A stretch of DNA of 64,000 nt from Arthrobacter sp. FW306-07-I (GTDB lineage Bacteria > Actinomycetota > Actinomycetes > Actinomycetales > Micrococcaceae). The stretch spans positions 2,232,001 to 2,296,000 of the forward strand of contig NZ_CP084550.1 in assembly GCF_021800405.1 (NCBI RefSeq), given 5' to 3'. The translations under genes and the position numbers were made by a program. Positions 1 through 64,000 of this stretch are shown here, piece by piece. How positions within the stretch are numbered: position 1 is the stretch's first letter; every line of letters starts with the position of its first letter. A model generated the notes under the pieces. That model was not told the origin of the DNA. It ran no database searches and saw only the letters and a program-made list of their open reading frames with translations.

Positions 1-861
1 GTCTTCCCAGATCACATCGGAAAGCACATCGGTCATGTCCTGGATGTGGAACGTAACGCGCTCCAGGTCCTGCAGGTCGCGGTAATCCTGGTCCATGTCG
101 CGCGGGTGCAGTTTCCGGCGCGGATTCGCCCGGCGGCTTGCGTCGGCTTCCTTGACCAGGTGCCGCACCGACCTGGCCGCCTCGGCCAGTTCGTCCGACC
201 TGCGCGACCAGTCCTCATGCTCAGGCGGCCATTTTTCCTTCAGGGCCGCGCCCATGTCGGTCAGTTGCCGTCCCAGTGCGAGCCGCAGGTCTGCAAGGCT
301 GGAGGCGGCCGCGTTGAAGTGCAGCGGCGGGAAGATCAGAAAATTTACCGCGATGCCCACCGCCACGCCGGCAGCCATCTGCACCAGGTAACCGTAGGAA
401 AAGTCATCGGCATTGCTGCCGCCCACCAGCAGCACCAGGAGTGCCGCCGTCGGAATCCAATCGCTGCCTGAGCCGATGCCCGGCAACCCGCCCAACAGCA
501 CTCCCACCCCCATGAAAAGGGCGACTGTCAGGGGTGAGGGCTCGCTGATGCTCACCAGGACGAAAGCGAGGCCAATCCCCATCGCAAGCCCCGCCAAAGC
601 CTGCGCCCCTTGCTTCACCGACCCGGCGACATTGTGGTACATCGCCACCAGTGCACCCAGCGGCGCGTAGTAGGCGTAGTGCGACGCCGCGCCCGGCATG
701 TGGGGAGCGATGGCGAAAGCCAGCCCCGCGGCGAGAGCCGCTTTGGCAGCCAGCTGAAGCCGCTGTGCTGCGAAGGCGGCAGAGAGTCCCGCCACCGATT
801 GCTTGAGTAGTTGGGTCCCCCGAGCCCACCGTGCATCCGGCCGTGCCTGAGTATTGCCCAT
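1..861 (-). CDS. FUSC/aromatic-acid-exporter-like membrane protein (partial, 3' end off window)
   Basis: This is the first 287 codons of an integral membrane protein of the FUSC/aromatic-acid-exporter type; the frame is still open at base 1, so the C-terminus is missing from the window. Residues from about 35 to 160 contain a run of hydrophobic segments rich in Gly and Ala, including the loop GSGSDWIPTAALLVLL, and are followed by a charged, probably helical, cytoplasmic part (for example DWSRRSDELAEAARSV). Family members are thought to export aromatic acids or other organic compounds, but no substrate can be read from the sequence. The start ATG lacks a ribosome binding site and has a TACTGT box 7 bases upstream, suggesting a leaderless transcript. 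The family call rests on the hydropathy pattern and remembered homologues. Confidence 0.75.
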   Translation of the reverse strand, partial: MGNTQARPDARWARGTQLLKQSVAGLSAAFAAQRLQLAAKAALAAGLAFAIAPHMPGAASHYAYYAPLGALVAMYHNVAGSVKQGAQALAGLAMGIGLAFVLVSISEPSPLTVALFMGVGVLLGGLPGIGSGSDWIPTAALLVLLVGGSNADDFSYGYLVQMAAGVAVGIAVNFLIFPPLHFNAAASSLADLRLALGRQLTDMGAALKEKWPPEHEDWSRRSDELAEAARSVRHLVKEADASRRANPRRKLHPRDMDQDYRDLQDLERVTFHIQDMTDVLSDVIWED

Positions 862-868
862 CCGGACC

Positions 869-897
869 ACAGTAGGCCCGGGGCACCCTCAGGACAA
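869..897 (-). promoter_or_regulatory. Putative leaderless promoter of the FUSC-type gene
   Basis: On the minus strand a TTGTCC hexamer (892-897) is followed after 17 bases by TACTGT (869-874), which lies 7 bases before the ATG of the FUSC-type gene. The spacing fits a housekeeping sigma-factor promoter whose transcript begins at or next to the start codon. The -35 box lies inside the last codons of the upstream hydrolase gene. Confidence 0.4.
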
Positions 898-1998
898 GCC
901 GGCCGCTGACCGCCGCACCTCTGCGGCGAGGCGGTGGGCCCGGCCCGGCGTGCGCCCTTCTTCCTGCCGCCGGGGAATGTAACCGAAGCTCATGCCGTAG
1001 GAGGGGTCGGCAAATCCAAGGGCCGCATTGGCCCCCTCATGCCCGAAGGCACGGTAACTTCCGAAGTTCCGCGAGGGGTGCGGTTTCATGAAGACGACGG
1101 CGAAAGCATTGTCCAGTCCGGAGGACCGGTCCAGCCCCCACACCTGCTCCCGTGTCATTGCCGCGACAGTCCCACCTGTGAGGAACGGCTCATCGCCGTC
1201 GACGCCGGTGGTCGCCGCCGCGTACAGCCGGGCGAGGCCGTCTGCTGATCCCACACCGCCCGCCGCGGACATACCGGCGGCCCGCACGGACCGGATGTTC
1301 GGCAGCTCCATGATGGTGCTGAGGGGTGCATTGCTGTTGAGGCCTTCGAGGCTGAGGGGGTCCACCCACGGCTGGTTCGCAACATCTTCGTAGAGGACAT
1401 CCCGGTACCGCGGTTCCAGGTCCTCCGGAAGGCCGAGGAAGAACTCCACCTCCTGCGGTTTGCGGATCCTCCGGTCATAAAGGTCCTGCAGTGCCTCACC
1501 CGTGGTGCGGCGGCACAGTTCCTCCATCAGGATGCCAATGGTGAGTGCGTGGTAGCCGAACTGCCGGCCGGGTTCCCATGCGGGGGCGGCAGCGGCCAGC
1601 CGGGCGGCGGCGCGGGCTGTTGTGAACTCGTCCAGCCCGAAGCCGCCCTCAACGCCCAAAAGACCGGCCTGGTGCGACAGCGCCTCCCGCACCAGCAGCC
1701 GGTCTTTTCCATGCACTGCGAACTCGGGCCAGTAGTGGGCCACTGTCTTGTCCAGCTCAAGGACGCCGTCCTGCACGAGCAGAGCGATGACCATTGCGGC
1801 AACGCCTTTCGAGCAGGAATATGCGCCGGTCAGGGTTTCGGCGTCCATGTCCGGCCCACCCGCCAAGTGCACCACCGGCACCCCGTGCTGGTAGGCAGCG
1901 ACTTGCGCGCTGTAACGGGGGTCCTCTGCGAGAAGGGACTTGAACAGGCCCAGCACGTTTTCGTACCCCGGCGCCACAAAACCAAGAGAAGTCTGCAT
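889..1998 (-). CDS. Serine hydrolase, class C beta-lactamase / family VIII esterase-like
   Basis: A 369-residue serine hydrolase of the beta-lactamase class C (PF00144-type) superfamily. The nucleophile motif SxxK is visible as SCSK at residues 61-64, the second-motif tyrosine is in FGYHALTIG (Tyr149, so Y-H-A rather than Y-A-N), and the C-terminal H-x-G element is in HEGANAALGF. The Y-H-A form is more usual for family VIII carboxylesterases and EstB-like enzymes than for true beta-lactamases, so an esterase or peptidase role is more likely than antibiotic resistance. No signal peptide is seen, so the protein is probably cytoplasmic. The start has a TACACT box 7 bases upstream and no strong ribosome binding site. 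It ends 27 bases before the FUSC-type gene on the same strand. Confidence 0.85.
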   Translation of the reverse strand: MQTSLGFVAPGYENVLGLFKSLLAEDPRYSAQVAAYQHGVPVVHLAGGPDMDAETLTGAYSCSKGVAAMVIALLVQDGVLELDKTVAHYWPEFAVHGKDRLLVREALSHQAGLLGVEGGFGLDEFTTARAAARLAAAAPAWEPGRQFGYHALTIGILMEELCRRTTGEALQDLYDRRIRKPQEVEFFLGLPEDLEPRYRDVLYEDVANQPWVDPLSLEGLNSNAPLSTIMELPNIRSVRAAGMSAAGGVGSADGLARLYAAATTGVDGDEPFLTGGTVAAMTREQVWGLDRSSGLDNAFAVVFMKPHPSRNFGSYRAFGHEGANAALGFADPSYGMSFGYIPRRQEEGRTPGRAHRLAAEVRRSAAGLS

Positions 1999-2048
1999 GC
2001 CTTTCAGTGTAGGAGGAAAGCGATTTCTCGCGCCGGGTTTGGCCCGCT

Positions 2049-3131
2049 TTAGGCTCCGTGTCCCGGTGCCACTTCCTCACCCGGCCGGACCGGCCCCGGA
2101 GGGGTACCGTCGCCGAAGGGCCGGCCGCCCAGGGATTCGCGGCCGTGCTCTTCCAGCCATCCGCCCAACGCGGGGCCGGCGGGAACAATTCCGGTGGGGT
2201 TGATGTCCTCATGGACGATGTAGTAGTGCCGCTTGATCTGCACGAAGTCGATGGTGTCGCCGAAGCCCGGCGTCTGGAACAGGTCCCTGGCGTAGCCCCA
2301 CAGGTTGGGCATCTCGCTCAATTTCTGCCGGTTGCACTTGAAGTGCCCGTGGTACACGGGATCGAACCTTGCCAGTGTGGTGAACAGCCGCACATCCGCC
2401 TCGGTGATGGTGTCGCCAACCAGGTAGCGCTGCCGCGAGAGGCGGTCCTCCAGCCAGTCCATGGCGGTCCACAAGCGTTCGTATGCTGCGTCATAGGCTT
2501 CCTGCGAGCCGGCGAAGCCGCAGCGGTAGACGCCGTTGTTGACTTCGGTAAAGACCCGCTTGTTCACCTGGTCGATCTCGTCGCGGAGGTGCTCCGGATA
2601 GAGTTGCGGCGCACCCGGTCGGTGGAACTCCGTCCACTCCGTCGAAAAGTCCAGGGTGATCTGGGGGAAGTTGTTGGTCACCACTTCGCCGCTGCGCACG
2701 TCCACGATGGCAGGGACCGTGATGCCGCGGGGGTAGCCGGGGAAGCGTTTGAAGTAGGCCTCCTGGAGCCGCTCGATGCCCAGGACCGGATCCACGCCGC
2801 CGGGATCGAGGTCGAAAGTCCAGGAACGTGCATCATGGGTGGGGCCGGGCTGGCCCAGCGAGATTGCCTCTTCCAGCCCCAGCAGCCTGCGGACAATTAC
2901 GGTGCGGTTGGCCCATGGGCATGCCCTGGCGGCAATGAGGCGGTAGCGCCCTGCCTCCACCGGCCAGCCGGGCTCGCCGTTGCTGCCGGGCGCGGCGTCC
3001 CTGGTGATGCGGTCCTCAATGTAGTTGGTGTCGCGGGTAAATTCCGCGCCGCCTGTCACATAGGCTCCGCGGGTGCTGTGCTCGTTGGTGGCGTGGGTCG
3101 CTGTGCGGGTGCTTTCCGTTTCCTGGCTCAT
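2049..3131 (-). CDS. Glutathionyl-hydroquinone reductase-like (xi-class GST, ECM4/YqjG family)
   Basis: A 360-residue protein of the xi-class glutathione transferase family. The catalytic motif C-P-W-A is at residues 71-74 (RACPWANRT), followed by the thioredoxin-like N-terminal domain and an all-helical C-terminal domain with the typical stretch GDTITEADVRLFTTLARFD. The known reaction is reductive removal of glutathione from glutathionyl-quinones. Actinobacteria of this kind use mycothiol, and the mycothiol ligase mshC is in this window, so the real thiol partner may be mycothiol; this is inference. A TAGGCT box lies exactly 6 bases before the ATG, pointing to a leaderless mRNA. It is oriented like its neighbours but separated from each by tens of bases. 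Confidence 0.88.
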   Translation of the reverse strand: MSQETESTRTATHATNEHSTRGAYVTGGAEFTRDTNYIEDRITRDAAPGSNGEPGWPVEAGRYRLIAARACPWANRTVIVRRLLGLEEAISLGQPGPTHDARSWTFDLDPGGVDPVLGIERLQEAYFKRFPGYPRGITVPAIVDVRSGEVVTNNFPQITLDFSTEWTEFHRPGAPQLYPEHLRDEIDQVNKRVFTEVNNGVYRCGFAGSQEAYDAAYERLWTAMDWLEDRLSRQRYLVGDTITEADVRLFTTLARFDPVYHGHFKCNRQKLSEMPNLWGYARDLFQTPGFGDTIDFVQIKRHYYIVHEDINPTGIVPAGPALGGWLEEHGRESLGGRPFGDGTPPGPVRPGEEVAPGHGA

Positions 3132-3160
3132 GCCACCAGCCTATGCGCCGCCCCTGAAAT

Positions 3161-3901
3161 CTAGGGACCTTTCAGCAGGATCACCGAGATAGGCTGCCAC
3201 GCCACGAGCCAGGCCCCGGCGACGATCAGCGAAAACAAGGCGATCCAGATCCCCGAGGGAACGGAGGTGGCCCGGTACAGGAGGTAGGCATCGGAGCTGC
3301 CCAGGCGGTCCCGGCGGCGGAGGTGGACGTTGGTGAGCTTGAGCAGGTCGCGGACGCCAGCCACCAGCAGCGCCATGCCGAGGACGACGGTAACGTGGCC
3401 CACGACGGGCCCAGGTGCCAGGAACGCCAATGCGGCGGTGCCGGCGATGGCTGATGCGGTGATGGCGAATCCGGCCAGGTTGCGCAGGAAGACCAGCGAC
3501 GTGGCCAGGACCAGCGCAGTGGCGGCCATGGCGGCGGGACCCCAACCACTGAGCCCGCACCACACGAAAGCTGCACCAACCATGGCAGGCACCGGGTAGC
3601 CCCAAAAACACGACCACGCGGCCGCCAGCCTGCTCCGGCTGTACGTGGTGGTGGTCCCCGAGTGGTCGAGCCGGAGCCGGATCCCTGCCAGCCGCTGCCC
3701 GGAGGTCACGGCGGCAAACGCGTGCCCCAGTTCGTGCGTGGCGGTGGCGAGGAGCCCGAAGTAGCGCCAGCTGCGGCGCGGGACGGACAGGGCGACGGCG
3801 GCCGCCAGGGACAGGAGCAGCTCAACCCACGTGACGGTGGGTACGTTTGTTTGGGTGAAGGCGGCGCTGAACGCGCTCCACAAGCTGGCGGGGCTGTCCA
3901 C
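3161..3901 (-). CDS. M50B-like membrane metallopeptidase
   Basis: A 246-residue membrane protein with the zinc-protease motif HELGH at residues 56-60 (ATATHELGHAFAA), in a hydrophobic helix as expected for the M50B group of intramembrane proteases. Four to six further hydrophobic segments follow. No NPxxG-type second motif is obvious; a GSSDA stretch after the fifth segment could supply the third ligand. The substrate is unknown. The GTG start is preceded by AGGAGGCAACG, a strong ribosome binding site. The gene is unrelated to the longer site-2 protease near 24.3 kb, which has a different topology and a CBS-like tail. Confidence 0.82.
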   Translation of the reverse strand: MDSPASLWSAFSAAFTQTNVPTVTWVELLLSLAAAVALSVPRRSWRYFGLLATATHELGHAFAAVTSGQRLAGIRLRLDHSGTTTTYSRSRLAAAWSCFWGYPVPAMVGAAFVWCGLSGWGPAAMAATALVLATSLVFLRNLAGFAITASAIAGTAALAFLAPGPVVGHVTVVLGMALLVAGVRDLLKLTNVHLRRRDRLGSSDAYLLYRATSVPSGIWIALFSLIVAGAWLVAWQPISVILLKGP

Positions 3902-4084
3902 CGTTGCCTCCTGGCCGCCGGGCCGGGGTGGTGCGTGCCGGCGTCGTACGTTGTGTGCCCAACCTTACGAAGCTGGGCTGGGTGAATGCTTGGCGGTGAG
4001 TGCTTAAAGCCGAAAGGCACGCCTGGTGCGGCGTGCCTTTCGGGCAAGGGTGGTGATTTTAGCCACTGGCGGAAGCGTGTCGCC

Positions 4085-4387
4085 CTAGCCTTCGCACTCG
4101 GTGCAGTAGCTGTGGCCGTCCTTCTGCCGGGCGATCTGGGACCGGTGGCGGACCAAGAAGCAGGAGTAGCAGGTGAACTCGTCCTCAGCCTGCGGGATAA
4201 CCTGGACTACGAGCTCCTCAGCGACGAATTCGCCACCCGGGACCCCGGCGCCGTCCAGCCCGTCAGCTTCGTCCAACTCCTGCACAACGCTGCGGGCGTC
4301 GGGAGCATTCGCTGACTGGAGCTGCTCGAGTGAGTTGTCCTGCGATTCCTTGACGTCGGAACGCAGTTCATCGTAATCGGTTGCCAC
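4085..4387 (-). CDS. DUF4193 domain protein
   Basis: A 100-residue acidic protein of the actinobacterial DUF4193 family, starting VATDYDELRSDVKESQ. The C-terminal half carries two Cys pairs, CYSC and CTEC, about 20 residues apart, which look like a small zinc ribbon. The GTG at 4387 was chosen because the conserved family N-terminus begins there and AAGAGAAG lies about 8 bases upstream; the longer open frame reaching 4537 is a poor match to the family. No function has been assigned to the family. It is divergent from the GT9 genes, with about 200 bases between. Confidence 0.85.
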   Translation of the reverse strand: MATDYDELRSDVKESQDNSLEQLQSANAPDARSVVQELDEADGLDGAGVPGGEFVAEELVVQVIPQAEDEFTCYSCFLVRHRSQIARQKDGHSYCTECEG

Positions 4388-4593
4388 TTTGGGTGCTTCT
4401 CTTTTCTTTGATGGGCTGTCGGGTATGAAACGTACAGCATGGAGCCGGTATTCCCCAACAGGGAGCGTAGATCCGGTGCCGATTGGGTAAAGGTTCAAAG
4501 GAGCGGCCGCGGGTTTGGAACCGGAATGCGGCGGCATGGGCAGTGGAGGGACGGCCGGTTGCTGTTCCCTCTGCGTGACGGAAGGGGCAGATT

Positions 4594-5736
4594 TTGGAGC
4601 AACTCACCGCAGAGTTCGGCGGTGCGGGACAAGTCGGCGTGGGTGTCGGTCCCGTGCTGGAGAAATTCGACGCCGTGTCCAGGATCGTGGTCCTGCGCGG
4701 GGGCGGTTTGGGAGACTTGATTTTCGCGATCCCCGCCATGGCGGCGCTGAAGGCGGCCTACCCCGAAGCAACCATCACCTTGCTGGGCACGCCGATCCAC
4801 AAGGCGCTGCTGGCGGCACTGAAGAGCCCCGTTGATGAGGTGGTGGTCCTGCCCTTCGCCGAGGGAGTCCGGCCCGGGGAAGAAGATGCGGAAGAACTGG
4901 AGCGTTTCTTCGCGCAGATGCGCAGCCGGAACTTCGACCTCGCCGTCCAGGTCCACGGCGGCGGGCGGTATTCCAATCCTTTCCTGCTGCGCCTCGGGGC
5001 GCGCCACACGGTGGGCACCAGGACACCCGACGCCGCCAGCCTGGAACGCACCATCCCCTACCTCTACTACCAGAACGAACCACTGCGGGCCCTGGAGGTG
5101 GCAGGATTCGCAGGTGCCTTCCCCGTTGACCTCGAGGCCCGGCTGTCGCCGGCTGATTGTGGAGCAGCCACGGAAGCTGCCAACAGCGAAGCCGGCCAGC
5201 CGCTGGTGGTGATCCATCCCGGTGCCACCGACCCCCGCCGTCGTTGGCCGGCGGAGAAGTTCGCCGAACTCGCGGCCGCCTGCGCGGCTGACGGGTCACG
5301 GGTGATCATTGTTGGGGACAGCAGCGAGCAGGAGTTGGCAGAGGGGATTGCCGAGCGGGCGGCATCGCCCGGCGTCCGCTCCGTGGCCGGGGCACTCGAT
5401 ATGGCGGGACTGGTGTCGCTGCTGGCGGAAGCTGATGTTGTCGTGGCGAACGACAGTGGCCCACGGCATCTGGCGCAGGCGCTCGGCGTACCCACGGTGG
5501 GGATCTTCTGGGCGGGCAACGTGATCAACGCCGGCGCCCTGGGCAGGAGCCTGCACCGCGTGCACGCGTCCTGGGTCACCACCTGCCCCACCTGCGGCAT
5601 CGACGTCACCCAGGTCGGCTGGACTGCCCCGCGCTGCGCCCACGACGACTCAGTGGTGGCCACAATCGGAGTGCCTGAAGTGTATGAGGACGTCCTCAGC
5701 CTCACCGCCACGACGTTCGCCAAGCAGGACGCATGA
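4594..5736 (+). CDS. Glycosyltransferase family 9 (heptosyltransferase-like), first of a pair
   Basis: A 380-residue GT-B fold protein of glycosyltransferase family 9. The N-terminal nucleotide-fold start IVVLRGGGLGDLIFAIPAM at about residues 31-49 and the C-terminal acceptor/donor loop VVANDSGPRHLAQALGVP are family hallmarks. A Cys-rich element (TTCPTCG, then ARCAH-like APRCAH) sits near the C-terminus and could bind a metal. The enzyme presumably moves a sugar onto a cell-envelope or secondary-metabolite acceptor; classical members act on LPS, which this organism should lack. Start is TTG at 4594 with GAAGGGG 6 to 12 bases upstream; a GTG further in cannot be excluded. The stop overlaps the next gene by 4 bases (ATGA), so the two are translationally coupled. 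Confidence 0.88.
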   Translation: MEQLTAEFGGAGQVGVGVGPVLEKFDAVSRIVVLRGGGLGDLIFAIPAMAALKAAYPEATITLLGTPIHKALLAALKSPVDEVVVLPFAEGVRPGEEDAEELERFFAQMRSRNFDLAVQVHGGGRYSNPFLLRLGARHTVGTRTPDAASLERTIPYLYYQNEPLRALEVAGFAGAFPVDLEARLSPADCGAATEAANSEAGQPLVVIHPGATDPRRRWPAEKFAELAAACAADGSRVIIVGDSSEQELAEGIAERAASPGVRSVAGALDMAGLVSLLAEADVVVANDSGPRHLAQALGVPTVGIFWAGNVINAGALGRSLHRVHASWVTTCPTCGIDVTQVGWTAPRCAHDDSVVATIGVPEVYEDVLSLTATTFAKQDA

Positions 5737-6704
5737 CCGGCGCCGAAAGCGCCCAGCAGTCCGGCGACACGATTCCTGCCGATGGGAAACCGGAACTTCT
5801 GGTCCTGCGCGCCTTGAAGCTGGGCGACCTGCTGGTCGCAGTGCCGGCACTCAAAGGCATCCGGCGGGCTTTCCCTGAGCACCGGCTGCGCTACGCGGCA
5901 CAGGGATGGTTATCCGAAGCACTGGGTCTGGTGGGCGGCTATGAGCTGCTGCCGACGCACGGCCTGGATGAACCCCTGGCGATGGAACCGGGCGTGGTGG
6001 ATGTGGCCGTCAACCTGCACGGCAGCGGTCCGGAGAGCCAGGGGCGGATCGACGCGCTAAAGGCACGGCAGACCGTGGGCCACCGGAGCCCGCACCGGGA
6101 CGGTCCGCCCTGGCGGCCGGAGCTGCACGAGCGCGAACGCTGGGTACGGCTGGTGGAATGGCATGGCATCGAGGCGGATCCGCTGGATGTGCAGCTGAAT
6201 TCGCCGCATATGCCCAGCCCGGTCCCAGGCGTCACAGTCCTGCATGTGGGAGCTGCATACGGCAGCAGGTTGTGGCCGGCAGAGCGCTTTGCGGCGGTGG
6301 CAGCGGCGCTCGCAGAAGCGGGACACCAGGTCGTGTTCACCGGCGGGACATCGGAACGGGTAAGGGCTGAGGAAGTGTGCCGCCTCGCAGGACTCCCGGG
6401 CACCACCGTTCTTGCCGGGGTGCTGGGCCTTGGTGAGTTCGCTGCCACGATCGCCGCCGCACGCCTGGTTGTCTCAGCCGACACCGGAGCGGCGCACCTG
6501 GCATCCGCGTACGGGACGCCCTCCGTGGTGCTGTTCGGGCCGGCCCCGCCGGAAATCTGGGGGCCTCCTCCGGGACCGCATGTGGTCCTGACCCGCGCGG
6601 AACTCCGGCGCGGGGACACGTTTGCAGCCCAGCCAGATCCTGCCCTGCTGGCCGTCCAGGTCCCCGATGTCATGGCTGCCGTAAGGAGCCTGGGGCTTCT
6701 CTAG
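5733..6704 (+). CDS. Glycosyltransferase family 9 (heptosyltransferase-like), second of a pair
   Basis: A 323-residue GT9 protein overlapping the preceding GT9 gene by ATGA. The N-terminal signature LLVLRALKLGDLLVAVPAL is at about residues 19-37 and the C-terminal signature LVVSADTGAAHLASAYG at about 245-261. The two neighbours are clearly related but not close copies, so they probably act in sequence on one glycan, or as partners. Nothing else in the immediate area (no polymerase, flippase or sugar-nucleotide gene) shows which glycan. It lacks the Cys-rich element seen in its partner. Confidence 0.88.
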   Translation: MTGAESAQQSGDTIPADGKPELLVLRALKLGDLLVAVPALKGIRRAFPEHRLRYAAQGWLSEALGLVGGYELLPTHGLDEPLAMEPGVVDVAVNLHGSGPESQGRIDALKARQTVGHRSPHRDGPPWRPELHERERWVRLVEWHGIEADPLDVQLNSPHMPSPVPGVTVLHVGAAYGSRLWPAERFAAVAAALAEAGHQVVFTGGTSERVRAEEVCRLAGLPGTTVLAGVLGLGEFAATIAAARLVVSADTGAAHLASAYGTPSVVLFGPAPPEIWGPPPGPHVVLTRAELRRGDTFAAQPDPALLAVQVPDVMAAVRSLGLL

Positions 6705-6778
6705 GCACTGTGGATTTGCACGCCGTTGATGTGGGTCCGCAGGGTTGGAGTCCGGCCCCTGCGGCCTAAAATTGGTGC

Positions 6779-7009
6779 ATGAGCACTGAGCTGGAAATCG
6801 CCTTGGTGTTGGGGACAGCGTTCCTGTGGGTCACCGTGACGCTGACGATTCTGTCCGCCATCGACCGGCCGGAACGGAAAGCGCGGCGGCAGGAACGGCG
6901 CGACATCCGGGCGGAGAAGCGGCGGATTGAGTACCGTCCGGTGGCTGCCGGTTCCCACCCCCAAGGGCGGGGCCGGCGCCCCCGGAGCCGCAGGCTGCAC
7001 CCGCACTGA
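6779..7009 (+). CDS. Small hypothetical protein with one N-terminal membrane helix
   Basis: A 76-residue protein with a single hydrophobic helix at about residues 6-26 (LALVLGTAFLWVT-like region) and a strongly basic Arg-rich tail. The start is supported by a TAAAAT box exactly 6 bases before the ATG, the leaderless arrangement seen for many genes in this window. I do not recognise a family. The stop codon overlaps the left arm of the inverted-repeat structure that follows, so that structure would sit in its 3' untranslated region. Confidence 0.55.
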   Translation: MSTELEIALVLGTAFLWVTVTLTILSAIDRPERKARRQERRDIRAEKRRIEYRPVAAGSHPQGRGRRPRSRRLHPH

Positions 7010-7088
7010 CGACGGCGGTCTTCCGCGGGTGCATCAGCGTGGAGCACCCGCGGGAGGGCGACGCGCCCTGGCAGGCGCCCGCCGTCGT
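7009..7088. other. Nested inverted repeats forming a potential three-way junction
   Basis: An outer 10-base stem pairs 7009-7018 (ACGACGGCGG) with 7079-7088 (CCGCCGTCGT). Inside it lie two hairpins: 7023-7032 with 7044-7053 (CCGCGGGTGC / GCACCCGCGG, perfect) and 7055-7060 with 7064-7069 (AGGGCG / CGCCCT, perfect). Together they would fold into a compact three-way junction about 80 bases long on either strand. There is no T-run on either side, so it is not a standard terminator. It may be a structured 3' untranslated region, a small RNA or a palindromic repeat unit. Confidence 0.5.
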
Positions 7089-7163
7089 GGGCTTTGCTGC
7101 ATTGGCCTGCTGAATGTGTGCCTGCCGCAGCTTGCCCCTGCCCCTGCCTGCCGCAGCGTTGAA

Positions 7164-7201
7164 GGTCAAGTCTTGACCGCATCCGCCGAAACCCTGACAC
7201 T
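7164..7201 (+). promoter_or_regulatory. Palindromic operator overlapping a leaderless promoter
   Basis: A perfect 15-base palindrome, GGTCAAG-T-CTTGACC, occupies 7164-7178. Its right arm supplies a TTGACC -35 box (7173-7178), followed after 17 bases by GACACT (7196-7201), which lies 6 bases before the ATG at 7208. A repressor bound at the palindrome would block the -35 region. The downstream gene has no ribosome binding site, in keeping with a leaderless transcript. Confidence 0.45.
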
Positions 7202-7207
7202 TTCCCG

Positions 7208-7399
7208 ATGGGAGTAAGCGAAGAGTTGCGGGCGCTGGGGGACGTGGTGGACAGGCTTGCGGTGAAGTTTCCCGCCCTGCCCAGGGAACACATCGAGGAC
7301 GTGGTCCAGCAGGAGCACAGCCTGCTGGACACCGGCAGGGTCCGCGCGTTCATACCTGTCCTGGTTGAACACGCCGCCCGGGACCGCCTCTCGCGCTGA
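7208..7399 (+). CDS. Three-helix bundle dimerization domain protein
   Basis: A 63-residue protein resembling the small actinobacterial three-helix bundle dimerization (DUF3562-like) proteins, with the core LAVKFPALPREHIEDVV, then a second helix pair ending VLVEHAARDRL. The family is helical and cytoplasmic and has no assigned biochemical role. It begins at an ATG without a ribosome binding site but correctly placed for a leaderless start behind the promoter at 7173-7201. It converges with the MDR dehydrogenase gene on the other strand. Confidence 0.7.
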   Translation: MGVSEELRALGDVVDRLAVKFPALPREHIEDVVQQEHSLLDTGRVRAFIPVLVEHAARDRLSR

Positions 7400-7414
7400 G
7401 ACCGGCGCCGGCGA

Positions 7415-8440
7415 TTAAGGCGCAGGTGCGACGTCGATGAGCACCTTTCCGATTGTTCCCTGTTCCACGGCATCATGTGCCGCCGGCGTCTGCTCAAGGG
7501 TGAAGCGCGTCAGGGGCAGTCCATGGTCTTCGCCCACCCGCAGCGCACCCGCTTCCAGGGCCCCGGCAACTGCCGACACTGCCTGCTGTTTCTGCTCATC
7601 CGTGACCGTGTAGGTGAGGATGAACTGGTAGCGGACGTTCTTGGTCATGCTTTCCCGGATGGGAACATTGAGCGATTCCCCGGGGTTGGCTGCATAAATG
7701 GAGACCGTGCCGCCGGGTTTGAGGACCTGCAGGTCAGTCTCGATGTTCGCCGGCGCATTCACGTCCACGATGATGTCGACGCCGTCCGGTGCTGCTGCCT
7801 TAACGGCGTGGACCACATCCTCGGACCGGTAGTTGATAACCGTGTCGGCGCCGGCACGGCGGGCAAGCTCAGCCTTCCGGTCTCCGCTGACGGTAGTGAT
7901 GACCGAAGCCCCTGCCCAGTGGGCCAACTGGATGGCCGCATGCCCCACAGCCCCTGCGCCTCCGGTGACCAACACACTCCGGCCTGCCAGGGCTCCGGGG
8001 GAGAGCTGATCCGGGCCGTCCTCGTTCGAAGTCAGGGCACGGTGTGCTGTCAGGGCTGGAATTCCCAGCGAGGCACCCGTATCGAAGGATTCGGCGTCCG
8101 GTAATGCCACCACCTTATGGGCAGGCACCACGACGTATTCCTGGGCCGTACCTTCGTTACCGGCCCATGCGACATCCCAAAGCCACACACGGTCGCCCAC
8201 GTTGAAACCGGCCACCCCGGACCCCAGTGCGTCGACAACCCCGGCTCCGTCCTGGTTGGGAACCTTGGGGTCGGGCAGCTTGTTGCTTCCACTGCCCGAC
8301 CGTGACTTCCAGTCGGTGGGGTTCACTCCGGACACCACCAGACGGACCCTGACCTCGCCCGGACCCGGATCACTCACCGGTTTGTCCTGCAGCTTGAGCA
8401 CAGATGAGGGACCTGTTGCTTCGTACACGATTGCCTTCAT
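7415..8440 (-). CDS. Zinc-independent MDR oxidoreductase, NADPH:quinone reductase-like
   Basis: A 341-residue medium-chain dehydrogenase/reductase. The GroES-like N-terminal half (PGPGEVRVRLVVSGVNPTDW) is followed by a nucleotide-binding half with the glycine motif TGGAGAVGHAAIQLAH. The Cys ligands of a structural zinc are absent, as in quinone reductases and zeta-crystallins. It probably reduces quinones or enones with NADPH; the substrate is unknown. The ATG at 8440 was chosen because GGAGAAG lies 5 bases upstream and MKAIVYEATG is the usual beginning of the family; a longer frame starts at 8482. Confidence 0.85.
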   Translation of the reverse strand: MKAIVYEATGPSSVLKLQDKPVSDPGPGEVRVRLVVSGVNPTDWKSRSGSGSNKLPDPKVPNQDGAGVVDALGSGVAGFNVGDRVWLWDVAWAGNEGTAQEYVVVPAHKVVALPDAESFDTGASLGIPALTAHRALTSNEDGPDQLSPGALAGRSVLVTGGAGAVGHAAIQLAHWAGASVITTVSGDRKAELARRAGADTVINYRSEDVVHAVKAAAPDGVDIIVDVNAPANIETDLQVLKPGGTVSIYAANPGESLNVPIRESMTKNVRYQFILTYTVTDEQKQQAVSAVAGALEAGALRVGEDHGLPLTRFTLEQTPAAHDAVEQGTIGKVLIDVAPAP

Positions 8441-8496
8441 GTCTTCTCCCATGTCCGGTTGCATAATTCTTACGGGTTCCAAGCTACCGCTGCCGG

Positions 8497-9333
8497 TCAG
8501 GGGTTGCGGGCGGCGTCGGGGTCAGTGGGTGCCTCCGTGCGGCGCTTCTGAATAAGTTCCTTTGTCCGCACCAGGCGCAGGAGGGTTACCAGGATGATGC
8601 CGCCGAGAACGTTGAACAGCAGCGTGTAGCCGAACCAGCCCAGCCACTGCACGTAGCTGATGTCCGCGCCCGAGTGGATCGCGGCGAAGATCAGCAGGGA
8701 GTCGAGGATTGAGTGGAAGAGCGGTAGCGCAGCCAGGAGGAACCCGCCGATAACGGTGGCCACAATGCGCGCCACATCGTTGTCCGTGCCTTGCTGCATC
8801 CTGCTCATGAGGGTGATGGTGCTTCCACCCAGGACGGCCAGGGCAATGGACTGCAGGGAGAACGGGGCGTCAACGAAATGGTGGGCGCTCTCGCTGACCA
8901 CCGTTGACCATTCGGGGAATGCCACCATGACGATCCACACGAAGATCCATCCGCCCAGCAGGTTGGAAATGAGCGTTCCTCCCCACAGCTTTGCCAGTTG
9001 GGTGTAGCTCGCTTCCTTCGCAGCGACAGCCGCAACAGGCATCAGGAAGTTCTCCGTGAACAGCTCACTGTGGGCCAGCAGGAGGGCGATGAGCCCCATG
9101 CTGAACGCCAGGCCCGCTATCAGATGGTTTCCCGTTTCATGGAGCACTGCCAGGTACGCCATGATGCCCAGTCCCACCTCAAAACCGCCGAACACGCCTG
9201 TCACAAGGATGTTCCGCATGGTTCGATGCAGCCGCTCGGCCCCCTGGCCCACCGTCCGTTCGAACGACTCCTGAAGGTCATGCTCAACTGGGGCGTCAGA
9301 CTCCCCGAGCTCCCGCCGTCGTTCTTCGCTCAT
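8497..9333 (-). CDS. Formate/nitrite transporter (FNT) family channel
   Basis: A 278-residue membrane protein of the FNT family, with a charged N-terminus, then six hydrophobic segments and the family stretch GLIALLLAHSELFTENFLMP near the second and third helices. FNT proteins are pentameric channels for formate, nitrite or hydrosulfide. No pfl, nir or focA-linked gene is nearby, so the substrate cannot be told. The ATG at 9333 follows GGAGAGG by 5 bases and gives the usual start MSEERRRELGESD; the longer frame from 9417 is less likely. The last residues are hydrophilic and Arg/Glu-rich. Confidence 0.85.
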   Translation of the reverse strand: MSEERRRELGESDAPVEHDLQESFERTVGQGAERLHRTMRNILVTGVFGGFEVGLGIMAYLAVLHETGNHLIAGLAFSMGLIALLLAHSELFTENFLMPVAAVAAKEASYTQLAKLWGGTLISNLLGGWIFVWIVMVAFPEWSTVVSESAHHFVDAPFSLQSIALAVLGGSTITLMSRMQQGTDNDVARIVATVIGGFLLAALPLFHSILDSLLIFAAIHSGADISYVQWLGWFGYTLLFNVLGGIILVTLLRLVRTKELIQKRRTEAPTDPDAARNP

Positions 9334-9436
9334 GTGCCTCTCCGCTGCCGGGTCGCCTGGAATGCTACTGGGTAAGTACCCGCCGGAGCCGGTCCCACCC
9401 ATCCGTGTGCTGGCCAAAGGGGGAGGGCACGAAAAA

Positions 9437-9462
9437 GGCGCACCCCGTTCGCTGGGTGCGCC
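9437..9462 (-). terminator. Rho-independent terminator of the csbD-like gene
   Basis: A perfect 9-base stem (GGCGCACCC / GGGTGCGCC) with an 8-base loop is followed on the minus strand by TTTTT. It lies about 20 bases past the csbD-like stop codon. Confidence 0.85.
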
Positions 9463-9481
9463 CCTTCCAAAAGACCGTTTC

Positions 9482-9655
9482 TTAGTCCTTGAAAGCGTCC
9501 TTGACCTTTTCGCCGGCCTGCTTCAGGCCGCCCTTTGCCTGGTCCGCCTGGCCTTCGGCCCGCAGGCTCTCGTCGCCGGTGGCGTTACCCGCCGCTTCCT
9601 TGCCCTTACCGCCGGCCTTTTCGGCAGCGTTCTCGATCTTGTCGCCCAGTCCCAT
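9482..9655 (-). CDS. CsbD family general-stress protein
   Basis: A 57-residue CsbD-type protein beginning MGLGDKIENAAEKAGG and rich in Lys, Glu, Gly and Ala, ending GEKVKDAFKD. CsbD proteins are abundant, largely disordered, and induced in stationary phase or general stress; their action is unknown. The ATG at 9655 follows AGGAGGT by 6 bases, a near-ideal ribosome binding site; the open frame to 9712 is not needed. A strong terminator follows, so it is a single-gene unit. Confidence 0.92.
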   Translation of the reverse strand: MGLGDKIENAAEKAGGKGKEAAGNATGDESLRAEGQADQAKGGLKQAGEKVKDAFKD

Positions 9656-9750
9656 GGTGTTACCTCCTGTGGTTGACAGCCGTTCGCATTCGGCTGGAAA
9701 CATCATAAGCATGCTTATGATCTATTTTTCAAGTCCACGGGCGTCGGGGG

Positions 9751-11355
9751 CTAAAAGCGGGTGGTGCCGCGGAGCCCACGGGGACGGCCGTCCGGGTCGA
9801 CAATGAACCGGTAGACCGGATCGGCCCAAAGGCGATGGAGGGGCGGGACAGGTTCCGGGGCATGGCGGCGTACCTGTCCCGCGGGCCGTTTCGTACGGCG
9901 GCCCGTACTGTGCCAGCGGTCCAGGGCATCGGCCGTGCGGTTCCATAACTGCAGCGCCCCATCCATCTGGAGCTGGGTGTCGTCTTCGTCCAGGCCGAGG
10001 TGTTCGGCCCACAGCTGCTGCCGCAGCTCCCTGGCGAGCGGGCGGGACCCTGGGGTACGTGTTCCCCCGTCCTGTGAGCCTTCGGCGGAGGTATCGATCA
10101 CGGCGCAGGTGAGCTCGCTGTCAGTGGTCCAGGACCGGCGGTTGAAATTGTCGGATCCGCAGGTGAACCAGGTGTCGTCGATAATGCAGATCTTGGCGTG
10201 CACGTAGACGGGAGTCCCCTCGCTGTTCTCCAGGTCAAACACCCCCACCCGGTCCGGCGCGGCCTTGCGGAGCATGCTGATGGCGCGCAATTGCCCCAAG
10301 CGCCTGGGCGGACCACCGAGGAACCCGTCGGAGTCCGGGTACCTGGGCACCACGATGATCACGTTCAGTTCCTGGTTGCGCTCCAGTGCGGCTGCTATTC
10401 CGTGTGCCACTTCGCTGGACCACAGATACTGGTCCTCGATGTAGATGAGGGAACGGGCCTGGCCGAACGCTTTTGCATAACCCCGCGCGATGCTGCGCTC
10501 GCCGTTCGGTGCGAACGGGAAGGGCGGGTGCTTCAGGCCGTAGGTGCGGAGCAGCTGAACGGCATGCGGACCGGCCGGAGGCGGGGGAGGAGCGGCCTCC
10601 GGGAGCGGTTTGGGGTGCCGGGGCATGCGGGCCAGGCGCTGCAACAGCATCCGGTACGGCGTATGGCGGTCAAGCGGGTGGGGATCGTTCCACCGTTCGG
10701 CAAACACGGCCAGCACATCGGCCACTACCGGGCCCCGCAGTTCGAGGGCGGCGTCATGCCATGGGGGCCTCGGGCCGTAATGCGAATCCATCTTCACCGC
10801 CTGCGGGTCTCCGGCGTGGCCGGCGTCGTCCCGGCGGCTGTGCGAAAGGTCGATTCCCCCTACAAAGGCGACATCGCGGGAGGGGTCGTCGCGATAGCGG
10901 ATGACCATCAGCTTCTGGTGATGTGAGCCGAACAGGCGCACCCGCTGATCCAACAGGGCCTCCCCGCCGGCGTCGTTGATCTGCCGGCTGAGATGTTCGT
11001 TGGAGCGGCCGCTGATGGGCGCAGATATGCGCTCGCCGTGGGATCTCCAGACGAGGCCGCGCACTTCCACCCCCGATCTGGCCAGCCCGGCGAGCAACCC
11101 GCCGATGGTGGTTCCGTCTGGCGCAATCTGCTCGTCGGCATCGCCGCGCCAGTCGGTGAACCAAACCCTGTCACCCGCCTGGAGGCCGCGCAGCTCATCC
11201 CGCAGCCTGGCGAAGTAGGCTGCTCCGTGAACCAAGGGGCGGACCAGGTTGCCTTCCGACCACGCCGGAGTTCCCGCACCACCCGCCTGGATGTCAGAGG
11301 CGGGGTTGCCGCGCTCAACCCAATTCAGAAACCACTTGCCAACCATGCTTTCCAC
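9751..11355 (-). CDS. Phospholipase D family protein with two HKD motifs
   Basis: A 534-residue protein with two phospholipase-D catalytic motifs, the first at His146-Gln-Lys148 (SHHQKLMVIRYRD) and the second at His386-Ala-Lys388 to Asp393 (HAKICIIDDTW), each followed by the GGID or GSDN-type glycine turn. Members cleave or transfer phosphodiester head groups in phospholipids, or synthesise cardiolipin. The middle contains a Pro-rich linker (residues about 252-262). No signal peptide is seen. The GTG start at 11355 has AAGGAG 6 bases upstream. Confidence 0.87.
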   Translation of the reverse strand: MESMVGKWFLNWVERGNPASDIQAGGAGTPAWSEGNLVRPLVHGAAYFARLRDELRGLQAGDRVWFTDWRGDADEQIAPDGTTIGGLLAGLARSGVEVRGLVWRSHGERISAPISGRSNEHLSRQINDAGGEALLDQRVRLFGSHHQKLMVIRYRDDPSRDVAFVGGIDLSHSRRDDAGHAGDPQAVKMDSHYGPRPPWHDAALELRGPVVADVLAVFAERWNDPHPLDRHTPYRMLLQRLARMPRHPKPLPEAAPPPPPAGPHAVQLLRTYGLKHPPFPFAPNGERSIARGYAKAFGQARSLIYIEDQYLWSSEVAHGIAAALERNQELNVIIVVPRYPDSDGFLGGPPRRLGQLRAISMLRKAAPDRVGVFDLENSEGTPVYVHAKICIIDDTWFTCGSDNFNRRSWTTDSELTCAVIDTSAEGSQDGGTRTPGSRPLARELRQQLWAEHLGLDEDDTQLQMDGALQLWNRTADALDRWHSTGRRTKRPAGQVRRHAPEPVPPLHRLWADPVYRFIVDPDGRPRGLRGTTRF

Positions 11356-11539
11356 TCGGTGCTCCTTTCGGGGCCCGGGGGACCGGGCGACTGGGTTCCC
11401 AAACTAGCCTACGTACCTGCGCAATCGGTGACCGTGAAAGGAGCGGCCCCACATCCAGTAGCCGCGCCGCGCGCAGGAGCGGCGGAATAGGCTTGGCCAT
11501 GGCAGTTCCCCTCCGAACAAAGAATGAGGCCACAACACC

Positions 11540-12001
11540 ATGTCACTGAAGGAAAAACTGAAGGGCGACGTCGTCGCTCATATGAAAGCCGGTAACAGAG
11601 TGGCCCTGACCACGGTCCGCAACGTCCTGGGCGAGATCGAAACGCGGGAGAAGTCCGGAAAAACCCCCATTGAGCTCGATGACCTCCAGGTCACCGCACT
11701 CCTGCAAAAGGAGGCTGCCAAGCGCCGGGACACCGCTGCCACGTATTCCGCCGCCGGCCACTCCGACCGGGCGGACGCGGAGATCGCCGAGGCCGAGGTC
11801 ATCGAGACCTACCTGCCCAAGGCCCTGACCCGTGAGGAAGCCGAAGCCATCGTCGACGAGGTTATCGCCGGCCTGAAGTCAGACGGCGCCGAGCTGAGCA
11901 TGCGCTCCATGGGGACCATCATGAAATCCGTCACTCCCAGGATCGGGGGACGCTTCGACGGTAAGGCCGTCAGCGAGATGGTTAGGGGCCGGTTGGCCTG
12001 A
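11540..12001 (+). CDS. GatB/YqeY domain-containing protein
   Basis: A 153-residue YqeY-type protein, essentially the tRNA-binding tail domain of GatB as a stand-alone gene. It begins MSLKEKLKGDVVAHMKAGN and has the characteristic VIETYLPKALTREEAEAIVDEV and GTIMKSVTPRIGGRFDGK elements. It may act in tRNA-dependent amidation or tRNA binding; the exact role is not established. Length is normal for the family. Confidence 0.93.
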   Translation: MSLKEKLKGDVVAHMKAGNRVALTTVRNVLGEIETREKSGKTPIELDDLQVTALLQKEAAKRRDTAATYSAAGHSDRADAEIAEAEVIETYLPKALTREEAEAIVDEVIAGLKSDGAELSMRSMGTIMKSVTPRIGGRFDGKAVSEMVRGRLA

Positions 12002-12123
12002 CCAGTACCCGGGAGCATTGCGGGGTTTAGCCCACGTGGATTGGGGGACGCTGCGGGGGTCCCGCACGCGGCATGGTCTTAGTAGGCTCGCTGGTGGAAC
12101 CGGGAGGCCCCAGAGGAGCGGAT

Positions 12124-14034
12124 ATGCGCACGAACACTGGTCGGACAAAGGCCATCGGTACCAGGACCAGGCGGCTGCTGGCGGTCACCGTCATTCTTGC
12201 CTCTGGCACCGCAACAACTGCCATCGCCGCGAACAGCCCGGCAGTGCCCCCTGGTCCTCCCACTCCAGTCGGTTCCGCGGCTTCCCCGCGGCCCACGGAC
12301 CAGTTCATCGTAAAGTTCAAGCCCTCGGCAGCGGGCACCGTTGCAGGGCGGGGCAAGACGTATGCGAAGGCTGCCGGCGATACCTCCATCGAGGTCAGGG
12401 AGGTCAAGGCCACGGCCAGCGACGCCAAGGTAGTGAAGGCAAGCCGCCGGCTGAGTGCTGCAGAGTCCCAGCGTATGTTGGAGAGCCTTGCCGCAGGCGC
12501 TGACGTCGCCTCGGTGGAGCCCGACATCCTCCTGTATCCGTCGTCCATACCAAACGACCCCTACTACTCCCAGCAGTGGGCTTTGTCCGATCCCAATTCC
12601 GGCATCCGCGTCCCCTCAGTGTGGGATAAAACCACGGGTGCGGGACAGGTCGTCGCCGTTATCGACACCGGCATCACCCAACACAGCGACCTCAAGGGCA
12701 ATGTCACCGCCGGCTACGACATGATTACCGATCCAGCCTCTTCAGGTGACGGCGACGGAAGGGACGCCGACCCCTCCGATCCGGGGGATTTCCGGACCGC
12801 AGGTGCTTGCGGTTCCGGCTCGTCCGCCAACTCTTCCTGGCACGGAACCCACGTGGCCGGGCTTATCGCCGCCGTCGCCAACAATGCCGAGGGAGTCAGC
12901 GGCGCTGCTCCCGGAGTGAAAATCGAGCCGGTCCGCGCGCTCGGCGCCTGCGGTGGTTACCTCTCTGATGTTTCCGACAGCATTACCTGGGCCTCAGGGG
13001 GGACGGTCAGTGGCGTACCCGCCAACGCTAATCCGGCAAAGACCATCAACCTGAGCGTCGGGGGAACTGCCGCGTGCCCTGCCACCATGCAGGCAGCCAT
13101 CGACGGCGCCGTGAGCCGCGGTTCCACTGTTTTTGTCGCTGCGGGCAATGAGAACCAGCCCGCGTCGAACGTCGCGCCGGCGAACTGCAACAACGTGATT
13201 GCCATCGGCGCCAGCAGCAAGGCCGGGTCCAAAGCGTCGTACTCGAATTTCGGACCCACGGTGGATGTCATGGCCCCGGGAGGCGACACGGATGCGGGGA
13301 TCCTCTCCACGTTGAATGCCGGTACCACCAGCCCGGGCGCCGAGACCTATGGATACATGATGGGCACGTCAATGGCCACGCCCATGGCGTCGGCCGTTGG
13401 TGCCTTGATGAAGGCGGCCGATCCCTCCTTGGCGCCATCCCAAATCGAAGCCAAGCTCAAGGCGACCGCACGTCCCCTCCTGGGAACCTGCCCGGGGGGA
13501 TGCGGAGCGGGCCTTATCGATGCCTCCGCTGCCGTCACCTTTCCAGCCCCGCAAACTCCGATCGCCGCCAAGGCGGCATCCCTGAATGGCGCCCTCGGAG
13601 CGGCCACCACAAGCGAGGTCTACGGCCTGAAGGACAGCGGCGGATATCAGTGTTTTGAACACGGGTGCATCGTTTACTCGCCTGCATCCGGGCCACACGT
13701 CTCCACCGGCGCTATCCGGGGGCTTTGGGCAGCCACGGGTTTTGAGAACGGCCGGCTGGGATACCCGGTGACTGACGAGGTCACCGGTCTTCGGGATGGG
13801 GGCGTTTACCAAAACTATCAGGGCGGAGCGATCATCTGGTCTCCAGCCACGGGCGCCCACATCTCCGTCGGTGCGATCCGGTCCATCTGGGCCTCAACGG
13901 GGTTTGAATCGGGACGCCTGGGATACCCCACAAGCGATGAATATCCGACTGGCAATGATGGGAGTGTCGCCCAGAACTACCAGGGCGGCATCATCCATTG
14001 GAGTCCGGGCGGCTACTACATCACCTGGGCGTAA
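12124..14034 (+). CDS. Secreted S8 subtilisin-like protease with C-terminal LGFP repeats
   Basis: A 636-residue secreted serine protease. Residues 1-35 form a signal peptide (twin Arg region GTRTRRLLAVTVILASG, cut near AIA-ANS). An inhibitor I9-like propeptide follows (about 58-140, FIVKFKPSAAG), then the S8 domain with the catalytic triad Asp181 (VIDTGITQ), His240 (WHGTHVAGL) and Ser416 (GTSMATPMAS). The tail from about residue 500 has three LGFP-type repeats (ENGRLGYPVTDEV, ESGRLGYPTSDEY), known in actinobacteria as cell-wall or arabinogalactan-associated modules. The ATG at 12124 has GAGGAG about 5 bases upstream; the frame extends to 12073 without support. It is likely anchored at, or acts near, the cell wall. 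Confidence 0.93.
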   Translation: MRTNTGRTKAIGTRTRRLLAVTVILASGTATTAIAANSPAVPPGPPTPVGSAASPRPTDQFIVKFKPSAAGTVAGRGKTYAKAAGDTSIEVREVKATASDAKVVKASRRLSAAESQRMLESLAAGADVASVEPDILLYPSSIPNDPYYSQQWALSDPNSGIRVPSVWDKTTGAGQVVAVIDTGITQHSDLKGNVTAGYDMITDPASSGDGDGRDADPSDPGDFRTAGACGSGSSANSSWHGTHVAGLIAAVANNAEGVSGAAPGVKIEPVRALGACGGYLSDVSDSITWASGGTVSGVPANANPAKTINLSVGGTAACPATMQAAIDGAVSRGSTVFVAAGNENQPASNVAPANCNNVIAIGASSKAGSKASYSNFGPTVDVMAPGGDTDAGILSTLNAGTTSPGAETYGYMMGTSMATPMASAVGALMKAADPSLAPSQIEAKLKATARPLLGTCPGGCGAGLIDASAAVTFPAPQTPIAAKAASLNGALGAATTSEVYGLKDSGGYQCFEHGCIVYSPASGPHVSTGAIRGLWAATGFENGRLGYPVTDEVTGLRDGGVYQNYQGGAIIWSPATGAHISVGAIRSIWASTGFESGRLGYPTSDEYPTGNDGSVAQNYQGGIIHWSPGGYYITWA

Positions 14035-14914
14035 AGGGGCAGCAGGAGCAAGCGCCCGGGATGTCCGGGACTGGGGTTCCCTTTGCTGTTTCGGCGTAAA
14101 CTGCCGGAGCCCCGACATCCCTGCGCCGGCCTGGCAGAAACACCTGTGCCAGCGACCGCCAGCGTAGGTGTCAGCGTCGCGGTTCCCCTGGCGGCCCTGC
14201 TTATTGCAGGGGCCCTGACTACGGCGCGGACACGAGGTTGGCGGCCTGGGTGCGCAATCTGTAGAACGACCACGACGCCGTCCTTAGCCATGTCCCTTGC
14301 AGCCGCGGTAGCCGGGCGACAGAATCCGTCAGCCCTGCGGCCAGGATCCAGGCGGGAAATTGTCGGCTGATGCAGGACTTGTTACCACCGGACACTCCTG
14401 CGGGCGGCGAGACGTTCTGGGGAAAGACCGGCACGGCGAGCTATGGCAGGTTTACCTTCCTGCTGCTTCGGCATCGGCAACGGGTGTCTGCGTGTGCTGT
14501 GGGCTGCTCGCGGGCTCGGGCATCGCCCGCCCTCAGGCAAGCCCGGTCAGGAACACCAAGGCGATTGCCGCTAAGGGGTGCATGGCGAAAGCTTAGGACG
14601 GTGGCTCCCGTAGATCCGGGCGCAACTCCGTGCCGAAGTCCGCCTTTATGCCAGCGGCCGTAACGTACTGTCAGAAGATTGTTGCTGCGGCATGTGTTTG
14701 GGCATGGCGGTGAAACCACTGAGGTTGCTGCCTCGGAGTTGCTGGACGTCGTCAATGCAGGACCAGCCCGGCGGTCATCATTCCGCGGAGGCATCATTTC
14801 GTCGCACCGACAGATGAGTATCGCCCGGAAGCAGGCCGGGCTCCTGCTGACTCAACAAATGCGGCAGCAGGGGAGATGGGGCGGCCTGAAGCAGTGGGGC
14901 GGGTAGTGGCGCCG
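14035..14914. other. Gene-poor stretch between the protease and a small membrane protein
   Basis: About 880 bases without a convincing intact gene on either strand. Open frames here lack family likeness, ribosome binding sites and the start-proximal boxes used by neighbours. The only recognisable trace is the KTGT-containing remnant described separately at 14229-14459. Confidence 0.6.
14229..14459 (+). pseudogene. Possible remnant of a penicillin-binding / beta-lactamase-type gene
   Basis: In one frame the sequence reads DTRLAAWVRNL, an in-frame TAG (14262-14264), NDHDAVLS, and then LLPPDTPAGGETFWGKTGTA with the KTGT box at 14424-14435, followed by SYGRFTFLLL before the similarity fades. A K-T-G box after a LLPP/LLSP element is typical of the C-terminal part of serine beta-lactamase and penicillin-binding folds. 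The stop codon, lack of a start and loss of the SxxK part suggest a decayed gene. The match is short and could be chance. Confidence 0.25.
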
Positions 14915-15211
14915 TCATTGGGGGACTGGGCCAGCAGGGCCCGTCCCCTCTGCACGCCGACCATCTGCACGTCGGACGTTTACTTCGCCCTGCCTGCTGC
15001 GGTCCAGAAGCCATGACGGGTCCGTTTCCGGCGGCGGCCGGCGCCGCAGCCTTCTGATCAGGGCCGCGAAGGGCAAAAGCAGCAATTGCAGGAGGCCACC
15101 CGCGATGAGCACGCCGATGCACAAAATGATGATCGGGCTGTACAGAATGAAGATCCCTGCGATGGCGGCAAGGTAACCGAAAGTGAACCCGAGGATCGTC
15201 CCGGTATCCAT
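14915..15211 (-). CDS. Small hypothetical membrane protein
   Basis: A 98-residue protein with two strong hydrophobic helices in the first 52 residues (GYLAAIAGIFILY and IIILCIGVLIAGGLLQLLLL) followed by an Arg/Pro-rich cytoplasmic tail. The ATG is preceded by TTTGGAGCAGGA, a good ribosome binding site. No family is recognised. It is followed by the gene-poor stretch rather than by a partner gene. Confidence 0.55.
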   Translation of the reverse strand: MDTGTILGFTFGYLAAIAGIFILYSPIIILCIGVLIAGGLLQLLLLPFAALIRRLRRRPPPETDPSWLLDRSRQGEVNVRRADGRRAEGTGPAGPVPQ

Positions 15212-15310
15212 TCCTGCTCCAAAGAAAGGTCACCCGGAATAGGTGATTGCTTATTAGATTGGTGGCCACCCTGCTTCTTGGCGGGCTGCCTCACGGTCGG
15301 ATAAACGACA

Positions 15311-15589
15311 TCAGCCGCGGATTCGTCTGAGTCTCAACCTGTGTCGTCCCGGGGCAGGGGCTTGGCCGGTAACGGGCCGGGCGCGGCGCCAGGGCCGATG
15401 GGGGCGATAGCTGATCGGGACTGGAACCGGCGGTGCCGCAGCCACCCTGGAGGATCCCTTCCTTCGGCGCCTCAAATTCAGAAGAACGACTACGGTCAGG
15501 CCGATCCAGGCGAAGGCGCCAACGAAGATCAGGGCCACCGCCTGAAGGGTGCTCATGGCGCAAAGGCCCGCTTTGGCCAGGAGGCCCAC
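15311..15589 (-). CDS. Small hypothetical membrane protein with a basic Pro-rich tail
   Basis: Up to 92 residues, with one hydrophobic helix (LQAVALIFVGAFAWIGLTVV at about residues 15-34) followed by a basic stretch LLNLRRRRKG and a Pro/Arg-rich tail. The start is uncertain: a GTG at 15589 has AGGACAGG upstream, while an in-frame ATG at 15556 begins MSTLQAVAL and would leave just the helix and tail. No family is recognised. It has the same general build as the gene at 14915-15211. Confidence 0.45.
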   Translation of the reverse strand: MGLLAKAGLCAMSTLQAVALIFVGAFAWIGLTVVVLLNLRRRRKGSSRVAAAPPVPVPISYRPHRPWRRARPVTGQAPAPGRHRLRLRRIRG

Positions 15590-15961
15590 TGGTCCTGTCC
15601 TGACGGGCTGGGTACCTGCGGGAGCTCAAATGTTTGGGAATGGTCAGCATGCGAGGACACGAGTCCCTGCTTTCCGCAGTGGTCCGGATCGGCTGACTGC
15701 GTAACCCTATGGGTCATAGTTTCCGCTTGTCACCGAGGTGAAGCAAGGCCATTAGGGGATGCGGACGAGGTCATAGGGACACAGGGAAATGTGCGCCCCG
15801 TTTCCCCCAGGCACACCCTATTTGACCCCCCCGGCCGACATGCCTTCCCACTCGACTGCACCGCAAGAAACAGCCCGGGGAGCTGGATTCCAAACCCCAG
15901 TTGTACTGGGTACCGGCACCACCGTGGTTGAAGACGCGTCTCACATGGTTGGAGACACAAA
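15590..15961. other. Intergenic stretch without recognised genes
   Basis: About 370 bases between a small membrane protein and the tRNA-Leu terminator. I see no open frame with a family match and no repeat array here. Confidence 0.5.
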
Positions 15962-15985
15962 AAAACCCCGGTTTCCCGGGGTTTT
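15962..15985 (-). terminator. Rho-independent terminator of tRNA-Leu
   Basis: A 10-base stem (AAAACCCCGG / CCGGGGTTTT) with a 4-base loop, continued by a T-run on the minus strand. It begins 7 bases beyond the tRNA 3' end. Confidence 0.88.
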
Positions 15986-15991
15986 CTTTGT

Positions 15992-16073
15992 GCGCGGAGG
16001 GGGACTTGAACCCCCACCCCCTTTCGAGGACTAGCACCTCAAGCTAGCGCGTCTGCCATTCCGCCACCCGCGC
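15992..16073 (-). tRNA. tRNA-Leu (anticodon GAG)
   Basis: The minus strand folds into an 82-base class II tRNA. The acceptor stem GCGCGGG pairs with TCCGCGC, the anticodon stem CTAGC/GCTAG encloses the loop TTGAGGT with anticodon GAG (reads CUC and CUU), a variable arm TCCTCGAAAGGGG-like follows, and the T arm GGGGGTTCAAGTCCCCC is intact. CCA is not encoded. A terminator follows directly, so it is transcribed alone. No integrase adjoins this tRNA, so it is not obviously in use as an attachment site. Confidence 0.95.
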
Positions 16074-16245
16074 AGGTGGTATTTCGGGAAGCCGTCCCGC
16101 CTTTCAGCGTTTCGCACCTCTCCGAAGCAGCGAGAAAAACTCTAACACGACTTTTCGGAGAACAACGAATCGGGCCAAGTAGGTAGGCTGAGGACAGCGA
16201 TTCAAGCCCGTGCCGCCCCAGTCATTCCCTACCAAGGAGCCCCAT

Positions 16246-17550
16246 ATGCCTGATGTCCTGCCCGAGGATGAAGTTGTCCGGATCTGCCAGGAACTCATCC
16301 GGATCGATACCTCCAACTACGGGGACGGGTCGGGGCCGGGGGAGCGGCCGGCGGCCGAGTATGCCGCTGGGCTCATTGAAGAAGTGGGCCTAAGCGCAGA
16401 GATCTTCGAGTCCGCACCGGGCCGCGCCAACGTTGTCACCAGAATGGCAGGTGAGGACCCGTCCGCCAGCGCCCTGGTGGTCCACGGCCATCTTGATGTC
16501 GTTCCTGCCCTCCGTGATCAGTGGTCGGTGGACCCGTTCGGCGCAGAACTGAAGGACGGATTGATCTGGGGCCGCGGCGCCGTCGACATGAAGGACATGG
16601 ACGCCATGATTCTTTCGGTCCTGCGGAGCTTCGCCAGGGAAGGCAGGAAGCCCAAGCGGGATATCATCTTCGCTTTCTTCGCGGACGAGGAAGCCGGGGG
16701 CGTGTACGGCGCCCGCTATGCCGTGGACAACCGCCCCGAACTTTTCGAAGGCGCCACCGAAGCCATTTCCGAGGTCGGCGGCTTCTCGGCGACCATCGGC
16801 GGCCAGCGCACCTATCTCCTCCAGACGGCGGAGAAGGGCATCTCCTGGCTCCGCCTCGTGGCCCATGGAAGGGCCGGCCACGGTTCCCAAATCAACACGG
16901 ACAACGCAGTCACCCGCCTGGCCGCTGCGGTCACGCGGATCGGCGAATACAAGTGGCCGATCGAGCTCACCCCCACCACGCGCCAGTTCCTTGACGGTGT
17001 AACGGAACTCACCGGTGTGGAGTTCGACGCCGACAATCCTGACCTCCTGCTCAACCAGCTTGGTACGGTGGCCAGGTTCGTCGGCGCCACCTTGCAGAAC
17101 ACCACCAACCCAACCCTCCTCAAGGGCGGGTACAAGCACAACGTCATCCCGGAGTCTGCCGAAGCCCTGGTCGACTGCCGCACACTGCCGGGACAGGAAC
17201 AGCAGGTCCTCGAGATCGTCCGTGAACTGGCCGGCAACGGCGTGGACGTCAGCTACGTCCACAACGATGTCTCGCTCGAGGTCCCGTTCGCCGGAAACCT
17301 GGTGGACTCGATGATCGACGCCCTTCACAAGGAGGACCCGGGTGCCAAGGTGCTGCCGTACACGCTCTCCGGCGGAACGGACAACAAGTCGCTGAGCCGC
17401 CTCGGGATCACCGGCTACGGGTTCGCACCCCTGATGCTTCCGGACGATCTGGACTTCACCGGCATGTTCCACGGCGTTGACGAACGCGTCCCGGCGGACT
17501 CCCTCAAGTTCGGCGCCCGCGTACTGAACACCCTGCTCACCAACTACTAA
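16246..17550 (+). CDS. M20 family metallopeptidase (dipeptidase/deacylase-like)
   Basis: A 434-residue M20/M28-type zinc peptidase. The first metal motif is HGHLDVVP (His82, Asp84), the bridging Asp114 is in GRGAVDMKD, the general base lies in ADEEAGG, and the last ligand is the His of FHGVDERVP near the C-terminus. A dimerisation domain occupies about residues 205-315. Such enzymes cleave dipeptides or N-acyl amino acids in the cytoplasm. The ATG at 16246 has AAGGAG 7 bases upstream. An acyl-CoA dehydrogenase gene follows after 12 bases on the same strand, so the two may be co-transcribed. Confidence 0.93.
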   Translation: MPDVLPEDEVVRICQELIRIDTSNYGDGSGPGERPAAEYAAGLIEEVGLSAEIFESAPGRANVVTRMAGEDPSASALVVHGHLDVVPALRDQWSVDPFGAELKDGLIWGRGAVDMKDMDAMILSVLRSFAREGRKPKRDIIFAFFADEEAGGVYGARYAVDNRPELFEGATEAISEVGGFSATIGGQRTYLLQTAEKGISWLRLVAHGRAGHGSQINTDNAVTRLAAAVTRIGEYKWPIELTPTTRQFLDGVTELTGVEFDADNPDLLLNQLGTVARFVGATLQNTTNPTLLKGGYKHNVIPESAEALVDCRTLPGQEQQVLEIVRELAGNGVDVSYVHNDVSLEVPFAGNLVDSMIDALHKEDPGAKVLPYTLSGGTDNKSLSRLGITGYGFAPLMLPDDLDFTGMFHGVDERVPADSLKFGARVLNTLLTNY

Positions 17551-17562
17551 AGGGACCAGGCC

Positions 17563-18723
17563 GTGACTCCTGAGGAACTGTTGCCGGATGAGCTCCTTGA
17601 GCGCATCCGCGGCCGCGCTGCCGCATATGATCGTGACAACGCCTTCTTCCATGAGGACCTCCAGGAGTTGGCAGCGGCCGGGTACCTGAAGCTTTTCGTG
17701 CCGGCGTCCGACGGCGGCGCAGGGCTTGGGCTCGAAGCGGCGGCGCAGTGCCAGCGCAGGCTGGCAACGGCTGCCCCTGCTACCGCACTGGCTGTCAATA
17801 TGCACCTGGTCTGGACCGGCGTCGCCCACGTCCTCGCCGCCCGGGGCGACCACTCGCTGGCCTTCGTCCTCGAGGAAGCCGCCCAGGGCGAGGTCTTCGC
17901 GTTTGGCAACTCGGAAGCCGGCAACGACTCGGTCCTCTTCGACTCCCGGACCACTGCCACGCCGGATCAGGACGGCGGCTACTCGTTCACCGGGACAAAG
18001 ATCTTCACCAGCCTCTCGCCGGCCTGGACCCGCCTGGGCATCTTCGGAAAGGACCCGGATGCCCGGAACGGCGCCGGCGAACTCGTGCACGGCTTCATCA
18101 CCCGCGAAACCTCCGGCTACCGGATCCTGGACGACTGGGACACCCTCGGTATGCGGGCCAGCCAGTCCGCCACCACTGTCCTGGAAGGTGTGGCCGTTCC
18201 TGCGGACCGGATCTTCCGGAAACTTCCCGTGGGCCCCAACGCCGACCCGCTGATCTTCGCCATATTCGCCTGCTTCGAGAGCCTCCTGGCTGCTGTCTAC
18301 ACGGGGCTGGGCGAACGTGCCCTGGCCGTGGGCGTGGAGACCGTGAAGCGGCGGACCTCCTTCAGGAACGGGGGGCGCAGCTACGCCCAGGACCCCGACA
18401 TCCGCTGGAAGGTGGCGGACGCCGCCATGGCCATGGACAACCTGTACCCGCAGCTTCGGTCCGTGACGGTCGACGTCGACGCCCTTGCCGACCACGGGGC
18501 CCAATGGTTCCCCAAACTGGTGGGCCTGAAGGTGAACGCGACGGAGACGGCGCGCCGCGTGGTGGACCTGGCCATCCGCGTCAGCGGGGGATCAAGCTAC
18601 TTCAGGGGCTCAGAGCTCGAACGGCTCTACCGCGATGTGCTGGCCGGGATGTTCCACCCCTCCGACGACGAGTCAGCCCACAACACTGTGGCGAACGCCT
18701 GGCTGGGCCCGCTGGAAGATTAG
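17563..18723 (+). CDS. Acyl-CoA dehydrogenase family flavoprotein
   Basis: A 386-residue acyl-CoA dehydrogenase fold protein: helical N-terminal domain (FHEDLQELAAAGYLKLFVP), middle beta domain with TGTKIFTSLSPAW, the loop MRASQSATTVLEGVAVP, and a C-terminal helical domain with VSGGSSYFRGSELERLYRDV. The dibenzothiophene-monooxygenase-like or short-chain branch is more likely than a classic beta-oxidation enzyme, since no etf or thiolase gene lies nearby and the catalytic Glu position is not obvious. It starts at GTG 12 bases after the M20 peptidase stop, with GGGACC in the gap. Confidence 0.88.
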   Translation: MTPEELLPDELLERIRGRAAAYDRDNAFFHEDLQELAAAGYLKLFVPASDGGAGLGLEAAAQCQRRLATAAPATALAVNMHLVWTGVAHVLAARGDHSLAFVLEEAAQGEVFAFGNSEAGNDSVLFDSRTTATPDQDGGYSFTGTKIFTSLSPAWTRLGIFGKDPDARNGAGELVHGFITRETSGYRILDDWDTLGMRASQSATTVLEGVAVPADRIFRKLPVGPNADPLIFAIFACFESLLAAVYTGLGERALAVGVETVKRRTSFRNGGRSYAQDPDIRWKVADAAMAMDNLYPQLRSVTVDVDALADHGAQWFPKLVGLKVNATETARRVVDLAIRVSGGSSYFRGSELERLYRDVLAGMFHPSDDESAHNTVANAWLGPLED

Positions 18724-18747
18724 AGGGTCCACCGGACCGCGTACGCA

Positions 18748-18981
18748 CTAGACGGTCCGCTGGACCTGCATCACCCGGCGGCGGAGCCAAAAGCGCCGGC
18801 CGCCGCCCACATAAAGCTTGCTGCGTTCCAGTTCCCACTTGCCGTATTCGGAGTGTTCAACCAGCCGGCGCCGCGCTTCGGGCAGGGAATCATCAGGACT
18901 GACGGTCAGTACGAGGTACTCGTACTGCCGCAAATAATCCCGTTCCCGCTGGACCGAGCTGGTGAGAAATTGTTCCTTCAT
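18748..18981 (-). CDS. DUF5703 family protein
   Basis: A 77-residue actinobacterial protein of the DUF5703 family, with the core QYEYLVLTVSPDDSLPEARR and the basic end RRFWLRRRVMQVQRT. It is small, basic and probably cytoplasmic; no function is known. GGAGAG lies 5 bases before the ATG. Confidence 0.8.
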   Translation of the reverse strand: MKEQFLTSSVQRERDYLRQYEYLVLTVSPDDSLPEARRRLVEHSEYGKWELERSKLYVGGGRRFWLRRRVMQVQRTV

Positions 18982-19021
18982 TTGCTCTCCATTTTCGTCC
19001 TTTTCCCGCTAACGTGAAGTC

Positions 19022-19288
19022 ATGAGCATCGATCCGCGTGTCGCGCTTTCGTCCCTGACCACCGCTTTGGAAGAACACCTTATAGCAGCATCCAACCGGC
19101 GCGGGGACGGCGACCCCTCAGTCGAAGCAGCATTTTTCGCAGTTGCCGATGCCTTCGAAGTTTACGAGGACGCGCTTTACGAGGCGTACAACGAAGTGAC
19201 CCCGCTTCAGGTCTTCGACGACGAGGATGAAGAAGACGAGGAAGCCGACGTGGACGACGACGAAGACCTGGAGATCGTCGAGGAATAG
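19022..19288 (+). CDS. Conserved acidic hypothetical protein
   Basis: An 88-residue protein with an alpha-helical N-terminal part (PRVALSSLTTALEEHL) and an extremely acidic Asp/Glu tail (from about residue 66). Homologues in related genomes are sometimes labelled primosomal protein, but nothing in the sequence supports that. A TAACGT box lies 6 bases before the ATG, indicating a leaderless transcript. It is divergent from the DUF5703 gene with 40 bases between. Confidence 0.7.
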   Translation: MSIDPRVALSSLTTALEEHLIAASNRRGDGDPSVEAAFFAVADAFEVYEDALYEAYNEVTPLQVFDDEDEEDEEADVDDDEDLEIVEE

Positions 19289-19311
19289 CGGCCCCGGAAA
19301 ACCCGGCAGCC

Positions 19312-20247
19312 CTAGGAAGCTGCCGAAACGTCCTCCAAGGCCCGAGCAATCTGCGGCGGCAGCGGCGCGAGCTGGGCGTCGAGGATTTCCTTCAACTGCA
19401 CTGGTGTGCGGGCGCCGACGATGGCCGTGGCAACTCCCTGCTGCGACAGCAGCCACGAAAGCGCCACATCCTGGGGAGTCCGGCCCAGCCCGTTGGCGGC
19501 CATGCACACCGCATCGACGATCCGTGACGGCTTCTCCGCCAAATACGGCTCCACGTAGGCGGCCTCGCTGACGGACGCGCCACGGGAACCGGCCGGGATG
19601 GTACCCCGGTACTTCCCGGTGAGCACCCCACGGCCCAGCGGCCCCCACGCCATGAGCCCAAGCCCTGCGTCCTCCGCAGCCGGCATCAGCTCCGCCTCAG
19701 CCGACCGGTTAAGGAACGAATACTCGGCCTGGACCGCCACCAGCGGGACGCTGCTGACAGCGGCCGCCTTCGCCGCTTGCCAGCCCTTGAAGTTGGAGAT
19801 CCCTGCATACCTGGCCCGCCCGGAGCGGACCGCGAAGTCAAGTGCCCCCAGCGTCTCGTCGAGGGGAACGTTGCCGTCCCACGCCTCGGCAAACCAGAGG
19901 TCCACGTAGTCGGTGCCCAGCCTGGCGAGGCTGGCGTCCAGCCCGGTCAGCATCGCGTTCCGCGACGTGTCCACCGCACGCCGGCCATCCGGCGTCGTCA
20001 TTCCTGCTTTGGTGGAGATGGAAACCTCCGTGCGGGACACCACATCACCCAACAGGGAACCGAGGACTGCCTCTGAGGCGCCGCCCGCATATGACGCCGA
20101 AGTGTCCACGTGCCGGCCGCCTGCGTCGAGGAAGGTCCGCAGCAACTCTGAAGCGTCCTGCTCGTCAGTTTCCCCGCCCCAGGACCGGGTGCCCAGGGAG
20201 AGGGCTGAAACTCGCAAACCACTGTTGCCGACGTAACGCTGCTGCAT
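19312..20247 (-). CDS. Aldo/keto reductase with Glu in place of the catalytic His
   Basis: A 311-residue TIM-barrel aldo/keto reductase. The catalytic Asp48 and Tyr53 are in HVDTSASYAGG, Lys80 is in SISTKAG, and the NADPH-binding end includes GARTPVQLKEIL. The usual His of the L-x-x-H-x-W-D element is replaced: the sequence reads LWFAEAWDG with Glu121. The same His-to-Glu change is known in steroid 5-beta-reductases, where it turns the enzyme toward double-bond reduction. The substrate here is unknown. A TAAGCT box lies 7 bases before the ATG. Confidence 0.9.
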   Translation of the reverse strand: MQQRYVGNSGLRVSALSLGTRSWGGETDEQDASELLRTFLDAGGRHVDTSASYAGGASEAVLGSLLGDVVSRTEVSISTKAGMTTPDGRRAVDTSRNAMLTGLDASLARLGTDYVDLWFAEAWDGNVPLDETLGALDFAVRSGRARYAGISNFKGWQAAKAAAVSSVPLVAVQAEYSFLNRSAEAELMPAAEDAGLGLMAWGPLGRGVLTGKYRGTIPAGSRGASVSEAAYVEPYLAEKPSRIVDAVCMAANGLGRTPQDVALSWLLSQQGVATAIVGARTPVQLKEILDAQLAPLPPQIARALEDVSAAS

Positions 20248-20298
20248 AGCAGCAAGCTTACGGGCAGAAGCACAGGTGCCATGCCGTAGGGTCTTAGC

Positions 20299-21132
20299 GT
20301 GAACTGGTTTGAAGCGGCCCTGCTGGGCCTTGTGCAGGGACTGACCGAATTTTTACCGATTTCATCGAGCGCGCACCTGCGGATCGTGGGTGAATTCCTT
20401 CCCAACGCGCAGGACCCCGGGGCCGCCTTCACGGCCATCACCCAGCTCGGCACGGAGACCGCCGTGCTGATCTTTTTCTGGCGCGACATTGTCCGCATCG
20501 TCAAGGCATGGGCCGGATCCCTGACCTACAAAGTGCCGCGGCAGGATCCTGATGCCAGGATGGGCTGGCTGGTGATCCTGGGCAGCCTGCCCATCATCGT
20601 GCTCGGCCTGCTCTTCCAGGACCAGATCGAGTCCGTGCTCCGCAGCATGTGGATTGTGGCCACCATGCTGATCGTCTTCGGCCTGATCCTTGCCGTGGCC
20701 GACGCCACCGGTGCCCAGAAGCGGGACCTGACGCACCTGACCTATAAGCACGGCATTTTCTACGGCCTTGCCCAGGCCCTGGCATTGATCCCCGGCGTCT
20801 CCCGCTCCGGCGGCACCATCACTGCAGGCCTGCTCATGGGGTACACGCGGGAAGCCGCGGCACGGTATTCGTTCCTGCTGGCCATCCCCGCCGTGTTCGG
20901 CAGCGGGCTGTACCAGCTGTACAAGGTGGTCACCAAGGAAGGCCTTTCCGGGCCATTTGGCCTTCCGGAGACCGCCCTTGCCACTGTGATCGCCCTGGTA
21001 GTGGGATATGTCATCATCGGCTGGTTCCTGAAGTTCGTCTCGACGCGCAGCTACCGCCTCTTCGTCTGGTACCGCATCTTCCTGGGCCTGGCGCTCTACC
21101 TCCTGCTCGGTTTCGGCGTCATCAGCGCCTAG
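20299..21132 (+). CDS. uppP: Undecaprenyl-diphosphate phosphatase UppP
   Basis: A 277-residue membrane protein of the BacA/UppP family. The QxxxE motif is Gln13-Gly-Leu-Thr-Glu17 ([16 protein letters not shown]) and the second signature PGVSRSGGT is near residue 164. It dephosphorylates undecaprenyl diphosphate at the membrane, recycling the lipid carrier of peptidoglycan synthesis, and can give bacitracin tolerance. Start is GTG, with a TAGGGT box 6 bases upstream (leaderless). mshC follows after 16 bases, an arrangement seen in other actinobacteria. Confidence 0.96.
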
Positions 21133-21148
21133 GGCTAGGCTTGGGCTT

Positions 21149-22426
21149 GTGAAATCCTGGACTTCCCGCCCCGTTCCTGCCCTGCCCGGAAACATGCCCG
21201 CGATTCGTTTGTTCGACACTGCGGCAGGCCGCGAAGTGGCACTTGAGCAGGAGGCCAGGCCCTCCATGTACGTCTGCGGCATCACCCCCTACGACGCGAC
21301 CCACATGGGACATGCAGCCAGCTACGTTGCCTTTGACCTGCTCAACCGCGCCTGGCGCGACGCCGGCAGCGAGGTTTCCTATGTGCAGAACGTGACTGAT
21401 GTGGACGATCCCCTGCTTGAACGTGCCACCGCCACCGGCGTCGACTGGCGCGACCTCGCCGCAGAGCAGGTGGAGCTCTTCCAGACCGACATGGAGGCGC
21501 TGAACGTCCTGGCACCCGACCACTACGTTGGCGCTGTGGAATCCATCGGCCTGATCGTCCCCGAGGTGGAGCGGCTGGTCAGCATGGGACTGGCCTACCA
21601 GGTGGCAGGCACCAACGGGGAACCTGACGGCGATGTCTATTACGACGTCGAAGCTGCCGGAAAGCAGTCGACGGCACCTGACGCCTGGGTACTGGGATGC
21701 ATTTCCCACCTGGGCGAGAGCGCCATGCTGGAGCTTTTTGCCGAGCGCGGCGGCGATCCCGGAAGGGCCGGGAAGCGGCAGGCGCTTGACCCGCTGCTCT
21801 GGCGCGTGGAACGGCCGGGCGAACCCAGCTGGCCGGGTGGAAGCCTGGGCGCCGGAAGGCCCGGCTGGCACATCGAATGCACCGTCATCGCCCAGAAGTA
21901 CCTGCCGTCGCCCTTCACGGTGCAGGGCGGTGGCTCGGACCTGATCTTCCCGCATCACGAGATGGGCGCCGGCCACGCGTACTCCCTCGCAGGGGTGCCC
22001 CTTGCCCGGCATTACGCCCATGCAGGCATGGTGGGGCTCGACGGCGAAAAGATGAGCAAGTCCAAGGGCAACCTGGTGCTGGTCTCCAAGCTCCGCGCTG
22101 CCGGTGAGGACCCGGCTGCAATCCGCCTGGCCATCCTGGCGCACCATTACCGCTCCGACTGGTCATGGACGGACGAAGGCTTCGCGGCCGCCAAGGCTGA
22201 CCTGGCGGCGTGGCGGACTGCACTGGACCACGCCCCCGAAGGATCGGGAAAGGCGCTCCTCGCCGAAATCCGTGAAGCGCTGGCGGCAGACCTCAATGCC
22301 CCGGCGGCGGTTGCCGCCATCTCGCGCTGGGCACGGTCCGCGAACGACGGCGGTGCTGCCGCCAGCCCTGCTGACAGCATCCTGGCGAAAGATGCGGTGG
22401 ACGCCCTGCTGGGCATCCGGCTGTAG
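21149..22426 (+). CDS. mshC: Mycothiol ligase MshC (cysteine--GlcN-Ins ligase)
   Basis: A 425-residue homologue of cysteinyl-tRNA synthetase that joins cysteine to GlcN-inositol in mycothiol synthesis. The zinc and ATP site motifs are [16 protein letters not shown] (Cys43, HMGH at 52-55) and KMSKSKGN near residue 302. It lacks the tRNA-anticodon-binding C-terminal domain of CysS, as expected for MshC. It begins at GTG with a TAGGCT box 7 bases upstream. Mycothiol made by this pathway is the likely thiol partner of redox enzymes elsewhere in the window. Confidence 0.97.
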
Positions 22427-22449
22427 TACTCCAGTTTGCAGGAACACAA

Positions 22450-22490
22450 GTGAGGGGCGTGGGCGGAATTCTTCCGCCCACGCCCCTCAC
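22450..22490. terminator. Bidirectional hairpin between mshC and the PAC2 gene
   Basis: A perfect 19-base stem with a 3-base loop lies between the converging stop codons of mshC and the PAC2 protein. There is no long T-run on either side, so it probably works as a strong hairpin barrier for both directions. Confidence 0.75.
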
Positions 22491-22500
22491 CTGTTAATAC

Positions 22501-23406
22501 TCAGGGCCGGTCCTGGCCCCGCCGCTTCAGGTACCGTTCGAATTCCCTGGCGATGGATTCGCCGCTGGCCTCCGGGAGGTCTGCGGTGTCCTTGGCTTCC
22601 TCCAGCTGCCGGACGTAGGCAGCAATTTCGGGATCCTCGGTAGCCAGTTCGTCCACGCCGCGTTCCCAGGCGTCAGCTTCCTCGGCCAGCTCATGGGTAT
22701 CCAGGGGCACCTGCAGCAGCTCCTCGATGCGGTGCAGGAGGGCGAGCTGCGCCTTGGGGGAGGGAGCCTGGGCCACGTAGTGCGGCACGGCAGCCCACAA
22801 GGACACGGCAGGGATACCAGCCAGGAGCGCCACCTCGGACAGGACGCCCACAATGCCCACGGGGCCTTCGTACTGGGAGGCCTCCAGGTTCATCCGCTCC
22901 CTGAGCGGTGCGTCGTCGGAGGACGTGCTCACTGGGATAGGGCGGCTGTGCGGGACGTCCGCCAGCAGCGCTCCAACCAGCACCACGTAGTCCACATTCA
23001 GCGCCTCCGCATGGGCCAGCAGTTCTGCAGTGTAGGCGCGCCACTTATAGGACGGTTCCGTGCCCTGGACGAAGATGACGTCCACGTTGGAGTTGGGCGC
23101 GGTGGCTTTGTAGATGCGGGTTGAAGGCCACTTGATCTTGCGTTCCCCGGCCGCGTTCCTGCGGACGGTGGGGCGCGTGAACTGGAAGTCGTAATACTCA
23201 TCGGCATCGATGGATGCCACCTTCTTGCCGCCCCACAACTTGTTCAGGTAACGCAGCGAATCGCTGGCCGCTTCTCCGGCGTCGTTCCACCCTTCAAAGG
23301 CGGCAAGCATCACCGTTACGCGCTGTCCGTCAGCCACTGGCTGCAGGAACCGTTCCCGCTCGGGTCCGGCACCCTGTTCGGCGGTGTCTCCCTCGAAGCT
23401 ATTCAT
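22501..23406 (-). CDS. PAC2 family protein
   Basis: A 301-residue protein of the PAC2 (proteasome assembly chaperone 2-like) family. Visible family elements are AFEGWNDAGEAASDSLRYL near residue 38 and LLADVPHSRPIPVSTSS in the middle. Bacterial members in actinobacteria are common but not proven to assist proteasome assembly; the presence of proteasome genes 8 kb away is suggestive only. A TAGGGT box lies 6 bases before the ATG (leaderless). Confidence 0.88.
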   Translation of the reverse strand: MNSFEGDTAEQGAGPERERFLQPVADGQRVTVMLAAFEGWNDAGEAASDSLRYLNKLWGGKKVASIDADEYYDFQFTRPTVRRNAAGERKIKWPSTRIYKATAPNSNVDVIFVQGTEPSYKWRAYTAELLAHAEALNVDYVVLVGALLADVPHSRPIPVSTSSDDAPLRERMNLEASQYEGPVGIVGVLSEVALLAGIPAVSLWAAVPHYVAQAPSPKAQLALLHRIEELLQVPLDTHELAEEADAWERGVDELATEDPEIAAYVRQLEEAKDTADLPEASGESIAREFERYLKRRGQDRP

Positions 23407-23557
23407 TTCTTCACCCTACGTCCAAGGTGCAGGGTCGCGCATGGAATGAAGCGCCGCAAATCCCCGGGAACCAGTGCAAACAGCACCGGCCCTGCGTCAT
23501 ATTCGCCAAGGGCGTAGCCCACAGCCGCCGCCCAGCCATCCCCCGTAGACTGGCGTC

Positions 23558-24280
23558 ATGCGATTTCCTGCCTCCGGTTCACCGCTCAAAGCCGTCCTGT
23601 GGGACATGGACGGCACCATCGTGGACACCGAGCCATACTGGATCGCGGCGGAACATGCACTGGTGGAGGCACACGGTGGAACGTGGAGCCATGACCAGGC
23701 AATGCAGCTGGTTGGCCAGTCACTGACCTTTTCCGCGGGCCTGCTCCAACAGGCCGGCGTCGAGCTCGAAATCCGCGAAATCATCGACACCCTCACCGGA
23801 CAGGTCATCAACAGCGTGCGGCAGCAGGTGCCGTGGCGCCCCGGCGCCCGTGAACTCCTTGAAGAACTGCACCTGGCCGGCGTTCGCTGCGCCCTGGTCA
23901 CCATGTCGGAGGGACCGTTGGCCCGCGAGGTGGTGGCCAGCCTTCCCCGGCCGTACTTCGAAGTGCTGGTCACCGGCGATATCGTGAGCCAGGGCAAGCC
24001 GCACCCGGAGGCATATCTGACGGCCGTGGAACGGCTGCAGGAGAGCGATCCCGATCTTGGAATCCACCACTGCGTAGCCCTTGAGGACTCCGTGCCCGGC
24101 GTGGCCGCGGCCGTCGCCTCCGGCGTCGCCACTGTGGCCGTGCCCCACATTGTGCCGCTGCCGGACCACGACAGCTACGCACTCTGGGACACCCTCGCCG
24201 GCCGGGGGCTGGCTGAGCTGGAAGCACTGCTTCAGCGGGCGGACGCACCCGCGGCTTCAACGGGTGATGCACGTGGCTGA
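23558..24280 (+). CDS. HAD family hydrolase (beta-phosphoglucomutase-like subgroup)
   Basis: A 240-residue haloacid-dehalogenase phosphatase with the nucleophile motif LWDMDGTIVDTEPYW at residues 14-28, a four-helix cap domain, motif III GKPHPEAYL and motif IV ALEDSVPGVAAA. It should remove phosphate from a sugar phosphate or similar metabolite in the cytoplasm. The start is backed by a TAGACT box exactly 6 bases upstream. Its end overlaps the start of the next gene. Confidence 0.92.
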   Translation: MRFPASGSPLKAVLWDMDGTIVDTEPYWIAAEHALVEAHGGTWSHDQAMQLVGQSLTFSAGLLQQAGVELEIREIIDTLTGQVINSVRQQVPWRPGARELLEELHLAGVRCALVTMSEGPLAREVVASLPRPYFEVLVTGDIVSQGKPHPEAYLTAVERLQESDPDLGIHHCVALEDSVPGVAAAVASGVATVAVPHIVPLPDHDSYALWDTLAGRGLAELEALLQRADAPAASTGDARG

Positions 24281-25457
24281 CCCGGGCGGCCCCGGCCAAG
24301 GCACCAACCCGGCACGCCGCGAAGGCATCCCGCTGGGGCGGATCGCCGGCGTCCCCGTTGTCCTTGCGTACTCGTGGTTCGTGATCGCGGCCTTCACCGT
24401 GATCGTCTACGGGCCTGTGTTGGCCAGGAACAACCCGACGCTGGGCACGAGTGCCTATATCGTGGCGTTCGCGTACGCCGTCCTGCTCCTGATCTCAGTG
24501 CTCGTCCACGAACTCGCCCATGCCCTGACAGCAAAAATCTACGGCTGGCCTACGCAAAAGATTGTGCTTAACCTTTGGGGCGGCCACACCCAGTTCGAAA
24601 GCTTCACATCGTCTCCGGGCCGGTCCGTGCTCGTGGCGCTGGCGGGCCCGGCTGCCAACTTCGTCCTGGCGGGCGGGGCCTGGCTGCTGCTCGGCACCGA
24701 CAGCCTTGGAAGCGTCGCGGAAATTCTGACGAACATCTTCATGTGGGCGAACTTCCTGATTGGCGTCTTCAACGTCCTGCCGGGCCTGCCACTGGACGGC
24801 GGCAGGCTGGTCGAGTCCATCGTCTGGAAGGCCACCGGCAGCCAGGCGAAAGGAACTGTTGCAGCCGGGTGGGGCGGGCGCATCATCGTCCTGGCCATTG
24901 CGTACTGGTTCCTCCTTCGCCCGTACCTGGCCGGAGATAGTCCGGACTTCAGCCTCCTCATGATCACTATCCTGGTGGGCGGGTTCCTCTGGATGGGAGC
25001 GTCAGCGTCCATCCAGCAAGGCACGCTGCGCGGCCGGCTCCCGCTGGTCAGTGCCGCGGCATTGTCGACGCCCGCCACCGGAATGCCTGCCACCGGCACC
25101 GTACGGGATGCCATCCGCCTGGGGGCAGCAGGAACAAAGTCTGTCGTGGTCTGCGGACCGGATGGCCGGCCCCAGGGCGTAGTTGACCCCGGCGCGGTGG
25201 CATCAGTGCCGGCTGCTGCCGCCGATACCACCCCCATCACCGCCGTTTCATTTCCACTGGCTGCAGGCGCCTACGTCCCTGAATGGTCCAAAGGGCAGGA
25301 GCTGATCCAGTTCCTTTCGCAGCTTGAGGGACGCCACTATGCAGTGGTGGACCACAACGGCATGGTCACTGGGCTAATGACCCAGGAGGCAGTCCTCGCG
25401 GCCATTACCGGCAAGCGCCCGCGCAACGATAGGCACCCGCAGGGCCAGAACCGGTAG
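24267..25457 (+). CDS. Site-2 protease family (Rip-type) intramembrane metalloprotease
   Basis: A 396-residue M50 protease. The catalytic HExxH is in VLVHELAHALTAKIYG, and the second motif is FNVLPGLPLDGGRLVE. Six or so hydrophobic segments occupy residues about 20-240, then a soluble tail of about 130 residues resembles paired CBS domains (TGTVRDAIRLG, then HYAVVDHNGMVTGLMTQEA). The layout matches actinobacterial Rip3-type site-2 proteases, which can release membrane-bound regulators. Start is set at ATG 24267, overlapping the HAD stop by 14 bases; a GTG two codons on is equally possible. Confidence 0.9.
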   Translation: MHVADPGGPGQGTNPARREGIPLGRIAGVPVVLAYSWFVIAAFTVIVYGPVLARNNPTLGTSAYIVAFAYAVLLLISVLVHELAHALTAKIYGWPTQKIVLNLWGGHTQFESFTSSPGRSVLVALAGPAANFVLAGGAWLLLGTDSLGSVAEILTNIFMWANFLIGVFNVLPGLPLDGGRLVESIVWKATGSQAKGTVAAGWGGRIIVLAIAYWFLLRPYLAGDSPDFSLLMITILVGGFLWMGASASIQQGTLRGRLPLVSAAALSTPATGMPATGTVRDAIRLGAAGTKSVVVCGPDGRPQGVVDPGAVASVPAAAADTTPITAVSFPLAAGAYVPEWSKGQELIQFLSQLEGRHYAVVDHNGMVTGLMTQEAVLAAITGKRPRNDRHPQGQNR

Positions 25458-25555
25458 AGTTACCTGCCGGTCGTGCATTGCCGCCGATAGAGCCACAACG
25501 TCCCAACGGACCGTCCGGTTGCGGCACAACAGGTTTACAGGAGCGAGGAAATATC

Positions 25556-26620
25556 ATGAGCAGCGAAACTGCCGTCAACGACGCCAACGGAGCAGCCCAA
25601 GCCGGTGCTGCCGCCAGCGGCTCGCAGCCGGTGGGAGCTGCCCGTCGCCGCGGCCCCTTCCGTGAAGGCGAACGTGTCCAGCTCACCGATGAGCGGGGCC
25701 GCATGAACACCATCACCCTGGAACGCGGCGGCGCATTCCACACCCACCGCGGGTTCCTCAACCATGACGAAATCATTGGCAAGGTCGACGGCTCCGTGGT
25801 GGTCAACAATGTCGGCCAGCAGTACCAGACCCTCCGCCCCCTGCTCTCCGACTTCGTCCTCTCCATGCCGCGCGGCGCCGCCGTCGTCTATCCCAAGGAC
25901 GCCGGCCAGATCGTCACCATGGCGGACATCTTCCCGGGCGCACGTGTAGTGGAAGCCGGCGTCGGCTCCGGCGCCCTCTCCATCTCCCTGCTCCGCGCCG
26001 TGGGCGATAACGGCTACCTGCACTCCTTCGAACGGCGCCAGGAATTCGCGGACATCGCCCGCGGAAACGTGGAGACGATCTTTGGCGGCCCGCACCCCGC
26101 CTGGCAGATCTCCCTGGGTGATTTCCAGGAGGAAGTGGTCAAAGCCGAGGAACCCGGCTCCGTGGACCGCGTTGTCCTGGACATGCTCGCGCCTTGGGAA
26201 TGCCTCGACGCCGTTGCCACCGTCCTCGCGCCCGGCGGCGTGTGGATCAACTACGTTGCCACCGTCACCCAGCTCTCCCGCACCGCGGAAGCCATCCGGG
26301 CGGACGGCCGGTTCACCGAACCCGACGCGTGGGAGTCGATGGTCCGCGGCTGGCACCTGGAAGGTCTCGCCGTCCGTCCCGACCACCGAATGGTGGCCCA
26401 CACCGGATTCCTGCTGGTCACGCGGCGGCTCGCCGACGGCGTCACCGGCATTTCAGTCAAGCGCCGCCCGTCCAAGACCGACTTCAACGAAGAGGACGTC
26501 AACGCCTGGACTCCGGGGGCCGTGGGGGAGCGCGCTGTATCGGACAAGAAGCTCCGGCGCGCCGCCCGTGACGCCATCGCGGGGACCAACGTGGTGGACG
26601 GGCCAGAGGTCACGAACTAG
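25556..26620 (+). CDS. trmI: tRNA (adenine-58-N1)-methyltransferase TrmI
   Basis: A 354-residue TrmI-type methyltransferase. The small N-terminal domain (FREGERVQLTDERGR) precedes the SAM-binding domain with motif I VVEAGVGSGALSISLL near residue 132 and YLHSFERRQEFADIARGNVE. It makes m1A58 in the T loop of tRNA. The ATG at 25556 is preceded by GGAGCGAGG; residues upstream in the longer frame do not match the family. It lies just upstream of arc, the usual arrangement in proteasome-bearing actinobacteria. Confidence 0.93.
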   Translation: MSSETAVNDANGAAQAGAAASGSQPVGAARRRGPFREGERVQLTDERGRMNTITLERGGAFHTHRGFLNHDEIIGKVDGSVVVNNVGQQYQTLRPLLSDFVLSMPRGAAVVYPKDAGQIVTMADIFPGARVVEAGVGSGALSISLLRAVGDNGYLHSFERRQEFADIARGNVETIFGGPHPAWQISLGDFQEEVVKAEEPGSVDRVVLDMLAPWECLDAVATVLAPGGVWINYVATVTQLSRTAEAIRADGRFTEPDAWESMVRGWHLEGLAVRPDHRMVAHTGFLLVTRRLADGVTGISVKRRPSKTDFNEEDVNAWTPGAVGERAVSDKKLRRAARDAIAGTNVVDGPEVTN

Positions 26621-26702
26621 TCCACATTTCGGGAGTCTCCATCCCTACCCGGCAATCTGGGACTAATGTCTTAAGAGAAGCGCAGGAAGGGGCTGATACA
26701 TC

Positions 26703-28454
26703 ATGGAGACACCAAACACGGACTCCGGACGTACTCCGGCAGAGCAGTCTGCCGCCAACGACCTCTCGGTTGCTGACCGCCAGGTCAACATACTTCGGGA
26801 CAAGCTCAGGCATATCGACCGCCAGCTGGCAGCAGCCACGCAGAACAACTCCAAGCTGGTCAGCATGCTTGAGACTGCCAAGGCAGAGATCCTGCGGTTG
26901 AAAAACGCCCTGGACCAGGAAGGGCAGCCGCCATACAGCTTCGGCACCATCCTCCAAATAAATCCGAAGCGGCAGCCTGCTCCGGGCAACAGCGGCCAGG
27001 CCGCCACTGAAGAGTCGGTGGACATCTTCAACGCCGGGCGGAAAATGCGGGTGGGCATCAGCCCGCTGGTGAACATCAACCAGCTCGCGGTAGGGCAGGA
27101 AGTGCTCCTGAACGAGGCACTCCTGATCGTGGCGGGACTGGGCTACGAACGCGCCGGTGAACTTGCCACGCTGAAGGAAATGCTGGGACGCGACCGGGCC
27201 CTGGTGGTGGGCCGTGCGGACGAGGAACGCGTCGTCCGGCTTTCCGGTGCCCTCCTCTCCGAGAAACTCCGGGTTGGCGACGCCCTGTCCGTCGATTCCC
27301 GGACCGGCTACGCCTTGGAGAAAGTACCCCGCTCCGAGGTGGAGAACCTGGTCCTTGAGGAAGTTCCGGACATCACCTACGAAGACATCGGCGGCCTCGG
27401 CCCGCAGATTGAACAGATCCGCGACGCCGTCGAACTGCCGTTCCTGCACCCGGACCTCTACCGGGAACATGGCCTGAAGGCTCCCAAGGGCATCCTCCTT
27501 TACGGTCCTCCGGGCTGCGGCAAGACCCTGATCGCCAAGGCCGTTGCCAACTCGCTCGCCGCCCGCGCAGCGGAGCGTTCCGGAAACGTTGACTTGAAGA
27601 GCTATTTCCTCAACATCAAGGGGCCTGAGCTCCTGGACAAGTACGTGGGTGAAACAGAGCGGCACATCCGCCTCATCTTCTCCCGCGCCCGGGAGAAGGC
27701 CTCGGACGGCAGCCCCGTCGTGGTGTTCTTTGACGAGATGGACTCACTGTTCCGTACCCGCGGCACCGGCATCTCGTCCGACGTCGAGACCACCATCGTG
27801 CCGCAGCTCCTCAGCGAGATCGACGGCGTGGAGCGCCTCGACAATGTCATCGTCATTGGCGCGTCCAATCGCGAGGACATGATCGACCCCGCAATCCTGC
27901 GGCCCGGACGTCTGGACGTCAAGGTCAAGATCCAGCGGCCCGACGCGGAAGCTGCTGCAGACATTTTCAACAAATACATCACCACGGACCTGCCGTTCCA
28001 CGAATCCGACCTGGCCGAACACAACGGGGACATCCAGGCCACCGTTGATGCCATGGTCCAGCGAACGGTGGAGGCGATGTACTCCACGGACAAGTCCAAC
28101 GAGTTCCTGGAGGTCACCTACGCCAATGGTGACACCGAAATGTTGTACTTCAAGGACTTCAACTCCGGGGCCGTGGTCCAGAACGTGGTGGACCGGGCCA
28201 AGAAGTACGCCATCAAGGACCTGCTGACCACGCACCAGAAGGGCCTCCGGATCGAGCACCTGCTGCGCGCCGTGGTGGATGAGTTCCGTGAACACGAAGA
28301 CATGCCCAACACCACCAATCCGGATGACTGGGCCCGGATTTCCGGGAAGAAGGGCGAACGGATCACCTATATCCGCACCATCGTCCAAGGGAAAGCCGGC
28401 CAGGAGCCGGGCAAGTCCATCGAGACCATGCCGACCACAGGACAGTATCTATGA
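26703..28454 (+). CDS. arc: Proteasome-associated AAA ATPase ARC (Mpa)
   Basis: A 583-residue AAA ATPase. The N-terminal coiled coil (about 20-65, [18 protein letters not shown]) captures Pup, double OB domains follow, then the AAA domain with Walker A GPPGCGKT near residue 267 and Walker [12 protein letters not shown] near 340. The C-terminus ends GQYL, the Q-Y-L tail that opens the 20S gate. It unfolds pupylated proteins and feeds them to PrcBA. The stop overlaps the dop start (ATGA). Confidence 0.97.
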
Positions 28455-30124
28455 CGGGTGCACACGGCTCCGCCGGTGGGGAAGGCCTCCCCGCCGGCGG
28501 GGCCATGCGCGTCATGGGAGCGGAAACCGAATACGGCATCCATGCCCCATCTGCGCCATCCGCCAACGCCACCATGATGAGCGCCAGGGTGGTGCAGGCC
28601 TACGCCCAGGTGACCCGGCAACGCGCTGCGGGCGGAGCGGAAACGCGCTGGGACTACACCGACGAAGAGCCGCTGCACGATGCCCGCGGCTGGACAGTGG
28701 ACAGGGGCGCCGCACATCCCACCCAGCTGACCGACCAGCCGCCGGTGCTCGACGCGGAGGCGGTGGCCCTGGCCTACGGCCGCGAGGAACTTGAACTCGA
28801 CGGCCAGGACGAATCCGGCACCCTGCTGATGAACATGGTCCTGGGCAACGGGGCCCGGCTGTACGTCGACCACGCGCACCCTGAGTACTCCAGCCCCGAA
28901 GTCACCAACCCGCGCGACGCCGTGGCCTGGGACGCCGCAGGTGACCTGGTGGGATTGGCTGCCGTCCGCAGGCTGGCCGCGGACCCGGCCCTGCCGCCGG
29001 TCAATCTGTACAAGAACAACACTGACAACAAGTCCGTGTCCTACGGTTCGCACGAGAACTACCTCATGCCAAGGTCGGTACCGTTCGGGGACATCGTGCG
29101 GGGGCTGACACCGTTCTTCGTGAGCCGGCAGGTGGTCTGTGGGGCCGGCCGGCTGGGACTCGGCCAGGACAGCTCGATTCCCGGCTTCCAAATCAGCCAG
29201 CGGGCGGACTTTTTCGAAGCCGAAGTGGGGCTCGAAACCACCATCCGCAGGCCCATCATCAATACCAGGGACGAGCCCCACTCCACAGCGGACAAGTACC
29301 GGCGCCTGCACGTGATCATCGGGGACGCCAACCTCAGCCAGGTGTCCAATTACCTCAAGTTCGGCACCACGGCGATGGTCCTCAGCCTCATTGAAGCGGG
29401 GCTTGCGCCCAAAATCGAGGTCTATGAACCCGTCGCAGCCCTCAAGACCGTCAGCCACGACACTTCGCTGACCGCAAAGCTGCGCCTACTCGACGGAAGG
29501 CGCGTCACGGCCCTGGACCTCCAGTGGATGTACCACGAGGCTGCGGCCAAACTCGCGCAGGACACCGGTGTGGGTGACGCCGTGGACGGTGACGGACATA
29601 CCCACGAGGTCCTGGAGCGGTGGGCGTCCGTTCTTACCCAGCTTGACAGCGACAGGGCCGCTGCCGCCACCTCTGTTGAGTGGCTGGCCAAACTCTCCCT
29701 GCTGGACGGCTACCGCCAGCGCGACGGACTGGAATGGAGCGACGCGCGGCTGGGTCTGGTGGATCTCCAATGGGCGGACATCAGGCCCGAGAAAGGCCTC
29801 TACTACCGCCTGCTGTCCAGGAACCGGATGCAGCGGCTGGTGGATGATGCCACCATCGCCGCGGCAGTAGCGGAGCCGCCGGCCGACACCCGGGCCTACT
29901 TCCGGGGCAAGTGCATCAGCAGCTTCGGCAAGGACGTAGTGGGGGCAAGCTGGGACTCTGTCATCTTCGACGTGCCCGGTTATGGAAGGCTTCAGCGGGT
30001 GCCCACCCGTGAGCCCCTGAGGGGAACCAAAGCCCTGACTGGAGCGTTATTCGAGCGCTATCGGGAAGCGGGCCCATTCCTCGGGGAGCTGCTGGGACAC
30101 AGCAGCACTCCTCCTGCGGGCTAA
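28451..30124 (+). CDS. dop: Depupylase / Pup deamidase Dop
   Basis: A 557-residue protein of the Dop/PafA carboxylate-amine-ligase family with the N-terminal ATP-site motif [15 protein letters not shown] and the element [18 protein letters not shown] shared with PafA. It deamidates the C-terminal Gln of Pup to Glu and also removes Pup from substrates. Start is set at the ATG overlapping the arc stop, with AGGACAG upstream; an internal ATG at 28505 ([11 protein letters not shown]) would give a protein closer to the usual length. Confidence 0.96.
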
Positions 30125-30208
30125 ACCGCGCCGGAACGTCCGTCCCGTGGCAGGATGGGCATATCGGAGGATCCGCCGGATCCACCGAAGGAAGAAGGAG
30201 GGAAACCA

Positions 30209-30412
30209 ATGGCAGGCCAGGAGCAGCAACAGCCCCAATCACGCGACAGCCAGGTCGACGAAGACATCCCCGAGGCGCCCCCGGCACCACCTGGGGCGCA
30301 GGCCTCGGTTTCAACCGAAGGCGTTGACGACCTGCTCGACGAGATCGACGGCGTCCTGGAATCCAACGCCGAGGAGTTTGTCCGGGCGTTCGTCCAAAAG
30401 GGCGGCCAGTAA
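30209..30412 (+). CDS. pup: Prokaryotic ubiquitin-like protein Pup (Gln form)
   Basis: A 67-residue, acidic, mostly disordered protein ending FVRAFVQKGGQ. The final Gln means that Dop must deamidate it to Glu before PafA can ligate it to substrate lysines. The helix DDLLDEIDGVLESNAEEF is the region that binds the ARC coiled coil. The ATG at 30209 follows AAGGAGGGAAACCA; an upstream frame from 30155 adds residues not found in Pup. Confidence 0.97.
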   Translation: MAGQEQQQPQSRDSQVDEDIPEAPPAPPGAQASVSTEGVDDLLDEIDGVLESNAEEFVRAFVQKGGQ

Positions 30413-30492
30413 CCCGGACCCGGAAGGTGGCGGAAGCCGCGGAAGGCCGGGATCTGTACCAACGTTGAAGTACCACGTTCAAGGAGTGATGA

Positions 30493-31314
30493 GTGCAGGA
30501 ATCAACCGCCAACCAGGTAGCCGCAAACGCCACCTCGTCCTTTACGGAGCACCTTCTACGGGACCGGCCCGAGCTATTGCCCTTTAGCCGGTCCCTCCAA
30601 GGTGGTGCGTCCGCGGCTGTCCCGGTGCAGGTCCCACACGCCACCACCATCGTTGCCATGAGCTACGGCGGCGGTGTCCTGATGGCGGGGGACAGGCGGG
30701 CCACCATGGGAAACGTCATCGCCAGCAGGCACATCGAGAAGGTTTTTCCCGCGGACCACTTCTCGGTCCTGGGCATCGCCGGAACGGCGGGCATCGCGAT
30801 TGACCTGACCCGGCTCTTCCAGGTTGAACTCGAACACTACGAAAAAATTGAAGGAACCCAGCTCAGCCTTGAGGGCAAGGCCAACCGGCTGGGGGCCATG
30901 ATCAGGGGCAACCTTCCGCTGGCCCTGCAGGGTCTGGCGGTAGTGCCCCTCTTCGCAGGTTTCGACACCACCGCCGGTGTCGGCCGGCTGTTTTCCTACG
31001 ACGTCACCGGCGGCAGGTATGAGGAACACGAACACCACACCGTCGGCTCCGGTTCCGTCTTCGCCCGCGGCGCGCTGAAAAAGCTCTGGCGCCCCAACCT
31101 CACCGCAGCCGAGGCACTTTCCGTTGCCGTGGAGTCCCTGTATGACGCCGCCGACGACGACTCCGCCACGGGCGGACCCGATACGGTCCGGCAGCTGTGG
31201 CCCGTGGTCTATACGGTGGACAGGACGGGCGCCCGCCGGGTGCCGGAACCTGAACTTGCGGCTGCCTCCCGCGGCGTGATTGAAGCACGCACCATCGCCG
31301 GACGGGAGGCCTGA
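30493..31314 (+). CDS. prcB: 20S proteasome beta subunit PrcB
   Basis: A 273-residue proteasome beta subunit made with a 50-residue propeptide. Autocleavage before Thr51 ([13 protein letters not shown]) would expose the N-terminal Thr nucleophile; the Asp and Lys of the active site are in [12 protein letters not shown] and SRHIEKVF. It starts at GTG with AAGGAG 6 bases upstream. prcA follows with its ATG one base after the stop codon. Confidence 0.96.
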
Positions 31315-31315
31315 G

Positions 31316-32026
31316 ATGACCCAGCAGTTCTATGTCTCGCCCGAACAGCTGATGAAGGACCGCGCGGATTTTGCGCGGAAAGGCATCGCCCGGGGCCGCT
31401 CCGTTGTGGTCATCAGCTGCGCCGACGGCATTGCACTCGTCGCCGAGAATCCCTCGCCGTCCCTCCACAAGATCGGTGAGATCTATGACAAGATCGCGTT
31501 CGCCGCGGTGGGCAAGTACAACGAATTCGAAAGCCTCAGGCAGGCCGGCGTGCGCTACGCCGACGTCCGGGGATACTCGTACGATCGCGAGGATGTAACC
31601 GCCCGTGGCTTGGCGAGCGTGTATGCGCAAAGCCTGGGCGCCGTCTTCACCGCTGAACAGAAGCCTTTCGAGGTGGAACTTGCCGTCGCGGAGGTGGGTC
31701 CCACGCAGGCCGAAGACCACCTGTACCGGCTGACGTTTGATGGGTCCATTGCCGACGAGCACAGCTTCGTCGTGATGGGCGGCCAGGCCGAGAAGGTGTC
31801 GTCGGCAATTGATGCAGGCTGGCAGGCCTCGATGGGCTTCGCTGACGCAGTGCGGCTGGCACTGAAGGGGCTGACGCCTGTCCAGGAGGGGGAGCAGCCG
31901 GGAGCGCCACTGCCGCCCAGCGCCCTCGAGGTGGCCGTGCTGGACAGGCTTTCCGACAGCACCCGCGGCACCCGGCGCGCCTTCCGCAGGCTTAATGACG
32001 CGGACATCACAGCACTGCTGGCCTAG
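31316..32026 (+). CDS. prcA: 20S proteasome alpha subunit PrcA
   Basis: A 236-residue proteasome alpha subunit forming the outer rings and gate. The N-terminus MTQQFYVSPEQLMKDRADFA and the segment ARKGIARGRSVVVISCADG are characteristic. The ATG lies one base past the prcB stop with GGGAGG upstream, so PrcB and PrcA are made in step. Confidence 0.96.
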   Translation: MTQQFYVSPEQLMKDRADFARKGIARGRSVVVISCADGIALVAENPSPSLHKIGEIYDKIAFAAVGKYNEFESLRQAGVRYADVRGYSYDREDVTARGLASVYAQSLGAVFTAEQKPFEVELAVAEVGPTQAEDHLYRLTFDGSIADEHSFVVMGGQAEKVSSAIDAGWQASMGFADAVRLALKGLTPVQEGEQPGAPLPPSALEVAVLDRLSDSTRGTRRAFRRLNDADITALLA

Positions 32027-32035
32027 GAGGACAAC

Positions 32036-33400
32036 ATGGACAAGAGAATCTTCGGCATCGAAACCGAGTTCGGGATCTCTTATTCGAGCCCGGACTCCAG
32101 GCCTCTTGCTCCCGAGGAGGTGGCCCGGTACCTCTTCCGCAAGGTGGTCAGCTGGGGGCGTTCGTCGAACGTGTTCCTTACCAACGGTTCCCGGCTGTAC
32201 CTCGATGTGGGGTCCCATCCCGAGTACGCCACGGCAGAATGCGACGACCTTGCCCAGCTGATCGCCCATGACCGTGCCGGTGAACTGATCCTTGACGACC
32301 TGGTGGACGAGGCCCAGGCGCGTCTGGCTGCTGAAGGGTTCAACGGCACCGTGTACCTGTTCAAGAACAACACGGACTCCGCCGGCAACTCTTACGGCAG
32401 CCACGAGAACTACCTCATTCCGCGGCGCGGCGAGTTTTCCCGTCTGGCCGAGATCCTGATTCCGTTCCTCGTCACCCGCCAGCTCATCGCCGGGGCCGGC
32501 AAGATCCTGAAGACTCCCCACGGGGCCACCTACGCCTTTTCCCAGCGCGCCGACCACATCTGGGAGGGCGTCTCCTCCGCCACCACCCGGTCCCGCCCCA
32601 TTATCAACACCAGGGACGAGCCGCACGCAGATGCCGAGTTCTACCGGCGACTGCACGTCATCGTCGGTGACTCCAACATGTCCGAGGCGACGGCACTGAT
32701 GAAGATCGGCACCGTGGACCTGGTTCTTCGGATGATCGAGGCGGGCGTGATCATGCGCGACATGCGGATGGAAAATCCCATCCGCAGCATCCGGGAAATC
32801 TCCCACGACCTCAGCGGCCGCGCCCTGGTCCGCCTGGCCAACGGCCGCCAGCTCACAGCCCTTGAGATCCAGCAGGAATACCTGACCAAGGTCACGGCCT
32901 TCGTGAAGGAGCACGGCGCCCACAACCAGCACGTTCCGGTGATCCTGGACCTGTGGGAACGCACGCTGAACGCCATCGAATCGGGTGATACCAGGGGCAT
33001 CGATACGGAAATCGACTGGGCCATCAAGAAGAAGCTAATGGACAATTACCGCGAACGGCACGGGCTTGGGTTGGAGGCTCCCCGGATCGCCCAACTCGAC
33101 CTGACGTACCATGACATTTCCCGCAGCCGTGGACTCTTCTACCTGCTCCAGTCCCGTGGCGCGGTGCGCCGGATCGTTGACGATACGGTGATCAAGAGTG
33201 CCGTGGACGCACCCCCGCAAACCACCCGGGCCAAGCTCCGGGGGGACTTTGTCCGCCGGGCACAGGAACTCGGGCGCGACTACACGGTTGACTGGGTGCA
33301 CCTGAAGCTGAACGACCGCGCCCACCAGACAATCCTGTGCAAGGATCCCTTCCGCAGCGTCGATGAGCGCGTGGATACGCTGCTCGACTCCATGGGTTGA
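32036..33400 (+). CDS. pafA: Pup-protein ligase PafA
   Basis: A 454-residue glutamine-synthetase-fold ligase beginning [18 protein letters not shown], with the shared [19 protein letters not shown] element. It activates the C-terminal Glu of Pup as a gamma-glutamyl phosphate and joins it to substrate lysines. TAGGAGG lies 5 bases before the ATG. The length and the close relation to Dop upstream are as expected. Confidence 0.97.
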
Positions 33401-33528
33401 TCGGCTCCGGGCGGACGCCCAGCTTCAGGGTCTATTCTGGATAGGGTCCTTTTAACGGGACCTCCACGGCACTGTCCGCCGCCATGCGGATTGTCGTATC
33501 CACCCTGCCCCGACGAAAGTTATCCTAC

Positions 33529-34503
33529 GTGCGCCGACTACTAGCAATCCTCCTCCCCGGCCTGCTGCTCCTGACCGCCTGCGGAGGTACAGCCTCCCAG
33601 CCCGAACCAAGCAGCCAGTCCGCCGGGGAGACTGCAAAGTTCGACTCCATCAAGCTGACCGACAACGGAGACAAGAAGGCCCCGGGGGTGGAGTTCGACA
33701 AGCCTCTGACCGTCACCCAGCCCACCATCAAAGTCGTTTCCGAAGGCAGCGGCGCCACCGTGAAGGCCAACCAGATCGCCAAAATCTCCGTCCTGGCCTT
33801 GAACGGCACGGATGGGTCCCAGCTGGAGGATACATTCCCCAACGAGCCTGAAAACCTGGAGCTGAACGATGAGCTCAAGACCAACAGCGCCGTCATCTAT
33901 AACGCTTTCGTCGGCGCGAAGGTGGGGTCAAGCCTTGCCCTGGCCGTCCCCGGCAAGCAGAGTGCACCGTCGTCAAGTGCCGGCCCGTCCGACAGCGCCA
34001 GTCCCGGCGCAAGCCCCAGCGCAGCTTCCGATCCCACTCAGCTGCTGATCATCAAGGTTCTTTCCGCCTCAGACCCCACTCCTGTCCTGGACAAGCCCCA
34101 GGGTGAAACGGTGTCGCCCCAGGCCGGGCTGCCCACGGTGACCGAAAAGGACGGCGTACCGGAAATCAATGTAGCCGGAGCACCGGCCCCCACTTCCCTT
34201 GTGTCGCAGGACCTGATCAAGGGAACCGGCGCCACGGTCAAGGAAACCGACACACTGACCGTGAACTACGTCGGCGTCAACCTCAGCGACGGCACCAAGT
34301 TCGATTCCAGTTTCGACCGCGGACAGCCGGCCACCTTCCCGCTCTCAGGCGTCATCAAGGGCTGGACCCAGGGCCTTACCGGTAAAACCGTAGGCTCCCG
34401 CGTCCTGCTGGTCATCCCCAAGGATCTGGCCTACGGTGACGCCGGCCAGGGCCAGGCGAAGGGTGACCTGGTGTTCGTAGTGGACATCCTCGGGGTCAAG
34501 TAG
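33529..34503 (+). CDS. FKBP-type prolyl isomerase lipoprotein
   Basis: A 324-residue lipoprotein with a lipobox LLTAC (Cys18) after a short hydrophobic signal. The last 100 residues form a canonical FKBP domain (TLTVNYVGVNLSDGTKFDSS, then PLSGVIKGWTQGLTGKTVG). An earlier region (about 60-150) looks like a degenerate FKBP fold with key active-site residues missing. A Ser/Pro/Ala-rich linker separates them. It should act outside the membrane as a folding factor. The GTG at 33529 was preferred as it gives a typical lipoprotein signal; an ATG at 33484 would add 15 residues. Confidence 0.87.
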   Translation: MRRLLAILLPGLLLLTACGGTASQPEPSSQSAGETAKFDSIKLTDNGDKKAPGVEFDKPLTVTQPTIKVVSEGSGATVKANQIAKISVLALNGTDGSQLEDTFPNEPENLELNDELKTNSAVIYNAFVGAKVGSSLALAVPGKQSAPSSSAGPSDSASPGASPSAASDPTQLLIIKVLSASDPTPVLDKPQGETVSPQAGLPTVTEKDGVPEINVAGAPAPTSLVSQDLIKGTGATVKETDTLTVNYVGVNLSDGTKFDSSFDRGQPATFPLSGVIKGWTQGLTGKTVGSRVLLVIPKDLAYGDAGQGQAKGDLVFVVDILGVK

Positions 34504-34566
34504 CAAGACTTACAGGAACGCCGCGTTCTTCGCGGCAACCATCAGCACTCACGCATAGGAGCAAGC

Positions 34567-34962
34567 ATGTCGTTTGGACAGCGGGAATTCGACCGCCAGA
34601 AGCCCGAGATCGACTTCCCGGAAGGTGATGTTCCCACGGAACTCGTCATCACCGACCTCATCGAGGGTGACGGCCGCGAAGCCAAGGCAGGGGATACCGT
34701 CTCCACCCACTACGTCGGCGTTGCCTGGTCCACGGGCGAGGAATTCGACGCCTCATGGGGGCGCGGTGCACCGCTGGACTTCCGCGTCGGCGTCGGCCAG
34801 GTCATCCAGGGTTGGGACCAGGGCCTGCTGGGCATGAAGGTGGGCGGCCGCCGTCGCCTGGAGATCCCGTCAGAGCTGGCTTACGGCTCCCGTGGCGCCG
34901 GTGGGGCCATCGCACCCAACGAAGCCCTGATCTTCGTCGTGGACCTCGTCGGGGTCCGCTGA
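34567..34962 (+). CDS. Cytoplasmic FKBP-type peptidyl-prolyl isomerase
   Basis: A 131-residue single-domain FKBP with no signal peptide. The fold is seen from DTVSTHYVGVAWSTGEEFDAS to IPSELAYGSRGAGGAIAPNE and LIFVVDLVGVR. It speeds proline cis-trans steps during folding. TAGGAGC lies 4 bases before the ATG. It follows the FKBP lipoprotein within 70 bases; this pair between pafA and pafBC is common in related genomes. Confidence 0.95.
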   Translation: MSFGQREFDRQKPEIDFPEGDVPTELVITDLIEGDGREAKAGDTVSTHYVGVAWSTGEEFDASWGRGAPLDFRVGVGQVIQGWDQGLLGMKVGGRRRLEIPSELAYGSRGAGGAIAPNEALIFVVDLVGVR

Positions 34963-34986
34963 CCCAACCCAGGGCTGCCGCCAGGG

Positions 34987-35025
34987 GCGCGGCTGGACGG
35001 AGGACAACCCTCCATCCAGCCGCGC
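34987..35025 (+). terminator. Terminator after the FKBP pair
   Basis: A 17-base stem with a single mismatch (GCGCGGCTGGACGGAGG paired with the reverse complement) is followed by TTTCTGCTTT. It separates the FKBP genes from pafBC. Confidence 0.75.
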
Positions 35026-35064
35026 TTTCTGCTTTCCCCGGGGGAGTTTAGTAACGTAACGAAC

Positions 35065-37050
35065 GTGTCCCTAACCCGCACTGAACGACTCCTCAACCTG
35101 CTGATCGCGCTCCTCAACACCCGCTACGGGCTCCACCGCAGCGAGCTGCGCGACAAGGTTTACCACGACACCTCCGGCAATGACGTCGCATTCGGGCGCA
35201 TGTTTGAGCGGGACAAGAATGACCTGCGCGCGATGGGCTTTGATGTTGAGACACTGACGGACCTGGGTTGGAGCGAGGACGATCCCGCTACCACGCGGTA
35301 CCGGATCGGCAAGGAATCCAACCGGCTCCCTGATGTCGAGCTTGGGCCCGAGGAGTGGACCGTCCTCCTCCTGGCCTCCCAGCTTTGGGAGCGTGCCGCG
35401 TTGGGGACGGCAGCCCAAAGTGCACTGCGGAAGCTGCAGGCATCCGGGCAGCTGGCAGAGGTGGAGCTGCCCGCGGGGGTCCAGCCGCGGATCAAACCGG
35501 CGGGCCAGGCGTTCGATGACATCGTGGCAGCCATGCACGCCAAGCATCCGGTGGCCTTCACCTACCTGGCAGGCAGTACCGGCAAGGAGGAGGAACGGAT
35601 CGTTGAGCCATGGGGCCTGGGCAGCCGCTTTGGCCAGTGGTACCTCATGGGTTACGACCGGGCCCGGAAGGCCGCGCGGCAGTTCCGGCTTTCCCGCCTC
35701 ACCAGCGCCGTGACCACCCTGCCACGAGAGCAGTACGAACCGCCCGCCGACTTCAACATCCGCGCGGAGCTGGAACGCCTGCCTGAACTGCCGCTCCGCA
35801 CCGCCGTCGTGCATGTCCGGAAAGGGCACCTGCTGGCCCTTCGCCGCCGGGCGGTCCAGGAGGCTGCCCCGCAGGCGTCCGGCCGGCCCCGTGGGGGCTA
35901 TGACCAGCTGGTCCTGGAGTACCGCGACCCGGAAGTCCTGGCCGAGGAGCTGGCGTCCTACGGGCCGGACGCCCTGGCAGTGGAACCCGCCGTGCTCGTC
36001 GAGGCCGTACGCCGTCGGCTGCAGGCCGCGGCAGACTTCAGTGCCGCACCTGTCCCCGCCTACTCCTTCACCGATACCCGTGCACGGACTGCCCGGAAAG
36101 GGACCTCGGAGGACCAGCTCAAGCGGATGCTCCAACTGGTGCCGTTCCTGGTCCACAACCAAGGCCTCCACATCCAGGACGTCGCCCGCCACTTCGGCGT
36201 CACCCGCGAAGAGCTCGAGGCGGACCTCCGGATCCTCATTTGCTCCGGATTGCCCGAGGGCTATCCGGACGACCTGCTGGACATCCAGTGGGAAGACGAC
36301 CACGTCTTCATCACCCAGGACCTCGACCTGAAAAAGCCAGTCCGGTTTACCGTGGAGGAGGCCTGTGCCCTGCTGACCGGGCTGGAGACACTCAATGGCC
36401 TGCCGGACCTGCCCGGTGGCGGGGCCCTGGAATCGGTCACCCTGAAGCTTCTGGCAGCCGCAGGGGAGGAAGGACTCCGCGCTGCCTCCATCGCCGGACC
36501 GCAGGTTGCTCCCGAGGACGCCGAAACGCACGCCATAGTCCGCCACGCCATCGAGTCCCGTTCCCAGCTCCACCTCACGTACTTGTCACCGCAACGGGAC
36601 GCCGTGACGGAACGCGACGTTGACCCGCTCCGGCTGTACTCCCTTGACAACACCTGGTACCTCGAAGCCTGGTGCCACCTGGTGGACGGGCTGCGGAACT
36701 TCCGCCTGGACAGGGTAGAGGATGTGCACCCCAACGGGGCGCCCGCCAGCAAGGCGGGAGAACGGGAGAGCGGGGTCCCGGCCAAGCTGTTCACCCCGAA
36801 CGACGACGACACAATCGTCACGGTCCAGCTCACCCGGCAGGGGAGGGGGCTGGCCGAGGACTATTACGCGGAGCGGACAGCCGAGCTTCCCGACGGCGGC
36901 CTGGTGGCAGAGATCCGGTTTGGAAGCACGGCTTGGCTGCCGATGTTCGTGGCCCAACATGGTGGCGCGGTCCGCATCCTGGCACCCGCTGAGGTAGCCG
37001 ACGCGGCGCGGGACTGGCTGGCGGCAGCCCTGCACACTTACGCCGGATAG
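35065..37050 (+). CDS. pafBC: PafBC: fused PafB-PafC WYL transcriptional activator
   Basis: A 661-residue natural fusion of PafB and PafC, which are separate genes in mycobacteria. Each half has a winged HTH (LTRTERLLNLLIALLNTRYG at the start; RMLQLVPFLVHNQGLHIQDVA near residue 355) and a WYL-type domain. In mycobacteria PafBC activates RecA-independent DNA repair genes; the WYL domain is thought to sense a nucleic-acid ligand. The fused form is known from Arthrobacter. The GTG start has a TAACGT box 7 bases upstream (leaderless), so it has its own promoter after the terminator at 34987-35025. Confidence 0.95.
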   Translation: MSLTRTERLLNLLIALLNTRYGLHRSELRDKVYHDTSGNDVAFGRMFERDKNDLRAMGFDVETLTDLGWSEDDPATTRYRIGKESNRLPDVELGPEEWTVLLLASQLWERAALGTAAQSALRKLQASGQLAEVELPAGVQPRIKPAGQAFDDIVAAMHAKHPVAFTYLAGSTGKEEERIVEPWGLGSRFGQWYLMGYDRARKAARQFRLSRLTSAVTTLPREQYEPPADFNIRAELERLPELPLRTAVVHVRKGHLLALRRRAVQEAAPQASGRPRGGYDQLVLEYRDPEVLAEELASYGPDALAVEPAVLVEAVRRRLQAAADFSAAPVPAYSFTDTRARTARKGTSEDQLKRMLQLVPFLVHNQGLHIQDVARHFGVTREELEADLRILICSGLPEGYPDDLLDIQWEDDHVFITQDLDLKKPVRFTVEEACALLTGLETLNGLPDLPGGGALESVTLKLLAAAGEEGLRAASIAGPQVAPEDAETHAIVRHAIESRSQLHLTYLSPQRDAVTERDVDPLRLYSLDNTWYLEAWCHLVDGLRNFRLDRVEDVHPNGAPASKAGERESGVPAKLFTPNDDDTIVTVQLTRQGRGLAEDYYAERTAELPDGGLVAEIRFGSTAWLPMFVAQHGGAVRILAPAEVADAARDWLAAALHTYAG

Positions 37051-37060
37051 ACTCTTCACC

Positions 37061-37408
37061 ATGCCTTGGTGGTCCTGGATTCTTATATGGGTGGCGCTCG
37101 TCGCCGTAGCCCTGCTTTTCTATGTCCTGCTGGGCATCCGTCTGTTCCGGCAGTTCATGGCCATCATGAAGGACCTCAGCGCCGCAGGCGGCAAGTTGGG
37201 GCATCTGGGCCCCCTTGAGGTCCCGGACGAAACCGGTGATCCGTCACGCACCGTGCCGGGCTCTGCCGTTTTTGCCTCACCCGCTGTCATGCGACATGAT
37301 TACGAGGCATCCAAACTGGCACGGCGCGAAGAACGCCGGCGCAGGCGAGTGCAGCGCAAAAAGGACCGGGGCCAGCCGCAGGCGCTCGGCGATCTCGACT
37401 TCACATAG
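37061..37408 (+). CDS. Small membrane protein upstream of tatA
   Basis: A 115-residue protein with one hydrophobic helix at about residues 5-30 (ILIWVALVAVALLFYVLLG) and a basic C-terminal region (REERRRRRVQRKKDRG). It is conserved in position in related genomes, just before tatA, but its function is unknown. A TAGACT box lies 7 bases before the ATG, inside the end of pafBC, so it may have a leaderless promoter of its own. Confidence 0.75.
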   Translation: MPWWSWILIWVALVAVALLFYVLLGIRLFRQFMAIMKDLSAAGGKLGHLGPLEVPDETGDPSRTVPGSAVFASPAVMRHDYEASKLARREERRRRRVQRKKDRGQPQALGDLDFT

Positions 37409-37440
37409 AAGTAGGATGTAGTTAGAGGAAAGGATTTCCC

Positions 37441-37716
37441 GTGGGAAGACTCTTTGATGGCCCCTGGCCAATCGTAATCATCATCATTGTTGCTTTGCTT
37501 CTCTTCGCCGCCCCCAAGCTTCCGGCCATGGCCCGAAGCCTGGGCCAGTCCATGCGGATCATCAAGTCCGAGGTCAAGGAAATGAAGAACGACGGCAAAG
37601 CCGACTCCACCACCGATGCCTCAGGTCCGGTGGAAGGCACCATCGTGAACCACCCCAAGGCGAAGCCCGGTGAGCCGACTGACGGCACTGACGTTCCGCC
37701 GTCGACCCGCGCCTGA
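37441..37716 (+). CDS. tatA: Twin-arginine translocase subunit TatA
   Basis: A 91-residue TatA with the membrane helix WPIVIIIIVALLLFAAPKLP, the amphipathic helix LPAMARSLGQSMRIIKSEV and an acidic, Pro-rich tail. It forms the channel through which folded Tat substrates cross. Start is GTG with GAGGAAAGG upstream. tatC follows after 6 bases, so both are translated from one message. Confidence 0.95.
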   Translation: MGRLFDGPWPIVIIIIVALLLFAAPKLPAMARSLGQSMRIIKSEVKEMKNDGKADSTTDASGPVEGTIVNHPKAKPGEPTDGTDVPPSTRA

Positions 37717-37722
37717 CCTCCC

Positions 37723-38559
37723 GTGGCACTGTCGCGGGCCCGTAAAGCCAATCCCGAGGGGCGGATGTCCCTTTGGGAACACCTCAAGGAGCTGAAGAAC
37801 CGGCTGATTAAGTCGGCAATCGGCGTCGTCATTGGCGGCATTGGGGGCTGGATACTTTACGATCCGCTGCTGAAGGCCCTCGCGGAGCCGGTAAACCGTA
37901 TTTCGAATGAGACCGGCGGCCTTGCTGCCATCAACTTCGGAACCATCGCGTCGCCCTTTGACTTCAAGCTGCAGATGTCGCTCCTTATTGGGGCTGTCAT
38001 CTCCAGCCCCATCTGGATTTACCAGCTCTGGGCGTTCATCACGCCCGGGCTGACATCCAAGGAGCGGCGCTACACCCTGGGCTACATGGCCGCGGCCATC
38101 CCGCTGTTCCTCGCCGGAATCTGGGTAGGCTGGCTCGTGGTTCCCCAGGTGGTCCACGCGCTGACCCAGTTCACCCCTGAAGGTTCCTCCAGCGTCATCG
38201 ATGCCAGGACCTACATCGAATTCGTCACCCGCATGGTGCTGATGCTGGGCCTGGCCTTCCTGGTGCCCGTGGTGCTGGTCGGCGTCAACATGGCGGGCAT
38301 CGTGTCCGGCCACACCATCCTCAAAGCGTGGCGCATCACGGTGTTCCTGGTCTTTGTCCTGGCTGCGATCGCCGCGCCGGGTGCGGATGCGATATCGATG
38401 TTCATGCTCGCCGTCCCGCTGCTGGCGCTGTTCTTCGCAGCAATCGGCATCTGCATCATGAATGACAAGCGACGCGACCGCCGCCAGGCCCGGCAGGTCG
38501 AGGAGACCGAAGCCACCGCAGATATCGCCACCCCAAGCAGCGAACTCAAGAAGCTCTAG
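37723..38559 (+). CDS. tatC: Twin-arginine translocase subunit TatC
   Basis: A 278-residue protein with six membrane helices and the TatC element MSLWEHLKELKNRLIKSA, which binds the twin-arginine signal peptide. The loop YQLWAFITPGLTSKERR is also typical. It starts at GTG 6 bases after tatA. Likely clients in this window include secreted or Rieske proteins, although that is not shown. Confidence 0.96.
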   Translation: MALSRARKANPEGRMSLWEHLKELKNRLIKSAIGVVIGGIGGWILYDPLLKALAEPVNRISNETGGLAAINFGTIASPFDFKLQMSLLIGAVISSPIWIYQLWAFITPGLTSKERRYTLGYMAAAIPLFLAGIWVGWLVVPQVVHALTQFTPEGSSSVIDARTYIEFVTRMVLMLGLAFLVPVVLVGVNMAGIVSGHTILKAWRITVFLVFVLAAIAAPGADAISMFMLAVPLLALFFAAIGICIMNDKRRDRRQARQVEETEATADIATPSSELKKL

Positions 38560-38579
38560 GCTGCCGTTAGGCTTGGGGT

Positions 38580-41507
38580 ATGTCCTCCACCACCGGACCC
38601 TTCTCCACCGGCCCCGTCGATCCTGAAGAACTGTCTCCCGCCGAGCGCTACCGCGCAAGCGCCGAACGCAGGGCCTACGCCGCCACACCCCTGGGAGCCT
38701 TCAGCGGGACCCTGGATTTTGAGCTGGATGACTTCCAAAAGCAGGCGTGCCGTTCCCTGCAGGAGGGCAGGGGAGTCCTGGTGGCTGCCCCCACCGGTGC
38801 CGGCAAGACCATCGTGGGGGAGTTCGCCATCTACCTCGCCTTGCAGCGCGGGCTGAAGGCGTTCTACACCACGCCCATAAAGGCCCTCAGCAACCAGAAG
38901 TTCAGCGAACTCACCGAAAAGTACGGTGCCGACAACGTGGGCCTCCTGACCGGTGACACCAGCATCAACGGTGATGCCCAGGTGGTGGTCATGACCACAG
39001 AAGTCCTGCGGAACATGCTCTACGCTGAGTCGGCGACGCTGGACGACCTTGGCTACGTGGTCATGGATGAAGTCCACTACCTTGCCGACCGGTTCCGCGG
39101 TGCAGTCTGGGAGGAAGTCATCATCCACCTGCCCACCGAGGTGCAGGTCGCTTCGCTCAGTGCCACGGTCTCGAATGCCGAGGAATTCGGCGCCTGGCTG
39201 GACACCGTCCGCGGTGACACCGACATCATCGTTTCCGAACACCGGCCGGTACCGCTGTGGCAGCACGTCATGGTGGGCCGGCAAATCATGGACCTGTTCG
39301 CCGGGGAAACCACCTTTGACGAGATCGCCCCGCCCGTTGAGGAGGATGAGGACCGGCCAGCGGCCAAGCCCGGAAAATCTCCGGACAACGCCACGGGGCG
39401 CGGCTTCGACGTCAACCCGGACCTGCTGACAGTGGCGCAGAGCGAAACCCAGCAGAGTTTCCGAAGCCGCCCCGGGCCCGGGGGCCGCGGGCAGCGCGGC
39501 CGGCGCGGAAACGACCGCTTGGGCCGGGGCGGAGAGCCCAGGGGAGTGCGTCCGGCCAGCCGCCCGCAGGTCATCGCGAGCCTGGACCGGATGGACCTGC
39601 TGCCCGCCATCACCTTCATCTTTTCCCGCGCCGGCTGCGAGGCAGCAGTGGCGCAGTGTGTCGGTTCCGGACTGTGGCTCACCACCGAAAGGGAGCAGCG
39701 GATCATCGCCCAGCGGGTCGATGAGGCCGGGCAGGACATCCCGCCGGACGACCTCGACGTCCTGGGCTTCTGGACCTGGCGGGACGGCCTGGTCCGCGGT
39801 TTTGCCGCCCACCACGCAGGCATGCTGCCCACCTTCAAGGAGGTAGTGGAGAAGCTCTTCGCCGACGGGCTGGTGAAGGCTGTCTTCGCCACGGAAACCC
39901 TTGCCCTGGGCGTCAACATGCCGGCCCGTTCCGTGGTGCTGGAAAAGCTGGACAAGTTCAACGGCGAAGCCCACGTGGACATCACGGCAGGTGAATACAC
40001 CCAGCTGACCGGACGGGCGGGCCGCCGCGGGATCGACATTGAGGGCCACGCGGTGGTGCTCTGGCAGCCAGGAACGGACCCGACGGCGGTGGCGGGCCTG
40101 GCGTCCCGGCGCACCTATCCGCTGAACTCCAGTTTCCGGCCCACCTACAACATGAGCATCAATCTCCTGGCACAGTTTGGCCGGTCCCGGGCCCGAGAAA
40201 TCCTGGAATCCTCCTTTGCCCAGTTCCAGGCCGACCGTTCCGTGGTGGGCCTGGCCAGGCAGGTACGCAGCCGCGAGGAATCCCTGGCAGGCTACGCCAA
40301 GTCCATGACCTGCCACCTGGGCGACTTCACGGAGTATGCCCGGCTGCGCAGGGAACTATCCGACGCGGAGAGTGCCACCTCCCGGACCAAGTCACGGGTC
40401 CAGAAGTCACTCAGTGGCGACTCCCTTGCCCGTCTCCTGCCGGGGGACGTGGTCAATGTTCCCGGCGGACGCGCCCCTGGGCCCGCCGTCGTACTCAGCT
40501 CCGACCACGGCAGCCGCGAACCGCGGCCTGCCGTTCTTACGCTGGACAACCAGCTGCGACGAATCGGTACGGATGACCTGGAAGGTCCCATCGCCCCGGT
40601 GACCCGCATCCGGATCCCGAAGTCCTTCAATGCAAAGGTGCCCAAGTCACGACGCGATCTTGCGTCCTCCGTCCGGAACGCGCTGCGGGAAAACCGGCCG
40701 CCCGCTCCCGGCCAGAACCGCAACCACGATTTCGGCCGTGGCGCCGCCTTTCCCAACCATGAGAAGCGCATCGCGGCCCTGCGCCGGGCCTTGAAGGCAC
40801 ACCCCTGCCATGGATGCAGCGAACGGGAAGACCACGCGCGGTGGTCGGAGCGCTGGTGGAAGCTGCGGCGCGAAACGGACGGCCTGGTCCGCCAGATCCA
40901 GGGCCGCACCAACACCATCGCTAAAACCTTTGACCGGGTGTGCGACGTCCTTTTCGCCTATGGATATCTGGAGGACGCCGGCGATGGCCGCCTGAACATC
41001 AGCGCGGACGGCCAGCGGCTGCGCCGAATCTACGGCGAGAAGGACCTGCTGATCTCACAGTCGCTGCGGCTGGGCGCGTTCGATGACCTGGACGCCGCAG
41101 AAGTTGCTGCCCTGGCCAGCGTGTTGGTCTACCAGGCCAAACGCGAAGACCGGGGCCTGCGGCCGCGCATGCCCAGTGTCTCCCTGGAAACCTCTGTGGA
41201 CATCGTGGTCAGGGAATGGTCCGTCCTTGAAGACGTGGAAGAGGAGAACAAGCTTCCGCTGACGGGCGAGCCTGAACTGGGCCTGGTCTGGCCTCTCTAC
41301 AAGTGGGCCCGCGGCCGCCACCTGCAGGATGTCCTGAGCGGCACGGACCTTGCGGCCGGCGACTTTGTCCGCTGGGTCAAACAGGTGGTGGACCTCCTGG
41401 ACCAGCTGGCAAAAATTCCCGGCCTTGATCCGCGGCTGGCACGGCTTTGCGCCGAAGCCATCAACCTCATCCGCCGCGGCGTCGTGGCGTACTCGTCCGT
41501 TCTCTAG
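38580..41507 (+). CDS. helY: Ski2/HelY-like DEAD/DEAH-box RNA helicase
   Basis: A 975-residue superfamily 2 helicase. Motif I is APTGAGKTIVGEF near residue 76, motif II VVMDEVHYLADR near 161, and motif VI TGRAGRRGID near 478. A Gly/Arg-rich insert with several RG repeats occupies about residues 293-325, and a DSHCT-like domain forms the C-terminus. HelY-type proteins are thought to unwind structured RNA. A TAGGCT box lies 6 bases before the ATG (leaderless); the gene closes the proteasome-Tat block, as in many actinobacteria. Confidence 0.92.
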   Translation: MSSTTGPFSTGPVDPEELSPAERYRASAERRAYAATPLGAFSGTLDFELDDFQKQACRSLQEGRGVLVAAPTGAGKTIVGEFAIYLALQRGLKAFYTTPIKALSNQKFSELTEKYGADNVGLLTGDTSINGDAQVVVMTTEVLRNMLYAESATLDDLGYVVMDEVHYLADRFRGAVWEEVIIHLPTEVQVASLSATVSNAEEFGAWLDTVRGDTDIIVSEHRPVPLWQHVMVGRQIMDLFAGETTFDEIAPPVEEDEDRPAAKPGKSPDNATGRGFDVNPDLLTVAQSETQQSFRSRPGPGGRGQRGRRGNDRLGRGGEPRGVRPASRPQVIASLDRMDLLPAITFIFSRAGCEAAVAQCVGSGLWLTTEREQRIIAQRVDEAGQDIPPDDLDVLGFWTWRDGLVRGFAAHHAGMLPTFKEVVEKLFADGLVKAVFATETLALGVNMPARSVVLEKLDKFNGEAHVDITAGEYTQLTGRAGRRGIDIEGHAVVLWQPGTDPTAVAGLASRRTYPLNSSFRPTYNMSINLLAQFGRSRAREILESSFAQFQADRSVVGLARQVRSREESLAGYAKSMTCHLGDFTEYARLRRELSDAESATSRTKSRVQKSLSGDSLARLLPGDVVNVPGGRAPGPAVVLSSDHGSREPRPAVLTLDNQLRRIGTDDLEGPIAPVTRIRIPKSFNAKVPKSRRDLASSVRNALRENRPPAPGQNRNHDFGRGAAFPNHEKRIAALRRALKAHPCHGCSEREDHARWSERWWKLRRETDGLVRQIQGRTNTIAKTFDRVCDVLFAYGYLEDAGDGRLNISADGQRLRRIYGEKDLLISQSLRLGAFDDLDAAEVAALASVLVYQAKREDRGLRPRMPSVSLETSVDIVVREWSVLEDVEEENKLPLTGEPELGLVWPLYKWARGRHLQDVLSGTDLAAGDFVRWVKQVVDLLDQLAKIPGLDPRLARLCAEAINLIRRGVVAYSSVL

Positions 41508-41567
41508 TCCCGCTTTCACCCCTGCCGGCCGCTGCCGGCCTGCCCATACACAGGAGTCCTTTCCGCC

Positions 41568-43217
41568 ATGCCCAACCCTGAAGCCACGTCCCGTCCCACC
41601 CCGGTGCTGTACCGGAACGGGTCCGTCTACACCGCGGCGGACCCCTTCGCTACGGCCATGCTGGTGGACGGCGACACCGTTGCCTGGGTCGGTTCAGAGC
41701 AGGCGGCATCATCCATTGCCGACAGTTCCATGGAGGTCATCGACCTCCGCGGCGCCCTGGTGGCCCCCGGATTCATCGATTCCCACATGCACCTGACCGA
41801 AACCGGCATTGCCCTGGAATCACTGCAGCTGGGGTCCGTAGCCTCTGCCCGCGCCCTGCTGGACGCAGTTGCCGCCGCCGGCGGTGACGGGCCCGTGCTC
41901 GGCCACGGTTGGGACGAGACCACCTGGGCGGACTCCACCCTGCCCACCGCCGAGGAACTGGAGCGCGCAGCGGACGGTCGTCCGGTGTACCTCTCTCGGG
42001 TGGACGTGCATTCGGCGTTGGTTTCGACGTCGCTGGCACGGTCAGCGGACCTGCGCGGCAAGGACGGGTACGACGGCGGAGCCCGGGTAACGCGGGCGGC
42101 ACACGAAGCGGCACGACTGGCAACGCGCCAGCTGCCACAGGAGTCATTGAAGCGGCACCAGGAGCGTGCCCTGATGGAGGCGGCGGCCAACGGTTACGTT
42201 GCCGTGGCAGAGATGGGGGCGCCGCATATTGGCGGCGCCGATGATCTCAAGCTTGCTGCCGCTTGGAACGGTGGTGCGGACGGCGGTGCGCAGTTTCCCG
42301 AAGTATTGCCGTATTGGGGCGAGCTGGTTTCGTCCGAGGAGCAGGCCCGCGTTCTCGTTGGGCAGTTCGAAGGACGCATCCGCGGCCTTGCCGGTGACCT
42401 CAACATTGACGGTTCACTGGGTTCCCGCACTGCCGCGCTGCGGGCGGGCTACAGCGATGCGGCCCAGGAGCGCGGCGCACTGTACCTCAGCGTGGACCAG
42501 GCGGCAGCCCACCTTGCCGCGTGTTCCCTCGCCGGGATCCAGGGCGGGTTCCACGTGATCGGCGATGCCGGGCTTGACGCTGCCCTGGAAGCGCTGGACC
42601 TGGCGGCCAGGGAAGTGGGGGAGCAGCGGGTGCGTGCAGCCGGCCACCGGTTTGAGCATGTGGAGATGGCTGATGCGCCTGCCGTGGCCAAGCTGGCCCA
42701 CTACTCCGTGACGGTCAGCGCCCAGCCGGCCTTCGATGCAGCCTGGGGCGGCCCAGGCGGACTTTACGAGAGGCGGGTGGGGGAGCGCAGCCGGTCCATG
42801 AATCCGTTCGCCGCCTTCTACTCCGCAGGGGTCCCCGTTTGCTTTGGCAGTGACAGTCCCGTCACCCCCCTCCGTCCGTGGGCCAGCGTGCGCGCTTGCG
42901 TGGAACATCACAACAGCGCAGAGCGAATTTCTGCACGGGCGGCGTTCCTGGGTCATACCCGCGCCGGCTGGAGGGCTGCCCGGCACGCAAACCCCATGGC
43001 TGGGCAGCTGGTTCCCGGAGCTCCTGCCAGTTTTGCCGTCTGGGAGGTGGAGGAACTGATGGTCCAGGTGGCCGACGGACGGGTGCAGTCATGGAGCACA
43101 GATCCGCGCGCCCGGACCCCCCTGCTGCCGGCCCTGGACACGGGCTCGGACCCGGTATGCCTGCAGACCGTCAAAAACGGCGCCGAACTGTTCGCCAGCC
43201 CGGCACTGCGTTCCTGA
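41568..43217 (+). CDS. YtcJ-like amidohydrolase
   Basis: A 549-residue metal-dependent hydrolase of the amidohydrolase superfamily, amidohydrolase 3 (YtcJ/LAF3-like) branch. The first metal motif is PGFIDSHMHLTE near residue 66, a conserved NIDGSLGSRTAALR follows near 283, the second His is in FHVIGDAGLDAAL, and the Asp is in FGSDSPVTPL. The substrate is unknown. CAGGAG lies 11 bases before the ATG. Confidence 0.9.
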   Translation: MPNPEATSRPTPVLYRNGSVYTAADPFATAMLVDGDTVAWVGSEQAASSIADSSMEVIDLRGALVAPGFIDSHMHLTETGIALESLQLGSVASARALLDAVAAAGGDGPVLGHGWDETTWADSTLPTAEELERAADGRPVYLSRVDVHSALVSTSLARSADLRGKDGYDGGARVTRAAHEAARLATRQLPQESLKRHQERALMEAAANGYVAVAEMGAPHIGGADDLKLAAAWNGGADGGAQFPEVLPYWGELVSSEEQARVLVGQFEGRIRGLAGDLNIDGSLGSRTAALRAGYSDAAQERGALYLSVDQAAAHLAACSLAGIQGGFHVIGDAGLDAALEALDLAAREVGEQRVRAAGHRFEHVEMADAPAVAKLAHYSVTVSAQPAFDAAWGGPGGLYERRVGERSRSMNPFAAFYSAGVPVCFGSDSPVTPLRPWASVRACVEHHNSAERISARAAFLGHTRAGWRAARHANPMAGQLVPGAPASFAVWEVEELMVQVADGRVQSWSTDPRARTPLLPALDTGSDPVCLQTVKNGAELFASPALRS

Positions 43218-43241
43218 CCCGGGAACCGTCCGCCCTATAAT
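43211..43241 (+). promoter_or_regulatory. Putative promoter of the polyprenol-mannose synthase gene
   Basis: A perfect TATAAT (43236-43241) lies about 70 bases before the ppm start. The -35 region is weak: CTGACC (43214-43219) at 16 bases or TTCCTG (43211-43216) at 19 bases. It overlaps the end of the amidohydrolase gene. Confidence 0.4.
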
Positions 43242-43312
43242 GGGGAGTTGCGCCCGGCGCCGGCAAGGCCGGTATCAGGTGCACCGACCACTTCCACCAG
43301 GAAAGGCCCTTT

Positions 43313-44056
43313 GTGCGCGTCCTTACGATCATTCCCACCTACAACGAACTGGAATCGCTGCCCAAGACGCTCCAGCGCCTTCGGAAGGCTGTTCCGGCGT
43401 CGGACGTGTTGGTGGTTGATGACAACAGCCCTGACGGCACCGGGCAACTTGCCGACGGCTTCGCCGCCGAGGATTCCCAGGTCCATGTCCTGCACCGCAA
43501 AGGCAAGGAAGGCCTGGGCGCGGCCTACATTGCCGGCTTCAAGTGGGGGCTGGAGGCCGGGTACGACGTCCTGGTTGAAATGGACGCAGACGGTTCCCAC
43601 CAGCCCGAACAGCTTCCCCAACTGATTGAAGCGGTGGACCAGGGCGCAGACCTGGCCATGGGCTCGCGCTGGGTTCCCGGCGGCAGCGTGGTGAACTGGC
43701 CCCTGTATCGCCAGGCGATCTCGCGAGTGGGCAGCACCTATGCCCGCCTGATGCTCGGCCTGCCGATCAAGGATGTGACCGGAGGCTTCCGGGCATTCCG
43801 CAGGACGACCCTGGAGAAGCTCAACCTGGACCAGGTGGACTCGGTGGGCTATGGCTTCCAGGTGGACCTGGCCTGGCGCGTGGCGAAGCTGGGCCTGCGC
43901 ATCGAGGAACGCCCCATCACCTTCGTTGAACGCGAGCTGGGTGCATCGAAAATGAGCGGCAACATCGTCGTCGAAGCCATGATCAATGTCACCAGGTGGG
44001 GTTTGGCTGCCCGATGGAACACCCTGGCAGGCAAGCTGAAGAACAAGCAGGCCTGA
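43313..44056 (+). CDS. ppm1: Polyprenol-phosphate-mannose synthase (Ppm1/DPM1-type)
   Basis: A 247-residue GT2 enzyme. It begins [20 protein letters not shown], has the [12 protein letters not shown] loop and the donor-site [14 protein letters not shown]. It transfers mannose from GDP-mannose to polyprenyl phosphate on the cytoplasmic face, supplying donors for lipomannan and protein mannosylation. No N-terminal acyltransferase domain is fused, unlike mycobacterial Ppm1. It begins at GTG with AGGAAAGG upstream. Confidence 0.92.
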
Positions 44057-44106
44057 TTCTGCTGGCGGGCTAAACCCCTGCAGGGGACGGAATACGCGAA
44101 AAAAAG

Positions 44107-44140
44107 GGGGCGGCCCCGCACCAAAGTGCGGGGCCGCCCC
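44107..44140. terminator. Bidirectional terminator between ppm1 and rbpA
   Basis: A perfect 14-base G+C-rich stem with a 6-base loop is flanked by seven T on the right and a run of A on the left, so it can stop transcription of both converging genes. Confidence 0.92.
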
Positions 44141-44158
44141 ATTTTTTTGCGGCTGGCC

Positions 44159-44506
44159 TTAGGCCGAGCGGCGCTCTCCGCGGCGTTCGCGAAGGATGGT
44201 CAGGCGGTCCTCGAGGATCTGTTCGAGTTCAGGCAGGGAACGTCGTTCCAGCAGCATGTCCCAGTGGGTGCGCACTGCCTTGTCGTTGCTGGTGTCCGGC
44301 TTTTCGCCGTCGACCAGGAGCGCTTCCTTGCCGGTCTTGGAGACCCACACCGGAGGAATTTCCGCCTCGGAGGAGAACGTGACGAAGACCTGCTCGCCAT
44401 CCGCGCAACGGTATTCAACCCGCTGGCGCGGAGCCGGCTCAACTCCGGACTCGGTCTCCATGCTCTGCGCACCAAGGCGCATGCCCCGCAGGCTGCGATC
44501 GCTCAT
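44159..44506 (-). CDS. rbpA: RNA polymerase-binding protein RbpA
   Basis: A 115-residue RbpA. The core EYRCADGEQVFVTFSSEAE is followed by the sigma-interaction part THWDMLLERRSLPELEQIL. It binds RNA polymerase with the housekeeping sigma factor, stabilises open complexes and lowers rifampicin sensitivity. Only one Cys (Cys34) is seen, so the zinc site described for the Streptomyces protein is not preserved. AGAGGGAG lies 5 bases before the ATG. Two promoter-like signals lie upstream, one of them of the oxidative-stress type. Confidence 0.96.
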   Translation of the reverse strand: MSDRSLRGMRLGAQSMETESGVEPAPRQRVEYRCADGEQVFVTFSSEAEIPPVWVSKTGKEALLVDGEKPDTSNDKAVRTHWDMLLERRSLPELEQILEDRLTILRERRGERRSA

Positions 44507-44608
44507 GTTTTCTCCCTCTGGTCGGTTCGCGGATTAGATCTCCGCGCTAGCCGGTGGCGCCGTAGCACCGCCGGACTACTGTGTGCACTGTGCTGCATCA
44601 TAGGATTC

Positions 44609-44634
44609 AACGCATTGCGAAGCTTGGTTGTTCC
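44609..44634 (-). promoter_or_regulatory. SigR/SigH-type promoter of rbpA
   Basis: On the minus strand GGAAC (44630-44634) and GTT (44609-44611) are separated by exactly 18 bases, the known consensus for the disulfide-stress sigma factor SigR of Streptomyces and SigH of mycobacteria. rbpA is a SigR target in Streptomyces. It lies about 105 bases before the rbpA start. Confidence 0.6.
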
Positions 44635-44665
44635 AGCCGGTATACTCCTGCCGGACAAATACCCA

Positions 44666-44695
44666 ATTATACGGGTGTTAATCGGTCAGGACCAA
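44666..44695 (-). promoter_or_regulatory. Housekeeping promoter of rbpA
   Basis: TTGGTC (44690-44695) and a perfect TATAAT (44666-44671) are 18 bases apart on the minus strand, upstream of the SigR-type promoter. The -35 box touches the terminator hairpin of the neighbouring SPFH gene. Confidence 0.55.
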
Positions 44696-44738
44696 ACAGG
44701 GAGGGTTCCGCGGTTCTGCCGTGGAACCCTCCCTGTTT
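44694..44738 (-). terminator. Terminator of the SPFH/NfeD operon
   Basis: A 20-base stem with one G-T wobble (AAACAGGGAGGGTTCCGCGG paired) and a 5-base loop lies 10 bases past the SPFH stop codon. The T-run on the minus strand is short. Confidence 0.8.
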
Positions 44739-44748
44739 CCCTGTCGTG

Positions 44749-45693
44749 TTAGGGCTGGCTCCGGTCGGCGGGCGCTTGCTCGAAGAGCCCGGAAGCGGTG
44801 GCTTCCGCGTTGGCGCCGCCGATGGCGCTGCCGATGCCCTTCAATGCTTCCCCGACCTCGCTCGGGATGATCCAAAGTTTGTTGGCGGATCCCTCAGCCA
44901 GTTTGGGGAGCGTCTGGAGGTACTGGTAGGCCAGCAATTTCTGGTCCGGGTTACCTTTGTGGATCGCGTCGAAGACCTTCTGGATTGCCTGCGACTCGCC
45001 GTCGGCGCGGAGGATTGCGGCTTTGGCCTCGCCTTCGGCTTTGAGGATCGCAGCCTGGCGCTGGCCCTCTGCCGTCAGGATGGCGGACTGCTTGGTTCCC
45101 TCCGCGGTGAGAATGGCGGCTCGACGGTCACGTTCCGCGCGCATCTGCTTCTCCATGGAATCCTGGATGGAGTGCGGCGGGTCGATGGCCTTCAGTTCCA
45201 CCCGTGAGACGCGGATGCCCCAACGGCCGGTTGCTTCGTCCAGGACGCCGCGCAACTGCCCGTTGATCTGGTCGCGGGACGTGAGGGCTTCCTCAAGGTT
45301 GAGTCCGCCCACAACATTGCGCAGCGTGGTGGTGGTGAGCTGTTCCACGGCCTGGATGTAATTGGCGATCTCATAGGTGGCAGCCCGGGGGTCCGTCACC
45401 TGGAAGTACACCACCGTATCGATGGAAACCACCAGGTTGTCTTCGGTGATGACCGGCTGCGGCGGGAAGGACACCACCTGTTCGCGCAGGTCCAGGAGCG
45501 GCAGGAGCCGGTCGACGAACGGAATCAGGATCGTCAGTCCCGGGTTCAGCGTCCGCTGGTACTTGCCAAGCCGTTCAACGACGCCGGCGCGTGCCTGCGG
45601 AATGATCCGGACGGCCCGGACCAAAACTATGATGACAAAGACGATCAGAACCACCAGCACGATGGCCAGCGCGGTTCCGCCTGCGTTATTCAT
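44749..45693 (-). CDS. SPFH/band 7 (stomatin-like) membrane protein
   Basis: A 314-residue SPFH protein. One N-terminal membrane helix (LAIVLVVLIVFVIIVLVRA) is followed by the band 7 domain (GVVERLGKYQRTLNPGLTIL) and an Ala/Glu-rich coiled coil with QIL-type repeats (AILTAEGTKQSAILTAEGQR). Such proteins form oligomeric rings at the membrane. The ATG at 45693 follows AAGGAG by 6 bases. The NfeD gene lies immediately upstream; SPFH and NfeD proteins work as pairs. Confidence 0.93.
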   Translation of the reverse strand: MNNAGGTALAIVLVVLIVFVIIVLVRAVRIIPQARAGVVERLGKYQRTLNPGLTILIPFVDRLLPLLDLREQVVSFPPQPVITEDNLVVSIDTVVYFQVTDPRAATYEIANYIQAVEQLTTTTLRNVVGGLNLEEALTSRDQINGQLRGVLDEATGRWGIRVSRVELKAIDPPHSIQDSMEKQMRAERDRRAAILTAEGTKQSAILTAEGQRQAAILKAEGEAKAAILRADGESQAIQKVFDAIHKGNPDQKLLAYQYLQTLPKLAEGSANKLWIIPSEVGEALKGIGSAIGGANAEATASGLFEQAPADRSQP

Positions 45694-45715
45694 ACAACTC
45701 CTTGTTCCCCAATTG

Positions 45716-46189
45716 TCAGGTTGTATCAGGTCCGGTGGCCGCCGTAGGCGGTACCGAAACCACTGCTGTTGCGCCATCGATAGCCGCCACGACCACCTTC
45801 TGGCCCGCAGGAAGGACTCCCGCGGCGGAGCGGGCGCTCCAAATATCACCGCCGATTTTCACCAGGCCGCCGTCGGAGGTGACTGCTTCCATCACCACGG
45901 CCGGTTCGCCAATGAGCCGGTCCACGTTGGTCCGCTGTTCGGACGGGCCCTTCTTCAGGTGCGAGAGCGCCACCGGGCGGACAAAGGCAACCATGAGCAG
46001 GGACACGATGCAGAAGATGACCACCTGCAGCCAGGGATCGGCGCCGGCGAAATCGGCCACCAGTGCGGCGAGTGAACCGCCGCCGAGCATAATGAAAAAC
46101 AGGTCAAGGGTGATCATCTCGATCACGGCAAACGTCAGGAAGGCTGTGAGCCAGACGGCCCACCAGTTTTCCCCAAGCCATTCGAACAT
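45716..46189 (-). CDS. NfeD family membrane protein
   Basis: A 157-residue short NfeD protein with hydrophobic helices at about residues 8-30, 32-50 and 57-76 and a C-terminal OB-fold domain (IGEPAVVMEAVTSDGGLVKI, then GDIWSARSA). It pairs with the SPFH protein encoded 22 bases downstream. The ATG at 46189 was chosen over a GTG seven codons earlier, as AAGGGGG lies about 8 bases before it. Confidence 0.9.
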   Translation of the reverse strand: MFEWLGENWWAVWLTAFLTFAVIEMITLDLFFIMLGGGSLAALVADFAGADPWLQVVIFCIVSLLMVAFVRPVALSHLKKGPSEQRTNVDRLIGEPAVVMEAVTSDGGLVKIGGDIWSARSAAGVLPAGQKVVVAAIDGATAVVSVPPTAATGPDTT

Positions 46190-46318
46190 CCCTGTTTCCC
46201 CCTTCGTCACGGGGGAACCGCGTCCGCGGACCCGCCAGTAACTGTCTTTTCATCCTAGTCCGCGGTCCTGCGGTGTGGGCCGGATCATGGAGGCTGCCGG
46301 GGGATAGTGGCCAAGTCG

Positions 46319-47200
46319 TTACGGGGCATCCCGGGTGCCGGGTCGGAAGATGAAAAGCCTGAACTTCGCCTGTGCTGCCAAAGGCTCGGGGACATCTTCG
46401 AGCCGGGCCGCAAGCCGATCCCGGTCCAGATGATGGCCGGCAGGCCCCATGAACGCCAGGTCCGCGGCTGCCGTGCGGCTAAGCTCCAGCGCGACGTCGA
46501 CGTCGAGGGTGCTTTCCGCCTCGAAATGGCCGGCCATTGCCACGGCCAGCCGTTCGTCCTTGCCTTCTTCGATTCCCAGCATCCCGGTCGCCTCGGCGAG
46601 CTCCGCGAGATGTCCGCTGCGCGGTGTCACCACCACCAGCACGCCCGTGGGGCGCAGGACCCGGGCGAATTCCGCGGGGTTCCGTGGGGCAAAAACCACG
46701 GTAACCGCGTCTACCGAGTTGCTTTCCACCGGAAAGGGCTGCCAGATGTCCCACACCAGGTTGACCGTTTCAGGATTGAGCCGGGCGGCGCGCCGGAGGG
46801 CGAATTTGGAGATGTCCAGGCCGATGGCAGACGCCTGGCGCCCGGCCGCAGCCGCCGCGTCGAGGATTTCGCGCAGATAGTGCCCGGTCCCCGTTCCGGA
46901 GTCCAGCACGACGGCACCTGCCGCCGGCAGGTTGGGCACGACGGCGGCGGCAAGCGCCTGCGCCATCGGCCGGTAGTGGCCGTCCCCCAGGAAGTTGAAA
47001 CGTGACGCCACCATGGCCGCACTGTCCGGCTCGAAGGGTGAGCCCTTGCCCACCAGGAGGTTGAAGTAGCCCTGGCGGGCGGCGTCGAAGCTGTGGCCGT
47101 TGGGACAGGCCAGGCGCGGATGGCGGCCACCCTTCGCTTCCTGGTGCTCGAGCGGAGCTGAGCAGACAGGACAGAGGAGAAGGACATCCGCGGAAGGCAT
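46319..47200 (-). CDS. RlmA-type 23S rRNA (guanine-N1) methyltransferase
   Basis: A 293-residue protein with an N-terminal zinc finger (Cys10, Cys13, Cys32, His36; LCPVCSAPL and ACPNGHSFD) and a SAM-dependent methyltransferase domain with motif I VVLDSGTGTGHYLREIL. This is the layout of RlmA(I/II), which methylates G745 or G748 of 23S rRNA and, in some actinobacteria, gives resistance to macrolides such as tylosin. The ATG at 47200 has a TAAGAT box 7 bases upstream; the long frame upstream has no zinc-finger extension. Confidence 0.87.
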   Translation of the reverse strand: MPSADVLLLCPVCSAPLEHQEAKGGRHPRLACPNGHSFDAARQGYFNLLVGKGSPFEPDSAAMVASRFNFLGDGHYRPMAQALAAAVVPNLPAAGAVVLDSGTGTGHYLREILDAAAAAGRQASAIGLDISKFALRRAARLNPETVNLVWDIWQPFPVESNSVDAVTVVFAPRNPAEFARVLRPTGVLVVVTPRSGHLAELAEATGMLGIEEGKDERLAVAMAGHFEAESTLDVDVALELSRTAAADLAFMGPAGHHLDRDRLAARLEDVPEPLAAQAKFRLFIFRPGTRDAP

Positions 47201-47267
47201 GGGACCAATCTTAGGGCTGCCGGGCCCGCAGTCCGTGCCCGCCGCCTTGCGTACGTGGCAGCTGGAA

Positions 47268-47948
47268 TCAGCCGGCGGAAATGCCGGCCGGACCGGCGTC
47301 GAACCCCAAACCATCCTGTGCCCTGCCGATGCCGGCCTCCGCCCAGTGCGCCGCGTACTCGGCGTTGCTGCTCAGGGACCGTAGCTGGGCCCGGTCTATG
47401 TACAGGATGCCGTTTAGGTGGTCCGTTTCATGCTGAACGATGCGCGCCTGCCACCCGAAAAACTCCCGGTGCTCCGGCACGCCGTCGGGCCTCAGATACT
47501 CCAGGAGCACAGCCTCCGGGCGGGCCACTACGGCCTGGAGCCCGTTCAGGGAAAGACACCCCTCATAGAACGACGCGAGTCCTTCCCCCCGGGGCGTGTA
47601 CCGGGGATTGAGGATGGCCAGGAACTCCAGTGGGCTCCGGTTCCTCAGGGCTGCAGCTTCCGGATCAACGTTGAACTGGTCCTCCAGGACGGCAAGCCGC
47701 AGGGGAATGCCCAGCTGCGGGGCGGCAAGGCCCACACCCGGGGCCTCGTGCATGACCTGGCGCATGATCCCGATCAAGCGGTGCAACTGGTCCGCTGACA
47801 ATTGCCCGTCGAACTCGGCGGCGCGTTGGCGCAGTGCCGGGTGGCCCGCCTGGACGATGGGCGGAAGGGATTCGGCGGACAGGATCCGCTCCACGGTCTC
47901 ACGGATTTCGTGGGCACCGGCAGTTGTTTGGGGAACAGTCTGGGTCAT
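47268..47948 (-). CDS. def: Peptide deformylase
   Basis: A 226-residue deformylase. All three motifs are present: GVGLAAPQ (71-78), EGCLSL (Cys131 as metal ligand) and HETDH (173-177). It removes the formyl group from new proteins. A TAGGCT box lies 6 bases before the ATG (leaderless). It is divergent from the NTF2-like gene, with only 52 bases between. Confidence 0.95.
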   Translation of the reverse strand: MTQTVPQTTAGAHEIRETVERILSAESLPPIVQAGHPALRQRAAEFDGQLSADQLHRLIGIMRQVMHEAPGVGLAAPQLGIPLRLAVLEDQFNVDPEAAALRNRSPLEFLAILNPRYTPRGEGLASFYEGCLSLNGLQAVVARPEAVLLEYLRPDGVPEHREFFGWQARIVQHETDHLNGILYIDRAQLRSLSSNAEYAAHWAEAGIGRAQDGLGFDAGPAGISAG

Positions 47949-48000
47949 GGGGACAGCCTACTGGCCGGACCACGGGGACCTGTCGGTTAGGGTCTACTGC

Positions 48001-48414
48001 ATGGCTGACAATTCCCTCCCGGCGGCATCCCCGCTGGAGCACGTACTGGAATTCATTCGGGTCCTTGAGGCCGGCGGCGGCGCGGCGGAGATCAGGCCGT
48101 TCCTGTCGGAATCGTTCGTGCTGACCGAGGCACCGCATCTGCTGGCCCCTGAAGGCTCCACCCGGGCACTGGCTGGAGTCCTTGCCGGCGCCGACCAAAG
48201 CCGCCAGGTGGTGAAGGACCAGAAGTTCATTGTGCGGAGGACCACCTGTGAAGGCGGCCGGGTGGTGGTGGAGGCCGACTGGTCGGCCACGGTACTGATG
48301 GACCTGCGGTACTGGGACCGCGGCGAGACCGTCCGCGCCAGGACGGCCTCCGTCTTTGAGGTGAGCGGTGGCGTGATTGTGAGCCAGGACAGCTACGACT
48401 GCTATTTCCGGTAA
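48001..48414 (+). CDS. NTF2-like / SnoaL-type protein
   Basis: A 137-residue cone-fold protein of the NTF2/SnoaL class, with a helical start SPLEHVLEFIRVLEAGG and a beta-rich end ending VSQDSYDCYFR. No catalytic residue can be assigned. A TAGGGT box lies 7 bases before the ATG. Confidence 0.75.
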   Translation: MADNSLPAASPLEHVLEFIRVLEAGGGAAEIRPFLSESFVLTEAPHLLAPEGSTRALAGVLAGADQSRQVVKDQKFIVRRTTCEGGRVVVEADWSATVLMDLRYWDRGETVRARTASVFEVSGGVIVSQDSYDCYFR

Positions 48415-48442
48415 CCCCCGCCTGCTTGTGCCCGCCGGGAGC

Positions 48443-49588
48443 CTAGTGCATTGTGAAGCGCCTGGCGGCCCACCGGTTCACTGCCGGAATCGCCGCGGCC
48501 GCGCCAATGGCGGCGGTGCGGATTCCCAGGAGCTGTGACGGCAGCGGCCTGCCGAGCATCATGTTGACTTCCGCCTGTCGGCGGGCCAGGACCGCTGCCT
48601 TCTGCCGTCGCTTTTCGAACTCCCTGAGCTGGCTGCCAGTCGGCCTGCCTGCCAAGGCCGCGCAGACCACCGGCAGCAGCTCCCTGGCGTCCAGCCAGCC
48701 CAGGTTCATGCCCTGGCCTCCAATAGGGCTGATCTCGTGCGCCGCATCTCCCAGCAGCACCGCCCGTCCCGTGACGGTGCGGCGGGCAATGGTGGACCGC
48801 ACGCTGAAGGCGCTCAGCATGGAATTCGAGGACGTATCAGGAAGGAACCCGGTCCGCCGCCGCACCAACTGGGCCAGATCGTGCGGGCCTGCCGCCGGTC
48901 CGGCGGCCTGTCCCAGCCGGACCACCCAGCGGCGCACGCCGCCGGGCAACGGGAAGGATTCAACGATTCCCTCCGGTTCGAGGAACAGGACGGCTTTGTT
49001 CCCGTAGTGCGTGCCGTCGTCGAAATCCCCCATGAGGTAGTGGTCCGGGTACGTTCTGCCGGCCACCGGCACCTGCAACGCGCTGCGCAGCCGGGACCGG
49101 GCACCGTCAGCCACCACGAGCAACGCTGCCGTGGCGCTGCGGCGCGTGGCACCTGCGCCGGACTCGACCTCAACGGTTACCGTGCCGCCGTCGTCCCTGA
49201 CCCTGGTGACGTTGGCACCCCTGATGATCGCGCCGGAGTCCAGCTCAGTGACGCGCTCTTCGAGAAGCTGCTCCGTGCGGAACTGCGGGAGCGCCAGCAC
49301 AAAAGGGAAATCCTTGGATACGGCGCCGAAATCCATGGTCCCCACTGTCTTCCCGCCGCTGACCGCCAGGCCGGTCCTGATGGGGACGCCCTCCTGCACC
49401 ATGGGGGCAGCCACTCCAACCCCGGCAAGTGCCTTCAGTGCCGGGGGGTGGATGCCGATGGCGCGGGTATGCCGGTTCCGGGTCTGCCTCTGTTCAAAAA
49501 CCTTGACCGAGACACCTTCCTGCAGCAGCGCAGCAGCCATGTACAGGCCCACGGGACCTCCGCCTGCGATCAGAACCTCGGCATCCAT
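48443..49588 (-). CDS. FAD-dependent monooxygenase of the polyketide operon
   Basis: A 381-residue para-hydroxybenzoate-hydroxylase-type flavin monooxygenase. The FAD-binding motif is VLIAGGGPVGLYMAAALLQ at the N-terminus, and the second FAD motif is LGDAAHEISPIGGQGMN near residue 290. It starts 2 bases after the stop codon of the methyltransferase, so the two are coupled. By comparison with Streptomyces srsABC it would hydroxylate or oxidise the aromatic ring of a polyketide; this is inference. Confidence 0.9.
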   Translation of the reverse strand: MDAEVLIAGGGPVGLYMAAALLQEGVSVKVFEQRQTRNRHTRAIGIHPPALKALAGVGVAAPMVQEGVPIRTGLAVSGGKTVGTMDFGAVSKDFPFVLALPQFRTEQLLEERVTELDSGAIIRGANVTRVRDDGGTVTVEVESGAGATRRSATAALLVVADGARSRLRSALQVPVAGRTYPDHYLMGDFDDGTHYGNKAVLFLEPEGIVESFPLPGGVRRWVVRLGQAAGPAAGPHDLAQLVRRRTGFLPDTSSNSMLSAFSVRSTIARRTVTGRAVLLGDAAHEISPIGGQGMNLGWLDARELLPVVCAALAGRPTGSQLREFEKRRQKAAVLARRQAEVNMMLGRPLPSQLLGIRTAAIGAAAAIPAVNRWAARRFTMH

Positions 49589-49590
49589 GG

Positions 49591-50286
49591 TCAGCCCTTG
49601 CGGTAGGTCAGGACCTGGTGAAAGGCAAATGAGTGCTCCACGGACCAGCCCGGGGGAGCGGCGGCAGCCAACTCGGCGGGCCGGTAGCTCCGGCGGATGG
49701 AGGTAAGGCCGTCCTGGCGGATGAAGGAGCGGCGGAAGGGGAGTGCGGCAACGCTGAAGAGGGCAAAGGCGGTGGGGCTTCGAACGAGGTCGTTGTGCAG
49801 CGCTTTCCCTGACGCCAGGATTTCGGAGTCGGCCAACAGATGCCGCAGCTCCTCGGGTCCGAGGTGGTGCAGCATGTGGTTCGAAATCACGACGTCGAAT
49901 GCCGCACCTTCCCGGACGAGGTCTGCACTGTGGGCCTGACGGAACTCAACGCCCGGTATGGGCGGCCGGCGCCTGGCAAAGCTGGCCGCGCGGGGATCGG
50001 GATCGATGCCGGTGATCTGCATAGGCATGCCGTCCCGGGCTGCCCAGCGGGCCAGCATCACCGCGAGGTCGCCGCCGCCGCATCCGACATCGAGGACAGT
50101 CAGCGGCGCCTGGCCCTGCCGTTCCAGGCTGCGCAACTCCCTGGTGTAGAGCCGACGCCAGCCCGACAGAGCCCTGTTAATGATGCCGAACTGCCGGTAG
50201 GTGTTGTCCAGGAGCCGGGGGTCGCAGTCGGGGTGGTCCATTTGCTCGACATCGCCGATGGCGCGCCGGGTAAGCAGGATGTCCAT
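49591..50286 (-). CDS. Class I SAM methyltransferase of the polyketide operon
   Basis: A protein of about 231 residues with a Rossmann methyltransferase fold; motif I is LDVGCGGGDLAVMLARWA, and FDVVISNHMLHHL follows. It probably methylates an oxygen or carbon of the polyketide product. The ATG at 50286 lies 17 bases past the PKS stop; a TTG at 50310 would overlap it and cannot be excluded. In srs-type operons the methyltransferase is of a different, membrane type. Confidence 0.88.
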   Translation of the reverse strand: MDILLTRRAIGDVEQMDHPDCDPRLLDNTYRQFGIINRALSGWRRLYTRELRSLERQGQAPLTVLDVGCGGGDLAVMLARWAARDGMPMQITGIDPDPRAASFARRRPPIPGVEFRQAHSADLVREGAAFDVVISNHMLHHLGPEELRHLLADSEILASGKALHNDLVRSPTAFALFSVAALPFRRSFIRQDGLTSIRRSYRPAELAAAAPPGWSVEHSFAFHQVLTYRKG

Positions 50287-50302
50287 TGTTGTGGAAGCCC
50301 GC

Positions 50303-51556
50303 TCAGGCAAGCGTTGCCTCGGTGGCCCGGTTGTCCTTGAGCAGGACTTCTTCCCTGGCAGCGTCCTCCTGGGGAGTGTCTATTTGTGCGGGGTCCTCCT
50401 GGGGAGTGCTCGCCGACCGGCCAGCGGACTGCCGGAGCTTCGTGAACAAACCCGTTTCCACCGTCAGGCCCGGGCCAAAGGCCATGGAACAGATCCGTTC
50501 ATCCTCTTCCTTGAGGGGTTGTTCCAGGATGTGTTTGAGGACGAACAGCACGGTGGCGCTGCTCATGTTTCCGAAATTGCGCAGGGTCTCCCGGGCGGGA
50601 ACCAGTTGCGTGTCGCTGAGGCCGAGCCGGGACTGCACCTTATCCAGGATGCTGCGGCCGCCGGGATGGATGGCCCAGTGGGGGATGGCGGTGTAGGGGA
50701 GTGCCGCCAGCTCGGGTTCCCTGGCTAAAAGCGGTTCCAGTGCATCCACGATGTGGTCGTCAATGATGTGCGGCACGTAGTTGCCCAGGACCATCTCGAA
50801 GCCGTTGTCACCGATATTCCAGGCCATGGAGTCCTCACCGACCGGCGTCAGGACAGTTTCGAAATGGTCCAGTTTCAGCAGCGCGCTTTCCTCGGCGCCT
50901 GGCCGGGCCGTCACGACGGCGGCTGCCGCACCGTCAGCGAACAGCGCCGAGCCCATGATGGTGTCCGGGTTGTTGGAGGTCCGGACGTGCAGGGAGCACA
51001 GTTCAGCACAGACAACCAGCACGACGGCATTGGGATCCGCCTCGCAGAACAGCTTCGCCGCGCGGAGCGCGGGGAACGCCGCGTAACAGCCCATGAAACC
51101 CAGATGGTAGCGCTGGACAGCAGGACTGAGGCCGAGTTCGCGAACAACCTTATAGTCAGGGCCAGGGTTGAAAAAGCCGGTGCAGGAAACGGTCACCAGA
51201 TGAGTTATGTCAAGTAAATCGAGTTCAGGGGCGGCTTCCAGGGCAGCGCGGGAAGCCTCGACGAACAGCTTTGTGGCCTCGCGGGCGAAGATGTCGTTGC
51301 GGACCTTGGTGCTCGGGTTCAGCAGCAGGCCGGATTCCTGGTCATAGAACTGCGGGTTTTCGGAGCGGGCCGTGGTGGTCAGTTCCTCAACGGCGGTGAA
51401 CCTCGTATCAATGGCTGCACCATCAAAGCAGGTGTTGACCAGCCGCGAACCCAATCGGGACAAACCCGGCTGTGCCGCAAACACGTCGCGGGCTTCGGAC
51501 TGGATCAGCTTTGTCGTCGGAACTGCAGTTTCGAGTGAACGCACGTAGACCGTCAT
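50303..51556 (-). CDS. Type III polyketide synthase (chalcone/stilbene synthase fold)
   Basis: A 417-residue type III polyketide synthase. The triad is visible: Cys125 (VSCTGFFNPGPD), His297 (AIHPGGRSILD) and Asn330 (FGNMSSATVLFVL). It extends acyl-CoA starters with malonyl-CoA and cyclises the product, often to alkylresorcinols or alkylpyrones. The last 35 residues are an extension with a duplicated TPQED element. The upstream region holds candidate operator sequences. The methyltransferase and monooxygenase genes that follow are in the same operon. Confidence 0.93.
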   Translation of the reverse strand: MTVYVRSLETAVPTTKLIQSEARDVFAAQPGLSRLGSRLVNTCFDGAAIDTRFTAVEELTTTARSENPQFYDQESGLLLNPSTKVRNDIFAREATKLFVEASRAALEAAPELDLLDITHLVTVSCTGFFNPGPDYKVVRELGLSPAVQRYHLGFMGCYAAFPALRAAKLFCEADPNAVVLVVCAELCSLHVRTSNNPDTIMGSALFADGAAAAVVTARPGAEESALLKLDHFETVLTPVGEDSMAWNIGDNGFEMVLGNYVPHIIDDHIVDALEPLLAREPELAALPYTAIPHWAIHPGGRSILDKVQSRLGLSDTQLVPARETLRNFGNMSSATVLFVLKHILEQPLKEEDERICSMAFGPGLTVETGLFTKLRQSAGRSASTPQEDPAQIDTPQEDAAREEVLLKDNRATEATLA

Positions 51557-51693
51557 TGATTCATTCTTGACGGGCGCCTGGATAAAGACAATGCCTCTGC
51601 GTCCTGACCAGCGCTTTCATGCTCTTTCAGGCCGGTTTTGTGGCCAGGGATGCATGCTGGGCAACCCCGCCCGGAGTCCTTACCGAAACGCCG

Positions 51694-51712
51694 ATAATCT
51701 ACATTATGTCAA
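51694..51712 (-). promoter_or_regulatory. ATAAT-N4-ATTAT palindrome next to a TTGACA box
   Basis: ATAAT (51694-51698) and ATTAT (51703-51707) form an inverted repeat with a 4-base spacer, directly next to a TTGACA (51707-51712) that reads toward the PKS gene. No matching -10 box at 17 bases is clear. This could be the operator of a MarR- or TetR-type regulator. Confidence 0.35.
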
Positions 51713-51925
51713 GTAGTACTCTGCGTATTGCATCAGATGAATCAATCGCCCCGATCCCCCGGATCCGCACCAAGTCCTTTCACTTCCCTAAGATTCCGCG
51801 GAATTTGCGGTCTGAACAGCGTTAACGCGCCGCTGGCCAGGCGCTGCCCGACGGGCGCAATATCGATCCTTGAAGCGGTTGCGACAAGCGTCTGACCTGC
51901 GGTTTTGTGCTGATGATGCATTTAA

Positions 51926-51940
51926 TGAATCATTGATTCA
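51926..51940. promoter_or_regulatory. 15-base palindrome upstream of the recombinase cassette
   Basis: TGAATCATTGATTCA is a perfect 15-base palindrome about 40 bases before the recombinase start. It is a good candidate binding site for the HTH protein encoded in the cassette, or a recombinase binding site. Confidence 0.4.
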
Positions 51941-51979
51941 AGATTTGAGCACAAACTTCGAGGGAACTGTGGGGCGAGA

Positions 51980-53086
51980 ATGGCGGTGGACGCGTCCGGG
52001 CGTGTGCTGCAGCTGAGTGCTGTTCAGCTGCTGCATCCCGAGGAACAGACTCTTGAGGACATGCTGACCGGGTGGCGCAACCAGCAGCTTTCCAGGAACC
52101 TCCAGTTCGACACGATCGACAAGGGCATCGCGAGTGTCCGCCGGTTCGTGAACCATGTGAACGAGTTTCCGTGGAACTGGGCACCGGAACACGTCGAGGA
52201 GTATTTCGGTGACCTCCGCTCAATCCACCAGCTGAAGCACTCCACGGTCCGCGGCTACCAGTCCACGCTCCGCCGGTTCACGTCCTACGTGTCAAACCCC
52301 GACTACGGCTGGGACCAGGTCTGCGAACAGCGCTTCGGCACGCACCCGTCCCAGGTCTTCTTTGACTGGAACACCGCCTCCCACACACAGGAGTACGAAG
52401 GACGTCCCTCCAAGCGGCCCTTCACCAAGACGGAACTCCAGATGCTGTTCGATCACGCCGACGACCAGGTCGAACTCATCGCCGCCTCAGGCAAGAAAGG
52501 CTGGCAGGCCGCCTACCGGGACGCCGTCATGCTGAAAATCGCCTACTCGTACGGGCTCAGATTCAACGAGCTCCGGCACCTGCAATCCATCGACTTTGCG
52601 GCCAACCCGAAGGCGCGAAGGTTCGGCAAGGCAGGCGTCTGCAAGGTCCGGTTCGGCAAATCCCGCAAGGGCTCCCCGCACAAACCCCGCAGCGTCCTGA
52701 CGGTCTTCGACTGGACCGCCGGCGTTCTCGAGGACTGGCTCGCCAACGGACGGGGCATGCTCGACACCCTGGACCTGTTCCCCAGCGAACGCGGCGGCCT
52801 GATCTGCGAATCCACCCTGCTGCGCCGGCTCCGGCGCTACCTCAACGAGCTGGGCCTGCCAATGGATGGCCTGGACCTGCATTCGCTCCGGCGCTCCTAT
52901 GCAACGCACCTGTTGGAGGACGGATGGGATCCTAGATTCGTGCAACATCAGATGGGCCACGAACACGCCTCCACCACCGGGATTTACCAGTTCGTCAGCG
53001 ACGACTTCCGCAACACGACCCTTCGGGCAGCGCTGGACCGCACCATGGATGAAGTCCTGGGCGTGCAGATGCGAGGTGAATGGTGA
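51980..53086 (+). CDS. Tyrosine recombinase/integrase (cassette gene 1)
   Basis: A 368-residue site-specific recombinase. The N-terminal part (about 20-130) looks like a SAM-like core-binding domain. The catalytic residues are all present: Arg194 (SYGLRFNEL), a Lys in FGKSRKGS (about 227-230), His301 and Arg304 (HSLRRSYATH), His327 (MGHEHASTTG) and the nucleophile Tyr336 (GIYQF). GGGGCGAGA precedes the ATG. It overlaps the next gene by 7 bases. The neighbours show no cargo genes, so the three genes appear to form a minimal mobile unit. Confidence 0.92.
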   Translation: MAVDASGRVLQLSAVQLLHPEEQTLEDMLTGWRNQQLSRNLQFDTIDKGIASVRRFVNHVNEFPWNWAPEHVEEYFGDLRSIHQLKHSTVRGYQSTLRRFTSYVSNPDYGWDQVCEQRFGTHPSQVFFDWNTASHTQEYEGRPSKRPFTKTELQMLFDHADDQVELIAASGKKGWQAAYRDAVMLKIAYSYGLRFNELRHLQSIDFAANPKARRFGKAGVCKVRFGKSRKGSPHKPRSVLTVFDWTAGVLEDWLANGRGMLDTLDLFPSERGGLICESTLLRRLRRYLNELGLPMDGLDLHSLRRSYATHLLEDGWDPRFVQHQMGHEHASTTGIYQFVSDDFRNTTLRAALDRTMDEVLGVQMRGEW

Positions 53087-53418
53087 GACGCGACGTCGAA
53101 TACAAGTGGCGGCTCTCGGAGCTCATGGCAGCACGGGGCCTGCACAACACCACCGACCTCATCCCCCTTCTGGCCGAGCGCGGCATCACCTTGTCCCGCC
53201 CACAGGTCTACCGTCTCGTCAACCAGAAACCCGAACGCGTCGCACTGCAGGTCATCGCCGCGATCTGCGACATCTTCTCCTGCGGACCCGAGGACCTCAT
53301 CACCGTCACAGCCGCCGACGTCCGCGCCCGCAAAACCGGAACCAGCGCCCCCAACGTCGTCGACCTGAACCGCACCGTCAGACCACGGCGCGCACGCATC
53401 ATCGACAATGATCACTGA
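53080..53418 (+). CDS. Cro/C1-type helix-turn-helix protein (cassette gene 2)
   Basis: A 112-residue DNA-binding protein. The HTH of the Cro/C1 (YozG-like) kind spans about residues 13-75: MAARGLHNTTDLIPLLAERG, then SRPQVYRLVN. A short basic tail follows (RTVRPRRARI). The start overlaps the recombinase stop (ATGGTGA), with ATG at 53080 or GTG at 53083 both possible; the end overlaps the third gene by 11 bases. It may control the cassette or act as an excision factor. Confidence 0.88.
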   Translation: MVRRDVEYKWRLSELMAARGLHNTTDLIPLLAERGITLSRPQVYRLVNQKPERVALQVIAAICDIFSCGPEDLITVTAADVRARKTGTSAPNVVDLNRTVRPRRARIIDNDH

Positions 53419-54925
53419 CAAACCCGCAGGCCTCAGCCCCCGCAGCACCAGCCGCGGCCGGCCCCGCACCACGGGGACTGCCACCTGCGCACGCTGCGGC
53501 CGGGCCGCCGGTAAAACCCGCGCCACCTGGCCCGAAGGCCGAATCTGCGGCCCATGCTTCACCACCGCCACCCGCACCCACGGGACCTGCCCGGAGTGCG
53601 GCCAGCACAGACTTCTACCCGGGCCACCGGACATCAGCGGAGGGCCACGCTGCGCGCCCTGCGCCGGCATCCTCCACGACTTCCACTGCACCCGTTGCAA
53701 TACGGAGGGCGAGTTCTACCGGCGCGGCATATGCGCCCGCTGCGCCCTCCGGGAGGACCTCAACGAACTACTGCTCATGCACCCCGCCGACCCGGACACC
53801 GCCGGCAAAATCGTCCATGCGCTTTGCAAAGCGGACCGGCCCGAAAGCATCATCACGTGGAAACGCTCCCCCAAAGTCCAAGCACTCCTGGCCTCTCTGT
53901 CATGCGGGGAAACTCCCTTGACGCACGAAGGACTCGATGCCGCGGCCAAGTCAGCGAACCGCGAAGCCAATCACCTGCGCGCCCTGTTCATTCATCATGG
54001 ACTCCTCCCCTACCAAGACCCGTATCTGGCCCGGTTCGAAACCTGGATTGACGACAAGCTCCGCCACTTGCCCGAGGAGGTCGCCAAACCCGTCGCACAG
54101 TTTGCCACCTGGCATCACCTCCGGCGCATCCGGTCCATCACAACACCGGAGAAGAGCGCCCAAGCCCCGGTCCACTCGGCCAAGCAAGAGATCACCGAAA
54201 CCGTCAAGTTTCTGGACTGGCTCTGGGAAACCCACCAGCGGACAGCGGCGAACTGCACCCAACAAGACATCGAAACCTGGCTCGCAACCGGTTCCACGAC
54301 CAGAAAAGCCATCCGCACCTTCATCGTCTTCATCAAGAACACCGGCACAAACCACAGGGTGGACATGGGCCACTACACAGCCAAAACCCGCCCCGCGATC
54401 ACCCAGGACCAGCGCGTGGCCTGGCTCCGGGAACTGCTTACCGGCACCAGCGAGTCCCTGCCCTACCGAGTCGCCGGCATCCTGCTGCTTCTCTACGCCC
54501 AGCCGCTCGTTCGGGTCGCCAAACTCCGGACCGACGCTATCGAAACCAATGAAAGCACCGGCAACATGCGGATCACCTTCGGCCCGCACCCAGTGCCCAT
54601 TCCCGAACCCTTCGCCGACTTGCTTCGAGAGCACCTTAAAGGCCGTCCGAATCTCAGAACAGGATCAGACGCACAAAGCCCCTGGCTCTTCCCGGGGACC
54701 CGGGCCGGACAACCACTTCACCCAAACGGCATCATGGATAGGCTCCGAAGCCTGGGCATCGACCTGCGCGGCGCACGAAACACGGCCCTCGACGAACACC
54801 TTTTAGTCTCACCACCGCCACTGGTCGCCGACGCACTCGGATACAGCCACCAAGTAGCCTTCCTCCACGCCGACGCGGCAGGCGACGCCTGGTCCCGCTA
54901 CGTCAACCTAAGAACCGGGCCTTGA
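53408..54925 (+). CDS. Zinc-ribbon tyrosine-recombinase-like protein (cassette gene 3)
   Basis: A 505-residue protein. The first 115 residues have six CxxC pairs (27/30, 47/50, 61/64, 82/85, 94/97, 109/112), which would make three zinc ribbons. The rest looks like a phage-type recombinase: core-binding-like region at about 150-320, Arg369 (LVRVAKL), Arg457 (LRGARNTAL) and Tyr498 (WSRYV). The His of HxxR is missing (Arg454 in its place) and the second His motif reads LGYSHQVA. It may be a divergent recombinase or a DNA-binding partner of gene 1. The ATG overlaps the stop of the HTH gene, so all three are coupled. Confidence 0.8.
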   Translation: MITDKPAGLSPRSTSRGRPRTTGTATCARCGRAAGKTRATWPEGRICGPCFTTATRTHGTCPECGQHRLLPGPPDISGGPRCAPCAGILHDFHCTRCNTEGEFYRRGICARCALREDLNELLLMHPADPDTAGKIVHALCKADRPESIITWKRSPKVQALLASLSCGETPLTHEGLDAAAKSANREANHLRALFIHHGLLPYQDPYLARFETWIDDKLRHLPEEVAKPVAQFATWHHLRRIRSITTPEKSAQAPVHSAKQEITETVKFLDWLWETHQRTAANCTQQDIETWLATGSTTRKAIRTFIVFIKNTGTNHRVDMGHYTAKTRPAITQDQRVAWLRELLTGTSESLPYRVAGILLLLYAQPLVRVAKLRTDAIETNESTGNMRITFGPHPVPIPEPFADLLREHLKGRPNLRTGSDAQSPWLFPGTRAGQPLHPNGIMDRLRSLGIDLRGARNTALDEHLLVSPPPLVADALGYSHQVAFLHADAAGDAWSRYVNLRTGP

Positions 54926-54963
54926 AGCGTCCTTGCGAACACTTCGACAGTGACATCTAACTC

Positions 54964-55227
54964 TCACTCATCAAGGTCTTCTCGCCTGTCTGAGCGCAGA
55001 TCCTCAATCGGTCTCTTTCCAATGAGCTCCTGACGATAACCCTCAACTTCAGCAGACTTCTTTCGAGACCATCGCCAACCAAAGTAGGACCCAAGAAGCC
55101 CAGCTAACGCGAAACCCACCGCCGTCACAGCCGGGGAGCCCGTTGCAACCTGGATCCAGACGGCAATGCCAACAACCAACATCGCTGTGACTACCAAAAC
55201 GAAGGCTTTCTGCTTTCGACCCGTCAT
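54964..55227 (-). CDS. Small two-helix membrane protein
   Basis: An 87-residue protein with two hydrophobic helices (KAFVLVVTAMLVVGIAVWI and VTAVGFALAGLLGSYFGWRW) and a charged tail (SRKKSAEVEGYRQELIG). GGGGAGGAG lies 5 bases before the ATG. No family is recognised. It converges with the recombinase cassette. Confidence 0.6.
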   Translation of the reverse strand: MTGRKQKAFVLVVTAMLVVGIAVWIQVATGSPAVTAVGFALAGLLGSYFGWRWSRKKSAEVEGYRQELIGKRPIEDLRSDRREDLDE

Positions 55228-55525
55228 CGCACTCCTCCCCGAGCAGTTGTGCAAATGCTGGCACGAACTAGACCAACAGGGAAAGCCTTGGCAGCAAAGG
55301 TAGACATTCCGTGTTCTAGCGGAGGACTTGCACGACGCAGGCTTTCGTGGCGAATACGCTCACATTTGATCCGCAGGGATGCCAGTAACGTTGATGAAGC
55401 AGTTCGATGGCTTGGCCTCTGGCTGAGACATGCATCCCCCTCCTGCCACGGCTATCAAGCCTGTTCTGCTGGATAGCTGGTGGGCTGGTGGGACTGGCCG
55501 GCCAACGGGCCGGTTTTGATACTGG
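55228..55525. other. Intergenic stretch, no recognised gene
   Basis: About 300 bases between two small membrane-protein genes. The only feature seen is the hairpin with T-run at 55498-55517, on the strand opposite to both neighbours. Confidence 0.45.
55498..55517 (+). terminator. Hairpin with T-run, no obvious upstream gene
   Basis: CCGGCC-AACG-GGCCGG is followed by TTTT on the plus strand. The nearest plus-strand gene ends 570 bases earlier (recombinase cassette), so this could end an unannotated small RNA or read-through from the cassette. Confidence 0.4.
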
Positions 55526-55675
55526 TCAGTGACGCCGCCGGATCGAAGCGCCCACCACGGCTCCAAGTCCCAGTCCCAATGCAAAGCCCCAGAACGGCGA
55601 CTGAAACATTGCCAGGCCAAGGCTGATGCCCAAGGCCGCACCAACCAGGCTGCATATCCACAAGGCTTTGTTCAC
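55526..55675 (-). CDS. 49-residue glycine-zipper membrane peptide
   Basis: A 49-residue protein, MNKALWICSLVGAALG to GASIRRRH, with two short hydrophobic helices rich in Gly (GISLGLAMFQ, then LGLGLGAVVGA). A GTG start is preceded by TGGAGACACA, a usable ribosome binding site. The codon pattern and the helix-loop-helix make it likely to be real although it is very short. No function is suggested. Confidence 0.55.
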   Translation of the reverse strand: MNKALWICSLVGAALGISLGLAMFQSPFWGFALGLGLGAVVGASIRRRH

Positions 55676-55942
55676 TGTGTCTCCAGTAGTGCTGGGCTCC
55701 TTGGTTCCTGCTGTGACCCTACTGCATCCCTATCCCCTACGCCGCTCAAAACGGGGAGCCCCCGCATGGAAGTTGGGTAGTTCCTCCCCATGCGCGCTAC
55801 AGCCGGGCGTCCTAACCTTTTGGACATGGCGGCAGGCCGGCCGGTCGCCCGCCAGCGCGATGGAGCGGTCCCCCGGGCCGCTCTCTTGTTCATGCAGACG
55901 GCGACCGCGCACCATCCTCCTTCCATTCACAAGGACGCCTCC

Positions 55943-56299
55943 ATGCAGGAACTTCCCCGACCCCAAGCGTGCACACATTCGGTCAGCACCTGCCACGCGT
56001 GCCGTTCATTGATGCGTGAGGACGCGCTGCGGCAGGCACCCGGACGGCCCATCATCCTCCTGAAGCCCGCACCGGTCACGGTTCGGGCCCACCCGGGGAC
56101 CGCCGTCGCCTATACCGTGACGGACGTCCTGGTTGAGTGGGACGGAAGCGGCGGATACCAGCTCCGGTGGGAGGCAAGCTGGCTGGTCCGCAAGGTTGAA
56201 GCGCCGCCAGACAGCAACGGCCGACAGGATGCCGGTCCCCTGCCGATCCCGACGCCGGGCATGTACGTGCCCGCGTCAACCCTCTCTGCAGGCGGCTAA
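55943..56299 (+). CDS. Hypothetical protein
   Basis: A 118-residue protein beginning MQELPRPQACTHSVST, with a CHAC Cys pair near residue 18 and a central beta-rich part (AVAYTVTDVLVEWDGSGGYQ). AAGGA lies 8 bases before the ATG. The frame is open upstream to 55790 but without support. I do not recognise the family. DUF3054 follows after 10 bases. Confidence 0.5.
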   Translation: MQELPRPQACTHSVSTCHACRSLMREDALRQAPGRPIILLKPAPVTVRAHPGTAVAYTVTDVLVEWDGSGGYQLRWEASWLVRKVEAPPDSNGRQDAGPLPIPTPGMYVPASTLSAGG

Positions 56300-56309
56300 G
56301 CTCGAAACC

Positions 56310-56711
56310 ATGAGTTCGTTGAAAACGAAGCCGGCCAAGACAGCTTCCGCGAGAGTAGTCCTGGCGGCGGCAGCAGCTGACATCGTGTTGATTCTCGCGT
56401 TCGCCGCGATAGGCCGGGACGCGCACCACCGTGAGGAGCCGGTCCTCGGCGTGCTCCTCACCGCATGGCCCTTCCTCGCCGGCGCAGCCGCGGGCTGGGC
56501 AGCTGCCAGGGTATGGCGGAGGCCCTTATCCGTCCTGGGGGCAGGTGTTCCCGTCTGGCTGGGCAGCCTGGCAGGGGGCATGGTCCTGCGCGCCCTCACT
56601 GGCCAAACAGTCGTGATTCCCTTCGTCATCGTGGCCACGCTGGCGCTTGCCGTTTTCCTGGTGGGCTACCGCCTGCTGATCACCGGCGCTGGAAAGCTCC
56701 GCAGTCGATAA
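56310..56711 (+). CDS. DUF3054 family membrane protein
   Basis: A 133-residue protein with four hydrophobic helices typical of DUF3054 (ADIVLILAFAAIGRDAHHRE, then LLTAWPFLAGAAAGWAAARV). The family is common in actinobacteria and archaea and has no known role. A TAAGCT box lies 7 bases before the ATG (leaderless). Confidence 0.87.
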   Translation: MSSLKTKPAKTASARVVLAAAAADIVLILAFAAIGRDAHHREEPVLGVLLTAWPFLAGAAAGWAAARVWRRPLSVLGAGVPVWLGSLAGGMVLRALTGQTVVIPFVIVATLALAVFLVGYRLLITGAGKLRSR

Positions 56712-56817
56712 GTACAGGACGCGGCAGCCGGGGAAACGCCGACCGTGTAATAGGCTGGCAGCAGAGAAGAAACCTGCCGGGCCCTGCCGCGGCGGAACTG
56801 ATTGAAGGGGTACAAAC

Positions 56818-57099
56818 GTGGTTACCGCATTTGTTCTGATCAAGACTGACGCCGCCCGCATTCCCGAGACGGCGGAGGAGATCTCCGCCATCGAAGGCAT
56901 CAGCGAGGTTTACTCGGTCACCGGGGAATGGGACCTCATAGCGGTGGCGCGCGTGCACCGGCACGAGGATCTGGCGGACGTCATCGCCGACCGCCTCTCC
57001 AAAGTTCCCGCCGTGGTCCATACCACCACTCACATCGCGTTCCGGGCCTACTCGCAGCACGATCTGGACGCCGCCTTTTCCCTGGGCTTCGAACAGTAG
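56818..57099 (+). CDS. Stand-alone Lrp/AsnC ligand-binding (RAM) domain protein
   Basis: A 93-residue protein with only the RAM/SMP domain of Lrp regulators and no HTH (VTAFVLIKTDAARIPETAEE and YSVTGEWDLIAVARV). Such domains bind amino acids and can tune full-length Lrp proteins. Start is GTG with GAAGGGG upstream. Its neighbour trpD on the other strand fits an amino-acid role, but no link is proven. Confidence 0.88.
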   Translation: MVTAFVLIKTDAARIPETAEEISAIEGISEVYSVTGEWDLIAVARVHRHEDLADVIADRLSKVPAVVHTTTHIAFRAYSQHDLDAAFSLGFEQ

Positions 57100-57111
57100 G
57101 CCCTGGCCGCC

Positions 57112-58167
57112 CTAGGCGCGGGACAGGGATACCCAACGGTCCAGCACGGCGGCGGCGGCACCGGAATCAATGGACTGTGCTGCGCGGGCGAACGCCTTCT
57201 GCATACGGTCCAGGAACGGGCCCGCCGCTTCCAGGTCGAACGCAACCAGGCCGGCCGCAGCATTCACCAACACTGCGTCCCTGGCAGGACCCTCCTGGCC
57301 GGCAAGCACGTCCCGCACGACTCCCGCGTTGGCAGCTGCATCGCCGCCGCGGAGCTGTTCAACGGTAGCCAGGCTGATGCCGAGGTCCTCGGGCGAGAAA
57401 TGGAGCTCGGTGACGACGCCATTCCGGATCTCCCAGACCGTGGAAGGACCGGTGGTGGTCAGCTCATCCAGCCCGTCGTTGCCACGGAACACCAGCCCCC
57501 TGCTCCCCCGCCGGGCCAGGACTCCCGCGACGAGCGGCGCCATCCTCTCGTTGGCGACGCCGACGGCCGAGGCCTGAACGTTCGCGGGGTTGGTCAACGG
57601 CCCCAGGAAGTTGAATGCCGTAGGTATTGCCAGCTCGCGGCGGGGTACGGCCGTGTGACGGAACGAGGGGTGGAACACCTGGGCAAAACAGAACGTGATC
57701 CCCGCCTCTTCAGCGTTCCGCGCCACCTGCGCAATGGACAGGTCAAGGCGGACACCCAGCGCTTCGAGCACGTCGGCAGAACCGGACGACGACGACGCGG
57801 CCCGGTTGCCGTGCTTCACCACCTTTGCACCGGCGCCGGCAGCGACGAGCGCGGCCATGGTGGAGATGTTGACGGTGTTAAGTTGGTCACCACCCGTCCC
57901 GACGATGTCGAGCTTTTCGCCGGAGATTGCCACCGGGTTGGCATGGGAAAGCATCGCTTCGACCAGGCCGGAAAGCTCATCCACGGTTTCACCCTTGGCG
58001 CTGAGGGCCACCAGGAATCCAGCGATCTGCGCAGGCGTGGCTTCACCGGACATGATGGTGTCCATGGCCCAGGAGGTGCTCTCCGCCGAGAGGTCGGACC
58101 CCTTGATAAGGGCGGAGATCAGGCGGGGCCAAGTGTTGCCGGACGCTGCGGATGCCAGTGAAGTCAC
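57112..58167 (-). CDS. trpD: Anthranilate phosphoribosyltransferase TrpD
   Basis: A 351-residue TrpD. The PRPP-binding motif [15 protein letters not shown] (near residue 91) and [18 protein letters not shown] are intact. It transfers the phosphoribosyl group to anthranilate in tryptophan synthesis. It is apart from other trp genes here. The GTG start has a TAGCAT box 6 bases upstream (leaderless). It is divergent from ctaE, with about 150 bases between. Confidence 0.96.
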
Positions 58168-58279
58168 CTGCTGATGCTATCGAGGGATGGCAGGCGCTGA
58201 CCAATGTGAACGGTGCCGGGAACTTTTCCGGCCAATTTCGCGTCTTTGTAGAAAAAGTCCTCCGAAAAGGTGGTTTGCG

Positions 58280-58309
58280 TTGGGCAGCACGGACTTTTAC
58301 AGACATAAT
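58280..58309 (+). promoter_or_regulatory. Promoter of ctaE, placed for a leaderless start
   Basis: TTGGGC (58280-58285) and CATAAT (58304-58309) are 18 bases apart, and the GTG of ctaE begins 6 bases after the -10 box. That places the first transcribed base at the start codon. Confidence 0.5.
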
Positions 58310-58315
58310 GTCTAT

Positions 58316-58954
58316 GTGACATCTGCGACCCATGCCCCCAGTACCCCGGCGCACCCAACGCTGAACCGCCCCAACATGGTTTCTGTCGGAACCGTTGTGT
58401 GGCTGTCCAGCGAGTTGATGTTCTTCGCCGGTCTCTTCGCCATGTACTTCACTCTGCGCTCCACCAGCGGGCAGATGTGGGCGGAAGAGACAGCCAAGCT
58501 CAACTTCCCCTTTGCGCTCGTCAACACGATCGTCCTCGTGGCCAGTTCCTTTACTTGCCAGATGGGCGTCTTCGCCGCAGAGCGGCTGCAGCCCCGGCGT
58601 ACCGGTGGCGCGCTGCAGTTCGCCCGCTGGGGAATGAACGAATGGTTCACCCTGACCTTCCTCATGGGCGCGTTCTTCGTCGCCGGCCAGACCACCGAAT
58701 ACGCGATGCTGGTCTCCGAGCACGTCTCGCTCTCCTCCAACGCCTACGGCTCAGCGTTCTACATGACCACCGGCTTCCACGGCCTCCACGTCATCGGCGG
58801 CCTGATTGCCTTCCTGCTCATCATGGGCCGGTCCTTCGCTGCGAAGAAGTTCGGACATTTCGAAGCAACGTCCGCAATCGTCACCTCTTACTACTGGCAC
58901 TTCGTGGACGTCGTGTGGATCGGCCTCTTCCTGGTCATCTACGTACTCAAGTAG
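58316..58954 (+). CDS. ctaE: Cytochrome c oxidase subunit III (CtaE)
   Basis: A 212-residue five-helix subunit III of the aa3 oxidase, with [20 protein letters not shown] and [19 protein letters not shown]. It supports proton uptake and stability of the oxidase in the membrane. The GTG at 58316 was taken because the frame upstream has no family likeness and because of the promoter 6 bases before it. qcrCAB follows in the same direction, as in other actinobacteria. Confidence 0.96.
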
Positions 58955-59040
58955 CCAGCTTTGATTCTTTTTCTACAAGAGGCAGAATTTCAGGTAGCGG
59001 CTCCCGGAGCCGGCGCAGGATCGAATAAAGGAACCACCAC

Positions 59041-59829
59041 GTGAAGGCACTCTCCCAAAAGCGGCGTCACCCACTTGCAGCAATCGCGCTGCTTCTGATG
59101 GGGCTCCTCATTACGGGTGGGCTGTACGCCGTAGCAACCTCGATGAATGAGGCCAAGGCGAGCACCACCACCGCAAGCGCAAGCGACGTGGAGGAAGGCG
59201 GCAAGCTCTTCGCCGCCAACTGCGCCACCTGCCACGGCATGGGTGCCAGTGGATCCAAGGACGGTCCGTCGCTGGTCGGTGTCGGTGCCGCCGCTGTTGA
59301 CTTCCAGGTGGGTACCGGCCGCATGCCGATGCAGATGAACGGTCCCCAGGCCATGAAAAAGCCTGTCCAGTTCAACGACGAGCAGACCCACCAGCTTGCA
59401 GCCTACGTTGCTTCCCTGGGAGCCGGCCCGGCAATCCCTTCAGAAGAGCTGACAAACGGTGGCGGTGACGCGGCCGCCGGTGGCGAGCTCTTCCGTACCA
59501 ACTGCGCCATGTGCCATAACGCCGCAGCAGCCGGTGGAGCCCTGACCCGGGGCAAGTTTGCTCCCGCCCTGGCCGATGTCAGCGGCAAGCACATCTACGA
59601 AGCCATGGCCACGGGCCCGCAGAACATGCCCGTGTTCAACGATGCCAACATCTCCCCTGAGGGCAAGAAGGACATCATCACCTTCCTGAAGCAGATCGAG
59701 ACTACCGGTTCGCCGGGCGGCGCCAACCTGGGCTCCCTTGGCCCGGTTGCTGAAGGCCTGTTTGTCTGGGTCGCCGGCCTCGGCGTCATCATCGCCTTCA
59801 CCATCTGGCTGACCTCAAGGACTTCCTGA
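59041..59829 (+). CDS. qcrC: Cytochrome bc1 complex diheme cytochrome c subunit QcrC
   Basis: A 262-residue diheme cytochrome c with an N-terminal signal anchor and a C-terminal membrane helix (about 236-256). The heme sites are CATCH (61-65) and CAMCH (155-159). It passes electrons from the bc complex directly to the oxidase in the actinobacterial supercomplex, which has no soluble cytochrome c. Start is GTG with AAAGGAACC upstream. Confidence 0.96.
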   Translation: MKALSQKRRHPLAAIALLLMGLLITGGLYAVATSMNEAKASTTTASASDVEEGGKLFAANCATCHGMGASGSKDGPSLVGVGAAAVDFQVGTGRMPMQMNGPQAMKKPVQFNDEQTHQLAAYVASLGAGPAIPSEELTNGGGDAAAGGELFRTNCAMCHNAAAAGGALTRGKFAPALADVSGKHIYEAMATGPQNMPVFNDANISPEGKKDIITFLKQIETTGSPGGANLGSLGPVAEGLFVWVAGLGVIIAFTIWLTSRTS

Positions 59830-59927
59830 GTTTCGGCAGGAAAAACACACTTCTGCTGCCCAGTCAGCAGCTTGATATTAGAAACTAACCCGGCAACCGC
59901 CGGGACGAGAGAAGGATGAGGCGAATT

Positions 59928-60998
59928 ATGGGCAACCATAGTGACGGCAGTCCGAACCACTCGGGCACCGTAGCTACGGCTGGTCAGAATGAGGTGGAGA
60001 GGTTCCAGGATCCTGGAATTCCCCCGCATCGTTTGCGCCTGGCTGACACGGACCCGAAGGCCGCAAAGCGGGCAGAACGGCAGGTCGCCTTACTATTTGG
60101 CATTTCTGTTGTTGGAACCCTGATCTTCCTGGTGGCGTACTTCGCCATCGATCTTGGTCATGACTCCAGCATTGCCACTATCCGGCTCCAGAATGCCCTG
60201 CTCGGCGTCGGCACTGCCTTCGCCATGTTGGGTATCGGTACCGGCATCGTGCACTGGGCCAAGGCCCTTATGCCCGATCACGAGGTCTCCGAGGAACGAC
60301 ATGCGATCCGTTACGAGGAGGACCGCCAGGCTGCTGTCCGCATCGTTGACGACATCGTTGAAGAGACCGGCATCAAACGCCGTCCGCTCATCCGCAACAC
60401 CCTTCTGGGGGCCGTTGCGCTGGCTCCGCTTCCCGCTGTGGCCATCTTCGGCGACCTTGGGCCGCGGCCTGACGACAAGCTCGCACACACCATGTGGGCT
60501 CCCCAGGACGGAAAGCTCAAGCGGCTTACCCGGGACCCCGATGGCACACCCATCAGGGCCGCGGATGTCACCATCGGTTCCGCCTTCCACGTTATCCCGG
60601 AGGGGCTGAACGAACTTGAGGAAGGCAAGCTTAACGAGAAGGCCAAGGCCGTTGTCCTGCTTATGCGCCTCGATCCAGCATCGCTGAACCCCTCCAAGGG
60701 CCGCGAAGACTGGGGCTACAACGGAATCGTCGCCTACTCCAAGATCTGCACCCACGTCGGTTGCCCCGTTGCCCTCTACGAGCAGCAGACGCACCACCTG
60801 CTGTGCCCGTGCCACCAGTCCACCTTCGACCTCACGCAAGAGTGCAAGGTGATCTTTGGCCCCGCCAGCCGTCCTCTCCCCCAGCTGCCGATTGCAGTTG
60901 ATGACGAGGGCTACCTCGTCGCTACCAGCGACTTCCATGAACCCGTAGGACCAAGTTACTGGGAGCGTGATGAGCATGAGCGCAACATCAACAGCTGA
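59928..60998 (+). CDS. qcrA: Rieske iron-sulfur subunit QcrA
   Basis: A 356-residue Rieske protein with three membrane helices before the cluster domain, as in other actinobacteria. The 2Fe-2S motifs are CTHVGC (Cys274, His276, Cys279) and CPCHQS (Cys293, Cys295, His296). It takes electrons from menaquinol. The ATG at 59928 fits the ribosome binding site GGATGAGG; one at 59916 is less likely. It overlaps qcrB by about 29 bases. Confidence 0.95.
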   Translation: MGNHSDGSPNHSGTVATAGQNEVERFQDPGIPPHRLRLADTDPKAAKRAERQVALLFGISVVGTLIFLVAYFAIDLGHDSSIATIRLQNALLGVGTAFAMLGIGTGIVHWAKALMPDHEVSEERHAIRYEEDRQAAVRIVDDIVEETGIKRRPLIRNTLLGAVALAPLPAVAIFGDLGPRPDDKLAHTMWAPQDGKLKRLTRDPDGTPIRAADVTIGSAFHVIPEGLNELEEGKLNEKAKAVVLLMRLDPASLNPSKGREDWGYNGIVAYSKICTHVGCPVALYEQQTHHLLCPCHQSTFDLTQECKVIFGPASRPLPQLPIAVDDEGYLVATSDFHEPVGPSYWERDEHERNINS

Positions 60999-62646
60999 AC
61001 CCGCTTTCGTCGCTAAAACAAAGACAGGCCGGTTTACCGACTTTGTTGACTCCCGCGTGGGCGGCTCTGGCATCCTTCGCGAATTCGGCCGCAAGGTATT
61101 CCCCGACCACTGGTCGTTCATGTTCGGTGAAGTCGCCCTGTACTCCTTCGTCATCCTGCTGCTTTCGGGCACCTTCCTGACGTTCTTCTTCGATCCGTCC
61201 ATGGCGGAGACCCACTACGACGGTTCCTACGTTCCTCTGAAGGGCGTGGAAATGTCGGTGGCGTACAGCTCGTCGCTGAACATCTCCTTCGATATCCGCG
61301 GCGGCCTTTTCATGCGCCAGGTGCACCACTGGGCGGCCCTGCTGTTCGTGGCGTCCATTGCGGTCCACATGCTGCGTGTTTTCTTCACCGGCGCGTTCCG
61401 CCGCCCGCGTGAGATGAACTGGGTAGTCGGCAGCGTACTGCTGATCCTGGCCATGGCAGCCGGATTCACCGGCTACTCGCTCCCCGACGACCTGCTGTCC
61501 GGTAACGGCCTCCGGATTATCGATGGCGTCATCAAGTCGATCCCGGTCATCGGAACGTACATCTCGTTCTTCCTGTTCGGTGGCGAGTTCCCCGGTACCG
61601 CCATCATCAGCCGCCTCTACATGCTGCACATCCTGCTGGTGCCTGCCCTGATCCTGCTGATGATCGTCCTCCACCTGTTCATGGTGGTGGTCCACAAGCA
61701 CACCCAGTACCCTGGCCCCGGCCGTAACGACAACAACGTTGTGGGTTACCCCCTCGGGCCTGTCTACGCAGCGAAGGCCGGTGGCTTCTTCTTCATCGTC
61801 TTCGGTGTGATCGCACTGATGGCCGCATTCTTCACCATCAACCCGATCTGGAACTACGGTCCCTACGACCCGTCCCCCGTGTCCGCCGGTACGCAGCCCG
61901 ACTGGTACATCGGCTTCGTTGACGGCGCGCTGCGGCTCATGCCGGGCACGCTCGGCAACTGGCACGTGGAGCAGGTCTGGTTCGGCCACGTGTTCACCTT
62001 CAACGTTCTGCTGCCCGCCCTGGTGCCGGCCGGGATCCTGTTCACCGTGATGTTCACCTACCCGTGGATCGAACGGTGGATCACCAAGGATGACCGTGAA
62101 CACCACGTGCTGGACCGTCCGCGCAACGCCCCCACCCGCACGGCAATCGGCGTAGCAGGGTTCATCTGGTACTGCGTCATGTGGGCTGCTGCAGGTTCCG
62201 ACCTCATCGCCACGCACTTCCACGTGTCGCTGAACGATGTCACCTACTGGCTTCGTGCTCTGTTCTTCATCGGCCCCATCATCGGCTTCATCGTCGCCAA
62301 GCGCGTAGCACTTGCGCTGCAGCGCAAGGACCGGGAGATCGCCCTTCATGGTCGGGAGACAGGCCGCATCGTCCGGCTTCCGCACGGTGAGTTCATCGAG
62401 GTCCACGCCCCGCTGGATGAGTACAAGCGCTACAAGCTGGTTGGTTTCGAATCACCCCAGGTGATTCCGGCCATTCCCAACGAGCACGGCGTAGTCACCA
62501 GCAAGGAAAAGCGCCGCGCGTTCCTTTCGCGCTGGTTCTTTGAAGACCGCGTCGCTCCGGCAACGCCTGCTGAGCTGGAGGCAGCCCACGGCCACGGCCA
62601 CGAGGCTGTTGAAGCGGCAGAAGGAAGCAAGAGCCTCACGCACTAG
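60970..62646 (+). CDS. qcrB: Cytochrome b subunit QcrB
   Basis: A 558-residue cytochrome b with eight or so helices and paired heme-binding His residues (VHHWAALLFVASIAVHM and MLHILLVPALILLMIVLHLF). It is the menaquinol site and the target of drugs such as Q203 in mycobacteria. A hydrophilic His/Glu-rich C-terminal tail follows. Three starts are possible (GTG 60967, ATG 60970, ATG 60976), all overlapping the end of qcrA; GGGAG lies 4 bases before 60970. Confidence 0.96.
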   Translation: MSMSATSTAEPAFVAKTKTGRFTDFVDSRVGGSGILREFGRKVFPDHWSFMFGEVALYSFVILLLSGTFLTFFFDPSMAETHYDGSYVPLKGVEMSVAYSSSLNISFDIRGGLFMRQVHHWAALLFVASIAVHMLRVFFTGAFRRPREMNWVVGSVLLILAMAAGFTGYSLPDDLLSGNGLRIIDGVIKSIPVIGTYISFFLFGGEFPGTAIISRLYMLHILLVPALILLMIVLHLFMVVVHKHTQYPGPGRNDNNVVGYPLGPVYAAKAGGFFFIVFGVIALMAAFFTINPIWNYGPYDPSPVSAGTQPDWYIGFVDGALRLMPGTLGNWHVEQVWFGHVFTFNVLLPALVPAGILFTVMFTYPWIERWITKDDREHHVLDRPRNAPTRTAIGVAGFIWYCVMWAAAGSDLIATHFHVSLNDVTYWLRALFFIGPIIGFIVAKRVALALQRKDREIALHGRETGRIVRLPHGEFIEVHAPLDEYKRYKLVGFESPQVIPAIPNEHGVVTSKEKRRAFLSRWFFEDRVAPATPAELEAAHGHGHEAVEAAEGSKSLTH

Positions 62647-62660
62647 CTTCAGAACCCAAA

Positions 62661-62695
62661 GGAAAGGCCCGATCCGTTATGGATCGGGCCTTTCC
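62661..62695 (+). terminator. Terminator of the qcrCAB operon
   Basis: A perfect 15-base stem (GGAAAGGCCCGATCC) with a 5-base loop follows qcrB by 14 bases. It also lies past the end of the GntR gene on the other strand and may serve both. Confidence 0.88.
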
Positions 62696-62755
62696 TGCTT
62701 AACACGTGGCTGCAAGTACCTCCAGGCCCGTTCACCAGCGCCAAAAGTGGCGTGC

Positions 62756-63526
62756 CTAGTGGTTGCGGGCTCTCCGTGCTCCGGGTCGCTGGAGGGGCAC
62801 CCAGAGCTTGTACCGGTCCGCCCGGTAGTACGAGACGGAGTAGTCCACCATGGCCCTTGCCACGAACGCATGCCGCTGGATCTTCAACAGGGGCGCCCCC
62901 ACTTCGACGTTGAGCAGCCTGGCAGTGGAGGGTGACGCCGCCGTGGCCTCGATCATGTCCTCCCCCCACTCCATGACCAGGCCGAACTGCTCGCTGAGGA
63001 CGTTATACAGCGAGGTGGGCGGCTCGCCGTCGAGCAGCCCTGGGACCCGGTGCGCCGGGATGAAGTTTTCGTCCACGCTCATCGGTTCCCCGTCCGCCAG
63101 AAGGAGCCGGCGGAACCGGACCAGCGGAGTGCCCTCATCAAGCTGGAGCTCGCGCGCCAGGAAGGCGCTGGCACCGATCTGCTCGAAGCTCAGCACCTTG
63201 GCTGCAGGAACCATGCCGCGCCGCTGCATCTCCTCGCTATAGGACGTGAGCTTCACTTGGAGGTCCAGTTTCGGGCGCCGGACAAAGGTCCCCAAACCGA
63301 CCACACGCTCGATGACCTCCTCCCCCACCAGGGCATCGATGGCCTGTCGCACGGTCATCCGGGCCAGCCCAAACCGCTCGGCAAGGTCACGTTCCGAGGG
63401 AAGCGCCGAGCCCGGGGGGCAGGACTCTGCAATATAGGTCCGAAGGATCTCGCGTAGTTGAACGTAGATGGCGGTTCCGCTGGTGCGGTCTATCTCCCCC
63501 GCTATTTCCGTGGCGCCAGCTGCCAT
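62756..63526 (-). CDS. GntR/HutC family regulator (DasR-like)
   Basis: A 256-residue regulator with an N-terminal winged HTH (PSERDLAERFGLARMTVRQAI) and a C-terminal UTRA ligand domain (RFRRLLLADGEPMSVDENF). The HTH motif and the divergent HPr gene liken it to DasR, which in Streptomyces responds to glucosamine-6-phosphate and represses PTS genes. A DasR-like operator lies upstream. GGAG precedes the ATG at 63526 by 7 bases; the longer frame upstream is not supported. Confidence 0.88.
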   Translation of the reverse strand: MAAGATEIAGEIDRTSGTAIYVQLREILRTYIAESCPPGSALPSERDLAERFGLARMTVRQAIDALVGEEVIERVVGLGTFVRRPKLDLQVKLTSYSEEMQRRGMVPAAKVLSFEQIGASAFLARELQLDEGTPLVRFRRLLLADGEPMSVDENFIPAHRVPGLLDGEPPTSLYNVLSEQFGLVMEWGEDMIEATAASPSTARLLNVEVGAPLLKIQRHAFVARAMVDYSVSYYRADRYKLWVPLQRPGARRARNH

Positions 63527-63564
63527 GATGTTTCTCCTGCCGTTGGGTTTGCACTCAATTTTAG

Positions 63565-63580
63565 GACGGGCTAGACCACC
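63565..63580. promoter_or_regulatory. DasR-like (dre) operator
   Basis: CGGGCTAGACCA (63567-63578) matches the DasR consensus TGGTCTAGACCA at 10 of 12 positions. A second half site (TGTACCACT, 63583-63591) follows. The operator lies between the divergent GntR and HPr genes and so could control both. Confidence 0.55.
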
Positions 63581-63691
63581 TGCTGTACCACTCTCGGTCG
63601 CTGTCGCGCACAGCGCCGGCCGCCGGATATATTTGGTCAGGACATTTTGCCGGACAGACGGATGGGGCCGTCGCGTGACGTAGGAGTCGCT

Positions 63692-63985
63692 TTGCCAGTA
63701 CAGAAGGCCGTGGTCGCTGCGCCCGTGGGCCTGCACGCACGTTCCGCCGCCATATTTGTCCGGGCGGTCACCGATACCGGACTGCCGGTCTCTATCAGCA
63801 AGGCCGGCGCTGACAAGGTGGATGCCCGCTCCCTGCTCCAGGTGATGGCTGCCGACTTCCCGCAGGGCTGCCACGTTGAACTGGCCGTCAATGAGGCGGC
63901 CCTGGATGGCGCTTTGGGCCGGCAAAAGGCCGAGGAAGCCCTCCGGGACCTCCGGGGCCTGTTGGAGTCGCAGGGAGCCGCCTGA
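63692..63985 (+). CDS. ptsH: HPr phosphocarrier protein of the PTS
   Basis: A 97-residue HPr with the phospho-acceptor His15 in PVGLHARSAAIF; the residue after Arg17 is Ser rather than the usual Pro. Ser47 may correspond to the regulatory Ser46 of low-GC HPr. It carries phosphate from enzyme I to the sugar-specific PTS enzymes. TTG at 63692 is the likely start, with TAGGAG 5 bases upstream; ATG codons further upstream lack this site and the family start. ptsI would be expected downstream, outside the window. Confidence 0.93.
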   Translation: MPVQKAVVAAPVGLHARSAAIFVRAVTDTGLPVSISKAGADKVDARSLLQVMAADFPQGCHVELAVNEAALDGALGRQKAEEALRDLRGLLESQGAA

Positions 63986-64000
63986 GCCGCTTGGAGATAG

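Follow-up and report, generated by a model that had tools for sequence, protein, structure and literature searches.

A recombinase trio of Arthrobacter sp. FW306-07-I as the core of a probable site-specific transposon at the edge of dif

The three genes

The DNA analyzed (the window) is a 64,000-nucleotide stretch of the chromosome of Arthrobacter sp. FW306-07-I. It contains three ORFs on the forward strand in overlapping frames, and the stop/start overlaps of 7 and 11 bases given by a sequence-only reading of the window were confirmed. The three proteins may accordingly be made in fixed proportion, as that reading supposed. The assignment of the first two genes was upheld as well. Gene 1 (51980–53086, 368 aa) encodes a catalytically complete tyrosine recombinase of the canonical integrase type (Phage_integrase, 5.8e-22), and gene 2 (53080–53418, 112 aa) encodes a Cro/C1-type HTH protein (HTH_26, 6.2e-18). 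The gene 1 residues R194, K227, H301, R304, H327 and Y336 were found in 21 of 21 aligned sequences, including two Xer-like proteins from the same genome. The best PDB match of the gene 1 profile was XerD; since the profile contained these two Xer-like proteins, gene 1 is called here only Xer-like. The NF040693 model for the GmtY recombinase of the Gamma-mobile-trio gave 14.6 bits, below its cut-off of 340.

Gene 3 (53408–54925, forward strand, 505 aa) had been read as a zinc-ribbon integrase-like protein, which agrees with the present results: it contains three probable zinc ribbons and a degenerate tyrosine-recombinase domain. The Pfam search gave only weak matches below the cut-off, the NCBIfam search gave none at E up to 1, and residues 317–451 matched the PHROGs integrase family phrog_1 (3.5e-6). 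Twelve cysteine residues form six CxxC pairs, and across 30 aligned sequences, that of the window included, every one of these cysteines is either invariant or conserved to at least 90%. This pattern allows us to assume that the pairs probably bind zinc. Residues 222–504 have the tyrosine recombinase fold; because the gene 3 profile found no PDB sequence at E up to 0.1, structure was needed to recognize it.

When the profiles of genes 3 and 1 were compared, the match was weak (33% probability, E 4.4e-4) and spanned only the first arginine and the lysine positions, the later catalytic positions having been lined up by eye. The catalytic residues, complete in gene 1, are mostly gone from gene 3. 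R457 and Y498 were present in 30 of 30 aligned sequences, Y498 being off register. Judging by the alignment, gene 3 is probably catalytically inactive, and the conservation of R457 and Y498 means that some activity may persist. A PADLOC match of gene 3 to JAB (E 0.05) was weak and was set aside. Relatives of gene 3 amounted to 1,350 proteins among 7,993 scored candidates, and all 120 matches listed lacked a Pfam domain; this family is now partly explained.

The element, its copies and the dif site

The trio lies within an element of 3,672 bp (51716–55387, forward strand), defined as the exact stretch common to the window and copy 2. The genome consists of C1 (4,459,978 bp) and the 102-kb replicon C2 (101,757 bp), and it contains three copies of the element, two on chromosome C1 and one on C2. 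Gene 1 accordingly had three matches with identical scores. Exact extension showed that the three copies have no mismatch over 3,672 bp and become identical at position 51716. Their loci are unrelated and the flanks are unlike one another, apart from a dif-like site. A 3,673-bp contig of Pseudarthrobacter sp. C4D7 has both ends coinciding with those of the window element, and the listed identity of its gene 3 is 100%. The left end (CTCTGCGTATTGCATCAGATGAATCA..., 51719–51760) and the right end (...TCCGCAGGGATGCCAGTA, 55340–55387), both given on the forward strand, are kept in close relatives.

Besides the trio, the 3.67 kb contain one candidate cargo ORF on the reverse strand (54964–55254, 96 aa, two hydrophobic stretches) with weak gene evidence, and no relaxase or transfer genes of their own. 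Of the loci compared, the identical copies and the Pseudarthrobacter contig were the only ones to contain this ORF. The DNA past gene 3 measures 462 bp in the window copy and 90–1,458 bp in the 15 elements measured. The earlier statement that there is no cargo was thus nearly right, the shortest relative having 90 bp. A scan of promoters and terminators gave nothing above shuffled sequences.

Plasmid pA of Paenarthrobacter ureafaciens AT carries two tandem copies of a related element with a period of 4,714, and "plasmid pD" of the same strain is a 4,712-bp circular record equal to one unit closed on itself. This record starts exactly at the joint and has two bases fewer than the tandem joint, so that it may be an assembly artefact, such as a collapsed repeat. 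Several copies reside on plasmids typed as conjugative, and degraded copies occur among relatives in the genus. The two replicons carry three identical, sharply bounded copies; these, the empty sites described below, and the tandem pair with the circular record support the view, taken from sequence comparison, that the trio is the core of a self-contained mobile unit, as had been proposed. It is not bound to one place beside the same neighbors: neighbors and replicons differ, and the dif-like site recurs. The dif site, the true ends, the other copies and the catalytic loss of the third protein go beyond the sequence-only reading.

The site dif is widespread on circular bacterial chromosomes and is used by bacteria to separate joined chromosomes. 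Its spread is also described in PMC5357621, and the E. coli layout given there was used to set the 28-bp extent and the arms. In the window, the chromosomal dif (51687–51714, forward strand) is the target site and is left intact; it comprises an XerC-type arm (51687–51697), a 6-bp spacer (51698–51703) and an XerD-type arm (51704–51714), and its 22-bp core is 51691–51712. The element adjoins this XerD arm on its outer side. The sequence CCGATAATNNANNTTATGTNAA has three exact occurrences in the genome, each at the left end of an element copy, and three more dif-like sites with 1–2 mismatches were found elsewhere in the genome. Such sites were seen at C1:4130789 (reverse strand, 1 mismatch) and at C2:13525 (2 mismatches); the former is adjoined on its XerC side by a distant trio with a gene 3 that is 30% identical. 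To the left of the window dif (48443–51556), a reverse-strand set resembles, by reading only, a type III polyketide synthase, a methyltransferase and an FAD monooxygenase.

The window dif lies at 2,283,691 of 4,459,978, i.e., at 51.2% of C1, opposite the gene at the start of C1, which a sequence motif identifies as dnaA. Seven matches to a DnaA-box consensus were counted in the first 20 kb of C1 and 0–1 in 19 other sampled stretches. The GC skew of 20 sampled 20-kb stretches had no clean switch, and the terminus was therefore placed using dnaA, the DnaA boxes and the dif sequence.

The exact 22-bp core occurs once each in 31 of 121 genomes of the genus, the present one included, and is absent from 90. 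A window-type left end abuts dif at 7 of these 31 sites. A homologue of gene 1 or gene 3 was found within 6 kb on the XerD side at 9 of 31 sites (a fragment at L199) and on the XerC side at one; at L186, L205 and L206 the XerD side extends for fewer than 100 nt, which is why the 9 do not include two of the 7. A scan of the 500 nt upstream revealed a dif-like site with at most 2 mismatches at 24 of 32 near loci, on chromosomes and plasmids, several of which share a genome and hence are not independent. The same scan was positive at 6 of 18 distant loci, and shuffled dif patterns gave 0 of 500. L174 was dropped from the scan as it lacks upstream sequence, and L158 was left out as its gene 1 was not found. 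Since no dif-like site was present within 500 nt upstream at 12 of the 18 distant relatives, only some branches target dif. Among the eight near loci with more than 2 mismatches, the number is 4 at L028 and L043 and 5 at L026, while the second copy of L020, L037 and L039 lie behind the right end of another element (L020) or a lookalike; both cases at L046 have no explanation.

Junctions, empty sites and related elements

In the junction table, 15 window-type copies could be read at both ends and adjoin a dif-like site at the left (in L043 with 4 mismatches). In the window, the left 6-bp spacer (51713–51718, forward strand) consists of the target GTA and the element GTA, consistent with copies being identical from 51716, and the right spacer (55385–55390, forward strand) consists of the element GTA and the target ACG. 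At L103 and L106, dif is followed by GTAACG with no window-type end. As a rule, the filled left junction reads TCAA-[target triplet + GTA/ATA/GTG]-(C/G)TCTGCG and the right one GCCA-[GTA or CTA + target triplet]-flank. The right triplet was GTA or CTA in all 15 of these copies and the left one varied (GTA, CTA, GCT, CCA, CCT); the two differed in 11 of 15, so no target duplication is indicated. For example, the spacers CTAGTA and GTAAAG of L042 reconstruct the empty site CTAAAG. Every window-type copy of the table that adjoins a dif-like site has the same orientation to it.

Empty sites were found on both replicon types. In six of eight related plasmids, fetched by the right flank, the XerD side of the dif-like site is free of a window-type element; the site reads TCAA-CTAAAG-TTG in L178, L179 and L180 and ACAA-GTAGAG/GTAAAC/GTAAAG-TTG in L183, L184 and L185; L181 and L182 had no dif-like site within 4 mismatches. 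The L179 site is empty on the XerD side only, its XerC side being occupied by a fragment annotated as an integrase. Five collinear chromosomes (L192, L193, L202, L208, L214) have matching flanks and no element, and the right flank resumes 47–201 bp past dif. L210 also lacks the trio and was rejected as a clean empty site, since its right flank resumes only 510 bp past dif.

This comparison of collinear genomes with and without the trio, which had been proposed earlier, placed the exchange mid-spacer. As read from filled and empty junctions, it occurs in the middle of a 6-bp spacer that lies outside dif beside the XerD arm, and dif is kept whole. With the exchange at this point, the first three spacer bases of the target remain at dif and the right end of the element brings its own three. 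The spacer is flanked by the XerD arm and, on plasmids, by a partial inverted repeat of it. A simple 6-bp heteroduplex would not predict the 3+3 exchange.

Some further features were observed at the plasmid sites. The dif-like sites of L010, L020, L022, L023, L042, L178 and L180 are followed by repeats of the GTTGC/TTGTCAAC type and by a motif resembling CATACTG.TCAC, which are perhaps accessory sequences for plasmid dimer resolution. In L179 (positions 1–1077, plasmid of Arthrobacter sp. FW306-05-C), the integrase fragment is cut by the record start and lies at the distance from the dif-like site that is seen in the XerC branch. In L178 (positions 1–1975, pJ349-116), annotated TnsA-like and Mu-type transposase genes adjoin the dif-like site, possibly as another type of dif-targeting element.

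In L009/L016 (one element, in the present genome), L024, L033, L083, L166 and L171, the XerC arm instead has as its direct neighbor a related trio or gene 1 of such a trio. In L024 and L033, a single dif-like site has an element on both sides. Stacked arrays arise where a window-type copy follows the right end of another element, or a lookalike, as in L020, L035, L037, L039, L069 and L070. Directly behind copy 2 (L009:12560), a left end was seen that has diverged and belongs to another member of this family, perhaps a remnant. In P. defluvii pB (L024:2664–6420), a window-type gene 1 is split by a Tn554-like-looking set, namely an integrase, a 728-aa integrase and a DUF6262 protein.

The order gene 1, gene 2, gene 3 was kept at 19 of 20 places fetched from the class-wide matches; among the 20, gene 1 is split over two frames in L172 and was not found in L158. 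Relatives of gene 3, fragments included, occur in 63 of 121 genomes of the genus and in at least 71 of 345 genomes of the class (32 of 126 genera), the latter being a lower bound because four candidates per genome were scored. They were also found in 248 plasmid records, mainly from Streptomyces and Rhodococcus, and a protein search of phage records gave none. Genomes G021, G039 and G078 contain two or three copies each of other branches with identical scores, which suggests that these branches are mobile as well.

Proposed mechanism and comparison with known systems

Identical copies with exact ends exist, they are placed beside a dif-like site, relatives have empty sites, and one tandem pair occurs. 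Based on these sequences, the element is very probably a minimal site-specific transposon of Micrococcaceae, with relatives across Actinomycetes, and inserts along the outer border of dif or dif-like sites of chromosomes and plasmids. In such a transposon, the Xer-like gene 1 would read the XerD-arm sequence as one half-site and catalyze excision to a circle and then integration. Gene 3 may bind the target or the ends and help to choose the site, its zinc ribbons may bind DNA or a partner, and gene 2 could be a regulator or a directionality factor. As dif stays intact, landing at a vital site would be harmless, and the unbroken dif would be a safe landing site. In Micrococcaceae, the left end of the element can be used to locate dif and dif-like plasmid sites, and the gene 1 integrase may serve as a tool for integration at the edge of dif.

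The excerpts of PMC10214605 distinguish five groups of tyrosine-recombinase transposons, namely ICE/IME, SE, GInt, RIT and Tn554, and, judged by these published descriptions, the trio misses a defining feature of each. We lean slightly towards a sixth group, with sister branches on opposite dif arms and the Xer site sequence exploited without the Xer reaction. It would combine a single active recombinase with an HTH protein and a dead zinc-ribbon recombinase selecting the target, and would be common in Actinomycetota; one dif could bear elements on both sides, or a stack of them, and remain functional.

A kinship with the strand-biased SE and GInt, with the circle copied out and gene 3 as the counterpart of Tfp/GinC, is conceivable and rather unlikely. 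According to the same excerpts of PMC10214605, these elements have four core genes, namely two catalytic recombinases, Tfp/GinC and Srap/GinD, and thus combine active recombinases with a protein that has the recombinase fold but not the catalytic residues. The present element resembles them in such an operon (gene 3, with R457 kept), in its 6-bp spacers, which recall the 6-bp footprints left by SEs, and in site preference, and several copies per genome suit a copying mode. However, it has three genes, one catalytic recombinase instead of two, zinc ribbons and a length of about 3.3–4.7 kb, and belongs to Actinomycetota, whereas SE and GInt are described from Gamma- and Betaproteobacteria with medians of 15.7 and 34.9 kb. 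In SE/GInt, the 6-bp footprint is copied and the left one of the donor becomes the new right end; here the right triplet, GTA or CTA in 15 of 15, is not obviously the left triplet of any donor. The transposon reading makes the role of a recombinase-fold protein without catalytic residues testable, and the same question stands for SE and GInt.

It is improbable that the trio is a module for dimer resolution that supplements dif with a recombinase of its own and is kept for a benefit in plasmid or chromosome segregation: the window's branch lies mostly beside dif-like sites, and several copies are on plasmids typed as conjugative, but empty sites are common, degraded and tandem copies occur, and genomes have identical copies. 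Still less credit is due to insertion by host XerC/XerD with a different job for the trio, as in IMEX (CTXphi, TLCphi, GGI, LME-1), which integrate at dif via host Xer and a dif mimic (PMC5357621, PMC9765430). The location at dif fits this route, which would need a dif mimic and exchange in the dif core; the element instead has its own recombinase, no dif-like sequence was found at the joint of the 4,712-bp unit or, in a scan of the present genome at up to 2 mismatches, inside the element, and the exchange is outside the core. The DNA-inversion machine suggested earlier, or a phase-variation cassette, is hardly credible: tyrosine recombinases can invert DNA, but the window-type copies seen have a fixed orientation to dif, and identical copies lie at unrelated loci.

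The site-specific transposon was also compared with the remaining groups. The earlier contrast with RIT and Tn554 holds for the HTH middle gene and the zinc-ribbon third gene, and is extended here by the loss of most catalytic residues in the third protein. Tn554-like elements are likewise recombinase transposons with a preferred target and are known on actinobacterial plasmids (PMC3414803, in excerpt); compared by description, they differ in that both TnpA and TnpB are recombinases with the motif, accompanied by TnpC (PMC10214605, in excerpt), whereas here an HTH gene lies in the middle, the third protein is degenerate and one recombinase keeps all catalytic residues. Their Famint36/41 pairs on actinobacterial plasmids, as far as the excerpts of PMC3414803 describe them, might be distant relatives of the long Streptomyces forms. 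RIT elements, in the same source, also have three overlapping genes in around 3,500 bp, but all three families have a possible catalytic motif, which here is limited to one protein, gene 2 being an HTH gene. The lack of relaxase and transfer genes distinguishes the trio element from ICE/IME.

No description of the trio or of its dif-edge target was found in the literature covered, outside of which lie most subscription journals and preprints. The niche itself is not new, since the IS1202 family is known to insert near dif: ISAjo2 inserts 5 bp from dif/pdif on chromosomes and plasmids, with a one-gene DDE transposase, a 5-bp target duplication and a position on the XerC side (PMC10132070, in excerpt). 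That machinery is unrelated to a tyrosine recombinase trio, for which no duplication was seen (triplets differing in 11 of 15). The published dif exploiters that were found either rely on host Xer or act by DDE chemistry, and an element that lands beside dif with its own recombinase and spares the site is unlike them.
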